DNA from: Ectocarpus siliculosus
Taxonomy: Eukaryota; Sar; Phaeophyceae; Ectocarpales; Ectocarpaceae
Direction: 5' to 3'
Assembly (NCBI GenBank): GCA_000310025.1
Contig: FN649733.1
Span: 1,704,979 to 1,768,978, forward strand
DNA: 64,000 bases
This document shows positions 1 to 64,000 of this stretch, piece by piece; the first letter of the stretch is position 1, and every line of letters begins with the position of its first letter. The notes under the pieces were generated by a model that was not told the origin of the DNA, made no database searches, and saw only the letters and a program-made list of their open reading frames with translations. The position numbers were made by a program, and so were the translations under genes.

Positions 1-77
1 GGGGGTGGTGGGGGTGTTGTTGGTGTTTTTGTTGCCCCCCGGGTGTTTCCCGGGGCATTGACGCTTTTCGGGTGCAG

Positions 78-3000
78 CGACGAGATGCGATTGCCTTTGA
101 CAGCGAGTTTGTCGCCACGTACGCGGGTTGTCTAGCCCGCTGGTACATTACAACGTCACCCTTCCTACGCCTCCGTGAGATGCACGCTTCTTTCTGCACA
201 ATCTCCAGTATTTGCGCGGCGGTTGCGTACGCGGTTGTGCCTGCGGGGTAGGACAGCCTTCATCGATTCCGGGCATGAGGACGTACAAAACTGGCTCTAA
301 ATCGCGCTAACCTCGATTGTATCGCCAGTCGTGAAACCAGTCACAAAGTACGTACGCGGTTTCTCTGTTGCCTTTAACGGCGTTTGTTTCCCGGTGGCAA
401 GGCATTAGGAACGGAAACCTTCCGCGCATCTTATGTTTTTGTCCCGCGGTGACCGCATGGTTCCCCCTCGCCCCCCCCCCCCCCCGCGCCGTCTGCATCT
501 GGGGGTTCCGTGTTGCTTTTTTTTTGCCCATCTTTCGCTCTCAGGCATCAAATACTGTTCCTGTCGGGCATATGCTTGATACCCGTCGTCACCACCTGGC
601 TCATCCCTGGCACGGCAGTCTTCGACGAGGAATCCAACTCTTGCGCCACCAACAGCGCGAGCATGTACCCGACCCTGGGCATGAACGCTTTGGGGATGTA
701 CGGGATATGCTACCTTTGGTGAGGGGACCGTGGTGCTTTCCCGTGCTTGTCTAGCTGGTAGGGCGATGCTTCTTCCGTGTTTGTGGTGGGCGCACGTGAA
801 GAACATCCATATGTTTGTATTTTTTTGTTGGGGTTACGCCACTGCTGGCTTTTGGAGGCGGTAATATATATATATATTTTTTTTTAACGTTTTTCGCGCG
901 GAGAACACCCTCCCTGTTGCCCATATTCTGGCCCCCGTCGGATGTCTTGGGATGCGACGGAGGATAATTCGCGTGTTTGGTTTGTGCCGTAGAGCACGTT
1001 TTCATGGTTGGCTTTTTTTGGTGGCGTTTGGTTGGAACATGTTTCATTCTTTGTGAAAGGTCCGATAATCGGAATTGACGTAAAGAAAGCTTGTTTTCTC
1101 CACGAAATCTGTTTTCTTGACAGCAGCTTCGCCTTTTCCCGGGGGGCGTCCTCGGTAGATTCTCCCCCTAAAGATAGGCGGAGCCCTTCCTTCCCGTTGT
1201 TTCATGTGCAGTGGTGTTGTCGGCGATTTAGGTACGACTGACAAGTGTTAGCCTGCTTGGCCTACAGGGAGTACTAAAACACAATACTCGAAGTAGTTCG
1301 TTAAATTCATGTTCTACCTTTGTGTTTTGCTTGCGCGTGCCTCCGCCGGACGACCCAACGGGCGCGGTTTTGCTCGGGGCGCGCTCTTCGCGCTGGCTTG
1401 ACTGCTGCGCGACGGGAACGACCCAGGTTCGTCTGCATCCGGAGGCTCAAGTCCGTCCGCAAGCAGTTCAACGAGTACCAGACGATGAAGCGCACGCTTC
1501 TCTACTTGACTTTGGCCCTCCTGAGCTACGCCCTCGTGGTTGTCGTGCTGCTCGCGGGCCAGCACGTGACCGTCAGGAGGGTCGCCATTCTATGTGAGAT
1601 TTGTTTTGGCTCTCTGGCGTGTGGTTTTTCTCGTGGTTCATCATTGCCGTGCGGTGCTTCTCGCCAACCACGTGGAGCCGCCTACCGCTGTAGCGCACGC
1701 TGAGAGACAAGACTTGTCGCGTCGTGCCGTTGTGCCTCCCCAAACACCGCTGTTCTCCATGGTGGTTGCGTTCGGCCCCATACCCCTGTGCCTTACCCTG
1801 CGCTTCGTTTCTCAGCTGTCCGTGGTGTGCGGCACTCCAACAGCGAAATGTCATGCGGTAACAGCCAATCCGACAGCGGATCATGGCAACAGCCTACATA
1901 ACAGGTCTCGCTCCGTGTGCCGATCCGGCGCTTTTTTTTGCTTTTTTTCGTCCTCGAAAACGGCTAGCCAGCCATGGCAGTAGCGAGGTGAGTCCGAGTT
2001 GCTCAAGACCGACGAAAAGGTTGGCGTCCCCCCTCTCCACTCATCCGCCCCCCTCCTCGCCTTCTTTTACGGACAGACCCCGTCATCACAACGTACATCC
2101 TGCTGTGGGGATCCATTCGCGAACCGTTCATGAAGAAGATTCTGGGAGATGACGAGTACCTCTGGTCCTACACCAAGGGGTTCTCCGAGCTGCCGTCGCC
2201 GGCCCAGGTGCTGCAACGATTAATGTCTGCTGCAGCGATTAATGTCTTGGTTGCGGTTGTTGGTGGGATGGTGGTTGATGTGCATTTTCTCGGGGGGGCT
2301 TTCCTCTCCTACCGCGCTGCTGCTGCTGCTGTTGCTCATGGTCGAACGGCGTAAGGTGTACGAGGATAGTGGTAGAGTTTTCTACTTTATTATAACACGG
2401 TCGTGGTGTTCAAACAATACGTGCGGTGTCTATCTTTTTTTGTGCGTGCCTACAATAGTTGATGAGAAAGAAAGCAGTGGAGCCCCGCCAAACAAGTTTC
2501 GGGTAGTTGCCTACCACCACGTCTACTGCACAACGATTTGGAGATGGCTTCACCCACCTTAAGTAGTGACATCTTAAGCGCGTACATTCGCCGGGTGTGC
2601 AGGTTGCCCCCACTGTTAGGTGTTGCCCGCGCTCGATGATTTTTTCGACGACGGGCGAGGGTCTGAAGCCGAGGACGTACATTGTCACCAATGGCCGGAG
2701 GCATTTGCCACAACCGGCCGTCAAACGTAAATGTTGCCGCCGTATCCAGAGATGGACTCACTCCCAAGATGAACTTGGATGTATTTGAGAAGTGGTAACC
2801 CGCCGCTCTCTCGCTAAGCGCTACTAAATATAAAAAATCGGCCCTGTTTCCGCCACGCTGCAAGCTCTACACAGAACGACAAATCAACGCATTTTTCCCT
2901 TGCCATTTAGACCGACACGGATTTTGGAAGGTGGAGGACCGACCGGAACAGTTTTTTTACATTACCACAGCAACTACCACAACAACGGCAGCAGCTACAC

Positions 3001-6000
3001 TGTTTCCTCTATTGCTTACGTAAGACTGTTGCGCGTGCTTCTCTCCACCCCCGCCTCCCTCCTTCGGCGATCTGTCTCGCGCTTGTTTCTTTTCACATGC
3101 GCCCCTCAGCTGAAGGCCAGCCTGGCGGAACAGCTTTCCGTGGAACAACTGCGGGACGAGTTCCGGCAGTACATCAAGACCAAGGTGGCCCAGGAACTGA
3201 TAGACTTTTACCTGGACTCGCTAGACCGGGAAGAGGTAATGGGTTTCTTCGAGAGACAGGTAGGTGGTCAAAATCAAATGTGGTGCCGCCGTTCTCGGCA
3301 ACCGCATGGTTAGTCCCCCGTTTTGTCGAGCCCACGGCAACAGCTAAGAAGACACCAATGCCGCTAGAGTTGCAGGTGCTATAGTACTAAATAAGTCAAT
3401 ACCATCTGCTGTGCGATGGCGTTGGATTTTATAGTCTGCGCTGCCTCGCGCTTGGTTGGTCCAAATGCACTAGAAAGAGCGAACGCGATCCTTTAAAGAA
3501 CCGTGCTACACAGCCGGGTCGTCTGATGACATGTGTTGAGGGAGCCACTACCGTTCTAGGGCAAGTGTGTCACCGAAGTGCACGCAGCGATGTATATTGT
3601 TTGTCTCGCGAGACCGCCGAAGGTGAAGCTGATCCAGACACGAGATGTATGGACACGCAAATTCATGGTGCGTGTTGTGCGTAATTTTAGCAAGGTACCG
3701 GAAGCGTTCGGCGTTATTGACATATTTACCGTGGTTCTACGTCGTGGAGGGACCGGATATCCACGCGCGCTGCATCCTGTGACCGCAAACAATTGGCTGA
3801 TGCGACTCCTCTTCTTTTTCGTTCGAATTGCCTCCATCAATATTTTTCTACATCCGAAGAAAGAGGGAGATACCAACTTGGCAGAGCACACACCTTTCTG
3901 CGCCTTTCTTATGTCCACCTACATCTACCTCTCGTCTCCGAGCGGCAACCACTGGTTCTCTTTGCCTCGGTGTAAGGAGTAATCCTTCTCCACGAAGTAG
4001 TCTTAGATGGCCAAGTCTCCCAAGACGTTACCCTACCATTTATTGAAAAGCCACGACATGATTGCTAGCTATCGTCCAAATTTCGATGTAGCTAGCTGCT
4101 GCCCTTCTGCCGCGTGACTCCAAAGCGGGCTGCATGGTACATATTGTGTCTTTCTCACAACGTGGTCCTTGGGTCCAGTGGACAAGCGTCTATCAAACTC
4201 TTGCCGCAGGAGCAGCGAGGCAGCAGAATGAGAACTCCGTGAGACCTTTCTGTTTTGGGACCCCAGAAAACCGAACCAAGACATCCGAACCAACGCGCCT
4301 CCAGGGCGGCACAACAAGAACCCAAGTACACACGTAGATCTGGGAGATGTTCCAAATTCTTCCGTGCACAATAAACTACAGTTTGTTCGGTCTTCGACAA
4401 CAAACTTTCATTTTTCTTTGCCACCTTCGAGGTCACCATGATACTACTCGTTCAGCGATGTCAGCCTCCTCTTATGGCTTCCCCACACCGTGCCTTCCCC
4501 CGACTACCTTGTCTCCAAGAATACGCGAGATCATTCGCGAGTCTTCCGTGTTGTTTACTGTATACTGTACGGCTTGTGGGCATCAGACTTCCACCTCCCT
4601 GCTCTCTGGATTACTACTCTCCGCAATGTAACCTCCAGCCTCCAGAGTGGAAGCCACCTCAATGCGAAGCGAATGTAGTGCAAGGTCCGTTGGGTTTCGC
4701 CCCGACGGTGAACAATCTACCCACGAAGAGCTTGGGAATACTTCGGAACCTTCACTTCACGGCCGCGACGGAATGATGGTAGCCGCGCCTCATCGGGCAA
4801 AGTTTCATGACATTATCACAACTACACCATGAAGGCGACTTGCTGGATGTGAGCGGCCCGCGCGTTCACCGGCGCCGTGGCCCGCCCCGCCGCCCCCCCC
4901 CCGCCGGCGACGAAACCGTCCCCACGACATGACCCCCGCGCCGGCGCCCGCGCCCGCTGCGCCCGCCGCTGGCCTATCGGTATCAGGACCCTGACGAGCG
5001 GTTTTGCCGTCGATCTCTAACTTGAGCTGTTGTATAGCGCCACGAGATGACGCCCTGCAGGTGGTCGATGACCTCGTCGCGGTCCACGCGCCGGAGCTTC
5101 TCCAACTCTCGGGGCGCAAACCGGCGATGGTGTCGCGGTCGGTTCCGGCGTCACCCCCGGCCCAAGGCGACTTCCGTGCCCTCGACGGGAGTTCGGGTCC
5201 ACGATCGGGCATGCCCACTGGCGACCGGGAGGCATTGGCGACGCGGGACGCCCGACAGACTTGGCCGCCATGTGAAACGTTTGCGACATGCACACCCCGC
5301 AAAACGCCCGTCAGACTGAACAAAAAGTGACTGATGGAGTGTATCCCGTGGACTCGGGGCCTCGGTTCGCACGACAAGTCTCCAGTATTTGTGTGTACGA
5401 CAAGCGCAGTCTATATCCTTGTAGACGACAGACTGTGAAAACGTATGTACTTTGGAATATGTTTTATTTGTAGAACCTCATCACATTTCACGACTGCAAC
5501 ATACATCTGATGTGCCTTTAACATGGCATGCTGCGCTGCACACTCGTGCCTAGTCCGTAGAGCACGTCATGAGGAAGCCACGGACCCCGTGATGCAGTCG
5601 TGTACATAAATGAAGTAAAATAAACGTTGTGTGTGTGTATTCTTCCCAAAGCACATGCAAGCTGCTGCATCGTGTGATAGACCGCGAAAAGCCTCGGAAC
5701 GGCGAGTGTCTCCGCGGCCAAAAATACGTCAGTCTACGTTGGCTTCGTGTTCCCATGAACGTGTGTACAACCAGCAAAGAGGTATTTGCTGCACGCTGTA
5801 CCCCACAGCGTGTGTGTACCCCACAATACCCGCCGCGTGTTCCGCTCCTCGACCCAACGGGCGGCCACCGAGTCAAACGCTGCCGCTCTCACGCTTTGGC
5901 GTTCATCGACGCAGTTCGCTCTGCGCACATCCACAGACACATGCCACCTCAGCCGTGGGCACGCGAGTCAGCACGCCCGGCGTTCTCTGCCGGTGCCGTG

Positions 6001-8805
6001 ATGGAGTAGCTCTCTCCGCGCCGCGACGAAATCGCCCTCTCGTCCTCCACGACGCTCGTCAGGAAACACGGAAAGACCAAACTATGTAGCCTGTTGTCTC
6101 TGCGTTGCTCTCTCTACACTAGTCCTCGTAAGACTCTCGTTTGTGAACACCTAGCTTCGACATAGTGTTCGAGGTGCGGCTTCTCCCATTCTCTCGTTGA
6201 GGGCACTCCGTATTTCCGTGATCGTTTTCTCATACCCTATGGCCGACACAACAATTGAATTGCTTTCATGCAAAACCTGTTTTTTTTTCGGCTGATCCTG
6301 CAACGTATCTCCCCTCTGTTGGTTGTGAATTATTTGTTGTTGTGCCATAGGCGGCGACCATGCGTATCGTGGAACGCTACATTCGAGAGGACGCTCCTGA
6401 TCAGGTGACATGAGTAGCCTTTCCCACCCCCCCCGTCCTTGCCTGGCCACGTGTTCGGTAGTGGGAGAGTTGCTAAAAAAAGAGGTGCCTTTCGTGGACA
6501 TGTAGGTTATCCTGCTCCACCGGGGTGGAAATGAAGCCGCCCCTTGAGGCAAACGAAACGCCAACACCTCAAACCACCCGACCCCAAACAACACGCCAAC
6601 TGCGGTGCAACCTCTTTCATCACCGAGCATCACACATTATCGTATGTAAGGTTTCGCCTCACCGCGGACGCAACCTGTGGTGTTCCACGGTCGGGTGGCG
6701 GCGGTATTTACCTTTTTTTTTTCTTTTTTGCGGGGAGGGTGTAGGGTTGAAACGCGCACCACCAAAAAACACGCACGGAGGAGGGTGCCCCCTTCTCATA
6801 TTTCCATAGGTCACGCCAATTGTGGTCCTTGTTCAGTCTCGTTGGGTCGTGTCGCCATTGCGCGGGGCCCGTACCCCATCCGCCCGCTGCCGCCCCCTTT
6901 TTGCGCGCGTCATCGACCAGGAGGGTTAGCCCGAAGAAATTTTTGTGTGCATCTTGTTCAGGAAAGCCGGTGTCTCGACCCATACTCTGTTTTCCGTTGT
7001 TGTTGATGGTGGTGGTGGCGGTCGTGGTGGGTCAGGTGAACATCTCGGAAGAATGCCGAGAGAAGATTCTCGCGACGGACGTGACCGCGTACGACATCTT
7101 TGACGAGGCTAGGGCGGAGGTCTTAGTGGTCATGGAGGTAGGTGCTCTGTCTCGGAGACTTTCGTTAGCTACTGCCCACGAAATACAGACGATGTTAGTG
7201 TTAGCTAATACCCGCAGCGGTTCTTCATGCTTCAGATTCTACCAAGCACTTGATCCAGCCCCCAATGCGGCCTTTCTCGACAATGTGTACTATTGAAGAG
7301 TATTTTTTGTCATGCGCCAGTGGGGTCGTATCAGTGTTTGGTAATATCGGGAGTCGTTGTTGATGTTGTAGATGGCTGCTGCTGCTGCTGTTGTCGTCGT
7401 CGTCGTCGTCATCGTCATCGTCGTTGTCGTCGTTGTTGTTGTTGTCGATGTCGCAGTCGTCGCCGCCGCCGCCGTCGATAGTTGTTGTTGCGGTTGCTAC
7501 TGATAAGTACGGCAGACCCAGATTTACCCGCTTCTCCTGATTCTCAGAGCAAGAGCTTGCTGCACGATTCTAAGGGTGTCCTGGAAAACATCGATGTTGA
7601 GCCCTAAGGTTTCGGTTTTCACAACATATCCACGATCCCCCCCCCCCCCCCTCAAAGGTCTATCCACAAAGTCTCGTGTAAACGTCGGTGTCTAAGCAAG
7701 CAGCGTGGGAGGGGCAGCGTACACACTGGCGACGCATCCCACCGCGACTCGCATTCTTGTGTTTATTGTAGTGTTCCACGTTTGCACGTTTCTTCTCCCG
7801 AAGCAATGTTCCCCAAGCAATCCTTTCCCAGGGTGGTAGATTGTTTGTTCTGACCCCCCCCCGCCAGGATGACCTCGGCTGCATTCCTGCAGAGGACATG
7901 AACCTCGTGTCTCAGTGGATAATCACGTGCGTGTTTTGACTCTCCAGCCCCCTCCGCCCCCGTGAGGTACCATGCACCATAGAGATTTCCCAACGACGAT
8001 GTCGTCCTAGAAAGCCAGCAATCTCGATTATTTTTTGTCACACCATGACCCGGCGCTCGCGCGGCAGACCAACTTCCAGAGGGAGTTCGTGACGACGGAG
8101 GGGTTCCGACGAATCGCGGACGCCAGCGAGGTGGAGCACCGGGAGATTCGCCTCCTCCGGGCCGGGGGGATGCTGCCTTCCGCGTCGCCCAGCCCGGCGT
8201 CCCCGCTGTCCCCGGTGTCCCCCCTGCACCCGTCGCGCCTCCTGAGCGCGCTCAGGAGCCTTCCCCTGGTGAGGAGGCTGCGTTCGACCGCGCCTTCGTC
8301 GACGGCAGCGGCGGCGGAGGCGGCGGCGGCGGAATACGGTGCCGCCGTGGTGCGTGATACTGCGGCGGATGGCGACGGCGGTGGTGGTGCTAGTACGGCT
8401 CGGTCTTCCCGCGTTGGCGTCGGCGGCGGAAACCTTGCAGGAGAAAAGCCCCCCCGTCGTTCTGGCGACGATGCTGCGACGGGTTCTAAGTCAACCTCGC
8501 TCTTGGCCGTCCTCGAGATGGGCGTGGTGGAGGAGGAGGAGGAGGAGGGGGAGGAGGAGGAGGAGGAGGAGCAGGCGTTTAACAACGAACTCCGAGACGG
8601 TTTCATGACGCCCACCTACAGCGACGTCGGCGGCGCGCGCGGCGATGGTCTCGGCCGTGCGGCCATTTCGACGCCGTCACGGGGCGGCGGGTACACCACG
8701 GACGGGGGGGACGGACCCGACCCTCTGGGCGGTTTCGGCACTCCCGTGAACGAAGATGAGGACGGATTTCGGACGCCTGTGTCCCGGCACAGCCGAATGT
8801 TGTAG
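78..8805 (+). CDS. Seven-transmembrane receptor with RGS domain (5' end outside window)
   Basis: Predicted regulator of G-protein signalling fused to a membrane receptor-like half, acting at a membrane to speed GTP hydrolysis by G-alpha (family knowledge). Exons by eye: 78-247, 545-718, 1427-1593, 2077-2207, 3110-3259, 6351-6404, 7036-7137 and 8068-8805 (TAG). All introns are GT-AG and all phases join, giving 561 visible codons. The first exons hold four or five hydrophobic helices, for example ILFLSGICLIPVVTTWLI and TLLYLTLALLSYALVVVVLL. The RGS box begins around AQELIDFYLDSL, crosses the 54-nt exon (MRIVERYI), continues with VNISEECREKIL and IFDEARAEVL, and ends at NFQREFVTTEGF, which is the canonical order of RGS helices. 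The roughly 225-residue tail is low complexity: Ser-Pro runs, a poly-Glu stretch, and three GFxTP motifs near the C-terminus. At least one 5' exon lies left of the window. The 78-247 exon is the least certain. Confidence 0.8.
4983..5130 (-). other. Coding-like GC-rich patch, antisense inside RGS intron 5
   Basis: On the minus strand this patch reads as an open, strongly amphipathic peptide containing ELEKLRRVDRDEVIDHLQGV and ends in TGA at 4985-4983. GC content is far above the surrounding intron. Nothing upstream gives a start, and the opposite frames are also open, so it may be a relic exon or chance. The 3.1-kb intron that holds it has no other convincing coding sequence. Confidence 0.2.
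7374..7476 (+). repeat. GTC/GTT trinucleotide microsatellite
   Basis: Imperfect run of gct, gtc, gtt and gcc triplets within the RGS intron 7138-8067. It has no coding role on the plus strand in the model used here. Confidence 0.8.
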
Positions 8806-11567
8806 GAGTGAATGAGTTAGTGATTCAAGAGGAAGACCCGGCTCACCGAGGAGCGAAACCGTTTGTGTTTGTTGTTTTGTAATGTGGAGGAGGGAAATGG
8901 CAACGACGAGGACGATAGCGGCAGCGGCAACATGGCGATGTTTTTCCCGTCTGTTTCTGCTTCGGCGGCAACATGATGTTTTTTTTTTCATTTTGCCTGA
9001 GCGTACGCTTGACCACCTTTGGTAGCGTGCGCTTGCTCTTCGAGCGCAGACGCCGTAGAACGACCCCAGTCCGCGACTGCTTGTAGATACACTTTTCGGT
9101 TTCACTATTATAATAGGTATGTGTTGTTTAGAGGAAAATGAGACAGGTGCGAATTAAGCAGAGCGCCCGTGTTGATCTGGGCGCGGAGGGGAGGTTCGAG
9201 AGCCGGGCAGTCTGGAGTGGATTGGAGCGATGGGGCACCAACATCGATTGCACGGAGCCCCCCCCCATTTTTTTGTTGTTTATCGAGGGCGCCCGAGAGG
9301 ACGGACGCATTCTCGTTTGGCCAGAGGTGATTGAGGTGTGGGAAGGAGACAAGATTGGTTTTAAAGCCCTGCAAAACGCCAGGGGTTCGTGGGAGACAGT
9401 TTTAGGGGCGTGGGGAACACAATGGAGGGAAGGAGCGAGCTGTTATGTTTTTTACCGGGTTGTTGATGTTGCTGTCGTCTTTGCTGTTGTTGTTTTGTTG
9501 GCGATATTGCTGCCGTTGTTGGCGTCGTCGTCGTCGACGTCTTCGTTGTTGCCGATGGTTGCTTTCGTATTTTACTCTCCGGCTCGTATGTTGGCAGGAA
9601 TTGTTGTATATTTTGGTCGGCTCCAGGAGCGACCTTGTGCCGCGGAACCCGTGGCGACGCGACCCGCAAGGGAACCAGCACACGTTAAAGCCCCTAGCCT
9701 GATGAACGAAGTAACGCCCAGAGACGCTCGAGGCTCGCCCCATTCTCTTTTTATTCCGAGTGTCGAAGAAACCCGACCATTCCGTTGTCGTGTAGCTGTT
9801 GTTCACTTACAGTAGTCGTGTTCATGACTGAATTTGCTCGTTTTTTTTACGGGCAAAGATATTACGTGTTCTTTTCAGGGTACGTGACGGCGCGCGCAGG
9901 GGGGTGCATGGTTATGATCGCTGGCAGACAGGATCTACCCCTTCAAGACGGACCAACCAAAGGTCGGTCGGTCGTATTTCACCCCCCCCCGTTATTGTTT
10001 CGTATGCCGACGGAAGGAGGGGGAGACGAGCGGGGTTTCGGGTCGCTGCTCCAGCTCCGGGGTTAGAGACATCTACTATGGCAAGCCTTTTTTTGGTGCG
10101 ACGAAAGCGTGTTTGTGTGTGGATGTGTAACGTCACAGAGCGGTTGTGACTCATCAGAGGTGGCACTGTGGAGAGAGTATAAGATGTATTGAATTTCGTT
10201 GAGTCGACATGGCAAACAGAAATCATGACAGCCCCTTTGTTGTTTCTTATCAAGTTTTCGTACAAACGTCTCTTGTTCGAAATGATGTATCATCCCGTTC
10301 GCTGCCGTGGCGTGCCCGTTTTTGGGGTGAGCGATGTGCCATACCGTGTTATAGGATTGAATGTATGTACGTCGTTTTCTTCGACTCGTCAGCCGTCCGC
10401 ACGCCGTTTACGGGCGTGGGACCGTTCGAAACGTTGGGAGGAAATTACTGGCCGTGTGTGAACGGGTTCCGCTGCGCTTGCAGCTCTGCAAGCGGACGTT
10501 GAGCGATTGCCGTATCCTCCACTCGCGCGCCTGGGCGGTGTTGGGCGGCAATCGGCTCACTACCGGGGGAGCGCGGTCGCTTTCACGGGGGGGGGGGTGG
10601 CGCGAGGAGCGCGAGCAACGCCTCCCTTAACCTAGGCGAAGCGACCCGGTTCTCTTTGCGAGGTGCGCTGAAACCAGCACGGACCTTGCCGACTGGGCGA
10701 AAACGATGGACGCCGGGGAAATTGGAGTATTCCTCGCCCATTCCCAGGGATGTTTCGTCTTCCACGAGCCTTGTCTTGGCCGAATCTCGGTGGGTTGCCC
10801 CCACCGGCGACCGCAAGCCAGAGGCGACGGTATGAGGACACCAAACCACGGGTTGGGGAGAAAATCTGCTGCCTTCCCCGTCTGGCATGGAGGATTCGGC
10901 TGCCTTTATTTCCTCAAAAGTTTACCCGGACCCGGAACAATTTCGCCCACGAGTCAGGATGCGCCCGTGAGGGAGAGAGATGGCTCGCGTGGTAGATTTC
11001 TAGACCGTCCTCTCCCCGAGGTATTTTCTAGATTAAGGTGTTCTGATATTTCCTCCTTGAACCCCTCTACGCTTGTCGTTGCCCACGTAATTCCTTTGCA
11101 ACCTCTGCCCACTCTGTGGGTTGTCTAATGTGGTCTAAGTGCTCGGAGTCGACCCCGATCTTGTCGCGCCACTACTCGTAAATCTTGTCGACGGTGATCG
11201 TGTGGAAGTCTTTTTCTTTCGTGACACACACTTTTGTTTGTCGGACACACATGGTACGCACACCAGCGGGGTTGGGGTTCAGAAAATCATTTCACACACG
11301 GCGGTAGGGCGAGACCTCACCCCTTTCATGTCAAGCGAACGCATGTGGCTCATTCTGGGCAAGCTCGCGGCCAGGGAAACCCGTCTCACCTTGTCAGACT
11401 AGCGCAGAATACGGGGATTACGGGGGAGACCTCTGAAGGAGGTATTCGCGAACGAACAAGTACACACGCATTATGAATAGTCAATATCTGTCAACCCCGC
11501 CCGGAGACGGCGAAAAGCTGTCAACAAATACACTCACTCACCCAAGACGACCATTGTTTCTGGGTGT
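8806..11567. other. Intergenic stretch without a supported gene
   Basis: This follows the RGS stop codon and starts with its presumed 3' UTR. Several open frames occur, for example 9138-9815 plus, 9402-9806 minus and 10706-11128 plus. None shows a recognisable domain or a phase-consistent exon chain, and they overlap on both strands. The segment around 9445-9560 is TTG/GTT-rich low complexity. I see no reliable gene. Confidence 0.4.
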
Positions 11568-11713
11568 ACTGCTGTATGCTTCTTGCTCTTGCTGCCGATG
11601 ACCGACTTGGTTCCGGAAATTCTTGCGACGCCATGTTGATACTGCTGTATGCTTCTTGCTCTTACTGCCGATGACCGACTTGGTTCCGGAAATTCTTGCG
11701 ACGCCATGTTGAT
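11568..11713. repeat. Tandem duplication, 73 bp x 2
   Basis: The block starting actgctgtatgcttcttgct at 11568 is repeated immediately at 11641 with one visible mismatch (ctcttgctg versus ctcttactg). The period is exactly 73 bp, so it shifts frame between copies and is probably non-coding. Confidence 0.9.
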
Positions 11714-13680
11714 GTCAAACTCATTTCGCCGTCCGAACGACACATCTGCGTTGTGTCGCCGCCGACTAAGTGGGAGAAAGACAAGCCCCAGATGCAAACG
11801 ACGTCGACGCAGGCGGGGCAAATGGGCGAGGTGATTCCGGAGAGGACAGGTGCCTGGCCGCTTCCGCGGGAAATAGACGCGGTGCCGATGAGGCTAGAAC
11901 TCCGCTTTGGCCGACCGGAGAATAGAACCGCGATGGGTGTCAGACCTGCTGTCGAGGCTTGGAACGGGGTTGCCGAGGTTGGTGCATCTGGTTCATGGCT
12001 ACCGTCCCCACCCCCTCCTCCCTGTCGTGATGACATCGACAACAGCCAGCAGGCCCAATTCCTTAACGACAGGACTATGCCTTCAGTGCACGTCAGATTG
12101 GCGGAGTTGACTTTGCTAGACTTGGTCTGCGTGTGTTTGTTTGCGGTGAACATTGTTGGTAGCCGTGTGTTCGAAAAACGCACGTTGCCTTAGCACTCCA
12201 ATCTCTCTCGTGCCGGCGTTTCCTATGCTTGGTCGGGGCGGGGGTTGCTGTGCTTCCTTCCCCGATGCCTGCGACGACAGGCAGTTTGGTTCAATTCTTT
12301 TCTAATTGTGCGTATTGAGAACCTTCGTGTACGGCTCCACTGCTCGATACAGGCGGAGGTCCCGGTCACTGCACCCCGTGGTGATGCTCTTCGCGGATTT
12401 GTAGACTGTGCGATGGGAGCCCCCCCCTGGGCCAGGCACAACGCGGGACCGAGCCATGGGGGACGACCGGAGGGGCGAGCGGAGTCCGAGGGTGGCGAAT
12501 CGGTGTACGACGGTCAAATTCTGGGCAAGCAAGCTCCTGTCTGCTTGCGTCGCCGCGAGTTCCTTCGCGGTGACTCTCAGTCATGGCGTGGTGAGAGAAA
12601 ACACGCGACAGGGCCAAAAACACAGGTGGGATGCCATGTACGCCCACCCAGCCACACGGGTAAGCCTCAACGGTGGGCACCCTGTCCTAAGCGATGCGGC
12701 GGAACGCCGACGGATCACACCGGACCGGTCGTCGGTTTGTCTGAACGGGAGAGGCTACTGGGTCTCCTGCTTGTAACGACAGCAAGATGACTCGCGGCGG
12801 GACCAGGGTCTCAACGTGGACCGCCCCTTATCCTCTCTTGCGGTGCCGGTGACCCTCGTCGGCGGCATGCAGAGATCTCTCCTCCGATCTATGCATGGCA
12901 CCTCTGACCACCTCTGACCTCGTACGTACTTTGTGGTTGCTCGGTTGGCTCTACGCGTCACCTCTACCTACATGTTTGTCGTCTCGGTGCAGTGTTCAAT
13001 GCCAGCCATTGTGTGTGGCGGAGTGTTTTTTCGGGTTGGAGTGTGGGTTCTCTCTTTGCATACTCTACATGTAGGTACGTTTCGAAAGACGAAACCCTAT
13101 AGGCATGCGGTAAAAAAGGTATAAACAGGTTCAGGCCAAATACCCCGGTAGCAGTTAGGAGAAAATTGTTGGGTCGTGTTGGTGTTATGAATCGCTATGC
13201 ATGTTGCGGTAGGGTTCAGGCGAGTTGTGGGGGTTGTTTTTTTATTGAACTCTGGTCAAGGGGGCACGAAAAACATTTTTTCCGGCACCTACATACTTAC
13301 CCATTTTCGTATTTGGGAAGTTTTTTGGGAGGGGGTCCTGTATTCTCGTTCCTATAGGTCTATAAAGCAAAGGGGGCCCACGTTGGGGAACCCATTTTTC
13401 TTTGGGGCACCCTGTGCGCGAGCTAGGATCCTGTCTTGCGAATCCCGAACCCATGATCACACAATACTGGTACGTAGGACATCAAGAGAGCAAGTATGCG
13501 TATAACGTCGTCATTAGTACAACATGATGTGTCCCCCGTATGCAGCTTGCGTGAAGTGGGCTCTACGCACCATGAGACTCAAAAAGTCGAAAATGTTTTT
13601 TCGGCCCGCCCGGGGGCGGGGGTACGTAGTAGGTGTGCGGGATGACTTAGTACGTGCCCCCTTTTGCTCTGATGTAGGGG
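11714..13680. other. Unassigned stretch with long but unrecognised open frames
   Basis: Plus-strand frames at 11696-12193 and 12245-12790 and minus-strand frames at 11662-12183 and 12366-12680 are open for more than 100 codons. High GC content explains openness on both strands. No domain, signal peptide or consistent splice chain is visible. A real exon in 11720-12110 is possible but cannot be chosen between strands. Confidence 0.3.
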
Positions 13681-13694
13681 TAGTCTTCGCCCGA

Positions 13695-13860
13695 CCTGTC
13701 GGGTTGGGTTGGGTTGGGGATAGGGGTTGGGGTTGAGCGAGTTGGGTTGAGTTGCAGGTTGGGTTGGGTTGGGTTTTGGGTCGGTCAATCGATCGGTCGG
13801 TCGGGCGGTCGGTCGGGCGGTCGGTCGGGCGGTTCTAGTTCGATCGAGCGACCGGGCGGC
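13695..13860. repeat. GGTTG and CGGTCGGTCGGG low-complexity tracts
   Basis: Two short-period arrays sit side by side. The first is ggttggg/ggttgag repeats from about 13695. The second is a 12-nt period cggtcggtcggg array from about 13795 to 13833. The second reads as an RSVGRAVGRAV peptide in one frame, but this is a property of the repeat and not evidence of a gene. Confidence 0.7.
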
Positions 13861-14004
13861 CTTGCGCCGCCGTCGCCGATCGCGCCGCCGTTTCCCCATC
13901 GATCGTTGCCGTCGGTCGCTCTTGAAACAAAATAACCCCTTGTTTGTTGTGTCTGGCACACGCCACATGGATATATGTATGGATGAAGTCAATGGCGACG
14001 CGTA

Positions 14005-14788
14005 GATAAAGCAACAGGAAAAACCTAGCCGTGTACATGGCTGGAGCGGATGAGCTGCCCGCCTGAACGCGGCATCTCCAGCAAACGGATTATACAATGC
14101 CGGTGTTGGCGCATGCATACATGTACAAATAGAAGTCTACAGTATGCCACACATGAGATCACGTTTCCTTCTTCGCAATAATGAAACAACCTGGTAAGCA
14201 TCCAGTCAGTTTGCCAGAAGGGCTTGAGAAGGCACGTCCTGTTTGATGATTACCACCAGACGATAATTCTTCGGGTGTGCAACAACCACGGGGAGATGTC
14301 AATCTGTTGGTTGCGTGAATGTACAGTGTACAGGGATTTACATCCCATAGATTGCACCTGAAACTTGAAATTGAACGTCACATTATCGTCCAATGGTTGC
14401 TGTTTAGACTATATCTGTCTCCATTCTCTCTCTATTTGAATGCAGTTGCTGCATTATCTCTGCGGTTGTTGCGCACCCGAAGAAAAATCGTCGGATGGTC
14501 TTCATCGAATAAGACGTTGTGCCGTTCGCTGGATACCATCACTTGTTTGATATCTGGGAAGAAAACGTACCATCATGGCTGCCGTGTAGTGTTAGGAAAA
14601 ATAAGTACAATCACAGAGGTCGAGATAATAATACGTGTACTGCGTCAACACCGGCGCATTGGATAATCCATCTGCTGGTGATGCAGCGTCCAGGCGGGCA
14701 GGTCATCCGGCCCAGCTGCACGCTGGGATATTCCGGTAGCTAGATCTACGCTCGCTGATTTTTTTTACGGCAGAGAGAGGCGGCTTGT
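14005..14788. mobile_element. Foldback/TIR repeat family, copy 1
   Basis: About 70-bp inverted arms lie at 14040-14108 and 14646-14716. The left arm begins gctggagcggatgagctgcc; the reverse complement of the right begins gctgggccggatgacctgcc. The interior and both flanks, including gcagagagaggcggcttgtt at the right, recur at 27540-28262, so the repeat unit extends beyond the arms. No transposase frame is present, so it is probably a non-autonomous DNA element. Confidence 0.65.
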
Positions 14789-14851
14789 TGTGTGTGGTGC
14801 ACCCTACTGTGGTCCATGTAGTAGTTCTAGTAATAGATCTTCACTGGTAGC

Positions 14852-15018
14852 CACTTTGCTCCATGTGAAGGGTGGGCTACTTCGACCTTGGCAGGGTGGT
14901 GATATAGAATGGCGGACGAAATTTATGGTCACCCTGTTACCACTTTGCTCCATGTGCAGGGTGGGCTACTTCGACCTTGGCAGGGTGGTGACATAGAATG
15001 GCGGACCAATTTTATGGT
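14852..15018. repeat. Tandem duplication, 89-bp period
   Basis: The block starting cactttgctccatgtgaagg at 14852 is repeated at 14941 with few mismatches, and similarity fades after tttatggtc at about 15018. It adjoins the right end of the foldback repeat. Confidence 0.85.
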
Positions 15019-15139
15019 CCCACCTGGGCAAAAACACATCTCAGGGTATACCCTGTTACCCTCGTCGCATGGTCACAACCCTCGGGACAGACCCGAGAGG
15101 TTCCTCAAGGGGGCACCGTGCAAGGGGGGGCCCTGGCAA

Positions 15140-16500
15140 TGATAACTTCTGCGCAGGGTTAAGCCGAGGCTTCACTGAGCATTTATAATAGCTATATGAG
15201 CATTCAGTTTCTCGAGTTGTTTCGTATTCGGGGTTTGTTTGTTCATTCATAATGTTCCTCCTCGTGAATTCAAGCATCGTCAACAATCCTTACGTCCGGG
15301 CAAGCAGCTCCACAAAGCTGTAGACCGGACTCCGGCTCATGTTGACTCTCACAATACATGAAGAAACCCACCGGGCGGGGGCTTCTGTGCGACAAAAGAA
15401 GACGAGAAATTACATCGCCATCAACAACACTGGACAAGATCATTTCGCGCGACGCATTCAGCTAGACTACTGTCGTTTTAGAAGGCGAAGTAGAGAATCA
15501 CTTGGTACCCCCCCCCCAAAAAAACGCTCTACGCGGACTGGGTCCCAATTCCAAGAGGTCACCCACAACTAACGACGAAGCCAACACTACAACCTGCCAC
15601 ACAGGCTGTGAGTTATCTCCACACCAACTACACCCTTGCCAACGCACACATATCTCTGACCTGCACAAGACTTGCTTGAGAAAAAAAAACGCACGCTCGA
15701 CAGACCAAAATAGAAAGCCTCTCTCAGCCCGCTAACAGCTTAGCGAGAGACCCAGCCATGAAAACCTATATCCCAACAATAACGAATCCTATGCGAGGAT
15801 CATTTGGTGCCCCAAGATACGATGCAACCCCGTGAACACACGATCTGACAAGGTCAGAGCGAAACACGCAATCAAGAGGAGGAACCGCCCGCCCCCCCAG
15901 GCGTATGAGCCAAAACACTGCCACAGGTTGTGACGAGAACAGAGGGAAAAAAACTTTCCCACATGAGCTACACATGCTACAAAGCAACCGGCGATTATGA
16001 GCTCCCCATCCACACCGCAACCCGCCCCCCGTTATCACACGGATAAGCGAACAACCTCGTGGTGCACACCATGAGTGCAGGATACCCAAAGAGTATACGC
16101 GACAAGCCGGATCCTCACGCATTTCAGCCGAAAAAGCCGATGAAACAACAAGCCAATCTAGAATGCTCTACCAAGCCTATACAGACTAGTGGACCTCCGG
16201 AGCCCCCCTCTGTGTATGTGAAAGGGCGACAGAACAAGTCCAAACTAAACTTTGCGAACAGCTCGTGCCCCGCTAAGAACCTAAGACGCCAAGACGCGAG
16301 GTATAGGACATCTTGGGACGAATCATGCCAAGAGCACACCAACACAACTTATTCTAACCCGTCACACGTGTCGCGAATCTCCATATGCAGGACCGTGTGT
16401 AAAGGGCAGACAGAAATCTTGAGAAAACAAAACAAGTGCGAGGTTCGTCGTCCTGAAAGGCGACCCAGGGAGGCAGGTCCATCCCCACCGAATGCCGAAG
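15140..16500. other. A/C-rich stretch, no supported gene on the plus strand
   Basis: Composition shifts to A and C on the plus strand between about 15330 and 16450. One plus frame (16059-16703) is open, but its second half is antisense to the terminal exon of the minus-strand gene at 16528. No protein family or splice chain was recognised. Confidence 0.4.
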
Positions 16501-16527
16501 GCGAGGACGGCGTGGGAGAACCTGAGC

Positions 16528-19178
16528 TCAGTTCATGTCGGCAAGGAAGTCCTCGAGCTCCTCGCCATCCAGCTCGATGCTGTCGCCCCGGGGGAGGGTG
16601 TCTGCGACCACGAGGCGGCCCTCCGTGTCGGACGATGCTCCGGCAGCGCCCTCTGCAGAGATATTTACAAGACCGGGAGGAAAGTCGGATGGGACCATTT
16701 TGACGGGGCAGGAATACTTGTGGTATGTGAGGCATCGCACGCAGTGTTGACGAACCTGTACATATCTTAAGCGAGGTATGGCGGGTGGAGGAAATCGTGC
16801 GTTAACTCTCTGCGTGTTTCGTGTTCCACCTATTTTCCGTATCTATAGTTCCACCTAACTTAGCAAGTTGAAGGGACAGACGCCCACAACGCGCGCTATC
16901 AAACATCGACGTCGATGGGAATGTTGTTGAGAGCTGTGAGCAAGCGGACTTTTTCGCGGAGGCCTGCAACAAACATTTTGTTGCACCTGAGGTGACGGCG
17001 TACGGGTACAGGAACTTGACGATCTTGGGGTTGTCGTAATCCCAGTGGGAGAGCGTCCGGAGGGCGTGCCCGTGGCGGCGGGGTCCCGTGATGTAGTGGA
17101 AGAGCTGGCGCCACATGCTGGCAAATTAAAACATGAGTACACGGGTGGTCGGATAGGGCGACAGGCGAGACGCTGGCGAGGAACGTCTGAAAGCCACAAA
17201 GAAGTGTGAACACTTAGATAGGACAATGCCCTGGGCTTGGTCAAGCTAGAAATAAAGTTGGTCTGAAGTATCGGTGCGTCGACTACATGTACGTACCGGA
17301 GCAGGCAGCTAACTCTTTATGGTGGGAGGACTAAAATAAGACAACACAAGTACGAGTATTTATTATTTATCGCAACACAACATCAGCAAAAATGTTCACC
17401 TCTCCTGGAAGGCTCGCGCTTGACGGTCAGGGAATCTCCCGTTGATCAGCCTCGACCAAGACCGCATCTGCCTGGTGGCCCTGCACGTCGCCGACTCGTG
17501 CGTGCCGATCTTGGACACACGCAGAAAATCCATATCGCGGACCGCGTGGAGGAGCATTGGTGTCGCAAACTGCATGCAAATAGGGTCAGCACACAAGTGG
17601 GTCAGCAAGTGAGCCAATCTACGTGGAAGTACTTTTACCCACAGATCCACGAAGGGCCTTGTTCGCCGTGTCCTTGTCCGACGGAACGGGAGGCTGCCCT
17701 TGCATCATGGGCACCTGGGTTTCGGGGGGTGCAAGTACGCGAACACGGAGGGTGGGAGAGGTGGCAAGAGACACACGCGCGATACGGTCGTCAAGTTCAG
17801 CGCTGCAAGTCTGCAAGTGAACCCTGTGGGTTACAGGTGCTTCTGTTGTGTTGGTGCCGTCGCTATGGTTGAACGGTGCGGATCTAAGATGTGAAAAACA
17901 CACTCGGCAAGGTCCAAGGTGTTGGTAAACCGGTTTTGGCTACGATAAGAGAGGTGAAGCTGTAAACCAAGCCATATGGAAACACATACCTAAATATCCT
18001 GTTGGAATAAAACACTGAGACAACGGTAGAAGAACGATAAAAAAAAAAATGCCACGGGGGCGAATAGTACCCGCGGTGTTGTCTGTTCTCTGCTGTAATG
18101 CACCTGCCATAGCACCCTAGAAGCAACACCAACAGCAAACCACCTACTATTATACGACAAATCGGCAACCGCACACACGAAAATTCTCTCATAATGGAAC
18201 GCCTGGGTTTGTGTGTGAATGCCCCTATCGGTAGGACAATTTTGACATCAATGAAGAACATCCCGCTGGGGCTCGCACAAGAAACAAGGGTGGGGGGGTA
18301 CGAAAAAAACTATGGTCATCCGGGCCTACGACAATGTATTTTTGGTACCCCGGCGGTATTTTTCTTTTCTTTTTTGGGGGGAAGGGGGGGTTGCACGGAG
18401 GGGGGCTACGACAAAGGATATTACGGTATCGTACAAAACAACGATCACTTACCAGCTGCGGGTTGACCGCTGTGAGAAGGCGTGAGAGCAGACCTGACCT
18501 AGCCACCACGTTCACATGAGCGATCAGAAGGCGGTCGTAAAGCTCATCCCCGGTCATTCCAGAGTTGATCTGCTTACGGTGAAGTGCCGGAGGCGCCGGT
18601 GGAGGCAGCACGGTGCACGACCGAGGCAGCTCCGCCGCGTGAAGAGGCGCACCGGCAAGACCACCCGCGCGTGGGCCGAAGAGGTGCTGGCGGCATCGCG
18701 TCCGCCGCCCGTCACAGAGCTGCGCACGACCGAGGCAGCTCCGCCGCTTGAAGAGGCACCGGAACGACCGTCCGCCTGGGTCGAAGAGGTGCTGGCGGCA
18801 TCGCGTCCGCCGCCCGTCACAGAGCTGCGCACAACCGAGGCAGCTCCGCCGCTTGAAGAGGCACCGGAACGACCGTCCGCCTGGGTCGAAGAGGTGCTGG
18901 CGGCATCGCGGCGGCTGGAGGACTGCCCTGCATGCCCGCCGCCCCTGGAAGGCAGGCGGACCGAGCGGGCGTCGTTGCCGCGCATCGCCGCCGGGAGCGG
19001 CCGCGGCGCGAGAAGGTCCACGCTGCCTGCGTCAGACCCCTCACCGCCGTTGTCGTCGTTGTCGAACCGGTTGGGGTCGACGGTCAGCTCTTCGTCCGTG
19101 GAGTCGTTGCCGGGGTCGCTCTCCGGGTCGTACTCTGAACCGAACTCTTGCATGGGTTGGACGGCATCGTCCGAGTCC
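16528..19178 (-). CDS. Hypothetical multi-exon protein with Ser/Gly-rich repeats
   Basis: Minus-strand exons by eye: 19178 to about 18590 (acidic and Ser-rich, 35-residue repeats), 18569-18453, 17810-17643, 17569-17400, 17117-16987, 16963-16905 and 16755-16528 (TGA). From 18569 onward the phases join consistently and the donors include GTAAGT and GTGGGT. Sequence hallmarks are DELYDRLLIAHVNVVARSGL, LLHAVRDMDFLRVSKIGTHE, MWRQLFHYITG, LREKVRLLTALNNIPIDVD and the acidic end EELEDFLADMN. The last exon starts with a small cluster of His and Cys (HCVRC then YHKYSC), possibly metal-binding. I do not recognise the family. Two points are weak. The first exon and 18569 are not in one frame, because the last repeat copy is shifted. 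The intron 16986-16964 would be only 23 nt. The true start is not identified. Confidence 0.5.
18678..18960 (-). repeat. 105-bp tandem repeats encoding 35-residue units
   Basis: gaagaggtgctggcggcatc recurs on the plus strand at 18678, 18783 and 18888, an exact 105-bp period. On the minus strand the units read as Ser/Gly/Ala-rich segments containing RDAASTSSTQADGRSG and GGAASVVRSSVTGG. The copy nearest 18640 differs by an indel of about 2 nt that breaks the frame. Confidence 0.85.
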
Positions 19179-19179
19179 T

Positions 19180-21226
19180 GCATCCACGGGGCGACAGAGG
19201 TCGGGAACGGCGGAGGGTGCAAAAATGCATGAGTTGGTCGGATAGAGTGTGGTATGCTGTGGGCGGGAACTTTGCCGGCGCTATGTATTTGAACAAATGA
19301 ACCATCTCGGGCCAACCATGACGATCTACACCCAGAATGTGAGATACGGCCCACCCCAAATTTGAAACTCTTGCATAAACAAAGAAGTCATATGGCGTGG
19401 AAAAGAACCCCATACTCCGACGACGCCAAAGAAGAGACCACACGCGCGCGCCCGTCGAGGCGCGTGGATAGTCCTTTTTGCCAAGCAGGAAATTGCGCAT
19501 TTTTTGTCCGAGATTTTTCGTTGCTGTAGGAAACGGCCTTATAGGCATAGGGAGAAAGCAATGGACTCGCATGCATCTGTGCAAGATATGAACTTGTTGG
19601 GTGACCATCGAATCGGAGATACAACCGGGGGCCAACATCGACCATGTCCTCTTGCGAACACCGTGGGAAGCAAGAAACCAAACTCCTGAGTGGAAGCCCT
19701 GCGTCCCTGTAAAATGCATGGTTTATGTATTGCAATTCCTATGTGGACGCCGTGGAATACTGTATCCAATACCATTCGACTGCCGGGAGCGACAAGAAAA
19801 GAGGGAACATGGCCGTATCGATCGGATTGGATGCTAGTATTGCGGGAACACAGAATATATGGATGTGTGTCGAGGTTGCTGTTCTGTTCTCCCCCCGGGT
19901 TATATCATCACCCGGGGTATTCAATGACAGGAAAAATACGACCTCCCCCCCTGTTTGTACGTACTCCGGGCGCGCAATTCAGATGCAAATTCATCCCCTC
20001 CCCGGGGAGCGGCACCGTTGATTTCCGATTTGCAAAGCATCAAGTGCATGTTGCCGGATTCTCCGGCTGAAGGGACGCCAATCAATGTCGTAACTTTGAA
20101 TGTTCTAACTCTTTCACTCGCGCTCGGACAACCCCACGGAGCACCGACGGGGATTCTATCCACCTTACATGTGGGTGTGCATGCATTCTTGTGTGTGGTG
20201 TGCACGTATTACCTGTCACCGCTGTTCAGGCGTTACAGGACGTACTTAACTTCACGAGAGGTAGGCAACCGTCCTTCACACGGACGAAAGAGGGAGTGCT
20301 CCACACAGAGCAGCTCCAACAGCAAGGAGGGGCCCCGTGACACATCACGGTGCCCCCTACCAAACGGCAATCTTACCAATCTGCGTGACACCAAATCATA
20401 CAGCACGTGTATCCAACACCAATGTTCGCAGACTCTCGAACAGGTCTCGCTACAATTACAATCCTCTCTCCTCAACCATCAATTCATTCGTGAGCTCCTC
20501 GCTAGAACTCGTCACACATGTTACGTCGTTCTACCAAACGTCACTCATCACACCGCATGTGCGTATCATTGCATACAGCAATCATACAGCTGCATCTATT
20601 CTACTACACACATCCTACAGCAGCAGTAATGCGCTGTATTTCAACACGCCCCCATGATGGATGCAATGTTATACGTGCACTTCAACAACCCCAGTGTTGT
20701 TCTAAATCTACTGCACAAATCCTGCAAGTCTTTTACGCACCTACTTCAATTCAGTACTCGTACATTACACACGCCCCCATAATTTGTATAATGGTACGCG
20801 CGTTACTCATGCTTCAACAACAACAGTTGTTGTGCCTGTTCAGCTGCTATCCTGCTCCAAAAAATATTCGCCCTTATTTTCTACTTCGTATCTTCTTATT
20901 CGCTCTCCCCGCATTCAGTGAACAAAGATCAGGATTTCGTCCCCAAGTTTGCTCAACACAAAAAACTGCGTTTAACCGTTTCTACAATCATTAATAGTGA
21001 AATAAATACATTGACTACAGTTGAATGACCATAGTAAACCTTTCCTTCGTCGCATACAAATACTACTACTGCACCTCAACGCTCTTAGCACGTACGTAAA
21101 CACATGCCGCTATCACAGCATTTCTCTTTCATCTGGCCAATTATTTTACCTTACCAGAATCACACCTACCTGAACCTCATACGAAGTATCACATACACCT
21201 ATTCGTAAAGCCGTTCATTTTTCTAT
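19180..21226. other. Intergenic A/C-rich DNA between the hypothetical gene and the LTR element
   Basis: Frames on both strands (19084-19719 minus, 19955-20629 plus) are open but unrecognised and lack splice-consistent partners. From 20380 to 21200 the plus strand is A/C-rich and poor in G, unlike the exons of this window. I see no supportable gene. Confidence 0.4.
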
Positions 21227-21230
21227 CTAT

Positions 21231-21528
21231 TTTAAAGGAGGGGAAGCCGTGGGTGGTAGCTTGCTCCTAGAGATAGATGAAGGTAGGTTCTGTCGTTGAC
21301 ACGCTTGTCCACGATCACGTAGAGATGAGAAAGTTGCTTGTTATTGCTGAGAGACGATCAGCAAGGGTCTGAGGTGAAGTGGGGATCCAACTTCACCTCA
21401 GGGGGGTACGCAGACTAGACAAAATCCTAAGAGGGTAGGTGTCTGAAGGGTATACCTCCTGAGACCGACCCACATCCTATCAACAATAAGATGTACCCTA
21501 TTTAAGCTAGCAGCCACACTCCTTAACA
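21231..21528 (-). repeat. 3' LTR of the gag-only element
   Basis: Same 298 bp as the other LTR, including the central hairpin at about 21370-21401. It follows a purine tract at 21541-21529 (minus) and is bordered outside by the CTAT target duplication. Confidence 0.85.
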
Positions 21529-21541
21529 CTAGCCCACCCTG
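21529..21541 (-). promoter_or_regulatory. Candidate polypurine tract
   Basis: The minus strand reads CAGGGTGGGCTAG directly against the 3' LTR, the expected position for priming of plus-strand DNA synthesis. Confidence 0.5.
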
Positions 21542-21931
21542 AATATCATATATGCAGATTCTATACTCAAATCAATGCTCAACTCCTAAAAGCTACAACG
21601 AAGATTTTAGCTGACGATTGATGCTCATGAATCGAAGATATGACTCTTCACAAAACATCCAAAAAGGAGGGTGAGTTGTAGAAACATCCCGAATCAACCC
21701 CCACACCATCATTGAGACGAAAGATGGATGCGAACGGCCACAAGACAACACATCGACATCTCAATGACAACGCTCCTATCAATGAAGGGATAAGGCCAAG
21801 AAAAATATGTAGTGCTGCACAGCACGCTATCCGCAACAGACGACGGCAAGAGAAATAAAGTCAAACCTAAACGCCACACACCACTCTTTTACGCGCACCC
21901 GCGCGTATAACAATGGGAGGAATGAGGGCGA

Positions 21932-24900
21932 CTACCCGAGAGAGCCCCAAAATACTGCAACAAAACTCAAAACCCAAGGTTCCTTGCGCAGATGGTTTTC
22001 TACCTGTTGGAAAGTGGCATCAAGAAATTCCAGCGTGGCACGGTTGGTGGTTTGACCTTCAACGACAGCAGCACGAACACGTTTGCGCAACAACGGAAGC
22101 CATCCTGCGACCCAGGTGGAGGAAGCGAAAGTCTGCTTGCGTTTGACGTCGCTTTTGTTGAGGATCTCGGTGACCACGCCCTTGCAGCTAGACGCGAAAC
22201 GAGCAAATTCATCAGGATCAGAACCAAGGGGCAAGCGTGTGACACTATCAAGTTGTTCCGGCTTCAGCTTGTCCATCTTGTCTTGAATGCGGATGGTGTC
22301 GGCCTCCGCTGCAGCGGCGTCCGCAGCGTCCAAAGCCTCCTGCCTCGTCCTCGCCCCCGTGGAAGACAAAGGCAAGCTAGCATCATCCTGAGGCAACGGC
22401 GATGTCGCGTTGGCCGGTGACGCCATGACGTGGCCGGTCGCCGGGCGAGGATCGATCAGGATAGACGTACGCGGGAGGGGGGGGGGCACCACCAAAGGCT
22501 GTTGTAGCAGAGCAGGGGCGGTCGACGCTGATGACACCACCAAAGGCTGTTGCGGCAGAGCTGGGGCGGTCGACGCTGATGACACCACCAAAGGCTGTTG
22601 CGGCAGAGCTGGGGCGGCCGGCGCTGATGACGATGACACTGCCGTGGTCCTGGCAGCTGCCTCATCGTGAACCTCGTACCCTGAACGAACTCCCGAGGAA
22701 CTCGAAGCGTGGTCTTGCAATGGTGCCAAATGCGCCCGTGACGAAAAGGGAGGGGCAGAAGGTGGCATGCTAGGGGCGTTCGAGGGCACAGAAGGTGGTA
22801 CATTCGAGTCGGCAGCAGCATCCACAACTTGGCCAGGCGTTTGCGCGCGCAGGAGAGTGAGCACTTGTTCCAACAGCATTTCAGTACGGGAAGCCGAAGT
22901 CGAGGCGTGTGATGCAGCATTGCGTGGTGAACCAACCCGTTCGTCCAAAAGCAAGGAAGATGTGGGCTGATCTACCACGGTGTGTGTAGGGGCATGGCTT
23001 TTAACCGCGGCGGAATGTTCACGAAGTTGCATGTTGGCAAGTTTGAACGCCAAAGTAGACACGGGCGGTGGTCCTACATCAGCGGGGGGGGGCAAAACCG
23101 GTGGCGAAGAACAGAGTGAACCATCTTCTGAGGCAGTCTTACGTTCCCCCAACAGCCCAGAACTACGAAAATCACACCGATCATACTGCACTTGCCTGCG
23201 ACCCCGACCTGACTTCCGCCGCCCTTTGCCCCCTCGACCGCTGTCCGAGCTGGTCGCCCTGCTGTTGCCCCCGCTCCTCGTCGGGCTCCGGCTGCGGCTA
23301 CGCCTACGCGAAGGCGTGTTGCTCCCGCGGCGGTCGCTGCTCCGGCTGCGACCACGCCGAGACGAAGGTGCGTGACGTGGCTGGCGGTCGGTGCTCCGGC
23401 TCCGGCTCCGGCTCTCGCGGTGTCGACGCTTGGACGAAGATTCCGCGTACCCCCGCCCGCCATCTTCAACACCCGGCCCTCGCGAAGTGCGCTCGGCCGT
23501 CCCGCTCTTGGCCGTGGGGGCTTGATCACCCCAACGGCTCCTCCGGCTGGCGGAGGCAGGAGCCGCCGACAGACTGTAGTCCTTGGTCCCTCCGGAACCA
23601 TGCGCACGGCGTGCAGAATCCTGCTGTGGGAGCTGCAGATCATGCTGAAAATCGTCGTTGGTTGCCGTACGAGCGAGCGGCAACCGAATGCCCCCGTTGT
23701 GCACCACCACCGCGGTTCCCTGGGGACCCTCGGTGAAGGAAGCCCTACGGAGAGCAGACACTAACAGAAACACACTCTGTCGTATGGACGGTTCTAACTG
23801 GTCGAGGAACGGACTCGATACAAGATGTGCAAAACCAAGGTCTGTATAAGAGTCAGGACAGCGGTCACGCACGATGTGTTGGAGGCCAGCCCACGCAAAA
23901 AGGGCACTAGTTCGGTCAGCATCATGGAAGGTGATCACATCTGTGGGCGTGGAAAGGGGGCGGGACAGAAACGCTGTGTCTTCTGCGTGAAACCTGTACT
24001 CCTCGGCTTCGTCGTCTGACGCGCCGTCGGCATCCCCGGCCGGCCCACCCAGCGTCACAGAAAACTGGGGAGCAGCAGCCACTTCCGGTGCCGCCTGGGG
24101 CGTGGGAGGGGGCACGACACGACGACGGACGGGTCGCGAAAGCAAAGTTGAAGTTTGCGGCCGGCGCCCGAGGTCCTCCAGCCGTGATCGGAGCGCCCCT
24201 TGCTTCGCCCTAGCAGCCCGGACATACTCCTCGCGCGCCGCTAGTTCCGCTTTCTTCTGTGCAGCAGCCCGAGCAGCCTCGCGCTCCTCCTCCTGCTTCC
24301 TCGCAGCCTCCGCCAGAGCAGCCTCACGCTCCTCCTCCTGCCTCCTCGCAGCTTCCGCCAGAGCAGCCTCACGCTCCTTCGCCTGCTTCCTCGCAGCCTC
24401 CGCCAGAGCAGCCTGACGCTCCTCCTCCTGCTTCCTCGCATCATCCGCCAGAGCAGCCTCACGCTCCTCCAGCAGCTTCCGCTCTTCCGCCGCCGCTACC
24501 TCGCTAGCCAGACCGCGGTGCCACATCTCGGTCAATTCTTGAAAGGCGGCGAACTCATCTTGCGACAAGTGCATCACCATGTCTTCCTGCGGGAGCGAGA
24601 AAGGGCGAGCGCAAATGGGGGAACCAGGAGACAAACGAGCTGCCCTGACCACGTCGCGCAGGGAGATCCGTCCAGCGGTGTACGCTTGTTCCAGGTCCGC
24701 CGGATCCGCCGTGGCGATGTTGTACCTCAGGTCATCAGCTGCGGACGCGCCTGGAGTGGACTCGCTCTCGTCGCCCGTCCCGGCCCCGGCAAGCAGCTCC
24801 GCGGTGGACGGCTCGCCCTCAGCCTCGTAATCGAGGATTTCCTCATTGCCGTCCATCAATTCCACATATCCGCTGGACATGGTGTTCTCTTTTTTCAAAA

Positions 24901-25792
24901 AGACAGGGCCAGAGGAAGGGCAGCTACTATCGATTTTTACAAGTGCAGAACGGCCAGCAACAGTAGATGTGTCACCCCCAACCGCTGTTGCGACAGCAGA
25001 ACCGATTGCAGCGGAAACAGTAAAGCGGGGCGTAATCGCGGTAGAAGCAAACCGAGGTCCATGCGAAAAACGGAGATACCCACAGGACAGCATACGTCCG
25101 GCGATAAAAGCTTGATGCACACGAGGTTGAAGCGGATCCAACCAAGCAGAAAAGGCGTCCAAAAGCACACCATGCCACGCATACACAGCAGTGGAAGCTA
25201 GCACAAAAGGACCGGTATTAAATGGGGACACGAGATTGTCCGACCAAAACACACGCAGAGCAGCACGGCGTTCCTCCGCAACGGGTGCCGAAGTGCGAGC
25301 AAAGACCGCTGTGGGTTTGCGCTGTTGAAAGGTTTCCAATTCGAATGCCTTGAGGGTGAATGATGCTCCAAAAAAAATTTCCATGTGATTGCGAAAAATG
25401 GAGGGAAGGCTGGTGGGGCGGCTGACACCCAATTTGTGTGCACACAATGCTCTCCACGTCGAAACAAGCGGAGTCAAATCGGAGAGCACCACAGGGAAAT
25501 CCGCGGACATCGGCCGGTACGCCGGCATGAATGCAGTAGAAGTGGTAGCGGACGCGGGAAGCATGCTATCATCTCGAGTCCCGCTACACAAAGACAGCAA
25601 CTCCGGTTGCTTCATGCAAAGCGTGTCCGCCACCGAAATAACTTCATGGACCGCCGATGCAGACAAAATAGCTTGGGAGGGGCGGCGAGCGTAGGAAAAA
25701 TCACCTACAACATCGCGATGACCGCCGAGACGCGTATCCTTCGCAAGGTCCCAGTCCCGCGGGCGCTTAGCGAAAGCATCGCAAGCCAGCAT
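21932..25792 (-). CDS. Gag-like protein of the LTR element, 1286 residues
   Basis: A single uninterrupted frame fills most of the element. Residues 1-300 are globular-looking and unrecognised. An alternative start at residue 305 (MSSGYVELMDGNEE) opens an acidic stretch. Residues about 431-537 form a long Ala/Glu/Arg/Lys coiled coil of repeated EEREAALAEAARKQ. Residues about 780-855 are an Arg-Ser domain (SRSRSRST, RRRSRSRSPTR). Residues about 1055-1100 hold three 16-residue APALPQQPLVVSSAST copies. The C-terminus has a helical segment with PLLRKRVRAAVVEGQTTN. No CCHC knuckle, DSG protease motif, YVDD box or DDE motif is visible. A structural nucleoprotein role is inferred from position and coiled coil only. 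An RS domain is unusual for Gag and may indicate capture from a host gene. Confidence 0.7.
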   Translation of the reverse strand: MLACDAFAKRPRDWDLAKDTRLGGHRDVVGDFSYARRPSQAILSASAVHEVISVADTLCMKQPELLSLCSGTRDDSMLPASATTSTAFMPAYRPMSADFPVVLSDLTPLVSTWRALCAHKLGVSRPTSLPSIFRNHMEIFFGASFTLKAFELETFQQRKPTAVFARTSAPVAEERRAALRVFWSDNLVSPFNTGPFVLASTAVYAWHGVLLDAFSAWLDPLQPRVHQAFIAGRMLSCGYLRFSHGPRFASTAITPRFTVSAAIGSAVATAVGGDTSTVAGRSALVKIDSSCPSSGPVFLKKENTMSSGYVELMDGNEEILDYEAEGEPSTAELLAGAGTGDESESTPGASAADDLRYNIATADPADLEQAYTAGRISLRDVVRAARLSPGSPICARPFSLPQEDMVMHLSQDEFAAFQELTEMWHRGLASEVAAAEERKLLEEREAALADDARKQEEERQAALAEAARKQAKEREAALAEAARRQEEEREAALAEAARKQEEEREAARAAAQKKAELAAREEYVRAARAKQGALRSRLEDLGRRPQTSTLLSRPVRRRVVPPPTPQAAPEVAAAPQFSVTLGGPAGDADGASDDEAEEYRFHAEDTAFLSRPLSTPTDVITFHDADRTSALFAWAGLQHIVRDRCPDSYTDLGFAHLVSSPFLDQLEPSIRQSVFLLVSALRRASFTEGPQGTAVVVHNGGIRLPLARTATNDDFQHDLQLPQQDSARRAHGSGGTKDYSLSAAPASASRRSRWGDQAPTAKSGTAERTSRGPGVEDGGRGYAESSSKRRHRESRSRSRSTDRQPRHAPSSRRGRSRSSDRRGSNTPSRRRSRSRSPTRSGGNSRATSSDSGRGGKGRRKSGRGRRQVQYDRCDFRSSGLLGERKTASEDGSLCSSPPVLPPPADVGPPPVSTLAFKLANMQLREHSAAVKSHAPTHTVVDQPTSSLLLDERVGSPRNAASHASTSASRTEMLLEQVLTLLRAQTPGQVVDAAADSNVPPSVPSNAPSMPPSAPPFSSRAHLAPLQDHASSSSGVRSGYEVHDEAAARTTAVSSSSAPAAPALPQQPLVVSSASTAPALPQQPLVVSSASTAPALLQQPLVVPPPLPRTSILIDPRPATGHVMASPANATSPLPQDDASLPLSSTGARTRQEALDAADAAAAEADTIRIQDKMDKLKPEQLDSVTRLPLGSDPDEFARFASSCKGVVTEILNKSDVKRKQTFASSTWVAGWLPLLRKRVRAAVVEGQTTNRATLEFLDATFQQVENHLRKEPWVLSFVAVFWGSLG
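22487..22630 (-). repeat. 48-bp tandem repeat inside the gag-like ORF
   Basis: caccaccaaaggctgttg recurs at 48-bp spacing three times on the plus strand. On the minus strand it encodes 16-residue Pro/Ala/Ser units without breaking frame. Confidence 0.85.
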
Positions 25793-25941
25793 CCTCTACA
25801 AGAGAAGAAGCAGAGAAGGCTAAGTCTAGAATCTCGTGGGTGGTGAGACCAAATAACAAACAACCCCGTGATTGTGAAGAAAGCGTGACAACAACACACA
25901 GCAGTGGAGGCCGCGTCCAGCACCCGCTTACCGTGTAATGC

Positions 25942-25953
25942 CAGCTGACGCCA
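25942..25953 (-). promoter_or_regulatory. Candidate primer-binding site
   Basis: Starts 2 nt inside the 5' LTR and reads TGGCGTCAGCTG on the minus strand. TGG plus a TCAG core resembles the TGGTATCAG of initiator-Met tRNA sites. The match is partial, so the primer tRNA is a guess. Confidence 0.45.
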
Positions 25954-25955
25954 AG

Positions 25956-26253
25956 TTTAAAGGAGGGGAAGCCGTGGGTGGTAGCTTGCTCCTAGAGATA
26001 GATGAAGGTAGGTTCTGTCGTTGACACGCTTGTCCACGATCACGTAGAGATGAGAAAGTTGCTTGTTATTGCTGAGAGACGATCAGCAAGGGTCTGAGGT
26101 GAAGTGGGGATCCAACTTCACCTCAGGGGGGTACGCAGACTAGACAAAATCCTAAGAGGGTAGGTGTCTGAAGGGTATACCTCCTGAGACCGACCCACAT
26201 CCTATCAACAATAAGATGTACCCTATTTAAGCTAGCAGCCACACTCCTTAACA
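25956..26253 (-). repeat. 5' LTR of the gag-only element
   Basis: Identical over its length to 21231-21528. On the minus strand a TATA-like TTAAATAGG lies near its start. A perfect 11-bp hairpin (ctgaggtgaag/cttcacctcag, around 26095-26126) lies centrally and could be a transcript structure or 3'-end signal. Confidence 0.85.
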
Positions 26254-26257
26254 CTAT

Positions 26258-26768
26258 GTGGAGAGAATGACCCTGCAGCAAACATCATATCATGTCTGTG
26301 ATTTCTGTGATGCCTATGCCCGGGATTCACTTTATTTTCACAAAGTTCACTCTTCTCTACGTTACTGATGTTCGGTATAACTATTTCATACGTCATGACT
26401 TTCCTTCTCATCCCGTCTCCTTCTCCAGTGTAGCAATAAAGCCGTCCACTCACTGAAAAGACTCCACCACATCCCGTTCGACTGTGGGTATATCTCGAAT
26501 GGGTAGTCTTTCTGTGTGTGTTTTTATTATTCCTTAATAAAGCCGTTGTTGCGTCTCCAGACGTCTTCGATGATGACGCTGCTGTTGTTGTTGTTGTCGT
26601 CCAGGAAGTACGCCTCCTTGGTCTTGTCGGTCTTGTATGTCGTTGTTGTCAAGGTAGTCCTGCCTTGCTCTTCTCGGTAGTGGTTGGTGTGTAGTCGTCG
26701 CACCAGCCTTCTCGTGCTGTCCTTATACATCTGAAATTGTCACATCTGCAGTTCCACCATGAAATCTC
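26258..26768 (-). other. Probable 3' untranslated/LTR part of a Copia remnant
   Basis: Lies between the young LTR element and the RNase H stop codon on the minus strand. An open frame at 26730-26527 is Asn/Thr-rich around a GTT repeat and not convincing. No second LTR was found, so the ends of the Copia copy are undefined. Confidence 0.3.
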
Positions 26769-26896
26769 CTATTTCGTAGATCCTCCATGTTCTTGAACCA
26801 ATGTCCGCAGTTTGACGAATTGGACACGTTCCAGATGCTTGGTCAATATGTCCGCAAGCTGCTCCTCACTCCTCACGAACTTTAGCACAATACTGA
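26769..26896 (-). pseudogene. Copia retrotransposon, RNase H C-terminal fragment
   Basis: The minus strand reads VLKFVRSEEQLADILTKHL followed by FVKLRTLVQEHGG and a stop. This matches the hallmark end of Ty1/Copia pol, where K-(Y/F)-V-R-S-x-x-Q-x-A-D-(I/L)-(L/M)-T-K precedes the terminal helix. About 42 codons survive. Immediately upstream the frame passes into a SINE, so the rest of pol is missing. Confidence 0.8.
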
Positions 26897-27212
26897 GGTC
26901 GCCCCGGTGGTCTAGTTGGTATCCTCGAACCCTTCTAAATAAAGGCCAGGTCAGGCGTTCGAATCCCGGCGTACGCGAGCTTTTCTTGCAAAGTGAGTTT
27001 TTCTCTCGCTTCCGCTGCTGGCCTAGAGGATAGCTCCAGTTCGTGTGTGCACAGAGGGAAGAGAGTGCTGAACTCTTCACGCATTAAAAATCGAAGGCAA
27101 AGTACCGCAGGAGGGGAGGGTAGAGAGGGGCTCTTCTGTGTGACCACGGGTAGGAGTAAACGGCACTAGTGCTGTGAGCGCTGATTGGAAGTGAAGACAA
27201 AAAAAAAAAAAA
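26897..27212 (+). mobile_element. tRNA-derived SINE, copy A
   Basis: The head resembles a tRNA with an A box (tggtctagttggt, about 26908-26920) and a B box (cgttcgaatccc, about 26955). A unique body follows (cgcttccgctgctggcctag, then gggaagagagtgctgaactc) and the end is an A run at 27199-27212. Two further copies share head and body in the same order (35224-35885 minus, 54171-54488 minus). A polymerase III promoter is inferred from the boxes. Confidence 0.75.
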
Positions 27213-27539
27213 TGCATGTAGTATGTGGAGTAATTGATGTGTCTCTCTGTGAAAGGATATGGGAGATTATTAATGGTGGCATTCTCATTTAGAGCAGTGC
27301 GCATTTTTCGAAATTTGGCCGTTCCAGGGACATTGATATACCCGCTGGCACTAACGTCTTTTCATTGGTCACCGGGTACGCGGTCGATGCGAAGAATATA
27401 GACACACACCTACCTATTGACTTGCCAACACCTGGCGTGGAGGGATACAGGGCGGCAAGTCCATGGCATGTCACAACAAACACCAGCATGTACAAATGAT
27501 CAATCAATGACCTGTCAGGACGCCTGTAGACCCAAAAGG

Positions 27540-28262
27540 GGTAAGCAACAGGAAAACCTTCTGGTACCGTGTACATGGCTGGAGCGGATTAGCTGCCCAC
27601 CTGAACGCGGCATCACCAGCAAACGGATTATTATGCCGGTGTTGGTGCATATACATGGATAAACAGAAGTCTATAGCTAAGCATGAGATTTCCTTCGCAA
27701 TAATAATGAAACAGCTGGTAAGCATGCAGTTTGAATATTACCACCGAACGATTATTCCTCGGGTGTGCAACAACCGCGGAGTGATGTCAATCTGTTGGTT
27801 GCATGTATATTCAGCAGTACAACAGCAGGGATTTACCGTAGATAAAAGGTTGAAATTAATTGTGAACGTCACACTACTACCGTCCAATGGTTGTTGTGTA
27901 TAATGTCTGTCTCCATTCTCTCTCTACATATTTGAATGCTGCATTATCTCTACGGTTGTTGCACACCAGAAGAAAAAATCGTTGGATGGTGTCTTCACCA
28001 AACAAGACGTCGTGCCTTTCGCTGGATACCATCACTTGTTTCATACCATGGTCTGAGAAGAAAACGTACTAATCATGGTTGGTTGCCGCGTAGTATACAC
28101 TGCGTCAACACCGACATCGATTGGATATTCCGTCTGCTGGTGATGCAGCGTCCAGGCGGACAAGTCGTCCGCTCCAGCTGCACGCAAGGATATGTTACCG
28201 GTTGCTTGTAGATTACGCGTCGCTAATTTACTTGACGGCAGAGAGAGGCGGCTTGTTGTGTG
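27540..28262. mobile_element. Foldback/TIR repeat family, copy 2
   Basis: Inverted arms lie at 27578-27645 and 28106-28178 (left arm gctggagcggattagctgcc). Flanks aagcaacaggaaaa at the left and gcagagagaggcggcttgtt at the right match copy 1 at 14005-14788. The copies differ by many substitutions and small indels, so they are not recent duplicates. No coding capacity. Confidence 0.65.
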
Positions 28263-28269
28263 TGATGGT

Positions 28270-29270
28270 AGATAAGATCTATCCTATCCAGACACTGTGG
28301 AGTGGCTATGTATGCAGATCTTCACGGAGGGGTGGGGCTTTTCTCGTCTACCCGTCAGCTGGCCATTGACATTCGTGATATGTTGAGTGCTGCTGTTGTA
28401 CAGTATTGTTGTTGTTGTTGTTGTTGTTTTTCTTCACATTAAACTCGTGTCAGTTGCTTATCCCAAAATCTAGCAAAGACTCGGCCCGTGGTCACAAAAA
28501 TGCTCAATCCATCAGAAGATCCAAAGAACACGCACACTATTAGCAAGAAACGGGTACACAAGCCCGAGGAGGTACACCTACAATCCCTGCAGCACGTTTG
28601 CGTGCTCACAACTGAACTACACGCCCACACACTACAATTCGACTACAGCAGGCGGCATCACCTCCCTTGTCCCGCACTTCACCAAAATGAATGTTTGTCG
28701 ACTACAGCGTACTGCTGTCTGAAGTGCTATCTGTACAAAATAACACCATGGTGTATGGTGCACAACAAGCTCGGGGCATGCAGCTGCTGTCTGAAGTGCT
28801 GTCAGAATGGTCCCGTGGACATACAATGAAGAAGAACAACCAACCAAAGTCATCATTGCAATTGACAATCGCCCGAAACAGTATACCATGGTGTGATACA
28901 TACAGGCTCAAGTAGAAACCGGTTCTTCCTCCCTCGGTTGCAATGGAAAATGGGCCAACCACTATATACTGGTGCAGGCTAAGGGCTCCTCCCTCTCTCC
29001 TCCCTAAAACACATGCAGAGAGAAGGATACATCCTAAGGGTAGCTCGCATAGGACTGGGTTCTAGGGCCACGTGTTCGACTCAACACAACAAACAACAGC
29101 CGAGTCGATCTCGACTAAATACTACACGTCAGTCAGTATATATACTGTTCATGTACGCATGATACAGCACGTACGTACGTACTCAGACTATCTATACAGA
29201 AGTGTGACGAGCCACATCGATCGGTGAGTATTGCCTTCAAGGAAGGGTGCCGGGAAAAACAATTTCTGAC
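28270..29270. other. Repeat-rich DNA without a gene
   Basis: Contains a GTT run near 28406-28430 and a short duplicated segment around ctgctgtctgaagtgct (28723 and 28788). A pyrimidine-rich patch lies at about 28980 and a palindromic acgtacgtacgt at about 29171. No exon chain is visible. Confidence 0.5.
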
Positions 29271-29278
29271 ACCTATGT

Positions 29279-29396
29279 TAAGGAGGACCCGATTCGCAGG
29301 GTATCCGTCGATTGACTTTTACCAGAATCGGTACACCTAAGGAGGACCCGATTCGCAGGGTATCCGTCGATTGACTTTTACGAGAATCGGTACACC
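29279..29396. repeat. 59-bp tandem repeat, two units
   Basis: taaggaggacccgattcgca starts at 29279 and again at 29338. The units differ at one visible base (ttaccag versus ttacgag). A third unit lies 275 bp downstream at 29613. Confidence 0.9.
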
Positions 29397-29612
29397 TTCG
29401 CATATGGCGTCAGCTGGATACTGGTTCGAATCTCCTTGGGTGCATGTTTTTTCTCCTGACTTGGACATTTTCCCATGGACACAATTTGTGTCAGTCCTGA
29501 GAACACCTCTTGGAATCGATCCTATAAAGAACCTTGTGACACTTCCATCGAATTACCCGTCCTGGCCACAAGAGGTTCCCAGTTGAGGGTAAATTCTGTG
29601 GGTGGAGAGTGT

Positions 29613-29671
29613 TAAGGAGGACCCGATTCGCAGGGTATCCGTCGATTGACTTTTACCAGAATCGGTACACC
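29613..29671. repeat. Dispersed third unit of the 59-bp repeat
   Basis: Same unit as 29279-29396, preceded by gtg and followed by ttcgcacc. The fragment between units 2 and 3 is not repeated. Confidence 0.85.
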
Positions 29672-29781
29672 TTCGCACCTATCTATGTACCCTCCAAAGG
29701 CGCTGAGGGGGGGGGGGGTATACTAATATCAAGTAAAAAAAATAACAATACAAAATTATTTTTTGAACTTTTCTCGCAATT

Positions 29782-31039
29782 AGACCCATGTTTATGGTCG
29801 CCAAATCTTTGAAAAAAATCTTCAAAAGTTGTCAAACATTTGCGCGCGAATATCTGCCAGAGGAACATTTGAGTACCGTTTTTATGGGCAAAAAAATCTT
29901 TATCGTGTGGTTTTGTGGTTTTCTCGAAATTCATCGCACGTGCGGCGGGAATCGTGGTCTACTGCTACCAAACGATTTGTGACAGACAAACCACAAATGC
30001 GTCATGGAAACTGAATGTAACGAGCTCGCAAAGGGCTCCCCACAACCCTTGATGCACTGAGCTGATGCTGTGCCCGCCAATATGTGGCGATAGCGCTCCG
30101 TGCGTGCGAGAAAAAATGTTCTCGGTGTCAAAAAGAGACCAAAACGTGCGTCAGCGCTTCCCAACGGCAAAAAGTCGGCCGCTTGAGAGGACATGTGAGT
30201 ACAAAACTATCCAGCTCTCGTCCTCTAGACAATCGATTCATGTTTTGTCTTCTTGGGTGTCTTCTCCATCAACGTCTCTCATCCGGTTGTGCGTGGGTTA
30301 GCAGTGGCCGCGCTCAGCCGGCAGGGAGGCACATCGTTGTGCGCGCAACGTTGTGGACACAACGTTTTTTTCTGTCTATTTTTTCACTTGAATATTGAGG
30401 GCTTGTTCCTCCGTCCCAAAAAAGACTTTTTCAACACATCGAGTTCACAGCGACGCGCCTCCCTGCCTGTTGAGTACGTCCACTGCTGAACCACGCACAC
30501 CCGGATGAGAGCCGTTGATGGAGAAGACACCCAAGAAAACAAAACATGAGTCGATGGTCTAGAGGACGAGAGCTGGATAGTTTTGTGCTCACCTCTCCTC
30601 TCAAGCAGCCGACTTTTTGCCGTTCGGAGACACAAACCACGCTTTCTCCGTGCCCTCCAAACCACCGCTGTCTGTTCGTTTTTTTGTGCACGCTTGACGA
30701 GCTCCCGCCCTGTATCAGCCGGCAAAACATTGACACGGTGACTCTAGGGTTGCCCGGATCCCTCTATGAGCTTGCTACGTTGAGTGTGCGCTGCGCAGTG
30801 GTTGGTGTTTAGGACGGAAGGGGCGGTCGGCTACTAATCTCGCCGCTCTTGGGAAACATTTTCGCGATCTGCCCCATTTCAAAATGTTCGAGAATATTTT
30901 GTCAAACGAGCGACTTTTGCCCCATTTCAAAATGTTTGAGAAGATTTTCTCCCATAAACAGTGAAACAAAATCTTTGTCCGCAAATGTCTGAAAATATAA
31001 ACATTTTCGCAAAGATTTGGCGACCATGAACATGGGTCT
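29782..31039. mobile_element. Foldback element with long inverted arms
   Basis: Outer ends acccatgtttatggtcgcca (29784) and its reverse complement (ending 31037) match over 28 nt with one mismatch. Inner arms 30163-30338 and 30449-30624 are each 176 nt and about nine in ten identical when one is reverse-complemented. They surround a roughly 110-nt loop. The DNA between outer ends and inner arms is also similar but more diverged. No transposase is visible, so this is a non-autonomous foldback-type element or a hairpin-forming inverted duplication. Confidence 0.65.
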
Positions 31040-32408
31040 TTACTGCACCACTGATTTTTTTTCATTTCGACCTCTCTAGGACATAGTGTTATGGTATTTG
31101 GAGGTAGACATGTGATAGTGGTTGATCATGGTTATTTGGCGCCGTCGGATGCTATGACGTGACGTCATGCTAGATCAGGGCTTTATGCCGAGACATGTGC
31201 CCTTCTGTTCAGTGTGTGCGTACAGGCGATCTATGATCGTGTGTGCGTGGGATATTGTGAGTTGGCTTGGAAAGCGTTAATCAAGAGAAAGAGAACAACG
31301 GAAAGCAACAACAACCTGCTACTGTGGTCGGACAAGAGAGTTCCACACAGCTCAAAGGTGATTGATTCTGAAGGAAGGGGTCAAATACCATTACAATAGG
31401 TGTCGTTTTCACTTTTCTGTGGGCATGCTATTGCCCATAATAAATGAAAATAGCCTACATACAATTGTGGTATGCAATAGTCTACCTATTCCCAAAGAAC
31501 ATTGGGTGAGGACCAGACTACGTATGAATATGGCGCCCCCGACTGGCTCCTGTACTGGCTCCTGTACATGTAGGCATGCCTCGACGTTAGCACCGTCGAC
31601 GAGGGAAAGGGACGGCTGGAGGACCCTTCTCGCGATCAAAAGAATAATATTCAGCGCACCGCAGCAGGAAGGTGGGGCATAAAACATAAAATAAAAAGAG
31701 ACCGAGATGGATTCGTTGGGTCATCTCTGTACCGCTGTACTGTAGAAAAAAAACGAGGAAAAAAGCCCCCGGTGTGTGTTTACTCCCTCCTGTGTGACCC
31801 GGGCTGGTTGTAGTTGTACGAAATTTCAAGTAGAACACACACACAGCAGACATGAATGAAGTACAACAGTCCGTGCCCTGCTCTTCTCCCCCCTTCTGAA
31901 TCTGAAATCCAACCGAAAACACCAGCTCAGACCGCCAACGGATGAAATCTGGCAGTCCTGTTTGTCTCCGCTGGATGAAATAGAAGTATTTGTTTGTTTG
32001 TTCCCCCCCTGGACACAAGAACTATAAGTAAGTAGGAAATGGTCTTCAGTAGAAGAAGAATGCATTTATTTGCCTAGATTGCTGCGCAGTCTCCATCCCA
32101 AACGTGTGGTCAGCAACTAACTACAAAAACGGGACGAAGACGCACCAACCAATCATCAACCACACCACATCCATTTATCCGAAAAACATGAATAATGGGG
32201 AAAAATATGACAGACATCCACCCGACAGACGGGCGGGCGGTTGGCGGGCCGTACAATAACTCTCCTTGCACGGGTCCTTCATCACCAGCGCCACCCCACT
32301 AGCCCACATTTCCGGACTGCTGCTGAACCCGCGTGGTATCACCAGCAGCGCAGTTATCGCGAGCGACGTTTGCACTGCGAAATCTTTCTGCTGAGACAAA
32401 GAGATCCA
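31040..32408. other. Upstream region of the beta-helix gene
   Basis: No supportable coding sequence. Contains a short direct repeat (ctggctcctgta) at about 31544 and A/T-rich tracts. The 5' UTR and promoter of the gene starting at 32409 must lie here, but no unambiguous TATA or initiator could be chosen. Confidence 0.4.
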
Positions 32409-35400
32409 ATGTCGTCGTCGCTGCTGCTGCCACTGCTCTTGCTGGGCTGTTCGTCATTCTACGGTCAGTGCGCCACCATATCGATTTCTCCGGGAGGCAC
32501 CGCTTTTCAGGTACAGACAACACCATCATCGGCCGATCGCATTTTCAGCGTCGATAGGTTGTGAGGGGCTCGTTTGTCTGATGAGATCGCTCAGTGCGCG
32601 ACTCCCGTTTAGGCCATTTCCAAGCCACGCCCAAGTAGTCCGCGTCCGTCCGACCAAGCAGTAAATAAACTGATTACCACATGAGTGTAGCCTACACAAC
32701 AACATGATGTTTGGAGATTGGAAGTTCTGAGCGGAGATCTCAACAGTTTCTCTGCCTCTTGGTCTACTACGTACACCAGCGATTAACGGGATTAGGGTTT
32801 TCTCTCCGCCGTAGCTCTGCGGCCTCCCTACTGCTATAGGAGCGGCTGGGCGGCTACAGCACATAAGAAGAGCATGCTCGAACGCCCCTATGAACACGAC
32901 CAAACGTGGTGGAAATTCATACAATAATTAATTGTATGAACGATTTGAAAAAAAAAAAAGTGGGCACTGATCGATAATTCGGGTGGCTCGGTTCTTTGTG
33001 CTTGGAGCTCAAAGCGGGTGGCTCATGGCGGGGCGTGGAAGGGTAGAAACATGTAGAAAACGTATCGAAAAGGATTGGAAAGTATTGTATTCATCGGGGG
33101 CGTGCCAGTGCTCGTCAAACCTTCACGGTATCTGGGCACGCCTTCACTCTTTGTCACTCAAGGAATCTCTCTGAATCTCCACCAAATACCTCTCGCAACC
33201 AAGGAATATATGTAGAAAGTTCCTATCCCTCCGCATCTCATCACTGTTACTTTCGTACGTNNNNNNNNNNNNNNNNNNNNNNNNNNNNNNNNNNNNNNNN
33301 NNNNNNNNNNNNNNNNNNNNNNNNNNNNNNNNNNNNNNNNNNNNNNNNNNNNNNNNNNNNNNNNNNNNNNNNNNNNNNNNNNNNNNNNNNNNNNNNNNNN
33401 NNNNNNNNNNNNNNNNNNNNNNNNNNNNNNNNNNNNNNNNNNNTTTTTGGGAAATTTTTAAATTTTTTTTTTAAAAAACCCAGTTTAGTTTTTTTTTTCC
33501 CTTCTTGGGCCCCCACGGGGGGGGGGGGGTGGCCCCAGCGGATTGGTCTTGTTTCGCCTAAAAAATGGCGCAGGTCACGCCAACAATCGGTCACAGACAG
33601 CTTGAATTTCAACCCGGACCGCGCCAACAATTTTGCACATGGCCTACAAGCAAACAACAAATTGTATCGGGATGAGCATGCTTTGTGGACAGAGAACTAG
33701 CCGGTTCACCTCCTCCCTCGTGCACCATTCTATTTGAACGTGGCGTCATCAAAGAGCAGAGTTGCCCCGAACGTGTTGGACGTACGTGCAGGTTCAGAAA
33801 ATCGTAAATTGCACTAACTATGAAACGAGGCGTAAGAATGCGACGCATAGACTTTACTACAGTATGTAGTATTATTGAGTAATATCAAATTTTTGATGAC
33901 TCTTCTACACTATCATGTTATCATGTTACATATATACTCACAGGATGGTCGTCGTGACATGATACATTTCTTGTTATATAGTACAAATATGGAAAAAAAT
34001 AGAAAATAAATGGCTCGATTTTTGTATTTCTACAGCAGTAAAGTATGGACCAGACGCCGACTGTACATAGAAGTTGCCGAGTGTCGACTTAGTTGTGCTG
34101 TCACAGCATCTTCCACGCACTTCTGCCAGTGCTGGTTTGTTGGTTGGAGTCTTGTAGGTCGAGATACAGCAGTGGGATTCTCGGGGTGTGGAGGCAAAGT
34201 GAACTAGAGCAAAAAATTAATTGCATGCATAGCTCGATTACTGCTGCTGCTGTGTTTTTGCAACAGCAATATGGACTAGACGCCGAACGACGTCCGCGTA
34301 CTACCGCAACGACCTAACTGGATGGGATGCTTCCTGCCACGGCGAACCATAGTACAAATGTGATGCAAACATCCGTTCGTGTGTCGCGCGGCTGCCACAT
34401 GTGTCGACGACAGGGACACGTAGATTTCTCGCCATGTTTTGTCGTTACCGCGCAGGAGGACCTCTCGGAGATCTTCCACATGGTGCTACAACGACAGCAG
34501 TACTACTGTACATAGATGTCGTAGGAGAGTGGAGTTGTGCTGTCACGGCATCTCCTACGCACTCTCCTACCGGTGCTTGTGTCGATTGGAGTCTTGTAGG
34601 CCGAAATACAAGAGAGGGTTGGGTTCCCGGGTTGTGGAAGAACCTGCCTGAAACAACAGAGAAGGGGGTGTTATATTTACTACGACAATCCCGCTCAACT
34701 TTTTTTTTCTTTGCGGCATGTGGTTGCATATTTTTCTTTGCCACTGCCGAAAAAGACCACTGGATCTTTACGCAGTCCATCTTTCGCATTTATTTATCAT
34801 TTTACACCGCGAACGACGCAGGACGGGTCGACCTTCATCATTGTTGTTGTTGTTGTGTCGTCACATTTAAAACCGTTCCGATCTCTCTCTACCCAGTACC
34901 TTCATATGTAATGTCCGCTTGTGGATTATACCTGTTGGAAATTGTGGGAATCCCTACACATTCCGAGAGAGCCATAGGTCGGCATCCGGCCTTTTCATTT
35001 TTTGTACAAGTATGCACTTTTTTTCTTCTTGTGAAGTTTCGACGTTGCGCTTGCCATCGTCGCTTAAGTATTTGTGTCTTCAAACCTTCTCACTCAGTCG
35101 GCCTTCAAACTTGTTGTTGATAAGTCTCCGTGGTAACTTCTCCGCGCATGAGTCACATGCGGTTATGATGTGCGCTCTGACTTTCACGATGGTCCCCGTC
35201 TTGCATTGGTGAGTACCTGCGTTATTTTATTTTATTTTTTTTACTTTTTCTTTTTTTTGTCTTCACTTCGAATCAGCGCTCACAGCACTAGCGCCGTTTA
35301 CTCCAAACCCGTGGTCACACAGAAGACCCCCTCTCTCTACCCTCCCCTCCTACGGTACTTTGCCTTCGATTTTAAATACGAGAAGAGTTCAGCACTCTCT

Positions 35401-38400
35401 TCCCTCGGTGTACACACGAACTAGCGCTATCCACTAGGCCAGTAGCGGAAGCGAGAGAAAAATGTTATGGAGCAACTAGTGTATTTGCATTGTACGAGCG
35501 TTTCATGAACGTTGTATGAGCGCTTATTGGATATTTTGAATTTTCTTTGGATATGGATATTTGGCGACGTTGAGGGGTATTGAAGTAGCTTGAAGGAAGA
35601 TCAAAATCCCAGCCCCGCTCCCTCACTCTCCGAGTGGGCGCTGAGCGGACCTGGTCTAAGAAGGCTAAAACAAGAGATCAAACAACAACTAACTGTGAGT
35701 ACCCGAAGCCAGGAGCAACGAGCTTGCTCCCTTCCCTCTTTTATTTCTCTGTTCCTCCATAACATTGTGGCGTCGTCGGCAGGACTCACTTTGCAAGAAA
35801 AGCTCGCTTACGCCGGGATTCGAACCCCTGACCTGACCTCTAGAAGGTGTCGAGGTTACCAACTAGACCACCGGGGCGACCGGCCTGTATTATACGGAAG
35901 GATCGTTCCACGACGCATACGTCGACGTCTCCTTTTTTTTTTTCCTTCGCATTCCTTCCTTGCCGCGGTTTTCACACCGACTTCGAACTTCGAACGTGGG
36001 GTGCAATTTCCTCTCTTCGTACCTTCCTCATCGGCTTCTCCATCGTTATGTACATAATGTATACCTCGATTTTTCGGCTTTTCGAGTCCGATAGACAAGA
36101 CTACGGACTAGCATGTCCCTTCACCCCCGACGGGACCGCGCGCTCGTCGGGTGCCGAAATTCTTCACCACTTCCTTGCCTCTCCCAACTCCATCCCTTCT
36201 TCCCGCCCCTACAAATCCTCTCCCCTTCTTCTTCTTCTTTCCTTCCTCCCGGACACTCACCACCATCCGTCCTGGATGTTGGCCCCCAGCCCCATTGGGG
36301 GGCGGGGGGCCAATCCTTAACCATAGTTTGAGATATGGACAGAATTATCACAAGCCAGACGACGTACAGAAGCGGCGAACAGCGAATAATATCGAGTTAT
36401 CGACAAGACCACCACGTCGTTGGGAACCATTTTCGCAAGGTATCACAATCTTCGCTATAGACCTCAAGACCGAGCAATCAATGTCGCTACCCATATCACT
36501 TGCGTGCAGATTCGTTGCGGTGCAAGCGAAGGCACAATAACCTGCGTGTGTGAACCACAGCAGATTTAATGAGGAAACAATCCATACAAGCATATGATAA
36601 TAATATGCTTGACCACTCAGCAGGTTTGATTGCGATAGCACTCCAGCATTCGCATATGTATGTGGTCTAGACCGTTTCGGACGCGACCCAAAATAGCGCT
36701 CGAAAAGATTTTGGCACGTGCGAGTGCTGCACTGGTTGACTCAACGCGCTGCTTGCTGGCCTCAGGATGCCCTCGATGAGGTCAACCCTGGTGACGTAAT
36801 TGAACTCGGGCACGGAGACTACTGGGAAGATCTCAAGACACGGGTGGGTGGCCGGCAGTGTTGCCTAACGTGGGTTCAGGGTTGTCCGCATCTTTCAATC
36901 ACACCATGTGCAGTAAATAAAGGTCGTTCCAGCACACGTACCTCGGACATTAGGTGCAACAGGCAAAGAACGCGTACTTCGAAGTATGTATGTACTATAA
37001 TAACACGTATGTATTCCTTCGCTTTGCACGTGGACCACCACACCAATCATTCACTACCAGGCCTCCTAACCAACGGTGTGATCAGTTAACAGAACAACTG
37101 TTCCGAGTGTATCACGTCGAGTAGTGAGCAGAGAACCGAGTGAGATAGTTTTGCAGCAGTGGTGGCTGCATTTGATGCTTCAATTGGTCGCACCCTCTGA
37201 CATGTCGGAGGGGTACAACACCGACGAGGACATTGAACGCCCTCAAATGTTGGGCGTTCACTTTGTGATGAAGCCTCACAGCAGTACTATGTCGTGTAAC
37301 CTGTCGAGGAAAGGCTGCTGCTACTATATGGTGTCGTACAACTCGTCGAGGAAAGCTGCAATCGAGAGTAGTGTTGGACCACGCTTTTTGGCGGCCATGC
37401 CCTTGCCTCACGTTCTTTACCTTTCTCTATCGTCGCTGGTCTGTAGACCGATGGAACGGCCGACATGCCAATCACCATCCGCGGGGCTGCGGGGACGGAC
37501 GACAGAGAAAACGTCGTTCTGCGCGGCGACGGCACTAGCTCCAGGGTGTTGGAAATCAAACACGACTACTACATCATCGAGGTGTGTGGGCATCGTTGGT
37601 TACGGCGCGGGTGAGCACTGCGGAAACGCCGTGACTACTGTGTATGTATGTCTTGGTGGGCCGTATCCTGCCGCGTTTATATCGATCGTCGACGACCGAA
37701 GACCTCCAAAGGATAGGCCAACAAAAAGCAGCCCACTCATGGTCACATGCCATCTAATTGGAACTGCTTGAACGTCGCTCCTTTGCCAATCCTAGGCACC
37801 GAATAAAGCCTGGCTGATCAATACATCAACATACTTACGCGATGTTGCATTCTAGCGATCATGTCGCCGAGTACATGAGCGTTTTGTGGATGACTTCTTT
37901 CTTTTCGCAGCATCGTCGTGCTCTCGTTTTATTGTCAAAAGTGTATTTCATAGCTTTCATTCGTAGCGTTCTTCAAGTAACACGTAGAGAGCAGTACCCG
38001 ACCACCGTGCGCGTGGCGAACACTCAAGAGTCAAATGCGCTACTGCCATATCTTGTGTGGCATATCCGCTCACATCCTACCAGGACTTCACGGTGGACGG
38101 AGACGCGGAAGATGATCCCAACCGTAATTCGGATTCGGATTCCGCCGAGGATATGTGGCGCGACATACTCATCTACGCCATCGGTAGGAGATTCCCCAAC
38201 CATGGCGTCGCTGTTTTGATGTAGGTGGCGTTGTACCAGTGCGTCGCTGTTTTGATGTAGGTGGCGTTGTACCAGTGTTGTTGCTGTTCCCTTTGACATG
38301 ATTCCCCTGGAGCCCCACCCCAAGGTTGTTCTCGAACCTCCACACCAGCGACGAGACCACGAAGGTACATTACCAGGAAGGTGATCGTGCTTGGAACGGG

Positions 38401-41400
38401 AAACAATAGCTGGAAAAGCGGCAGAGGGGTAAAAGGGGTCTCGCTTGCGTTGTACGAAAATTGTGCTGATGATAATAAAACAAACGGTCAACCGCCGCCC
38501 GTTTCGTGCACTTGTCGTTTCGACTGTCGACGCGGTCATGGCCACTGTGGCTATGCAAGTGCGGCCGCAGCTCAGAGCTCCCTGCCCCCCCCCTACTCAC
38601 CCACTTTATCGAAACGCGTGAATGTCGACGGCTATTACCACTCCCTTCCTCCTTCAACCAGCCGACCGGGAGCCCACCGAAAGGGATGGGGGCTATGTTT
38701 CTACGCTAGACGGTCTGGTGATTCGCAATATGAAGCTTGCCAACGCCGGTGGCGAGTGCATCCGCTTGCGCGGTAAGTCAAGGAGCCACAAGCATGTTCT
38801 TGTGGCACATGCGAGACCGAAGTACGGTGTCTCGTGTTTGGGTGGTCTACCCGTTCTCGTGCGATTCGAGGCAAATTGCGGTGTGCACTCGAAACCATGG
38901 GGGAAGCGTGTGTCTCGTGCTTGAGCGTCTCTGCTCGGTCGTACGTAGTGCATCGAGGTCATGCCACGTACAATTTTCTTGCCTTTTATGAAGACAGGTG
39001 TTCTTCAAGCCGTCTCCCGTTGCATCTGCAGAGAACCGATTTCTGACTGCGTCTAGACTAATACTTGGGCAGGCGGCACAAGTTGAAACCTCTTTTTGTT
39101 GATACTTGAAACCCTTCTCCTTCCGGCTAACGTGCTCTTCCTCCATCAATCACGCGGCCGCTCTTCCTGCCCTTGTCCTCCTGCCCCCCCCAAGACCACG
39201 TGACGTACGCCGAAGTGCACCACAACAACATCACCGACTGCGGTAAGCTTCAGGAATTGCCTTTTCCAGCGTTTCAGCTCCACCGTATAGACACATCGCT
39301 GAAACCGGAGCTGGCGAGGCTTGAAACCTGAAACATTGCCCCCCCTTCCCCCGCCCCGTCTTTGTAGGGATGCGAGTTGAATGGCCTAACGACTACGGCA
39401 TGCATGACCCTAAGTACACCCCCTCCTTTTCGTCTTCCGACTCTTCCGTGCCCGCCCTCGTACACCCAGGAATCTACGACTTCAGGTTCGAGTGCCCCTA
39501 GTGTGCCGAGGCTCGACCTCAAGCAGTTTGAAAGGGCGTCGCATCCCCGACCTGTCAAATGATTCCATGGAGATACCTCGCGTTACGTGTTTGCCGTGGC
39601 GGGCCGGGGCGTTTGGTGGGGTACGCGGCAAAGTCCGGTGCAAGCGGCCCCGTCAAATGTTTGGTTATGCGTGGTAGAAGAGAGAGGACACCCATCCTGC
39701 CTCGAAATTCCATGTTCCCTCTTTCTCTGTCTATCTGTTGCAGTTGGTAGCGTGTCACGCCCGCACCTCTCGTTCGTATTGTAGTCGAGGGACCTTTTTA
39801 GTCCCGGTATGTGCACGGAACGTTCACCGGCGCTAAACCGAACATCGGCCATATTCAAATTACAGAACAACTTGGTATTTCAGTGTGTGCGAGCCGAAAA
39901 CACCGGGCACCCGGCACTATGCGACCGGCATTAAAGAGGTCTCCTGAATGTGTGTTATGTTATGTTTCTCCCCCCCCACACTTTCGCCCTTATCCTCATC
40001 GCCATCCCCTTCCTCCCTCTCTCTACCACCCGCGCTTTCATCCACCTGCAGGATATACGGTGACGGCAAAAACGGAGAAGGTTTATGTGAGTGGGAAGAA
40101 AACTTCGAGAGTACTCTAGAGCGGTATCCCGGAGCAGCCGTGCGGCTGCAGTCAGCGACAAGAACTGTTGTGAAATGGGAAGTTTAGCGATGCGGTGAAA
40201 AACGTTGAGATTTGATTTTTTCCCCAATATCAGTCAAGAGCCTTGCTTCATTGAGCGTCCCAACGATGTAACAATATGGATTACGGCGCATATATCTGCT
40301 TCATGCCTACGTTTGCCGTAAGGGCCAGCGTCTTTTGGGAGTGAGAAATTGTCACAAGTCGTAGAAACGTTTGGAACAAACTGCATATACCGTTTAAGTG
40401 TGCGCTTCGACATCGATCGACATGGTCTCCACTGTGACTTGCTTTGATGGCCGACACGCAGATGTCGGAACCTCGAGCGATCAGTGGGAAGACGGGCCGG
40501 ACGTGTGCATGGGCAACATCATCCGTGACAACTACATCCGGACAAGGGTAAGGGAGGAAGCACCGAAGCTCGCTATCTTCATGTTTCCACTGCCATGAAA
40601 CACAAACGTGCAATATATATTGTCGTGGTAATTCACCGCAGATTGTTTTGGAGCTGCACGTCGTCATACCTCGTGCCAGAACCAAAGCAAACGGCGTCAG
40701 ATCGAAAAAAGAATAACGCAGCGATCATAAGAGTTCATACAAGGTGTGTGTGTGTGATGTCAAATGGGCGGGCAGGTTCAGAATCGAATCGAAACCGGCG
40801 GGGTACTGTTGGTTGTCGGGCTCGAAGCCCGAAAAAGATGCAGGGGACAGTTTTCTCGCCGAACGGTTACTGTTTTTGTGATTGGACGCAGCTTGAATGG
40901 TTACCTGTTGTGGTCAGATGCGTGGTAAGTTGGGGGGGAACGGGGGCGTTGGCGAGAGTCTCTGCGACCTGGCGAAAGGGCAGTGTATATTGGGCAGCAA
41001 CGGCCGCTCCTCGCCGGTTACCAGAACTCCGCCTTGTCGGCACGACCCCAATGTTCGCTTTGTGGCCGCTACTGCTGTACTATTTACCTCCATCAGGGTA
41101 ACGAAGGTATTGACGTGAAAGAAGGAAGCGTTGACACCCTGATCGAGTTAAACGAGGTGCACATGCAATACGACAAGGAGTCCGGAGGTGAGTCGAAGAG
41201 ACGAGGATAGAGAGTTAAATAGCTCTGCTTGTTCGCACTACAAACGGTGGTCGGTACGATCTTGGTTAGGTTGTCGGTTCGAGGTGATGCAGATGGGAAA
41301 ATTCGACCCGTGAGAGGGTCCTTGTCTCGAGAAGAATCGATCGTTCCGCAGCCCCTTTTCAAGAAAATTATTTGTTACCCTGGCAGTTTTTGGGTCCACG

Positions 41401-44400
41401 CGGACGCGGATGACTCCGTCGTTCGCTAAGTCTCGAGCACGTGACAGCAGACATAGCTGTGGGACGTAGTCCAGAGAATATAAACCGATGTACATACCTG
41501 GGATGCATTTCATGATTGCCTCAAAAACCACAGGATAGACATTCGTTGGCAAACGTCTTGGTCAGCCGTGCAGCGCTGGTTGCGATGCATCCGTATTAGC
41601 AACGCGAAGTAGGAATTCATCTTCGCTGGGCGATGCCATGCACACTGCGAGGCGTTCCAGAAGCACGAGGGCGTGTGTTCACAGCAGCACAAGCGTTCCC
41701 AATAGCGGGGAACATTGCCGCCTCACATGCAGTCTTTGCATCAACCTGCTGCGGCGGGCACTGAAGCAATCGCAAATCACACGAGTAACAGCAACGAAAA
41801 AAATCCCATCGTTCGTGGGCAGGCATCGGAAGCCGTGGTGACCGGAGCATCATCCGCTACAACCACATCCAAGACACGGACGGCGCGGGTGTCCGTCTAG
41901 GCGGCCATGTCGTCGACAACATTGAGTACGGCGCCAACAACCAGGTGCTCGTGGAGTCTGGCCATGCCGAGAATTCTAACTTCATGCAATCGCAAGGCGC
42001 CGCATTTTCTCACAGACGCAAACCGCTTGTTTCTAAAAACGCAAAGGCTGTGCAAGGGAGGCTCGTCAGAGCAAGTTTCATCACCGGAATAATTACTGTC
42101 GTCACGGGGGTGGATGTCTGACGGTAGAGAGCTACACCGTCACTGTAAGGCAGACGGTTCTTTGACGCCCATCCTAGTAGTCGATCTCAACCGCTAAATA
42201 GCGTGCTATGACGCAAAGACGCGCCACCTGTCGACGGCGTTCCCGGGCCCCCCAGAACCTTGAAGTTCGAGGGCGACATCGCCTCATGGCCGATTTCAGA
42301 TAGATGTAGTGTGATTTCTGGCCGGAGCATCTTCGCACGCACTGAATTCGACAAGACGAGATGGTGTCGAACGAGTCGACGTCCCACGGCGGTGTTTATT
42401 TACCCATCTCATAGGCGAACTCCTGCCTCCGGTTTCCCCTCTGCCGTATAACTATCCGGGCCCCTCGCGCATGCAACAGGTATACGGAAACACCATGATC
42501 GACTGCCGGGCCTCCGCAGTAAAGGTCATGGTCGAACCCCAGGGTCAGATCTGCGAGAACGAGGTTATACTTCCTGATGACGTTGACGAGGACGACGTGA
42601 GTGTTGAATGCTGGGTTGGCGACCGGTGTTTTTTTCCTGGCCTGTTTTCCTTGTGGATACGATACCCCAAGGTGTGAGGAGGGGCGTCACGAGGATTGGT
42701 CATGATCACTTGATGGGGATTTTCCGCACGAACAAATCAGGCCACGGGAGTAGGAAACGTTTTTTCTGGCTTGTGAGATTGCCGCCGAAACCTGACGGGT
42801 GTTTCGAACATGACACAACACTCGATTCTTTTATGAAAAGAGCACGCGAAAAGGGGTAGGAAGTGGCTCTCATGGAGGAGTGCAATGCGGTGCCGCCGTT
42901 CTATCCCCGCTGACGAATGTTCGTCAAAGATGGATCTGGAGAAGAAGTAGGAGAGCGCCCCCCTTCGCCATTCCTCTGAGCTCCGTTTCTCTCTCTTTCT
43001 CTCTCTCTCTCTCCCCTTCTGTCTGTCTGTCTTTCTGTCTCCTTGAACTTGGCGCTATCAACGCAGTATGACTATTCCGGAGGAGCCTACTACTACGACC
43101 CGTTGAAACCCTGTGACTCTTCGCCCACGCCGGTTCCCGAGCCAACCCCTTCAACGGTAATATTGATACTTCAAAGAATACACTAGGGACAAGAGGTCGA
43201 AATGTAATGGCAACAACGCGTCGTGCGTTTCATTTGATATGCTGGCGCCGTCCATATTGGTGTGGGCCGTTCGTCATTTGCTCGAGTGGTGAGACTAGTC
43301 CGCTGTCCTTTACGTTCTGCTTGATATCACGACTCCGGGAACGTATTGGGACTTTTAAACCGATTCTTCGTATCGACCGCGGTTTGTATTCATGTCATTG
43401 GCAATAGAAATAGAAGTCCCACCAGGCAACAAAATGTTCGGACTATTCTGCTCTTTTGGGCAGGTCGCCCTCGTGCTCTAGTGTTTTTTTGTAGCGTTGG
43501 CACTTTTTATTCTGGCGGTCATGCATAGGTAGATGCAGTGAACACCGCCGAGGCGTGTTTTTACCGTTTCATCCGCTGGCATGGGAAGGGGTCGGTTCGT
43601 GCGTGCGTGTGTGCAGTCAAGGGCAGGAAGTGTGGGAAGCCATCCTCATGGGGTCGAAAAGGGAAGCATTCGCGCCGCAACGTATATTCCGCCGCCGACA
43701 TGACCACGGGTCTTAGCTCTTGAGCGAGAGATTCAGCAATCGCGGGGTATTTATTTGCATAGGTAACGGAGAGTGCGCCTCATATCACCCATAACGTGGG
43801 GGTGGAAACGGACTAAAAGCACTCTCCCATCGCTCGCGCGCTTCGTTGTTGTGTGCCCAGGTGACCCCGACACTGGCGGCAACACCCGAGCCAACCACCG
43901 AGGCGCCAACGACCGAGGCGCCAACGACCGAGGCGCCAACGACCGAAGCGCCAACGACCGAGGCGCCAACGACCGAGGCGCCAACGACCGAAGCGCCAAC
44001 GACCGAGGCGCCAACGACCGAGGCGCCAATGACCGAAGCGCCAACGACCGAGGCGCCAACGACCGAGGCGCCAACGACCGAAGCGCCAACGACCGAGGCG
44101 CCAACGACCGAGGCGCCAATGACCGAAGCGCCAACGACCGAGGCGCCAACGACCGAAGCGCCAACGACCGAGGCGCCAACGACCGAGGCGCCAACGACCG
44201 AGGCGCCAACGACCGAAGCGCCAACGACAGAGGTGCCTCCGACCCAACCGCCAACGACCGAAGCGCCAACGACCGAGGCGCCAACGACCGAGGCGCCAAC
44301 GACCGAGGCGCCAACGACCGAGGCGCCAACGACCCAACCGCCAACGACCGAGCCAACGACCGAGCCCGGAACTGGTAAGTATTCCGAAGATACACCATTC

Positions 44401-46632
44401 CTCCCCTGCTATACACTGAATGACTCCCTCATTAACAATATACTCCACCGTTCGGATGCAAGGGTGAAAATCCCGAACGTGACGAGTATTCCAATCAGAT
44501 TGGCATCGTTCTTAAGACAAAACGAACTCCGATGCGTCCCCCTCCCGGGCCATCACCTCCCCTGGATTGGGGAGAAAATAAACGGAGAAGGCTCGGGTCG
44601 CTGGGTATAAGTAACCAAAATGATCACAACGCGAAACCCACACACACGAAACCGAGACCGCGGGCACAAGACAACCTTATGATCTCAGTGATCGAATACG
44701 AGCGTGATCAAGAACGTGGGCTTCCTTGGCGTCGTTGTGCTATCTATGCGGTCACGCGGACTAAAATAAATTTCACAAGAACAGGGGCAAGTAGCGGCGG
44801 GAGACACCGTTCAACAAGACAGGGACAGACAGATGGCCCCAAAACGTGAGGGAGGCCAGACTATATGACGGGAGAGCTGACACGACACCAATATTGCTAG
44901 GGGATGTCATCATGGGCAAGAGAGCGGAGCTCGCTGGCTGTCTGGCGGCGTTAAGTCTTGACATAACTGTTCCAGTAGGAAGTCGCAGCATTCTTCCAAA
45001 GTGGAAGAACACTCATGGTGATGCAGGAGTAGAGGCGGCCACGGGGACGTGCCTGTACAGGGGAACAATAGTCAGAAATGGTCACCCACCGCGGGAACCA
45101 CTGGATACGCAGAAGGGCGACAACTAGACCAATTGGAACAAAAGCATGTATTAAAGCCAGGTAACATGACGCTGAGGTAAGCATAGCAACAAGTACACCG
45201 AAACTACGTAGAAAGCACCCGTACCTCATGTTTGCGCCACGATAAACAGCAATCAGCACGCTCTGCTCAACCTATCACCAACACGTTCCCTCGTAATTCT
45301 CGCGCCCGCACGATCCGGTCTCAAGCCCATACGTTTGAAGAAACGGAGAGTACGTGCAGCGATGGCATCGAGGGCATCGACGGCAATGGCGTCGTCTGCT
45401 GCCCTCTCGGTTGTGGCCAGTGCGCGGGTACGGGTTGCGGCACTTCTGGCGCTGCGAACGGTCTTGACGCTGGTTCATGCTGCGGAGGAGGGATCAAGTA
45501 TAACGGCAACTACTGTGACGACACCGGTGTAGCCCCATGCATCTACGGCAGCGCCCCCGAAACTGACGATGGTGACGATGACGGTGACGATGAGGGCGAT
45601 GATGATAGTGAGGAAGACGATGATGGCGGTGAGCGGAGTACCACACCCGTGTATCATACGTTCGGCTCGTTGGTGGCACAAACATTTTGCCCGCCCGTTG
45701 GGGTGTGTGAGATACATATTATATGGCGAATTTCCACTCATCACGATACCAAAACAAGAAACGTTTGTTGTCGGAGACGGAATGTCGTAACCGCAAGAGT
45801 TGAACAGCATCATTGTCGGGAACCTGGACTGGAATACGTAGTATAGTCTTCGCGTGCCCCTCCAAATTTCTGGACAATAGCGGCGAGCACACGTGCACCG
45901 GTGTCGTAGGTCGTAGCGCTTGTGAGCACGAGAGAAAATCTCGGAGTACGTGGGCACGCCGAAGGATTGCACTGGCCAACTTAGAACAGGTGGACACAGG
46001 AAGTAGTGTATTTCTCCCGCCCACCCACCCCTTTTCTTTCGAAGACGGGGGAATGGAAACGGAAACGGGTGCGAAGCCCTCATTTCCTGTGGTGAGATTT
46101 CTAGAGTTATCTTGGGTGTACGGTGTAGTTGAATGGTCGAGCACCATTTGGGGACTCGGTACTCCAGACCCCTGCGTGCAGTAGGAGTAGCCGGTTCCCC
46201 CCCGACTGGATGAAGCTGACTTTGTGCGGAGAGAGAGAAAGAGACCATTTTTGAAGGGGAATCAGGCGCGAGGATTGTGTGGGTTTTCAGCGCCGGTTCT
46301 TGCCCCTTCTCTCTCTCCATCCTTGGTGATCAACATAGACACCGATAATGATCAAGCAACTCAATAGAAATCAACAAAGACAACTTACTGTCGTATGTTT
46401 AACAGCAGGTGATGGCACGTGCAGCGATGGCATCGAGGGCATCGACGGCAACGGCGTCGTCTGCTGCCCTCTCGGTTGTGGCCAGTGCGGAGGGGCGGGA
46501 TGCACCACTGCTGGCGCCGCGAACGGTCTTAACGCTGGTTCATGCTGCGGAGGAGGGATAAAGTATAACGGCAACTACTGTGACGACACCGGTGTAGCCC
46601 CATGCATCTACGGCAGCGCCGCCGACGTCTAA
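32409..46632 (+). CDS. Secreted right-handed beta-helix protein with mucin-like stalk and two Cys-rich modules
   Basis: Sixteen exons: 32409-32510, 36766-36843, 37447-37581, 38084-38183, 38710-38772, 39195-39242, 39470-39485, 40052-40086, 40462-40547, 41097-41187, 41823-41944, 42480-42596, 43067-43156, 43861-44374, 45341-45628, 46409-46632. All are GT-AG and in phase, total 2109 nt, 702 residues. Exon 1 is a signal peptide (MSSSLLLPLLLLGC). Exons 2-12 form a parallel beta-helix with DVIELGHGDYW, PITIRGAAGT, VTYAEVHHNNITDC, DGKNGEGLYVGTSSDQW, GNEGIDVKEGS and VYGNTMIDCRASAVKV, as in bacterial secreted beta-helix repeat proteins. Exon 14 is about 28 PTTEA repeats, likely O-glycosylated. Exons 15 and 16 each encode a roughly 65-residue module (VVCCPLGCGQC, SCCGGGIKYNGNYCDD, APCIYGSA), the first followed by an Asp/Glu tail. 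A cell-wall or extracellular polysaccharide role is inferred. No catalytic residues are assigned. Confidence 0.85.
33261..33443. other. Assembly gap (N run) in intron 1 of the beta-helix gene
   Basis: 183 N, followed by about 90 nt of poorly resolved homopolymers (T runs, then a long G run), suggesting low-quality sequence at the contig edge. Confidence 0.99.
34066..34650. repeat. Diverged direct repeat, about 135 bp, units about 440 bp apart
   Basis: Unit 1 (about 34066-34200) and unit 2 (about 34508-34650) share gttgtgctgtcac(a/g)gcatct, gattggagtcttgtaggc-like and ggttgtgga-like blocks in the same order. Part of the unit (gacgccgaac) recurs between them near 34278. Located in intron 1. 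Confidence 0.6.
35224..35885 (-). mobile_element. tRNA-derived SINE, copy B, split by an insertion
   Basis: Read on the minus strand, the tRNA-like head occupies 35885-35784 (B box ggttcgaatcccgg, A box tggtctagttggt). The body occupies about 35462-35259 and the tail is an A run at about 35258-35224. Between head and body are 322 bp (35462-35783) absent from copies A and C. That insert has no open coding role and no clear target duplication. Lies in intron 1 of the beta-helix gene. Confidence 0.75.
38205..38276. repeat. 36-bp perfect tandem duplication in an intron
   Basis: gcgtcgctgttttgatgtag begins at 38205 and again at 38241 with an exact 36-bp period, 21 bp after the exon ending at 38183. 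Confidence 0.9.
39470..39485 (+). other. 16-nt microexon of the beta-helix gene
   Basis: Acceptor tacacccag and donor gttcga bound 16 nt that complete GIYDFR between ITDC and IYGDGKNGEG, with phases 1 in and 2 out. The same frame is open back to an alternative acceptor at about 39368, which would give a 118-nt exon. The short form fits beta-helix relatives better, where a G-(I/L)-Y-D-F turn directly follows DC. Confidence 0.55.
42985..43046. repeat. TCTC polypyrimidine tract before an acceptor
   Basis: Near-continuous tctc/tgtc repeats precede the acceptor at 43066, probably part of the extended pyrimidine tract of that intron. Confidence 0.7.
43888..44357 (+). repeat. 15-bp coding minisatellite (PTTEA) with higher-order structure
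   Basis: The unit gaggcgccaacgacc is repeated about 28 times with gag/gaa alternation giving a frequent 45-bp higher-order period. Two aatgacc variants (PMTEA) sit in matching positions. TQPPTTE blocks near 44245 and 44333 break the array. All frames on both strands stay open because the unit contains no stop in any frame. Confidence 0.9.
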
Positions 46633-46669
46633 CCAAAACTCGTTGAGTTGGTCCTGTTCAAAACAAAAA

Positions 46670-46852
46670 GTACGTGCAGGAACGACCTCGATGGGATCGA
46701 CCACAAGGGCTAAGTCTGTTCCCCGCTCGGGTGTGACCAGTGCAGAGGATCGGGATGCAGCATTGCTGGCGATACGAACGGTCTTGGCGAAGAGTCGTGC
46801 TGCCTATCAAGGAGTAAATGATATCTTCAACGACACTGACGAGGCCCCATGA
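46670..46852 (+). pseudogene. Decayed third Cys-rich module exon
   Basis: Starting 38 bp after the stop of the beta-helix gene, the sequence follows exons 15 and 16 (tacgtgcag, gatgggatcga, ccgctcgggtgtgaccagtg, aacggtcttg). It carries an in-frame TAA early and a further stop after the CC pair, plus substitutions at several Cys codons. It is a dead copy and not part of the present reading frame. Confidence 0.7.
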
Positions 46853-47104
46853 ATCATTCAAGGCGGAGGCGACAACGACGAAGGCACTGCTGCTTCAGGG
46901 GGGGGGGGCATGACTCGGAGAATTATTTGTCGAGTGCCGCCACCACCCGTACGGGGTGGGTATTTGAACAAGGTTTGTCAGTGAACACCATTCGGTGGGT
47001 TTTCTGTACGCAACGGGATCGTGCTGGTGGGCGGTGCACACAAGTGAATCCCCATCGACCGGGGGGGGAGGGGTTGCCCCGTTTTTTTCGTTATGTTGTG
47101 TTGT

Positions 47105-48000
47105 GTCACGTATTGTCTCACAGAATCATCGGTGGATATATTGCTGACTTTGAAGTAAGTGTTCTGAGGTATTCATGCGGATTTGCCGCACACCACTCGC
47201 GAAAAAACTGTTGCTACATACTTAGCTTTAGTAGATTGCAGACGCATATGCATATCATAGCCTGCTTAGAGGCCACGTTTGAGGAAGCGTGTGTATGCCT
47301 CCTCAGCAGGAATGACAAGTTTTAGACTCGGCCCATTGACCCCGAAGAGTGCAGTGCCTCACGTGACGGGTGCCTGCACAAACCTTTTGAACAGCGTTAG
47401 ATCGTGCAGGTGTGGGCGGGGGGCGTACTCCTGTAGCATGTATTGTCTCGCGGGTCATCGGTCGGTGTGATATTACGGCAGTTATGTAAAGGGTTTTGAG
47501 TTATTATTATGGCTTCGCCACACGCCGACTCGTGAAAAACTGTTGTTGCATTAACTACTGGGCGTACATACTATGTATCATGGCCTGCTTAGAGGCCAAG
47601 TTTTAGGAAGGGGTTGCTTTGATCCGCAGCAGGAATGAGACTGAAGAGTGCAGTGCCTCGCGTGACGGGAGCCTGCACAAACGTTTGAAACGCGTTTGAC
47701 CGTGCAGCGCACTCATGGTGCACGTATTGTCTCGCGGGTCATCGGTGTAAGATATTTTGAAGGAAGGTTTTGAGGTATTCATGTGGCTTTGCCTCACGCC
47801 CCTCATGAAAAATTTTTGTTGCATTAACAACATGGCGCACGTACTATGTATATCATAGCCTGCTTAAAGGCCAAGTTTTAGGAAAAGGTTATTTTCATCC
47901 CCAGCAGGAATGAAACGCCGGAAACGTGAGACTCGGTCCATTGACCATGAAGAGTTCAGTGCCTCGCGTGACGGGGGCCTACAAAACTAGTTTGTTGATC
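47105..48000. repeat. Three tandem copies of a roughly 290-bp unit
   Basis: Copies begin near 47105, 47440 and 47725. They share tattgtctc(a/g)c(a/g)g, gaggtattcatg, atcatagcctgctta(g/a)aggcca, agcaggaatga and agtgcctc(a/g)cgtgacggg in order. Divergence between copies is moderate. No long frame is conserved between copies, so the unit looks non-coding. Confidence 0.8.
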
Positions 48001-49498
48001 GTGTCATTTTTTCATCGTGCAGGTGTAAAAATTCACGGGAGGGGGCGTGTGTTTTGTTATGCCATCGGAAATGGCGTCAACAATTTTGGCAACCCGCTGT
48101 GACGGTGTGTTTTGCTTAGTCACCAATCTCACAGGCGAACCACTATACTTACTGTGGTACCAGGAGTATTGCCGGAGAATTTTCGTCGGTGTTCGTGTCT
48201 CTTTGCCAACCAAGATTATAAATGGTACAACGCAAGTCTTGCTTTTGGTGTCAGGTGAGTTGTCTATGTCGTGGTTTCGAGGAGACGCTCACCAAGCATA
48301 TTATGCGGAAGTGGTTTGTTTTCGGTCGTGATGCGTTGTTGATCCACCACCGCTCGAGTTTGAGTTGAGTTTTGGGAAAAAGCGCCCGCTCAGAAAGCAC
48401 ATTTATCTGCTACACAGCCAGGGATAGGTGTTACAATTTGGCCTGTGGGGTAGCCCCCGTCGTCGATTGAAAGCTGGCAAGTTCTTTGCTACGGCGCGAC
48501 GAGTCTAGACAAGTATCACAAGGGGGGCGTGTGAGAATAGGGATCGGATGAAATGTTGACGTGAGGGTTCGAGGTTTGAACCCAACATAATGTTATGTTG
48601 GTCCAGGCGTAGACATTGTTTGCGAGGAACGTTCTCTTCCGCCTTTCGCAGAAGATGAGGGGGGCTGGGGAAACCCTATCAACAATGTTACGACTGATTC
48701 TCAGCGTTAAGCTGTGCCTTGTTCCTCAAGTCAACCCTTATACCTCTGGGCCTTCTGGGATCCAAGGTTGTAGCTGCACCTTGGTTATACACCGGAGAAC
48801 ATGCATCACGACATGGGTAGTTGAACTTATTTCGTTGACACAAACCGTCAGATATTGGCGACGATAACTTTAATATTGGACCCGTCGAGCACTCGCTCGT
48901 GACCCGGAGGCTTTTGTGCGTCTTCAATAGTTTTAGAGCGATGCGTGTTCGAATCTCTCCGGGGTGAAAATCGTGCAATATACCACCTACCGTAGCAGCA
49001 CTTGAATACGCTAGTCCCTCCCTGGGACCCCAGCTGGTGCATCACTCATATACGGGACCTACCGAAAGGTACAGACTGGCACCCAGAGTAGAGAGGCTGA
49101 CAAGAAAGGAACGCGCCCACGTTTGCATCACCACCCCCCCCCCCCCCCCGCGCGCGCTCGAAACAGACGCCCTAGCCGACCGCAGATATCTCTTCCTCTA
49201 GTAGTTTTCTTAACTGCGCTGGAGACGACAAAAGAACACATCACCCTTTATTACTTATCTCTGCAGTATCCTTCTCGCCGGACGCGCCCTGGACCAGGAA
49301 GAGTTCGAAAATCGGAAGTCAACCCGAAGCGAGGAGGTCGCGGATAACGTCGCTCCTGCATCTCAAGGGATGCGCGGGTTAGGCCGTGCTTGGCCGGCCG
49401 AGGGCGCTGATCCCATCACAATCTGGAGAGAGGTAACTAACGCTGATCCCATCACAATCTGGTAAGATGTTGATTGTCGAATCAGAGATTGGTGTCCT
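48001..49498. other. Unassigned DNA
   Basis: Contains poly-C near 49133-49150 and a short repeated phrase (gctgatcccatcacaatctgg at 49407 and 49443). A minus frame 48213-48004 reads RVAKIVDAISDGITK but has no partner exon. No supportable gene. Confidence 0.4.
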
Positions 49499-49807
49499 TC
49501 ACAATAGCGAGACAAGTTTTAGCACAAGTTTGAGTTGGACCACCAAGCCGACAACGTTGGGCCATCTCGTTATCGTTTGGTCCTGCAAAAAATAGTGCAG
49601 AATATTACTCACGACAGACGCATCACAGCTCTCTAGATGAATTTTCAACAGTCTATATGGCAGATACACGTCGACTTGAATCGTCCTCAACAGACGCTGG
49701 GAGATTGTAGCCTTCATGAAGGTGATCTTCACGTAAACCGAAGCTGAAAACATTTGATCTAAACGGGACACTTCCACGTCAAGATCTGCTACCACTCCTT
49801 TCGGCAC
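49499..49807 (-). CDS. Small hypothetical protein or terminal exon(s)
   Basis: A 102-codon minus-strand frame ending in TGA with a balanced, protein-like composition: VADLDVEVSRLDQMFSASVY, then LPYRLLKIHLESCDAS, then a Leu/Val-rich C-terminus. It contains a textbook donor GTGAGT and acceptor TTTTTTGCAG only 30 nt apart (49600-49571). Splicing there would remove ten codons in frame. The sequence is compatible with a beta-sandwich but I recognise no family. No upstream exon was identified, so it may be a fragment. Confidence 0.3.
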   Translation of the reverse strand: MPKGVVADLDVEVSRLDQMFSASVYVKITFMKATISQRLLRTIQVDVYLPYRLLKIHLESCDASVVSNILHYFLQDQTITRWPNVVGLVVQLKLVLKLVSLL

Positions 49808-50740
49808 TTATGGTTTCTCCCGGTTAAGAACCAAACACAAGTTATCGCCGCGGTACGTCAAAAGCTTCAATTTCGTCCGACAAGAAACGACGAAAAAGGC
49901 AACCCCATTGTGACTAAACGCGCGAAGGCTCGTGATACGCCCATGGGTCTACGCAAAGCACTGGAGGTGCTGTTTCGCTTGTGACACCCCTCTCTCTTTC
50001 GCCAATCTATCCCGAAACAATGCTGGCAAGGTGGGCGGGGAGGGGATCATCTCTGCTTGGCCACTAAATGCTGAAAAATTACTGGACAGGTAGTGGGCGG
50101 GGCGGGGCAGGGGAGCACATCTATTTCAACATATCCGCCCCGAAAAACATTACTAGGTACTAGGGTAGCAGATGCTGACAGATGATGACCGCTGTCAAGA
50201 AAACCGAAGTGGGACTCATCTCCGAAAAGCCCACCCGTGAGATTCATCCCCGAAAAACGGACCACATTCTCTCTCCAAAGACACTAAACAAAAGAAACGC
50301 GAAAGGGCGCCCCACGAAGCGGGCGACGCAGGTGCGGTGCGACTTGCCCGCTTCGGGCATCGTCTTCGACTGCCTCCGCGACAGGGCGCGGCAAACTCAA
50401 AAATCCGCACACGTGCAAGCTACGCGTGCCTGCAGCCTGCCACATCGAGTGAGCTCTGTTTGTGATTGTGCATTCGTCGCAAGCTTAAGCATCCGCCGAT
50501 GTGCGTCTCTAAAATGGCCCCAGCCAAGGCCCAGGCGTCCACTTCCTTTTAGGGACACCTTCTTTGCACACAGATGAAAAACTTTCGCGTAAAACGCTCG
50601 TGCACCAATATTCGACAGCGGAAACAAGACCAAGCTATTGTGTGGGTTTGGCTGCGTGTATTGCCGCTTCGACGTCATGCCCCCCGTGCACCTGCACGTA
50701 ACCTACATACCAATCCTATCGTGTTGTGAACTTTCCGTGT
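49808..50740. other. Unassigned DNA upstream of a hypothetical gene
   Basis: A GC-rich island at about 50295-50400 is open on both strands. A plus-strand patch at 50610-50697 (LLCGFGCVYCRFDVMPP) is a possible 5' exon of the next gene, but its donor does not match the phase of the following exon. No confident call. Confidence 0.3.
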
Positions 50741-50746
50741 ACACAG

Positions 50747-51600
50747 CAGGTGCTGTCGTGCAACAGTAGGTGCAAGTGCTCCCGCTGTCGGAGCCACCTG
50801 TACAGAACAAGAGTGCCAAGGGCTGAGCCCTGAAGCCCCTCTGCCCCCGCTTCACCACCCAACAAGAGAGAAGCCCGCGGGTTGGTACGATCGCAAGTGC
50901 GAGGCGGGATCCCAGGCGTCGGCGGTGAAGGAGACCTCTGGTGATACCACTGCGAAGAATCACTTCGACAGTACTGGTACAACGTAACGGCCGAGAAGTT
51001 GTTGTCCGCTACGAGTTTGTTGAACATATATTTGTCTCCGTTGGTGCCTACTGCCTTCGTCTGGCCGAACTGCTTACCCTACCCCCCGGCTTGCCGTCGA
51101 CTGCAACGTCAATTTCAGTCACGCTAACGTTCGAGGTGTCGCCTTCTGGCACCCGAAACGCAAGGTGAGCGACACCTGGTTCCCTCGTGTTTCCCTCGTG
51201 GGCGCGTTCGTCGCTCATGAAATCGCTTTGCCCAGGCGTGCATTGAGGTAAACCTGGTTGATTTTTCGCACGACATCTCGAAGCACTCCATGACTATCGC
51301 TTTCGCGCCTGGCATGCGCCATTCGTTTCCTGATGTTTGGGAGCAAGCGGGTGCTTGGGTGAGATCATCGTCCCGTCCGCGGAATTTGTGAGGGTCATTC
51401 CCGACCGTGAATTCTGTCGGGGTCATGCTCTGCTTGCGTTCGTCGGGGGTCTACCTGTTGCCCTTCCTCTCTCCTCGCTTTTAGTATTTCCACAACACCA
51501 GGCCATACTTGACGACAACCCGCTCGCCGTCCCGGTTTTCGAAGTCACCTCGCGGTACCTCCGTCCGAAGACCCGGTTGGCCTTGACCTGGGTCGAGTAG
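50747..51600 (+). CDS. Hypothetical protein, 3' exons
   Basis: The two last exons are well bounded and in phase: 51236-51358 (VNLVDFSHDISKHSMTIAFA, then DVWEQAGAW) and 51502-51600 (ILDDNPLAVPVFEVTSRYLR, ending LTWVE and TAG). They follow an exon ending at 51164 (VNFSHANVRGVAFWHPKRK). Further upstream, 50747-50960 has a plausible frame with CTEQECQGLSPEAP and KPAGWYDRKCEAGS, but its junction to the next exon is unresolved because three frames look acceptable. Alternating hydrophobic residues suggest a beta-rich, possibly extracellular fold. Family not recognised. Confidence 0.45.
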
Positions 51601-52170
51601 TGCTAGCTTTCTCCCAGCTGCAGCAGCAGTAGATCCTGTCCCTGCACCCCGTTGGCTCCGCTGTCCTCCTCAAGTTGAAGATGCCACCGCTTCCGCGCCA
51701 CCACCGTTGGTCGTTGCCACGACCTCAAGCATTGAATCCAGAGACCCGCCGTTCTGGCTGCCCCCCTGTTCATCTTGTTGCGCCGTTGTTTCCGGCCGTG
51801 GTCATCGTCGTCTCTGGTGCTTCCCTCGGTTGTTTCTCCGACCCCCCGGTGTGGGTGCCGGCGGCGGTTCATGCTGCTTGCCGTAAAGACTGTTGCCGAC
51901 AGAGTCCACTGCGGTCCTGCGCTCGCGGTTCAACTCCTCGAAATATCTCATTGCCTTGAGCACCCTACCAGGCACTCGACCGGCCTGTCACCATCGCACC
52001 GACCTGCCCGGGGCATGAAACGCCCCGCATATCAGCAACAATGGCAACGGAGGTATTTGCTTGGCGGTAGGCCACCGGCAGATGCAGCCGTTGGGGCAGA
52101 GAATTGAGTGATGGCGGATCCCGTATCGGTGGGATTGTCATATCAGGGCCAATTACGATGGAGCCTGGTT
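51601..52170. other. GC-rich DNA after the hypothetical gene
   Basis: Open frames exist on both strands (51675-51959 plus, 51872-51603 minus) but are Pro/Arg-rich with no splice chain. Treated as 3' flanking DNA. Confidence 0.35.
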
Positions 52171-52174
52171 CGTG

Positions 52175-52501
52175 ATGGAGGACAGGCAGCACATCCTTCA
52201 TCTTGCAGAAAAATACGTCAGAAAAACCATTACCGAGTGTGTGAGAGGTCTCTTTTTCCACGGAGAGGATTCTTCGGTTTGTCGAACCTGGCACAGGTTT
52301 GGACTGTCAGTGGAGTACGCAGCATCGAAACAATTCGGGGTGAACCGTGTCTACCTACAACGTCGAGCAAGCAGCGACAATGTGGGCGAAAGTCCCGAGC
52401 CACCAGGAGTGCCCAACACAGTTATCGTCCTATGTCCCTGCACCAATAGCAATGCCCCCCCTGCGCGCGCGTGTCGCACTTGGAGAGTGCTACTGCGATA
52501 A
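52175..52501 (+). CDS. Unrecognised small ORF or gene fragment
   Basis: From ATG at 52175 the frame reads HILHLAEKYVRKTITECVRG, then a segment with WHRFGLSVEYAASKQFG, and stops at 52501. The first 65 residues have a convincing helical pattern; the rest is Pro/Ser/Cys-rich and may be read-through of an intron. The minus strand is open over the same interval, so strand choice rests on composition only. Confidence 0.25.
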   Translation: MEDRQHILHLAEKYVRKTITECVRGLFFHGEDSSVCRTWHRFGLSVEYAASKQFGVNRVYLQRRASSDNVGESPEPPGVPNTVIVLCPCTNSNAPPARACRTWRVLLR

Positions 52502-52796
52502 GTGTTTCACGTCGGCCTAATTTCTCGGGCGCTACGGAGGATCCTGTGGACGACGCCAAGCGTGACGAGATTGGGCAATGTGAAGCTAGCTCTGACCCAT
52601 TGCGTGCTGGCTAGCTGCTCCGTTTCAAGTTCGATTGCTTTCTTATTCTTCATTTCTCTCTCTGTTGCTTGCTATCGCCCACTCCCAGGCAACACGGAGC
52701 AACACCACTTGCTGCTGCTGTTAACAACGGGGTGACTGTAGCTATTTACGACACCGTGGTGTCCTAAATAATCTTCACAACGACGCGCAAAAGCTT

Positions 52797-53190
52797 CGAA
52801 ACCACATTCTATGAGTTCCTACGTCGCTCAGCTGTTGCGCAAGCCCTCGTTCGTCCCATGGTAACCGGTGGTTGGCGAGATATTGCCCACAATGACGTCA
52901 CAGCGCTACCTCTGCGGTGTCGTAAATCGACATATATTGGACACCCCGCGAAACGTTTCGAAACCACCTCGAATGGGCACGAAACCACTTTCGCTATGTA
53001 TCCACGCCCCCCAGCTGTCGCACAAGCTGTCATTTGGCCGCAATTCCTGAGATAGTCAAGAGCGTCGTATCAGCAACACTTCGGCGATGTTGATACCTTG
53101 CGAAACGTTTCGCAAACCTTTCCAATGGGCATGACACTAAATACGCTGTGTTCCCACGGGCCCCAGCAGTCGCGAAAGTCATCGTTATGA
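52797..53190. repeat. Three degenerate tandem units, about 140 bp
   Basis: Units near 52797, 52955 and 53095 share gaaacgttt/gcttcg-aaacca, aatgggca(c/t)ga, ccc(c)agc(t/a)gt(c/t)gc and gcaa/ttcctga elements in order. They are strongly diverged. A related pair (ttcatgaagttcactcgttc at 53280 and tgacaactttcactccttttg at 53723) lies downstream. Confidence 0.45.
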
Positions 53191-54170
53191 CCCAAACTGA
53201 CACGTGGTGACCGATATACAGTTAGGCCCAAAGGAAAACGGTGTGAATCATTAAAAATAAAAGCTTCGTAAAAACGGGTTTCATGAAGTTCACTCGTTCA
53301 TTCTTGCCCATGGCAATCATAGGCAGTATTTTCGGTTGCAAGTCTTGCAGTAAGATCGAGTCCCGACCCGTTCAAGACACAGTCATTCACTGTCGTCACC
53401 CTACGTGACATATTTCACTCCTTGTCCGTGTATTTTAAATGGAGGCTATTCTGTGTTTGAAGTCCGTGAAACGGAGTCCTTGCTCCCGCGAACATGTGCC
53501 GTGGTTGGATCGGATAAGAAGTATGCAGGGGTTCGTCGCCAAAGATCTGCTTCGCTTTCGGCTTCGGCGTAACTTCCTCGTCAACCGATACGCATCTGTA
53601 CTTGAGTGACACGACACTGTGGAGAAATGGGTGTGAAAATTCTGCAAAACCAATGTGACGACAATCGAAGGCAAAATGATACCTGATCGGGGAAAATAAG
53701 GGCTTCATGGAAACGGGCCTGACAACTTTCACTCCTTTTGTCCATGCCGTTCACAGGAGATTCGGCTCTATTCAGAGCAATCGACTTCTTACAATTTCGT
53801 TTCGATCTGACATGGCGCCGTATCTTGTTCGCTTTTGTCGGACTTTCCCGTTTTCTCAGCGCTCCTCCGCCCCTCTCTCGACCCCTGACCGCGCAGTGTT
53901 TCCCTCCAAAAGTATTTTCCTCCATAAAAGTTCCGATTCTGCGGAGCTCCGGTGCACGTTGCAAGCGGGACACACTGATGAAGGGCACGCCCCGCGTTAG
54001 GCACGCAATTTCATCGATCGACGACATGGACGGCCCTCTTCTTCCCATCACTCCCTTTTCCCCCTACCACGCCGTCTATACTCTCGGTGCCACTCGGTCT
54101 AACTCGCCATTCATTATCTCTCGTCTTCCACAACATTCACACGTTATACGTCTGGGCGCGTGGGCACTAT

Positions 54171-54488
54171 CAATTTTTCTTGCGTTCACTTCAAAACAGC
54201 GCTCACAGCATTTGTTGTGCCGTTTACTCTAACGCGTGGTCATGCAGAAGGTGCCTCTCCCTGAGTCCACTTACTCACCCCTCCAGCGATACTTTGCCTT
54301 CGATTTATCACACGAAAATAGTGCAGCACTCTCTTCCCTCTGTGTACACAAGAAATGGCGCTTTCCACTAGGCCAGGAACGGAAGCAAGAGAAAAACTCA
54401 CTTTGCAAGAAAAGCTCGCTTGCACCGGGACTCGAACCCCTGACCCTGGGCACTAGAAGATGTTCGAGGGCTAGCGGGGTGACCGGCA
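54171..54488 (-). mobile_element. tRNA-derived SINE, copy C
   Basis: On the minus strand: tRNA-like head with B box ggttcgagtcccgg and A-box region near 54470, then the shared body (cttgcttccgttcctggcct, gggaagagagtgctgcacta) and an A-rich tail at about 54180-54171. The A box is more decayed than in copies A and B. Confidence 0.7.
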
Positions 54489-55179
54489 CATATTCCACTA
54501 TTTTCTTCTCAAACACACACACATTCTTTCTCTCACATTTTGTCAATCGACATCATGGATGGGTGGGCACTACACCTACCCACGCGTCTCCTACCAGTCC
54601 TCCACCAAGCCCCCTGCCTGTCCTCTCCTCGTCACTGTCTGTCGAACTCACTCGTTCATCTGTCTTCGACTGCACACACTGCTGATGTTTTTTCTCCTCT
54701 CGTTGTCATATGTCATCGCCTTCATGCATACACATGCGTTGATCTCCTCTTGGGAATGTCACGATATATATAACGATCAACAGAAACACAGTCGATTCTC
54801 TTCGTTTGGCGGCGGCGCTAAGCACCAATGACTCGCAAATATACCACAACATTTTAAAGACGACTTGGCGCGGAGGTAGTAAAGGTACAAAGCTTGGTAC
54901 TGGAGAAGTTTGCTGACTTGGATGCAGTATGAATAGTGTCCACCCTTTGTTGTGGGAGCACTTTTCATACTGAAGGCCTGTCATCCTTTGACTGGCGAGG
55001 AACTCCGCACTCTCCAACATCTTTGGATGATCTGTACCCCTTGACCAACGACTGACGAACACTTCGCATTTTGTGTTTAAGACGCCAGATTCCTAAAACA
55101 ATGCGTTTGTACGAGGGAATGCGTGTGAGAATACCCTTTCTTTTACAGAGCCAGAGTTCCTGGCGTGGTGATCCACCGT
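54489..55179. other. Unassigned DNA
   Basis: Short, mutually overlapping frames only. Pyrimidine-rich segment at 54590-54720. No gene or repeat could be supported. Confidence 0.4.
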
Positions 55180-56907
55180 TCACCAGCGGAGGTACTTCTC
55201 TCTCTTGATATGTGGTGAGGAATAGCCAAGCGCGGCCAGCATTACTCGGACGGCTGGATTCAAGCAAGTTGGAACTGAGCGACAGAGGGCCTTCGTGGGC
55301 AGGTAGGCGGCGGCGCCATCCAGCAGCGCAAGAGATAAACTAGACCTCTTGGCTTGGCGTGAAAATGTGTCCTGTGCCGGCGGCCGGCGCCGTGTAGAGG
55401 GCTGGAGCTCCAACACTTGCCTTCGCCTTGGTCGCCGGCTTGGTCGTAGAAGTACGAATTTTGCCCCAGATTCGTGACGAAATAGCGGGAGCAGTCCTTT
55501 CAGAGTTGACGGTGCAGCCGCATCGGTGCGAACCGGGCACATGAAAGTCAGTTGGATACTGCTGGAGCATAATCCGATTTTCTCTATGACGCCCACGACG
55601 TACGCGTGGAAGGGGCCTTGGTCCATCCACTATGGGAAGCAGAGCGACACGGCGCGGTTCATGAGATGATGGAGGTTCTCTGCGATCAAGACCATCCAGA
55701 AGAACGGCTCCTCAGAACGGCAGGGGCGGTCGGGCAGGACTCTCGCTGCGCGAGCGTGCTGGGAAAGGCGATTCAGAACAGTTTCCCCCGGTTCCAATGG
55801 GTTAAGGCAAATGCCATCGAGGGCATGAGCGGAGTGGCGGCCCGAAACCCCATTAGGAGCGGTTTCGGCTAGCCGAAGGCCTTCGGTCATTGAGAAGTAC
55901 TCGAATCGCACCAACGACATACCGCCGATAAGGTTGTGCACCTGGACGTCTTGGCCACGAGCAATGGCAACCGTGACGGCCATGGCGGGGGGAAACAAGT
56001 TGTGTACGATATCGACGCGCCGAGGAGTGCGGTCGTCCGTCGACAGCTTCACAACGTTCCCTGCGCCTGAGGCATATGGTACGTCCTCTTCAAGCTTGAT
56101 GAAGTCCATGCCAGTCATGCTTAAGGCTTCCGTCAGGCGGTCGCGGAAACGGGACGGATCCTGCCTGAAGTTGTGAGCTCCGTCGACGGGGTCACCGGCG
56201 GTCCTTATAACACGGACGCCCCAAAGGACTTGGTTGAGCCGCCCATCATCTGAGTCACCTTGTTGGAATTGTCCTGGCGCTGCTTGTGCTGCATCAAGTC
56301 GACGGCGAACACCCGGTTGTAGTGTATCGCTGGTGAAGACGCATACACATGGCGGTAGGGCTCTGACTCTTCCGTAAGGCTGTTGCGGCCCGTAGGGGTA
56401 GGCCGGTTGAGCTGTGTGACCAGCAGGTCCACCGTAGAGTCATCGCCCGTATCCACCTAGCTGTGGAGGTCCAGGCTCGAGCGGCTGTTGATGTTGGTAC
56501 ACCGGCTGCTGGACCGCCTGGTAGAACGGCGCCGGTTGCACTGGCCCCTGCTAGTACTGCTGGGGTCGCTGCTGCAACCGATGCTGTTGCTGATGCTGAC
56601 GAAGCCGGTGGTGCTGGGGCGGCTATTGCTGGTGCTGTCGATGAGGATGCTGCTACCCGGCTGGGTGATGCTGAAGTTGATGCTGTTCGGCTCGGCCCGT
56701 TACGGGAAGCACCACCGGTGGCAACGGCGGCGGAAGCGGCGGCGGAAGCCCCTCCACCCCCTCCATGCGGCGGCAGGAGAGGAAGCGGAGGCAGGTGATG
56801 TGCTCCGCCGTGCGGGGGGGAGACCGCCGTACCCCCCTCCCTTGTCTGAGTAGGTTCGACTGCCCCAGGCTGGGGAAGTTTTGTCCGACTTGAAGTTGCC
56901 AATTCAT
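55180..56907 (-). pseudogene. Broken Gln/Pro-rich protein gene with five in-frame stops
   Basis: One minus-strand frame from an ATG at 56907 to a TGA at 55180 keeps coherent coding character. It is interrupted by TAG at 56655, 56625 and 56553, TGA at 56442 and TAG at 55632 (first bases). The N-terminal third is Gln/His/Pro-rich (HRLRQHQQQHRLQQRPQQY, PAYPYGPQQPYGR). The middle is globular: LNQVLWGVRVIRTAGDPVDG, RRVDIVHNLFPPAMAVTVAI and MSLVRFEYFSMTEG. Near 55450 the coherent reading moves to another frame (FVTNLGQNSYFYDQAGDQG), implying an indel. Three of the four TAGs fall inside Gln-rich or Gln-compatible context, consistent with CAG to TAG decay. Family unknown; a viral or retroelement origin cannot be excluded. 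Confidence 0.6.
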
Positions 56908-57339
56908 GACATCGAAGAATATTCGGTCTCCGGGTCCATCACGGCGATTGTGATGCCGATGCGTGATCTATTGTCGGGTTCCCCTATTAGTCGAGGCGAA
57001 ACACACCGCTGATGCCTACGTTCTCCGTAAGCGTACCTGTAAAAGAGGAGCTATCATCTCTGTATTTATCGGGCCATTCACGACCCACGCATGTACAGAC
57101 AAAACGAGATACATATTTATGAACATCGATACGTAGGACCGCGAAGGCAATAGACGATGTCCAAACAGCGTCACATAGTTCCTCGCAAGCTCGATAATCG
57201 ATGAATCAGGTGCAGCACTCAGTGTGGTTCGCACTTGGTGGGCAAAGACAACGGAAGATGGTGGAACTTCAGCGAAGAAATCTGAAATAGTTTCCATGAA
57301 AGCTGAGCTAACGCAGAATCTTACACCGGAGGTGAGCTG
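56908..57339. other. Unassigned DNA
   Basis: A minus frame at 57297-57016 (ETISDFFAEVPPSSVVFAHQ) is open for 93 codons but has no partner exon or family resemblance. No other structure seen. Confidence 0.35.
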
Positions 57340-57715
57340 AGGCTGGATACTTCCATTGAAGCTGGGGAAAGCTGTGGCTTCCTGGAAGCTGGAAGGGGGC
57401 AGAATCTTTCCTCCGTGGAAGCTGAAAGGGCTTCTGTGAAAGTTTGTTGCGATTACACTTCCATAGGAAGAAGGTGGAATATTTTCATGGAGGCAGTCTC
57501 GAATTGCCTCGCAAGGAAGCCCTTCGTGGTCCCGTCAATGGAAGGTTGACCGAGGCAGAATGCTTCCGTCCGCGGAAGCTATCTGAACCCATATGGAAGC
57601 TTTCGATCACTTCCATGGAAGCTATTTGCTGCTTCCGTGGAAGGAAATCGTTCGGGGAAACTTCCATAGAAGCTGGACCGAGGCCGAATACTTCCGTACC
57701 ACGGATGGAAGCCGT
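57340..57715. repeat. Array of GGAAGC/GCTTCC quasi-palindromes
   Basis: At least ten short inverted motifs of the form cttcc-N(0-6)-ggaag occur, for example gcttcctggaagc, cttccatggaagc, gcttccgtggaagg, cttccgtccgcggaagc and cttccatagaagc. They are spaced 20-60 bp apart. Both strands read similarly because of the symmetry. Confidence 0.75.
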
Positions 57716-58754
57716 TCAAAAGCAACGCCAGGTTCCTCGCCGTCCCCTGTCTGTGTCCCCGGGGCTCCGTCATGTTGTCTGTTGCTCCAACCGTATTTAT
57801 TTGTTTTTCTCAAGGCTCACCCTGCTAGGTCAAGATTCTCGGGAGGTGCCCCCGCCGACTGTTGTACATCCCCTCTCCCGCTTTTAGCCCTAGGAGACAC
57901 AAACCCCTTCGTCTTTTTGGAGAAGTCATACCAGGGTAAACAAAGCCGTCGACAAAACTGTGCGCGCTCCATCAATCAGTTTAAGCCAGGTAGAGCGAGA
58001 TCGAGTTGGTTGAGAGTTTACTATATGCGCACAACTGTACCGTTCGGCCGTCCTCACTGGTTCTAGAAATACGATGAAGGAGACCTCGCTACAGTATTGT
58101 TGCGGAAATTGCACGGAGCAGGCTGATATGATCGGGGATGCGGACAGACCACTTCTTCCCCTGACCCCAAGCTTCCGCGGCGACAAACCTCTTAGTCGTG
58201 TTGATGTATTTTTTTGGCATTCATCAAATATTATGAAGCACCACATTTGCCCGTGCTGTGTCGGTAGCGAAAAGACCAATGATGACGTAGGACACCCTTC
58301 GCTACTTTTCAGATTGGCCCAAACAAAGAAGGCTCCAAAATGTCTCAACAGACCATCTGAGTGGCACTCGTGCTACGACATATTTCACTATTAGACCGTT
58401 CCGTTACGATTTTCAACTGAAGATCTCCACGGCAAATACGAGTGGGAATACGAAACGTCACACTACCGTAGCCCACAACACGAACACGACAAAACGAACG
58501 ACGACGACCCACGTCCTCACCATTCCCCGTTAGCGTACCATCTCGTCGGACAGACCGTTGATTGTCCGCTCTCGTGTGGTGAATCGAGCATCATATGCGG
58601 TAACTAGACACAATCAGCAACATGACACATGCCCGATGACATGCTTGAAAATAGAAACGTGTCTTCACCCCCGCCCTCCACGCACACCCTGTGATGTGAT
58701 TTTTCGCTCAGCGAAAACAAAGACGAGAAACAGATAAGCTTCCTGCCCTATTAG
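57716..58754. other. Unassigned DNA
   Basis: Overlapping frames on both strands at 57926-58394, with a Cys-containing plus frame (HHICPCCVGSEK) that is probably chance. No splice-consistent gene. Confidence 0.35.
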
Positions 58755-58853
58755 CTATTGGGTGGCATAGAGGGCAACACGGTCTACATCGTGCGCTACA
58801 ACTCATCTTACGGCAATCACCTGTTGTGGAATGCGTACCCCTCTTGCGTCCAG
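58755..58853 (+). other. Isolated exon-like segment
   Basis: Acceptor ctattag and donor gtctga bound 99 nt, an exact 33-codon open segment that includes GNTVYIVRYNSSYGNHLLWN. Composition is typical of an extracellular domain. No neighbouring exon could be matched, so it may be a relic. Confidence 0.3.
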
Positions 58854-60271
58854 GTCTGAAAGATAAATGATGGGAAATGTCCTAAAAATCTGGGGTCTCT
58901 TGCCTTGGGTATGTGCCTACCCTTGGCAACACGTCCTGCCGACCGAAAATGCACACACCTCCCTCTCTATCGTCGGTGTATAGGCATTAAGGAACGCCTT
59001 GAAGGCTCGGTGCCACGAATCTGATCTATGCAGCACAATGGCTACCCGAGACATTCCCCGCCATCGTTGCTCCGCTTGGTCCCAAGTACTCCATACCGGC
59101 TTCGTGCGCGTCGTGTGGCGAAACGAAGAAGCAACGAACAAGAAGGATCGCCAATTCAACATGGTTGGGCCTCATGACGTTCCTCGATTACAGCGGTGGG
59201 ATTGTCGAAGCACGCAAGGACACGACATCGCCGATGGGCTGATGAAAGTAATCCCCAAACGATAGCTGCTTGAGGGAAACCGGCCAAATGACTCCCACGA
59301 TTGACTGGTTGAACTTAGACCCAAACGATAGCTGCTGCAGGGAGTCAGGTCACGACGCCTCTTTCATGGCCGTATCCAAGTCAAATGTCAGCCGTTTGAG
59401 CGTTTGGGGCCAAGCAACCGATCCTAGTCTTGCTGCAGGTGAAGGTCCCGCTAGCTGCCGACATGCTCACCCTGGTCGTGGCTCAATTGCTGAAGTCTGC
59501 CGCAGAGCCTCCATCGGAAGGGACTACGTCCAGCCGAAAGGCTGCACAGCCGGCACGCGACTCGAGATGCAAACGCCTCAACTGCGCTTGTAGGGTGCGG
59601 TGTGTGATTTATGACGAGGCCACATGCAAATAGGCGTTTCTTGATCGACTCGCACGTCCAAGATCGGAACGCGTCGGCACGCCCCACAAAACGCCAGCGA
59701 CACAAGCTGTAGCTCCAGTGTGGAGGCGTACCAACGCCTTTCTCGCCCATCGCAAGCATGGCTCAATGCCACGATGAAGGCATTCAGGCACTCGCTCCTT
59801 CCTGAAAAGTGGACGGCAGATATACAAGTAGGAACCCAAACAAAACGTGCGTGTTGTGGGCCTTGCGATAATTTATTGCCGCTCGACTAGGTCGATTCAC
59901 TTCGGAGGTAGGGAACAAAAAAGGAGAGAACGGGGGTGCTTGATACATTTGCCAACGGCACCCCTTGACCATGAAACAATGCCGTGACCTGTGAACACTT
60001 GGTCGTCGGTGTGTTCGTGTTCGACACCACTCCTACGTACTCTAGCGGCGTTCGTACGCTAGCTGGGGGGGGGAAACCTAGGCCGCTGCAACCCTCAAAG
60101 CAATTCAGTAATGTGGGCTCTTCGGTAAAACCGGTGATGAATTGAAGCTTCTGCACTCAACTGCTGTGCCTACTTCCTCGATTGAAATCGAACTCTTGAA
60201 GTACAGGCTCTTCGTCACTATTCCAAATGACGCTGGAATAGCAGGTCAACCTCCGAAACTTGGCAATCAAC
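58854..60271. other. Unassigned DNA
   Basis: Contains a short direct repeat (aaacgatagctgct at 59257 and 59321). Plus frame 59430-59633 (AADMLTLVVAQLLKSAAEPP) and minus frame 59759-59451 overlap; neither can be preferred. Confidence 0.35.
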
Positions 60272-60366
60272 CTATCTCTCTCCGTCCGTGTCAAGGATGG
60301 CCTGCGCCTCAAACACCGAAGCGTTGTTGATCCAGACATCCTGACCGGTGTCCATAGCACGGACGG
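60272..60366 (-). pseudogene. Possible short-chain dehydrogenase exon fragment
   Basis: The minus strand reads DVWINNASVFEAQAIL followed by DTDGER and TAG at 60274. In classical short-chain dehydrogenases the segment (D/V)-W-(I/V)-NNAG(V/I) lies after strand beta-4 and is followed by L-x-T-x-x-x-W. Here NNAG has become NNAS and a stop replaces the expected Trp region. No Rossmann GxxxGxG or YxxxK segment was found nearby. Confidence 0.3.
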
Positions 60367-60719
60367 CCCTTAGCTCTCTGCAGTTATCTCCTCTCGATGA
60401 GGGATTGGAGTTTCATTTCTCCGGCTAGAGCCAAGTGTGGAAGCAGCAGAAAATCTGCTATTGGTTGAGAAGTCACCTTTCCCTCGTTTACTTTGAGACC
60501 GGTATGGGCAAGCTTGAGAGGGTCAAAGGGTGCCTTCGGAGCTGATCCTGTAGTCCCTTCAAACTGGCAACTCTGGAAACTCTGGCAAACTGGGGCAACT
60601 GGACGAGTAACCCGACAAGCGGACCGGTTCGCGAACCCGAGGACCGGTTCAGAACTCGTTCATTCTGACATTCGGACTCGGTGCCGGCGTCGCCTCTCGC
60701 CCCCTCGCTGACTCGCCTG

Positions 60720-60721
<2 letters not shown>

Positions 60722-60782
<61 letters not shown>
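60722..60782. repeat. (CT)n microsatellite
   Basis: About 30 uninterrupted CT units. Confidence 0.97.
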
Positions 60783-60786
<4 letters not shown>

Positions 60787-62145
60787 CAATAAGCGACCAT
60801 CCTGTTGAAAGTGTTGTTGTATTAGTCTGGAGTCAGGCCTTGATGCTGCGGGTGTAGCGAATAGCCGAGTACCGGCGGGGGGACGTGGGTCAACCAAAAC
60901 GCATTTCTTGTACAATGTTTGATGGAGTGGTGCAAACCATCCATTCGTATTTGTTGTAGTGTGCTGTGGTCGGAGTGTGGCCTGGCAGGTACAGACACAT
61001 CGGCTACAACGAAATATAGGTTGTGCCTCGCGGCCATGGCATTGGGCTTTTGGGAACTCTGGGTGCACAACCGGTGATGAACACATTTCATTGCAGTGAG
61101 AGCGAAAGGCAGACGGCACACGCAGGAAAGGCATCGACATGTAGACTACAATACAAAAGTGTGTTCTTGCCTCACGGCAACACCGTCGAACGTCACGTAA
61201 CACATGTATGTGTTGACACCGTCAGCGAATTCTGCAAACGAGAGAAATGTCCCTCCTGTGGCTATCGGGAAAAAAGAACACATGCTGCCCATCGCAAACA
61301 TGAAATGGGAAAAATGGGCGATTTGTTTTTGGCGCCGCCTGCCAGTGAGTTCCGCCTTTCTCTCCCAAAACACTTGCATATCTCGACGACCACGACGTCG
61401 ATTCATAAGAGGGTTGCTGCAATTGATGTGGAGTGAGCAGGAGATGACCTAGATTTGTCTGTGCTGTGAATGACTGCCCCGCCTTGTCCCCTCTCGGTGC
61501 TGTTTGGCAACGCCAGCACTTCTACAGCATGTCAACATTGATCATGTGCCATGTGTTTGTAGGCATATCAACACTAGCAAGCACGCCACGTATCAAAGGC
61601 AAAGGAGACCAGCGGCAGCCAAGTGCAGCAGCACCAGCGGTGATTTGAGCAACCAATATGTAGAGAGAGGTGGTGCTACCTTGAGATCCGTGCCTATGAT
61701 CATGTGTGCAGTGAAAGGTCGAGCCTATCTGTTAGATATACTCGCAGCAGTATCTGGTCGTGAGGATCCCAGGGGGATACGTGTTGGGAATTTCGTGTGT
61801 TGTGGGGTACCACCGATGCAGTCACGGGGACCCTTTTGGCGTGGCCGATGTGATGAGGCTCGCGTGCGTGCAGCCCACTTCCTCTCTCTCCACCGCTACC
61901 GCCGTTGATCTCTCCAATCAAGTTTCCTTCTCGAACGCTTACTCCAACGCCACCTCAATCTCTCTCTCTCGGCCTAACACGGCCGACTACCCAGTGCCCC
62001 AAGTAACGCCCAGCACGGGCTTGCTGCACCCCAGCGTAGTTTACCTTTCACACTAGTGCGATATCACGTTATCTTCGCGCGGGCGTAGCCTTCCGGGGGT
62101 TGTGCAATCACGCGCAATCGGTAGACTCCCACAACATCAAACATC
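60783..62145. other. DNA upstream of the Copia gag, probable LTR/leader not delimited
   Basis: No coding sequence supported. If the downstream gag belongs to a full element, its 5' LTR should end between about 61400 and 62100. The partner LTR is outside the window, so the boundary cannot be seen. Confidence 0.35.
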
Positions 62146-64000
62146 ATGGAGGACATCGACCTCTCCGCCCTCAGCGGGGAAGAGCTACAACAAAAAGTGG
62201 AGGAGATCGTCCAGCAACCAGTGCAAGCCGAACTCGAAGCCAACAGGATCAACGAGGGTGAAGTCACCATTGCCCAACCACCAGCCGGCAACCCAGCCAC
62301 TCCAGCCGTCAACCCAGTCCCACCTACGGGTAACCAACCATCACCCTCCAGCCAGGGTACACCAGCCACATTCAACGACCCAGCAGCGTCGCACACATCG
62401 TGGCGCAAGCGGCTAAGGCGACAGCTGAGGCCATCGCTCAACAACAGGGCTTGCCCGCTTAGGCACGTTACGTGTCAATCCTGGCTCAGAAATAGAACCT
62501 TGGCTTGGTAGCGTGAAGAAGGAGCAGGACTTGTATATTATGTTTGATATTTTTCGTGGTAAGATGATTTCATTTTTTCAGGAGGAGGGTGTGCATGATG
62601 CGTTGGAACTGGAGGTCGAGGTCAAGGTTGGAAAGAGGGGAGTGAATGTAGCAGAGCGCTTCGGAGACTTTTTGGCAATAACGTGGTAGACAAGTCTTTC
62701 AAACTATGGAATATTCTCATCAGCAAGGTCTTGTACCCCCCGATTCAGAGTTTGATTCTGGCGTGTGAGAGCCCACAAAAAGGCTGGAAAACAGTGACCG
62801 AGTTCTATCAAGAGAAGAAGCAGTCAGAAAAGTCTAGGTTGGAGCAGGACTGGAAGGAGTTGGAGATGAAAGAGTCGGAGAGTCCACAGGACTATATTGC
62901 CCGGGCAGAAGCCCTTCGCCTGCGTCTAGCATCTGTAGGCACGATTAAGGATGAAACAGATGCCAACAAAGACATTGCTCGTGGCCTTCCCTCTTCGTTG
63001 TATGTCGTGCAAAAAGGAATACTTCTTGCCCATGATGTCCTGACGTTGCGTACCCTTGAGACTGTGGTGAAGGACGCCCACGTGGAGATGGAGCGCGAGA
63101 GGAGCAAGGGGGAGAGGTGCGAGGTGGAGCTCGCTCTCGCCGCGTCCGGCATGGGCCGGCGCGGCGGGGGCAGTGGGGGGGCATCCGGGGGTCAAGACGG
63201 CGGCCACGGAGCAGCTGACGGTCCAGATCGTGACGGAGAGAAGAAAAAGGGTGACGTTCAACGACGACCCCGACGGATTTTGCCGCTACCACCAGTCCGA
63301 ACTTCACACCAACGAGCAGTGTCGTTTCCAGCAGCAACTGCGGCGCGCGCGTTCGAGAGAGGGCACCGAGGAACGCCGCTCGGGCGGCGGCAGCCGCGGT
63401 AGCGGCGGTAGCCAGCGAGGGGGTACACCGCCGCCGGGGCCCGACCGCGGTGGCGAGCGATGGATGAGGATAGAGCAGCAGCACCACACCGGTCATGGTG
63501 GCGGTGGCTGGAGCCAAGCCTCACCCCCCCCGCGACCTCTTCGTGGACGTGGGCCTGGTGGTCGTCTGGGGCGTCACACGGGGGGTCGTGGGCCCGCGGG
63601 ACGCCACAGCAGCGACGGTCGTGCCGAGAGAGAGCGGGCAGGGAGAGGCCCGGGGCACGCGCGTCCTGGCCACGAAAGAGAGCAGGCGTACGTTGTGCAC
63701 TACGCCCACGATGATGGTGGCTACTACGAAGAATACGGCGACTACTACGACGGCTACTCCTACGACGACGGCTACCACGACGCCGGGTACGCCCACTACG
63801 CCGGCGGCGGGGACAGCTTCAGCTACTCCTCCGGGTACGAAGACAGCCGTTCATCTGACGGCGGGATCCACTACGTCTACTACCCTCCCGCCGGCCAAGA
63901 TTCGTCATCCGAGCAGCCACGTCAGCCCCCCCCCGCGAGCAGCAGCAGCACCGCTTCCTCCTCGTCCTCTACCCCTTCTCCTGGCGCGCCTCCATCTTCG
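62146..64000 (+). pseudogene. Ty1/Copia-type gag, frameshifted, truncated by window edge
   Basis: Coding character runs through several frames: 62146-62400 (MEDIDLSALSGEELQQKVEE), a shifted piece to 62453 (AQAAKATAEAIAQQQGLPA then TAG), 62515-62692 (MFDIFRGKMISFFQEEGVHD), then about 62640-63175 (FKLWNILISKV, SRLEQDWKELEMKESESPQD, RAEALRLRLASVG). The last is the UBN2-like Copia gag core. After a seven-G run at 63175-63181 the coherent frame shifts again. It then includes a zinc-knuckle-like C-x2-H-x4-H-x4-C at 63281-63322 and a Gly/Arg then Tyr/Asp-rich tail open to the window end. At least three indels or sequencing errors separate the pieces. No protease or pol is reached. Confidence 0.7.

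What the first reader, a model, noticed from the sequence alone, without database searches (positions are those of the whole stretch)
21227..26257. Young gag-only LTR retrotransposon with an RS domain and coiled coil
Identical 298-bp LTRs, TGTTA start, 4-bp target duplication, PBS-like and PPT-like tracts and one intact 1286-codon ORF, but no enzymes. TR-GAG elements are known from plants. An algal example with a 75-residue Arg-Ser domain, a long Ala/Glu coiled coil and an unrecognised 300-residue N-terminal domain would be new or little described. Intactness implies recent mobilisation in trans.
Basis: partly seen in the sequence, partly recalled or inferred. Interest (0 to 1): 0.8.

Follow-up and report, generated by a model that had tools for sequence, protein, structure and literature searches.

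The report
Deleted copy of larger brown-algal retrotransposon
This is a recently inserted jumping element that has lost the 9,000-letter middle of a 13,700-letter parent still present in many copies in the same genome, probably a brown alga's, so it looks like a one-off defective copy and not a new gag-only family.

Summary
In detail: 298-bp identical LTRs, 4-bp CTAT target duplication, PBS, weak PPT and one 1286-codon ORF on the minus strand. The interpretation does not. The genome holds 116 matches to the LTR head. The 30 exact heads form 12 pairs: 8 are 13.5-14.4 kb apart, and the window pair is one of 4 shorter ones. Long copies carry the same gag plus a Ty3/gypsy pol with a NADAR domain at its start. 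The window copy lacks about 9 kb, from inside gag to the 3' region. Its joint shares 1 bp, is not GT-AG, and occurs once in the genome. Its ORF is 1271 of about 1606 Gag residues plus 15 out-of-frame codons; the CCHC zinc knuckle is lost. So it is a private internal-deletion derivative with an incomplete Gag. The PBS fits tRNA-Ser. Two sister derivatives carry tRNA-Ser(CGA) copies joined to gag interior, one of them 55 bases with its only mismatch opposite A58: marks of misdirected reverse transcription. The NADAR-Gypsy lineage was described in Ectocarpus in 2025, and two Ectocarpus proteins match this family. Ordinary at the core; moderately useful for the parent family.

The parts
21227..21230 (.). 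target-site duplication CTAT, left copy
   Evidence: read; 8 of 10 family LTR pairs examined have a 4-bp duplication
26254..26257 (.). target-site duplication CTAT, right copy
25956..26253 (-). 5' LTR (sense is minus strand)
   Evidence: identical to 21231-21528; 116 LTR-head matches in genome with up to 3 mismatches, control 0
21231..21528 (-). 3' LTR
25944..25953 (-). primer binding site TGGCGTCAGC, complementary to the 3' end (with CCA) of tRNA-Ser(CGA) and tRNA-Ser(TGA); some other copies match tRNA-Ser(CGA) over 14 or 18 bases
21529..21543 (-). weak polypurine-tract-like stretch next to the 3' LTR
   Evidence: same sequence in 4 of 4 other copies looked at; function inferred
21932..25792 (-). 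1286-codon ORF: Gag residues 1-1271 plus 15 codons read out of frame past the deletion joint
24977..25792 (-). conserved Gag N-terminal domain (residues 1-272), unknown fold
   Evidence: 53% identity to P0001 over residues 1-272; 58 matching stretches in the genome; dN/dS 0.15-0.35 in the 8 divergent pairs with a usable dS
24227..24505 (-). Ala/Glu/Arg-rich coiled-coil-like run (residues 430-522) on 45-bp tandem repeats
   Evidence: coiled coil not predicted by a program
23192..23437 (-). Arg-Ser-rich domain (residues 786-867)
   Evidence: basic/Ser-rich stretches at a like place in P0001, P0002, P0004 (by eye)
22487..22631 (-). 48-bp x 3 tandem repeat in gag
21980..22390 (-). first part of the conserved, presumed capsid region (residues 1135-1271), cut by the deletion
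   Evidence: 80% identity to P0001, 56% to P0002; capsid identity inferred, structure model too poor
21978..21979 (-). deletion joint: 8,885-9,010 bp present in 5 of 5 long copies measured is missing here; 1-bp microhomology

Best explanation
The element is one internally deleted, non-autonomous copy of a roughly 13.7-kb Ty3/gypsy retrotransposon of the NADAR-carrying Gypsy kind. Shown: LTRs, PBS, leader, the first 1271 Gag residues and the 3' end are kept at 95.6-99.7% identity to longer copies in the same genome; about 9 kb from late gag to near the 3' end is missing; the joint is unique in the assembly. Inferred: the parent's RNA is primed by tRNA-Ser; Gag (about 1606 aa) is made up to a TGA stop, and Pol by reading through it in the same frame; during reverse transcription the enzyme switched template across about 9 kb at a 1-bp match, and the shortened DNA was integrated with enzymes supplied by a full-length copy, giving the 4-bp duplication. 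The confidence given is for the deletion-derivative claim; for the step 'shortened before insertion' I give about 0.6, the rest going to the second rival. The remaining ORF would give a Gag without its zinc knuckle and without most of the presumed capsid.
For: Same LTR in 40 of 40 scored places at 98-100% (188 candidates); 116 LTR-head matches; 12 exact-head pairs, 8 of them 13.5-14.4 kb apart. Long copies align over elem 1-748 and from 748 on, with about 9 kb between. Nearest copy measured, C36: 10 mismatches and 50 gap positions in 4277 bp, plus 4 mismatches and 6 gap positions in 754 bp. Joint once in genome. Pol domains in L012: NADAR 6.7e-45, RVT_1 4.4e-25, RNase H, integrase zinc-binding domain; rve below cut-off; LLDSGS protease-like motif. 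CCHC in 7 of 7 Gag C-termini examined, absent from the window ORF. AAA TGA C(T/A)T at the gag-pol border in 7 of 7, the frame running on past it in 7 of 7, though pol is broken further on in some. tRNA-Ser fit. C27: LTR, exact 18-nt tRNA copy, then gag interior at once; C340: LTR, tRNA copy running on with one mismatch in 55 bases, exactly opposite A58, then about 9 other bases, then gag interior.
Against: No read or RNA data: the joint rests on the assembly alone. Readthrough is inferred; the RNA after the stop is less structured than shuffles (z +1.70). Nothing separates deletion during reverse transcription from deletion after insertion for this copy. Two of 10 LTR pairs lack a target duplication (C27, C219), so not every pair is a simple insertion. 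C27 and C340 lost their stretch next to the PBS, the window copy elsewhere, so they show the process only by analogy.
Confidence: 0.93

Rival explanations
1. A true gag-only (TR-GAG-like) family: an element that has kept gag and multiplies in trans.
For: Two identical LTRs, TSD, PBS and one long ORF. Gag-only Copia families were reported in Ectocarpus (PMC12477816, passage read).
Against: Joint present once; no other pair of this size among the 12 exact-head pairs (which listed 100 of 116 places); Gag truncated, zinc knuckle lost.
Confidence: 0.03
2. A full-length copy inserted here and later lost 9 kb by a chromosomal deletion (alternative for the last step of the best explanation, not to the derivative claim).
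For: 1-bp microhomology fits end joining; intact TSD and LTRs fit both orders.
Against: 4 of 12 exact-head pairs are shortened although LTR pairs are nearly identical (9 of 10 identical); two sister derivatives carry reverse-transcription marks.
Confidence: 0.33
3. The ORF is an ordinary host gene caught in a segmental duplication.
For: Long open frame with no Pfam match.
Against: Same coding sequence lies at the same place inside long LTR copies followed by pol; target duplications differ between sites; no empty-site paralogue with up to 3 mismatches.
Confidence: 0.01
4. Assembly artefact: repeat collapse joined two parts of a full-length copy.
For: Near-identical repeats are prone to this; the joint is seen only in the assembly.
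Against: The joint is not at a long repeat (1 bp shared); other shortened copies have other ends.
Confidence: 0.04

Closest known systems
NADAR-carrying Gypsy lineage of Ectocarpus (e.g. Gypsy-12_Ec32; PMC12477816, passages read)
   Same: Parent copies have NADAR at the start of Pol, then RT, RNase H, integrase, and a chromo-like tail below cut-off. Ectocarpus sp. CCAP 1310/34 protein P0003 is 92.8-94.0% identical over residues 539-1159 (RT, RNase H) in 5 of 5 copies where that is one piece.
   Different: Window copy has lost all of this. Other pieces of P0003 match at about 79-92%, one 40-residue piece at 70%. The passages I read do not mention an RS domain, a tRNA-Ser primer or a TGA at the gag-pol border; I did not read the whole paper and had no curated sequences to compare.
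TR-GAG elements of plants (name and class seen in PMC10552921 passages; original paper recalled, not read)
   Same: LTR element with gag-derived ORF and no pol.
   Different: One copy, truncated Gag, deletion of a parent found in the same genome.
Copia-N1_Ec32 / Copia-11_Ec32, gag-only Copia families of Ectocarpus (PMC12477816, passage read)
   Same: LTR elements with a gag-homologous ORF only, in a brown alga.
   Different: Those are families of another superfamily; this is one Gypsy copy.
Tca2 of Candida albicans (PMC2194720, only the abstract opening in the listing)
   Same: UGA between gag and pol.
   Different: Tca2 has a potential pseudoknot after the UGA; a simple fold shows none here, though it cannot predict pseudoknots.
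Phytophthora nicotianae NADAR, PDB 8BAU (PMC11543638, passages and section 12 read)
   Same: Sequence match E 6.5e-17; E43, K50, R79, W89, R93, E125, D130, W133 equivalents kept in the family copy.
   Different: Stand-alone enzyme, not in a retrotransposon; Y84 is F and D86 is Y in the family copy.

Membership tests
TR-GAG | paired LTRs, TSD, PBS, PPT | tested here: met
   PPT weak
TR-GAG | complete Gag ORF as sole coding region | tested here: not met
   about 335 of 1606 residues and the CCHC knuckle missing
TR-GAG | amplified as its own structure (recalled) | tested here: not met
   joint once in this genome; other strains not searched
Ty3/gypsy (Metaviridae), parent copies | RT-RNase H-integrase order in pol | tested here: met
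   L012 and L014 pol; rve core itself scores below cut-off; window copy lacks pol
Ty3/gypsy (Metaviridae), parent copies | RT phylogeny | not tested
   no tree built
NADAR-Gypsy lineage of Ectocarpus | YbiA-type NADAR at N-terminal part of Pol | tested here: met
   PF08719 at residues 302-453 of the L012 pol, E 6.7e-45
NADAR-Gypsy lineage of Ectocarpus | C-terminal chromodomain | tested here: inconclusive
   Chromo E 0.021, 15.2 bits, cut-off 25.1; MPP8 chromodomain E 0.55
NADAR-Gypsy lineage of Ectocarpus | sequence match to Ectocarpus members | tested here: met
   P0003 and P0004, named Ectocarpus sp. CCAP 1310/34; the curated Ec32 families themselves were not available
Autonomous LTR retrotransposon (window copy) | own protease, RT, integrase | tested here: not met
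   no Pfam domain in the ORF; pol deleted

The most novel reading that the evidence does not exclude
The truncated Gag from this copy (N-terminal domain, coil-like run, RS region, front of the presumed capsid, no zinc knuckle) is made and enters particles of the full-length family, so that this one insertion interferes with its parents, as truncated Gag proteins are recalled to do for other retroelements. No expression data exclude or support it.
Probability: 0.05. Interest if true: 0.6.

Novelty: new member of a known kind. Interest (0 to 1): 0.3.

Why it matters
It corrects a plausible but wrong reading (gag-only family) and shows where the element came from. It also adds facts about the NADAR-Gypsy kind, reported in Ectocarpus in 2025: tRNA-Ser priming, a TGA between gag and pol with the frame running on (7 of 7 copies), an RS-rich Gag with a CCHC knuckle at its far end, NADAR active-site residues kept in divergent loci, and near-identical LTR pairs that point to recent activity. 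A sister derivative holds a 55-base DNA copy of the primer tRNA whose only mismatch lies opposite A58, a rare direct trace of how such elements go wrong in reverse transcription. A retrotransposon that carries an enzyme fold able to remove ADP-ribose from guanine (shown for the oomycete relative) is a testable case of possible counter-defence.

Tried and rejected
Spliced-RNA origin of the gap: rejected, the missing piece does not begin GT and end AG.

tRNA: an exact pattern built on the window's own PBS (1 mismatch allowed) and a whole-tRNA pattern gave no match; a looser T-arm pattern gave 11 matches against 6 for the reversed control. ARAGORN on 7 of these 11 loci found 5 tRNA-Ser genes, 3 CGA and 2 TGA; the other 4 loci (L080, L082, L085, L086) were not scanned.

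Structure: AlphaFold2 on the Gag N-terminal domain (3 sequences, pLDDT 31) and on the presumed capsid region (5 sequences, pLDDT 49) failed; the fold search had 127 matches at E up to 10 and 0 at E 0.001. Capsid identity therefore rests on position before the CCHC knuckle only.

Pfam on the window ORF (E up to 1), the L009 gag and P0001: no family; P0002: two weak hits below cut-off. RNA structure after the TGA: none better than shuffles. Paralogous empty site: none with up to 3 mismatches. Tudor-like pol tail: best hit an antibody chain, SETDB1 at E 0.23 or worse.

dN/dS: of 15 Gag N-terminal pairs, 8 divergent ones with dS 1.0-2.2 give 0.15-0.35; 1 had no dS; 6 close pairs have few changes, 3 of them with dN at or above dS. 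Of 15 NADAR pairs 10 had saturated dS; the other 5 give 0.06-0.24.

Corrections: an earlier count said Gag about 1770 aa and 500 lost; one search gives about 1606 and 335 (note). Note says both C27 and C340 have exactly 18 tRNA bases; one search shows that C340 has a longer tRNA copy.
Full report
What is there. The window carries an LTR retrotransposon at 21231-26253, sense on the minus strand. Both LTRs are 298 bp and identical, and CTAT flanks the element. One ORF of 1286 codons fills most of the inside.

The LTR is common in this genome. A whole-genome search scored 40 of 188 candidates, at 98-100% identity. A 30-base LTR-head pattern with up to 3 mismatches gives 116 places, against 0 for the reversed control (100 places were listed). 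The 30 exact matches form 12 same-strand pairs, with start-to-start spacing 13,564 (C3), 4,725 (window), 14,444 (C9), 13,702 (C15), 3,179 (C24), 13,492 (C25), 11,180 (C27), 13,693 (C36), 13,651 (C158), 13,671 (C219), 10,490 (C340) and 14,016 (C476); 6 are unpaired.

The parent. Long copies share elem 1-748 and 748-5023 with the window element (95.6-99.7% identity in the stretches held) and carry 8,885-9,010 bp in between (5 of 5 copies measured: C15, C36, C219, C3, C25 at 554 kb). That stretch holds the end of gag and a pol of 2,377 codons in L012: NADAR (PF08719, E 6.7e-45), an LLDSGS retropepsin-like motif (recalled), RVT_1 (4.4e-25), RNase H, integrase zinc-binding domain; rve scores 28.6 bits against a cut-off of 32.6. 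A chromo-like stretch follows, below cut-off (E 0.021).

The window copy is a deletion of it. The joint lies at 21978, shares one base between the two sides and is not GT-AG. The joint sequence occurs once in the genome with up to 3 mismatches. In the parents Gag runs about 1606 codons to a TGA; the window ORF has 1271 of them and then 15 codons out of frame. The 7 Gag C-termini examined all carry CLNCLGEDHSFKSC, a CCHC knuckle, in the lost part; the window ORF has none. So the ORF looks intact but is not a whole Gag.

Gag to Pol. In 7 of 7 copies the border reads AAA TGA C(T/A)T and the frame runs on past it; pol is broken further on in some copies. Readthrough of TGA is the simplest reading. 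Tca2 of Candida also has UGA there (PMC2194720, abstract opening in the listing; I did not read how it is bypassed). The fold after our TGA is weaker than shuffles (z +1.70).

Priming and how deletions arise. After the LTR and CT the window reads TGGCGTCAGC. The genome's tRNA-Ser(CGA) genes end in ATCCTGCCGCTGACG, the tRNA-Ser(TGA) genes in ATCCCGTCGCTGACG or TTCCCGTCGCTGACG; the window's 10 bases fit both kinds. Copies C9, C476, C27 and C340 have TGGCGTCAGCGGCAGGAT, the exact complement of the last 18 bases of tRNA-Ser(CGA) with CCA. From general knowledge, plus-strand synthesis usually stops there, before the modified A58. In C27 gag interior follows at once. In C340 the tRNA copy runs on: 55 of its bases align to the tRNA gene with one mismatch, exactly opposite A58, then come about 9 other bases and gag interior. 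Both are expected if plus-strand DNA that had copied the primer tRNA landed at the wrong place. This shows that shortened copies of this family arise during reverse transcription; for the window copy it is an analogy. C9 and C476 instead have some 250 extra bases between PBS and the common leader.

Age. LTR pairs are identical in 9 of 10 copies examined (window, C15, C24, C340, C25 at 554 kb, C9, C3, C219, C36) and differ by one base in C27. Four-base duplications flank 8 of these 10; C27 and C219 have none. The 10 are 9 of the 12 exact-head pairs plus C25 at 554 kb; C25 at 884 kb, C158 and C476 were not examined for this.

Relatives and host. A protein search with the Gag gave 2 proteins (only the 7,994 candidates sharing most words were scored): P0001 and P0002, Gags of 1,567 and 1,507 aa from unnamed sources, with a similar N-terminal domain, a basic/Ser-rich region and a CCHC knuckle. 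A search with the C-terminal part of P0001 gave 4: these two plus P0003 and P0004, both from Ectocarpus sp. CCAP 1310/34, with gag end, NADAR and RT. P0003 is 92.8-94.0% identical to our pol over residues 539-1159 in 5 of 5 copies where that is one piece, about 79-92% in most other pieces and 70% in one short piece.

What is known. [quoted passage not shown] The parent therefore belongs to a published kind. In our genome PF08719 has at least 150 matches (150 of 230 candidates scored). Of the 4 best given with flanks, 4 also match P0003 on the pol side of NADAR; the context of the others was not examined. In 20 of these loci, the family copy and P0003 (22 sequences; 2 with damaged middles, 1 with an inner stop), residues equivalent to 8BAU E43, E125, D130 and W133 are kept in 22 of 22, K50 in 21, R79, W89 and R93 in 20, K75 in 19; against this, Y84 is F in 20 and D86 is kept in none (residue roles from PMC11543638 section 12; chain index is residue number plus 2). 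The Gag N-terminal domain gives dN/dS 0.15-0.35 in the 8 divergent pairs with a usable dS.

Verdict. A young, private, internally deleted copy of a known kind of brown-algal Gypsy element. The gag-only reading is rejected for this genome. The most novel reading left is that the truncated Gag interferes with its parents, for which there is no evidence yet.

Noticed in passing
L012:7591-8046 (-), and at least 150 places in the genome: NADAR domain at the start of Pol with conserved ADP-ribose-contacting residues; six divergent loci compared are 54.7-80% identical. 4 of 4 loci with flanks also match pol.
   Followed up: partly
L013 (C340), sense, just after the 5' LTR: DNA copy of 55 bases of primer tRNA-Ser(CGA) with a single mismatch exactly opposite A58, then about 9 bases, then gag interior.
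   Followed up: yes
L012:1900-2142 (-): After the chromo-like stretch the pol tail reads GARLWYKARDGLWWTGRIGAHQDGSYIVRFLDDPG, which looks Tudor-like by eye; only weak SETDB1 hits. A chromo plus Tudor-like pair in one Pol would be unusual.
   Followed up: partly
L011 from 584 on (C24): Short derivative with a repeated LTR end (CCTCCTTTAAA) and a second PBS just after the first.
   Followed up: no
L007 and L023 flanks: The outer flank of one LTR in C10 and C219 carries a PBS-like TATGGCGTCAGC, as if a related element's internal start lies next to it.
   Followed up: no
window 43890-44364: 15-bp unit repeated about 32 times, open in several frames.
   Followed up: no
window 26769-27080 (-): Short ORF with a Ty1/copia RNase H-end look (EEQLADILTKHL; motif recalled).
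   Followed up: no
window 33261-33443: Run of N.
   Followed up: no
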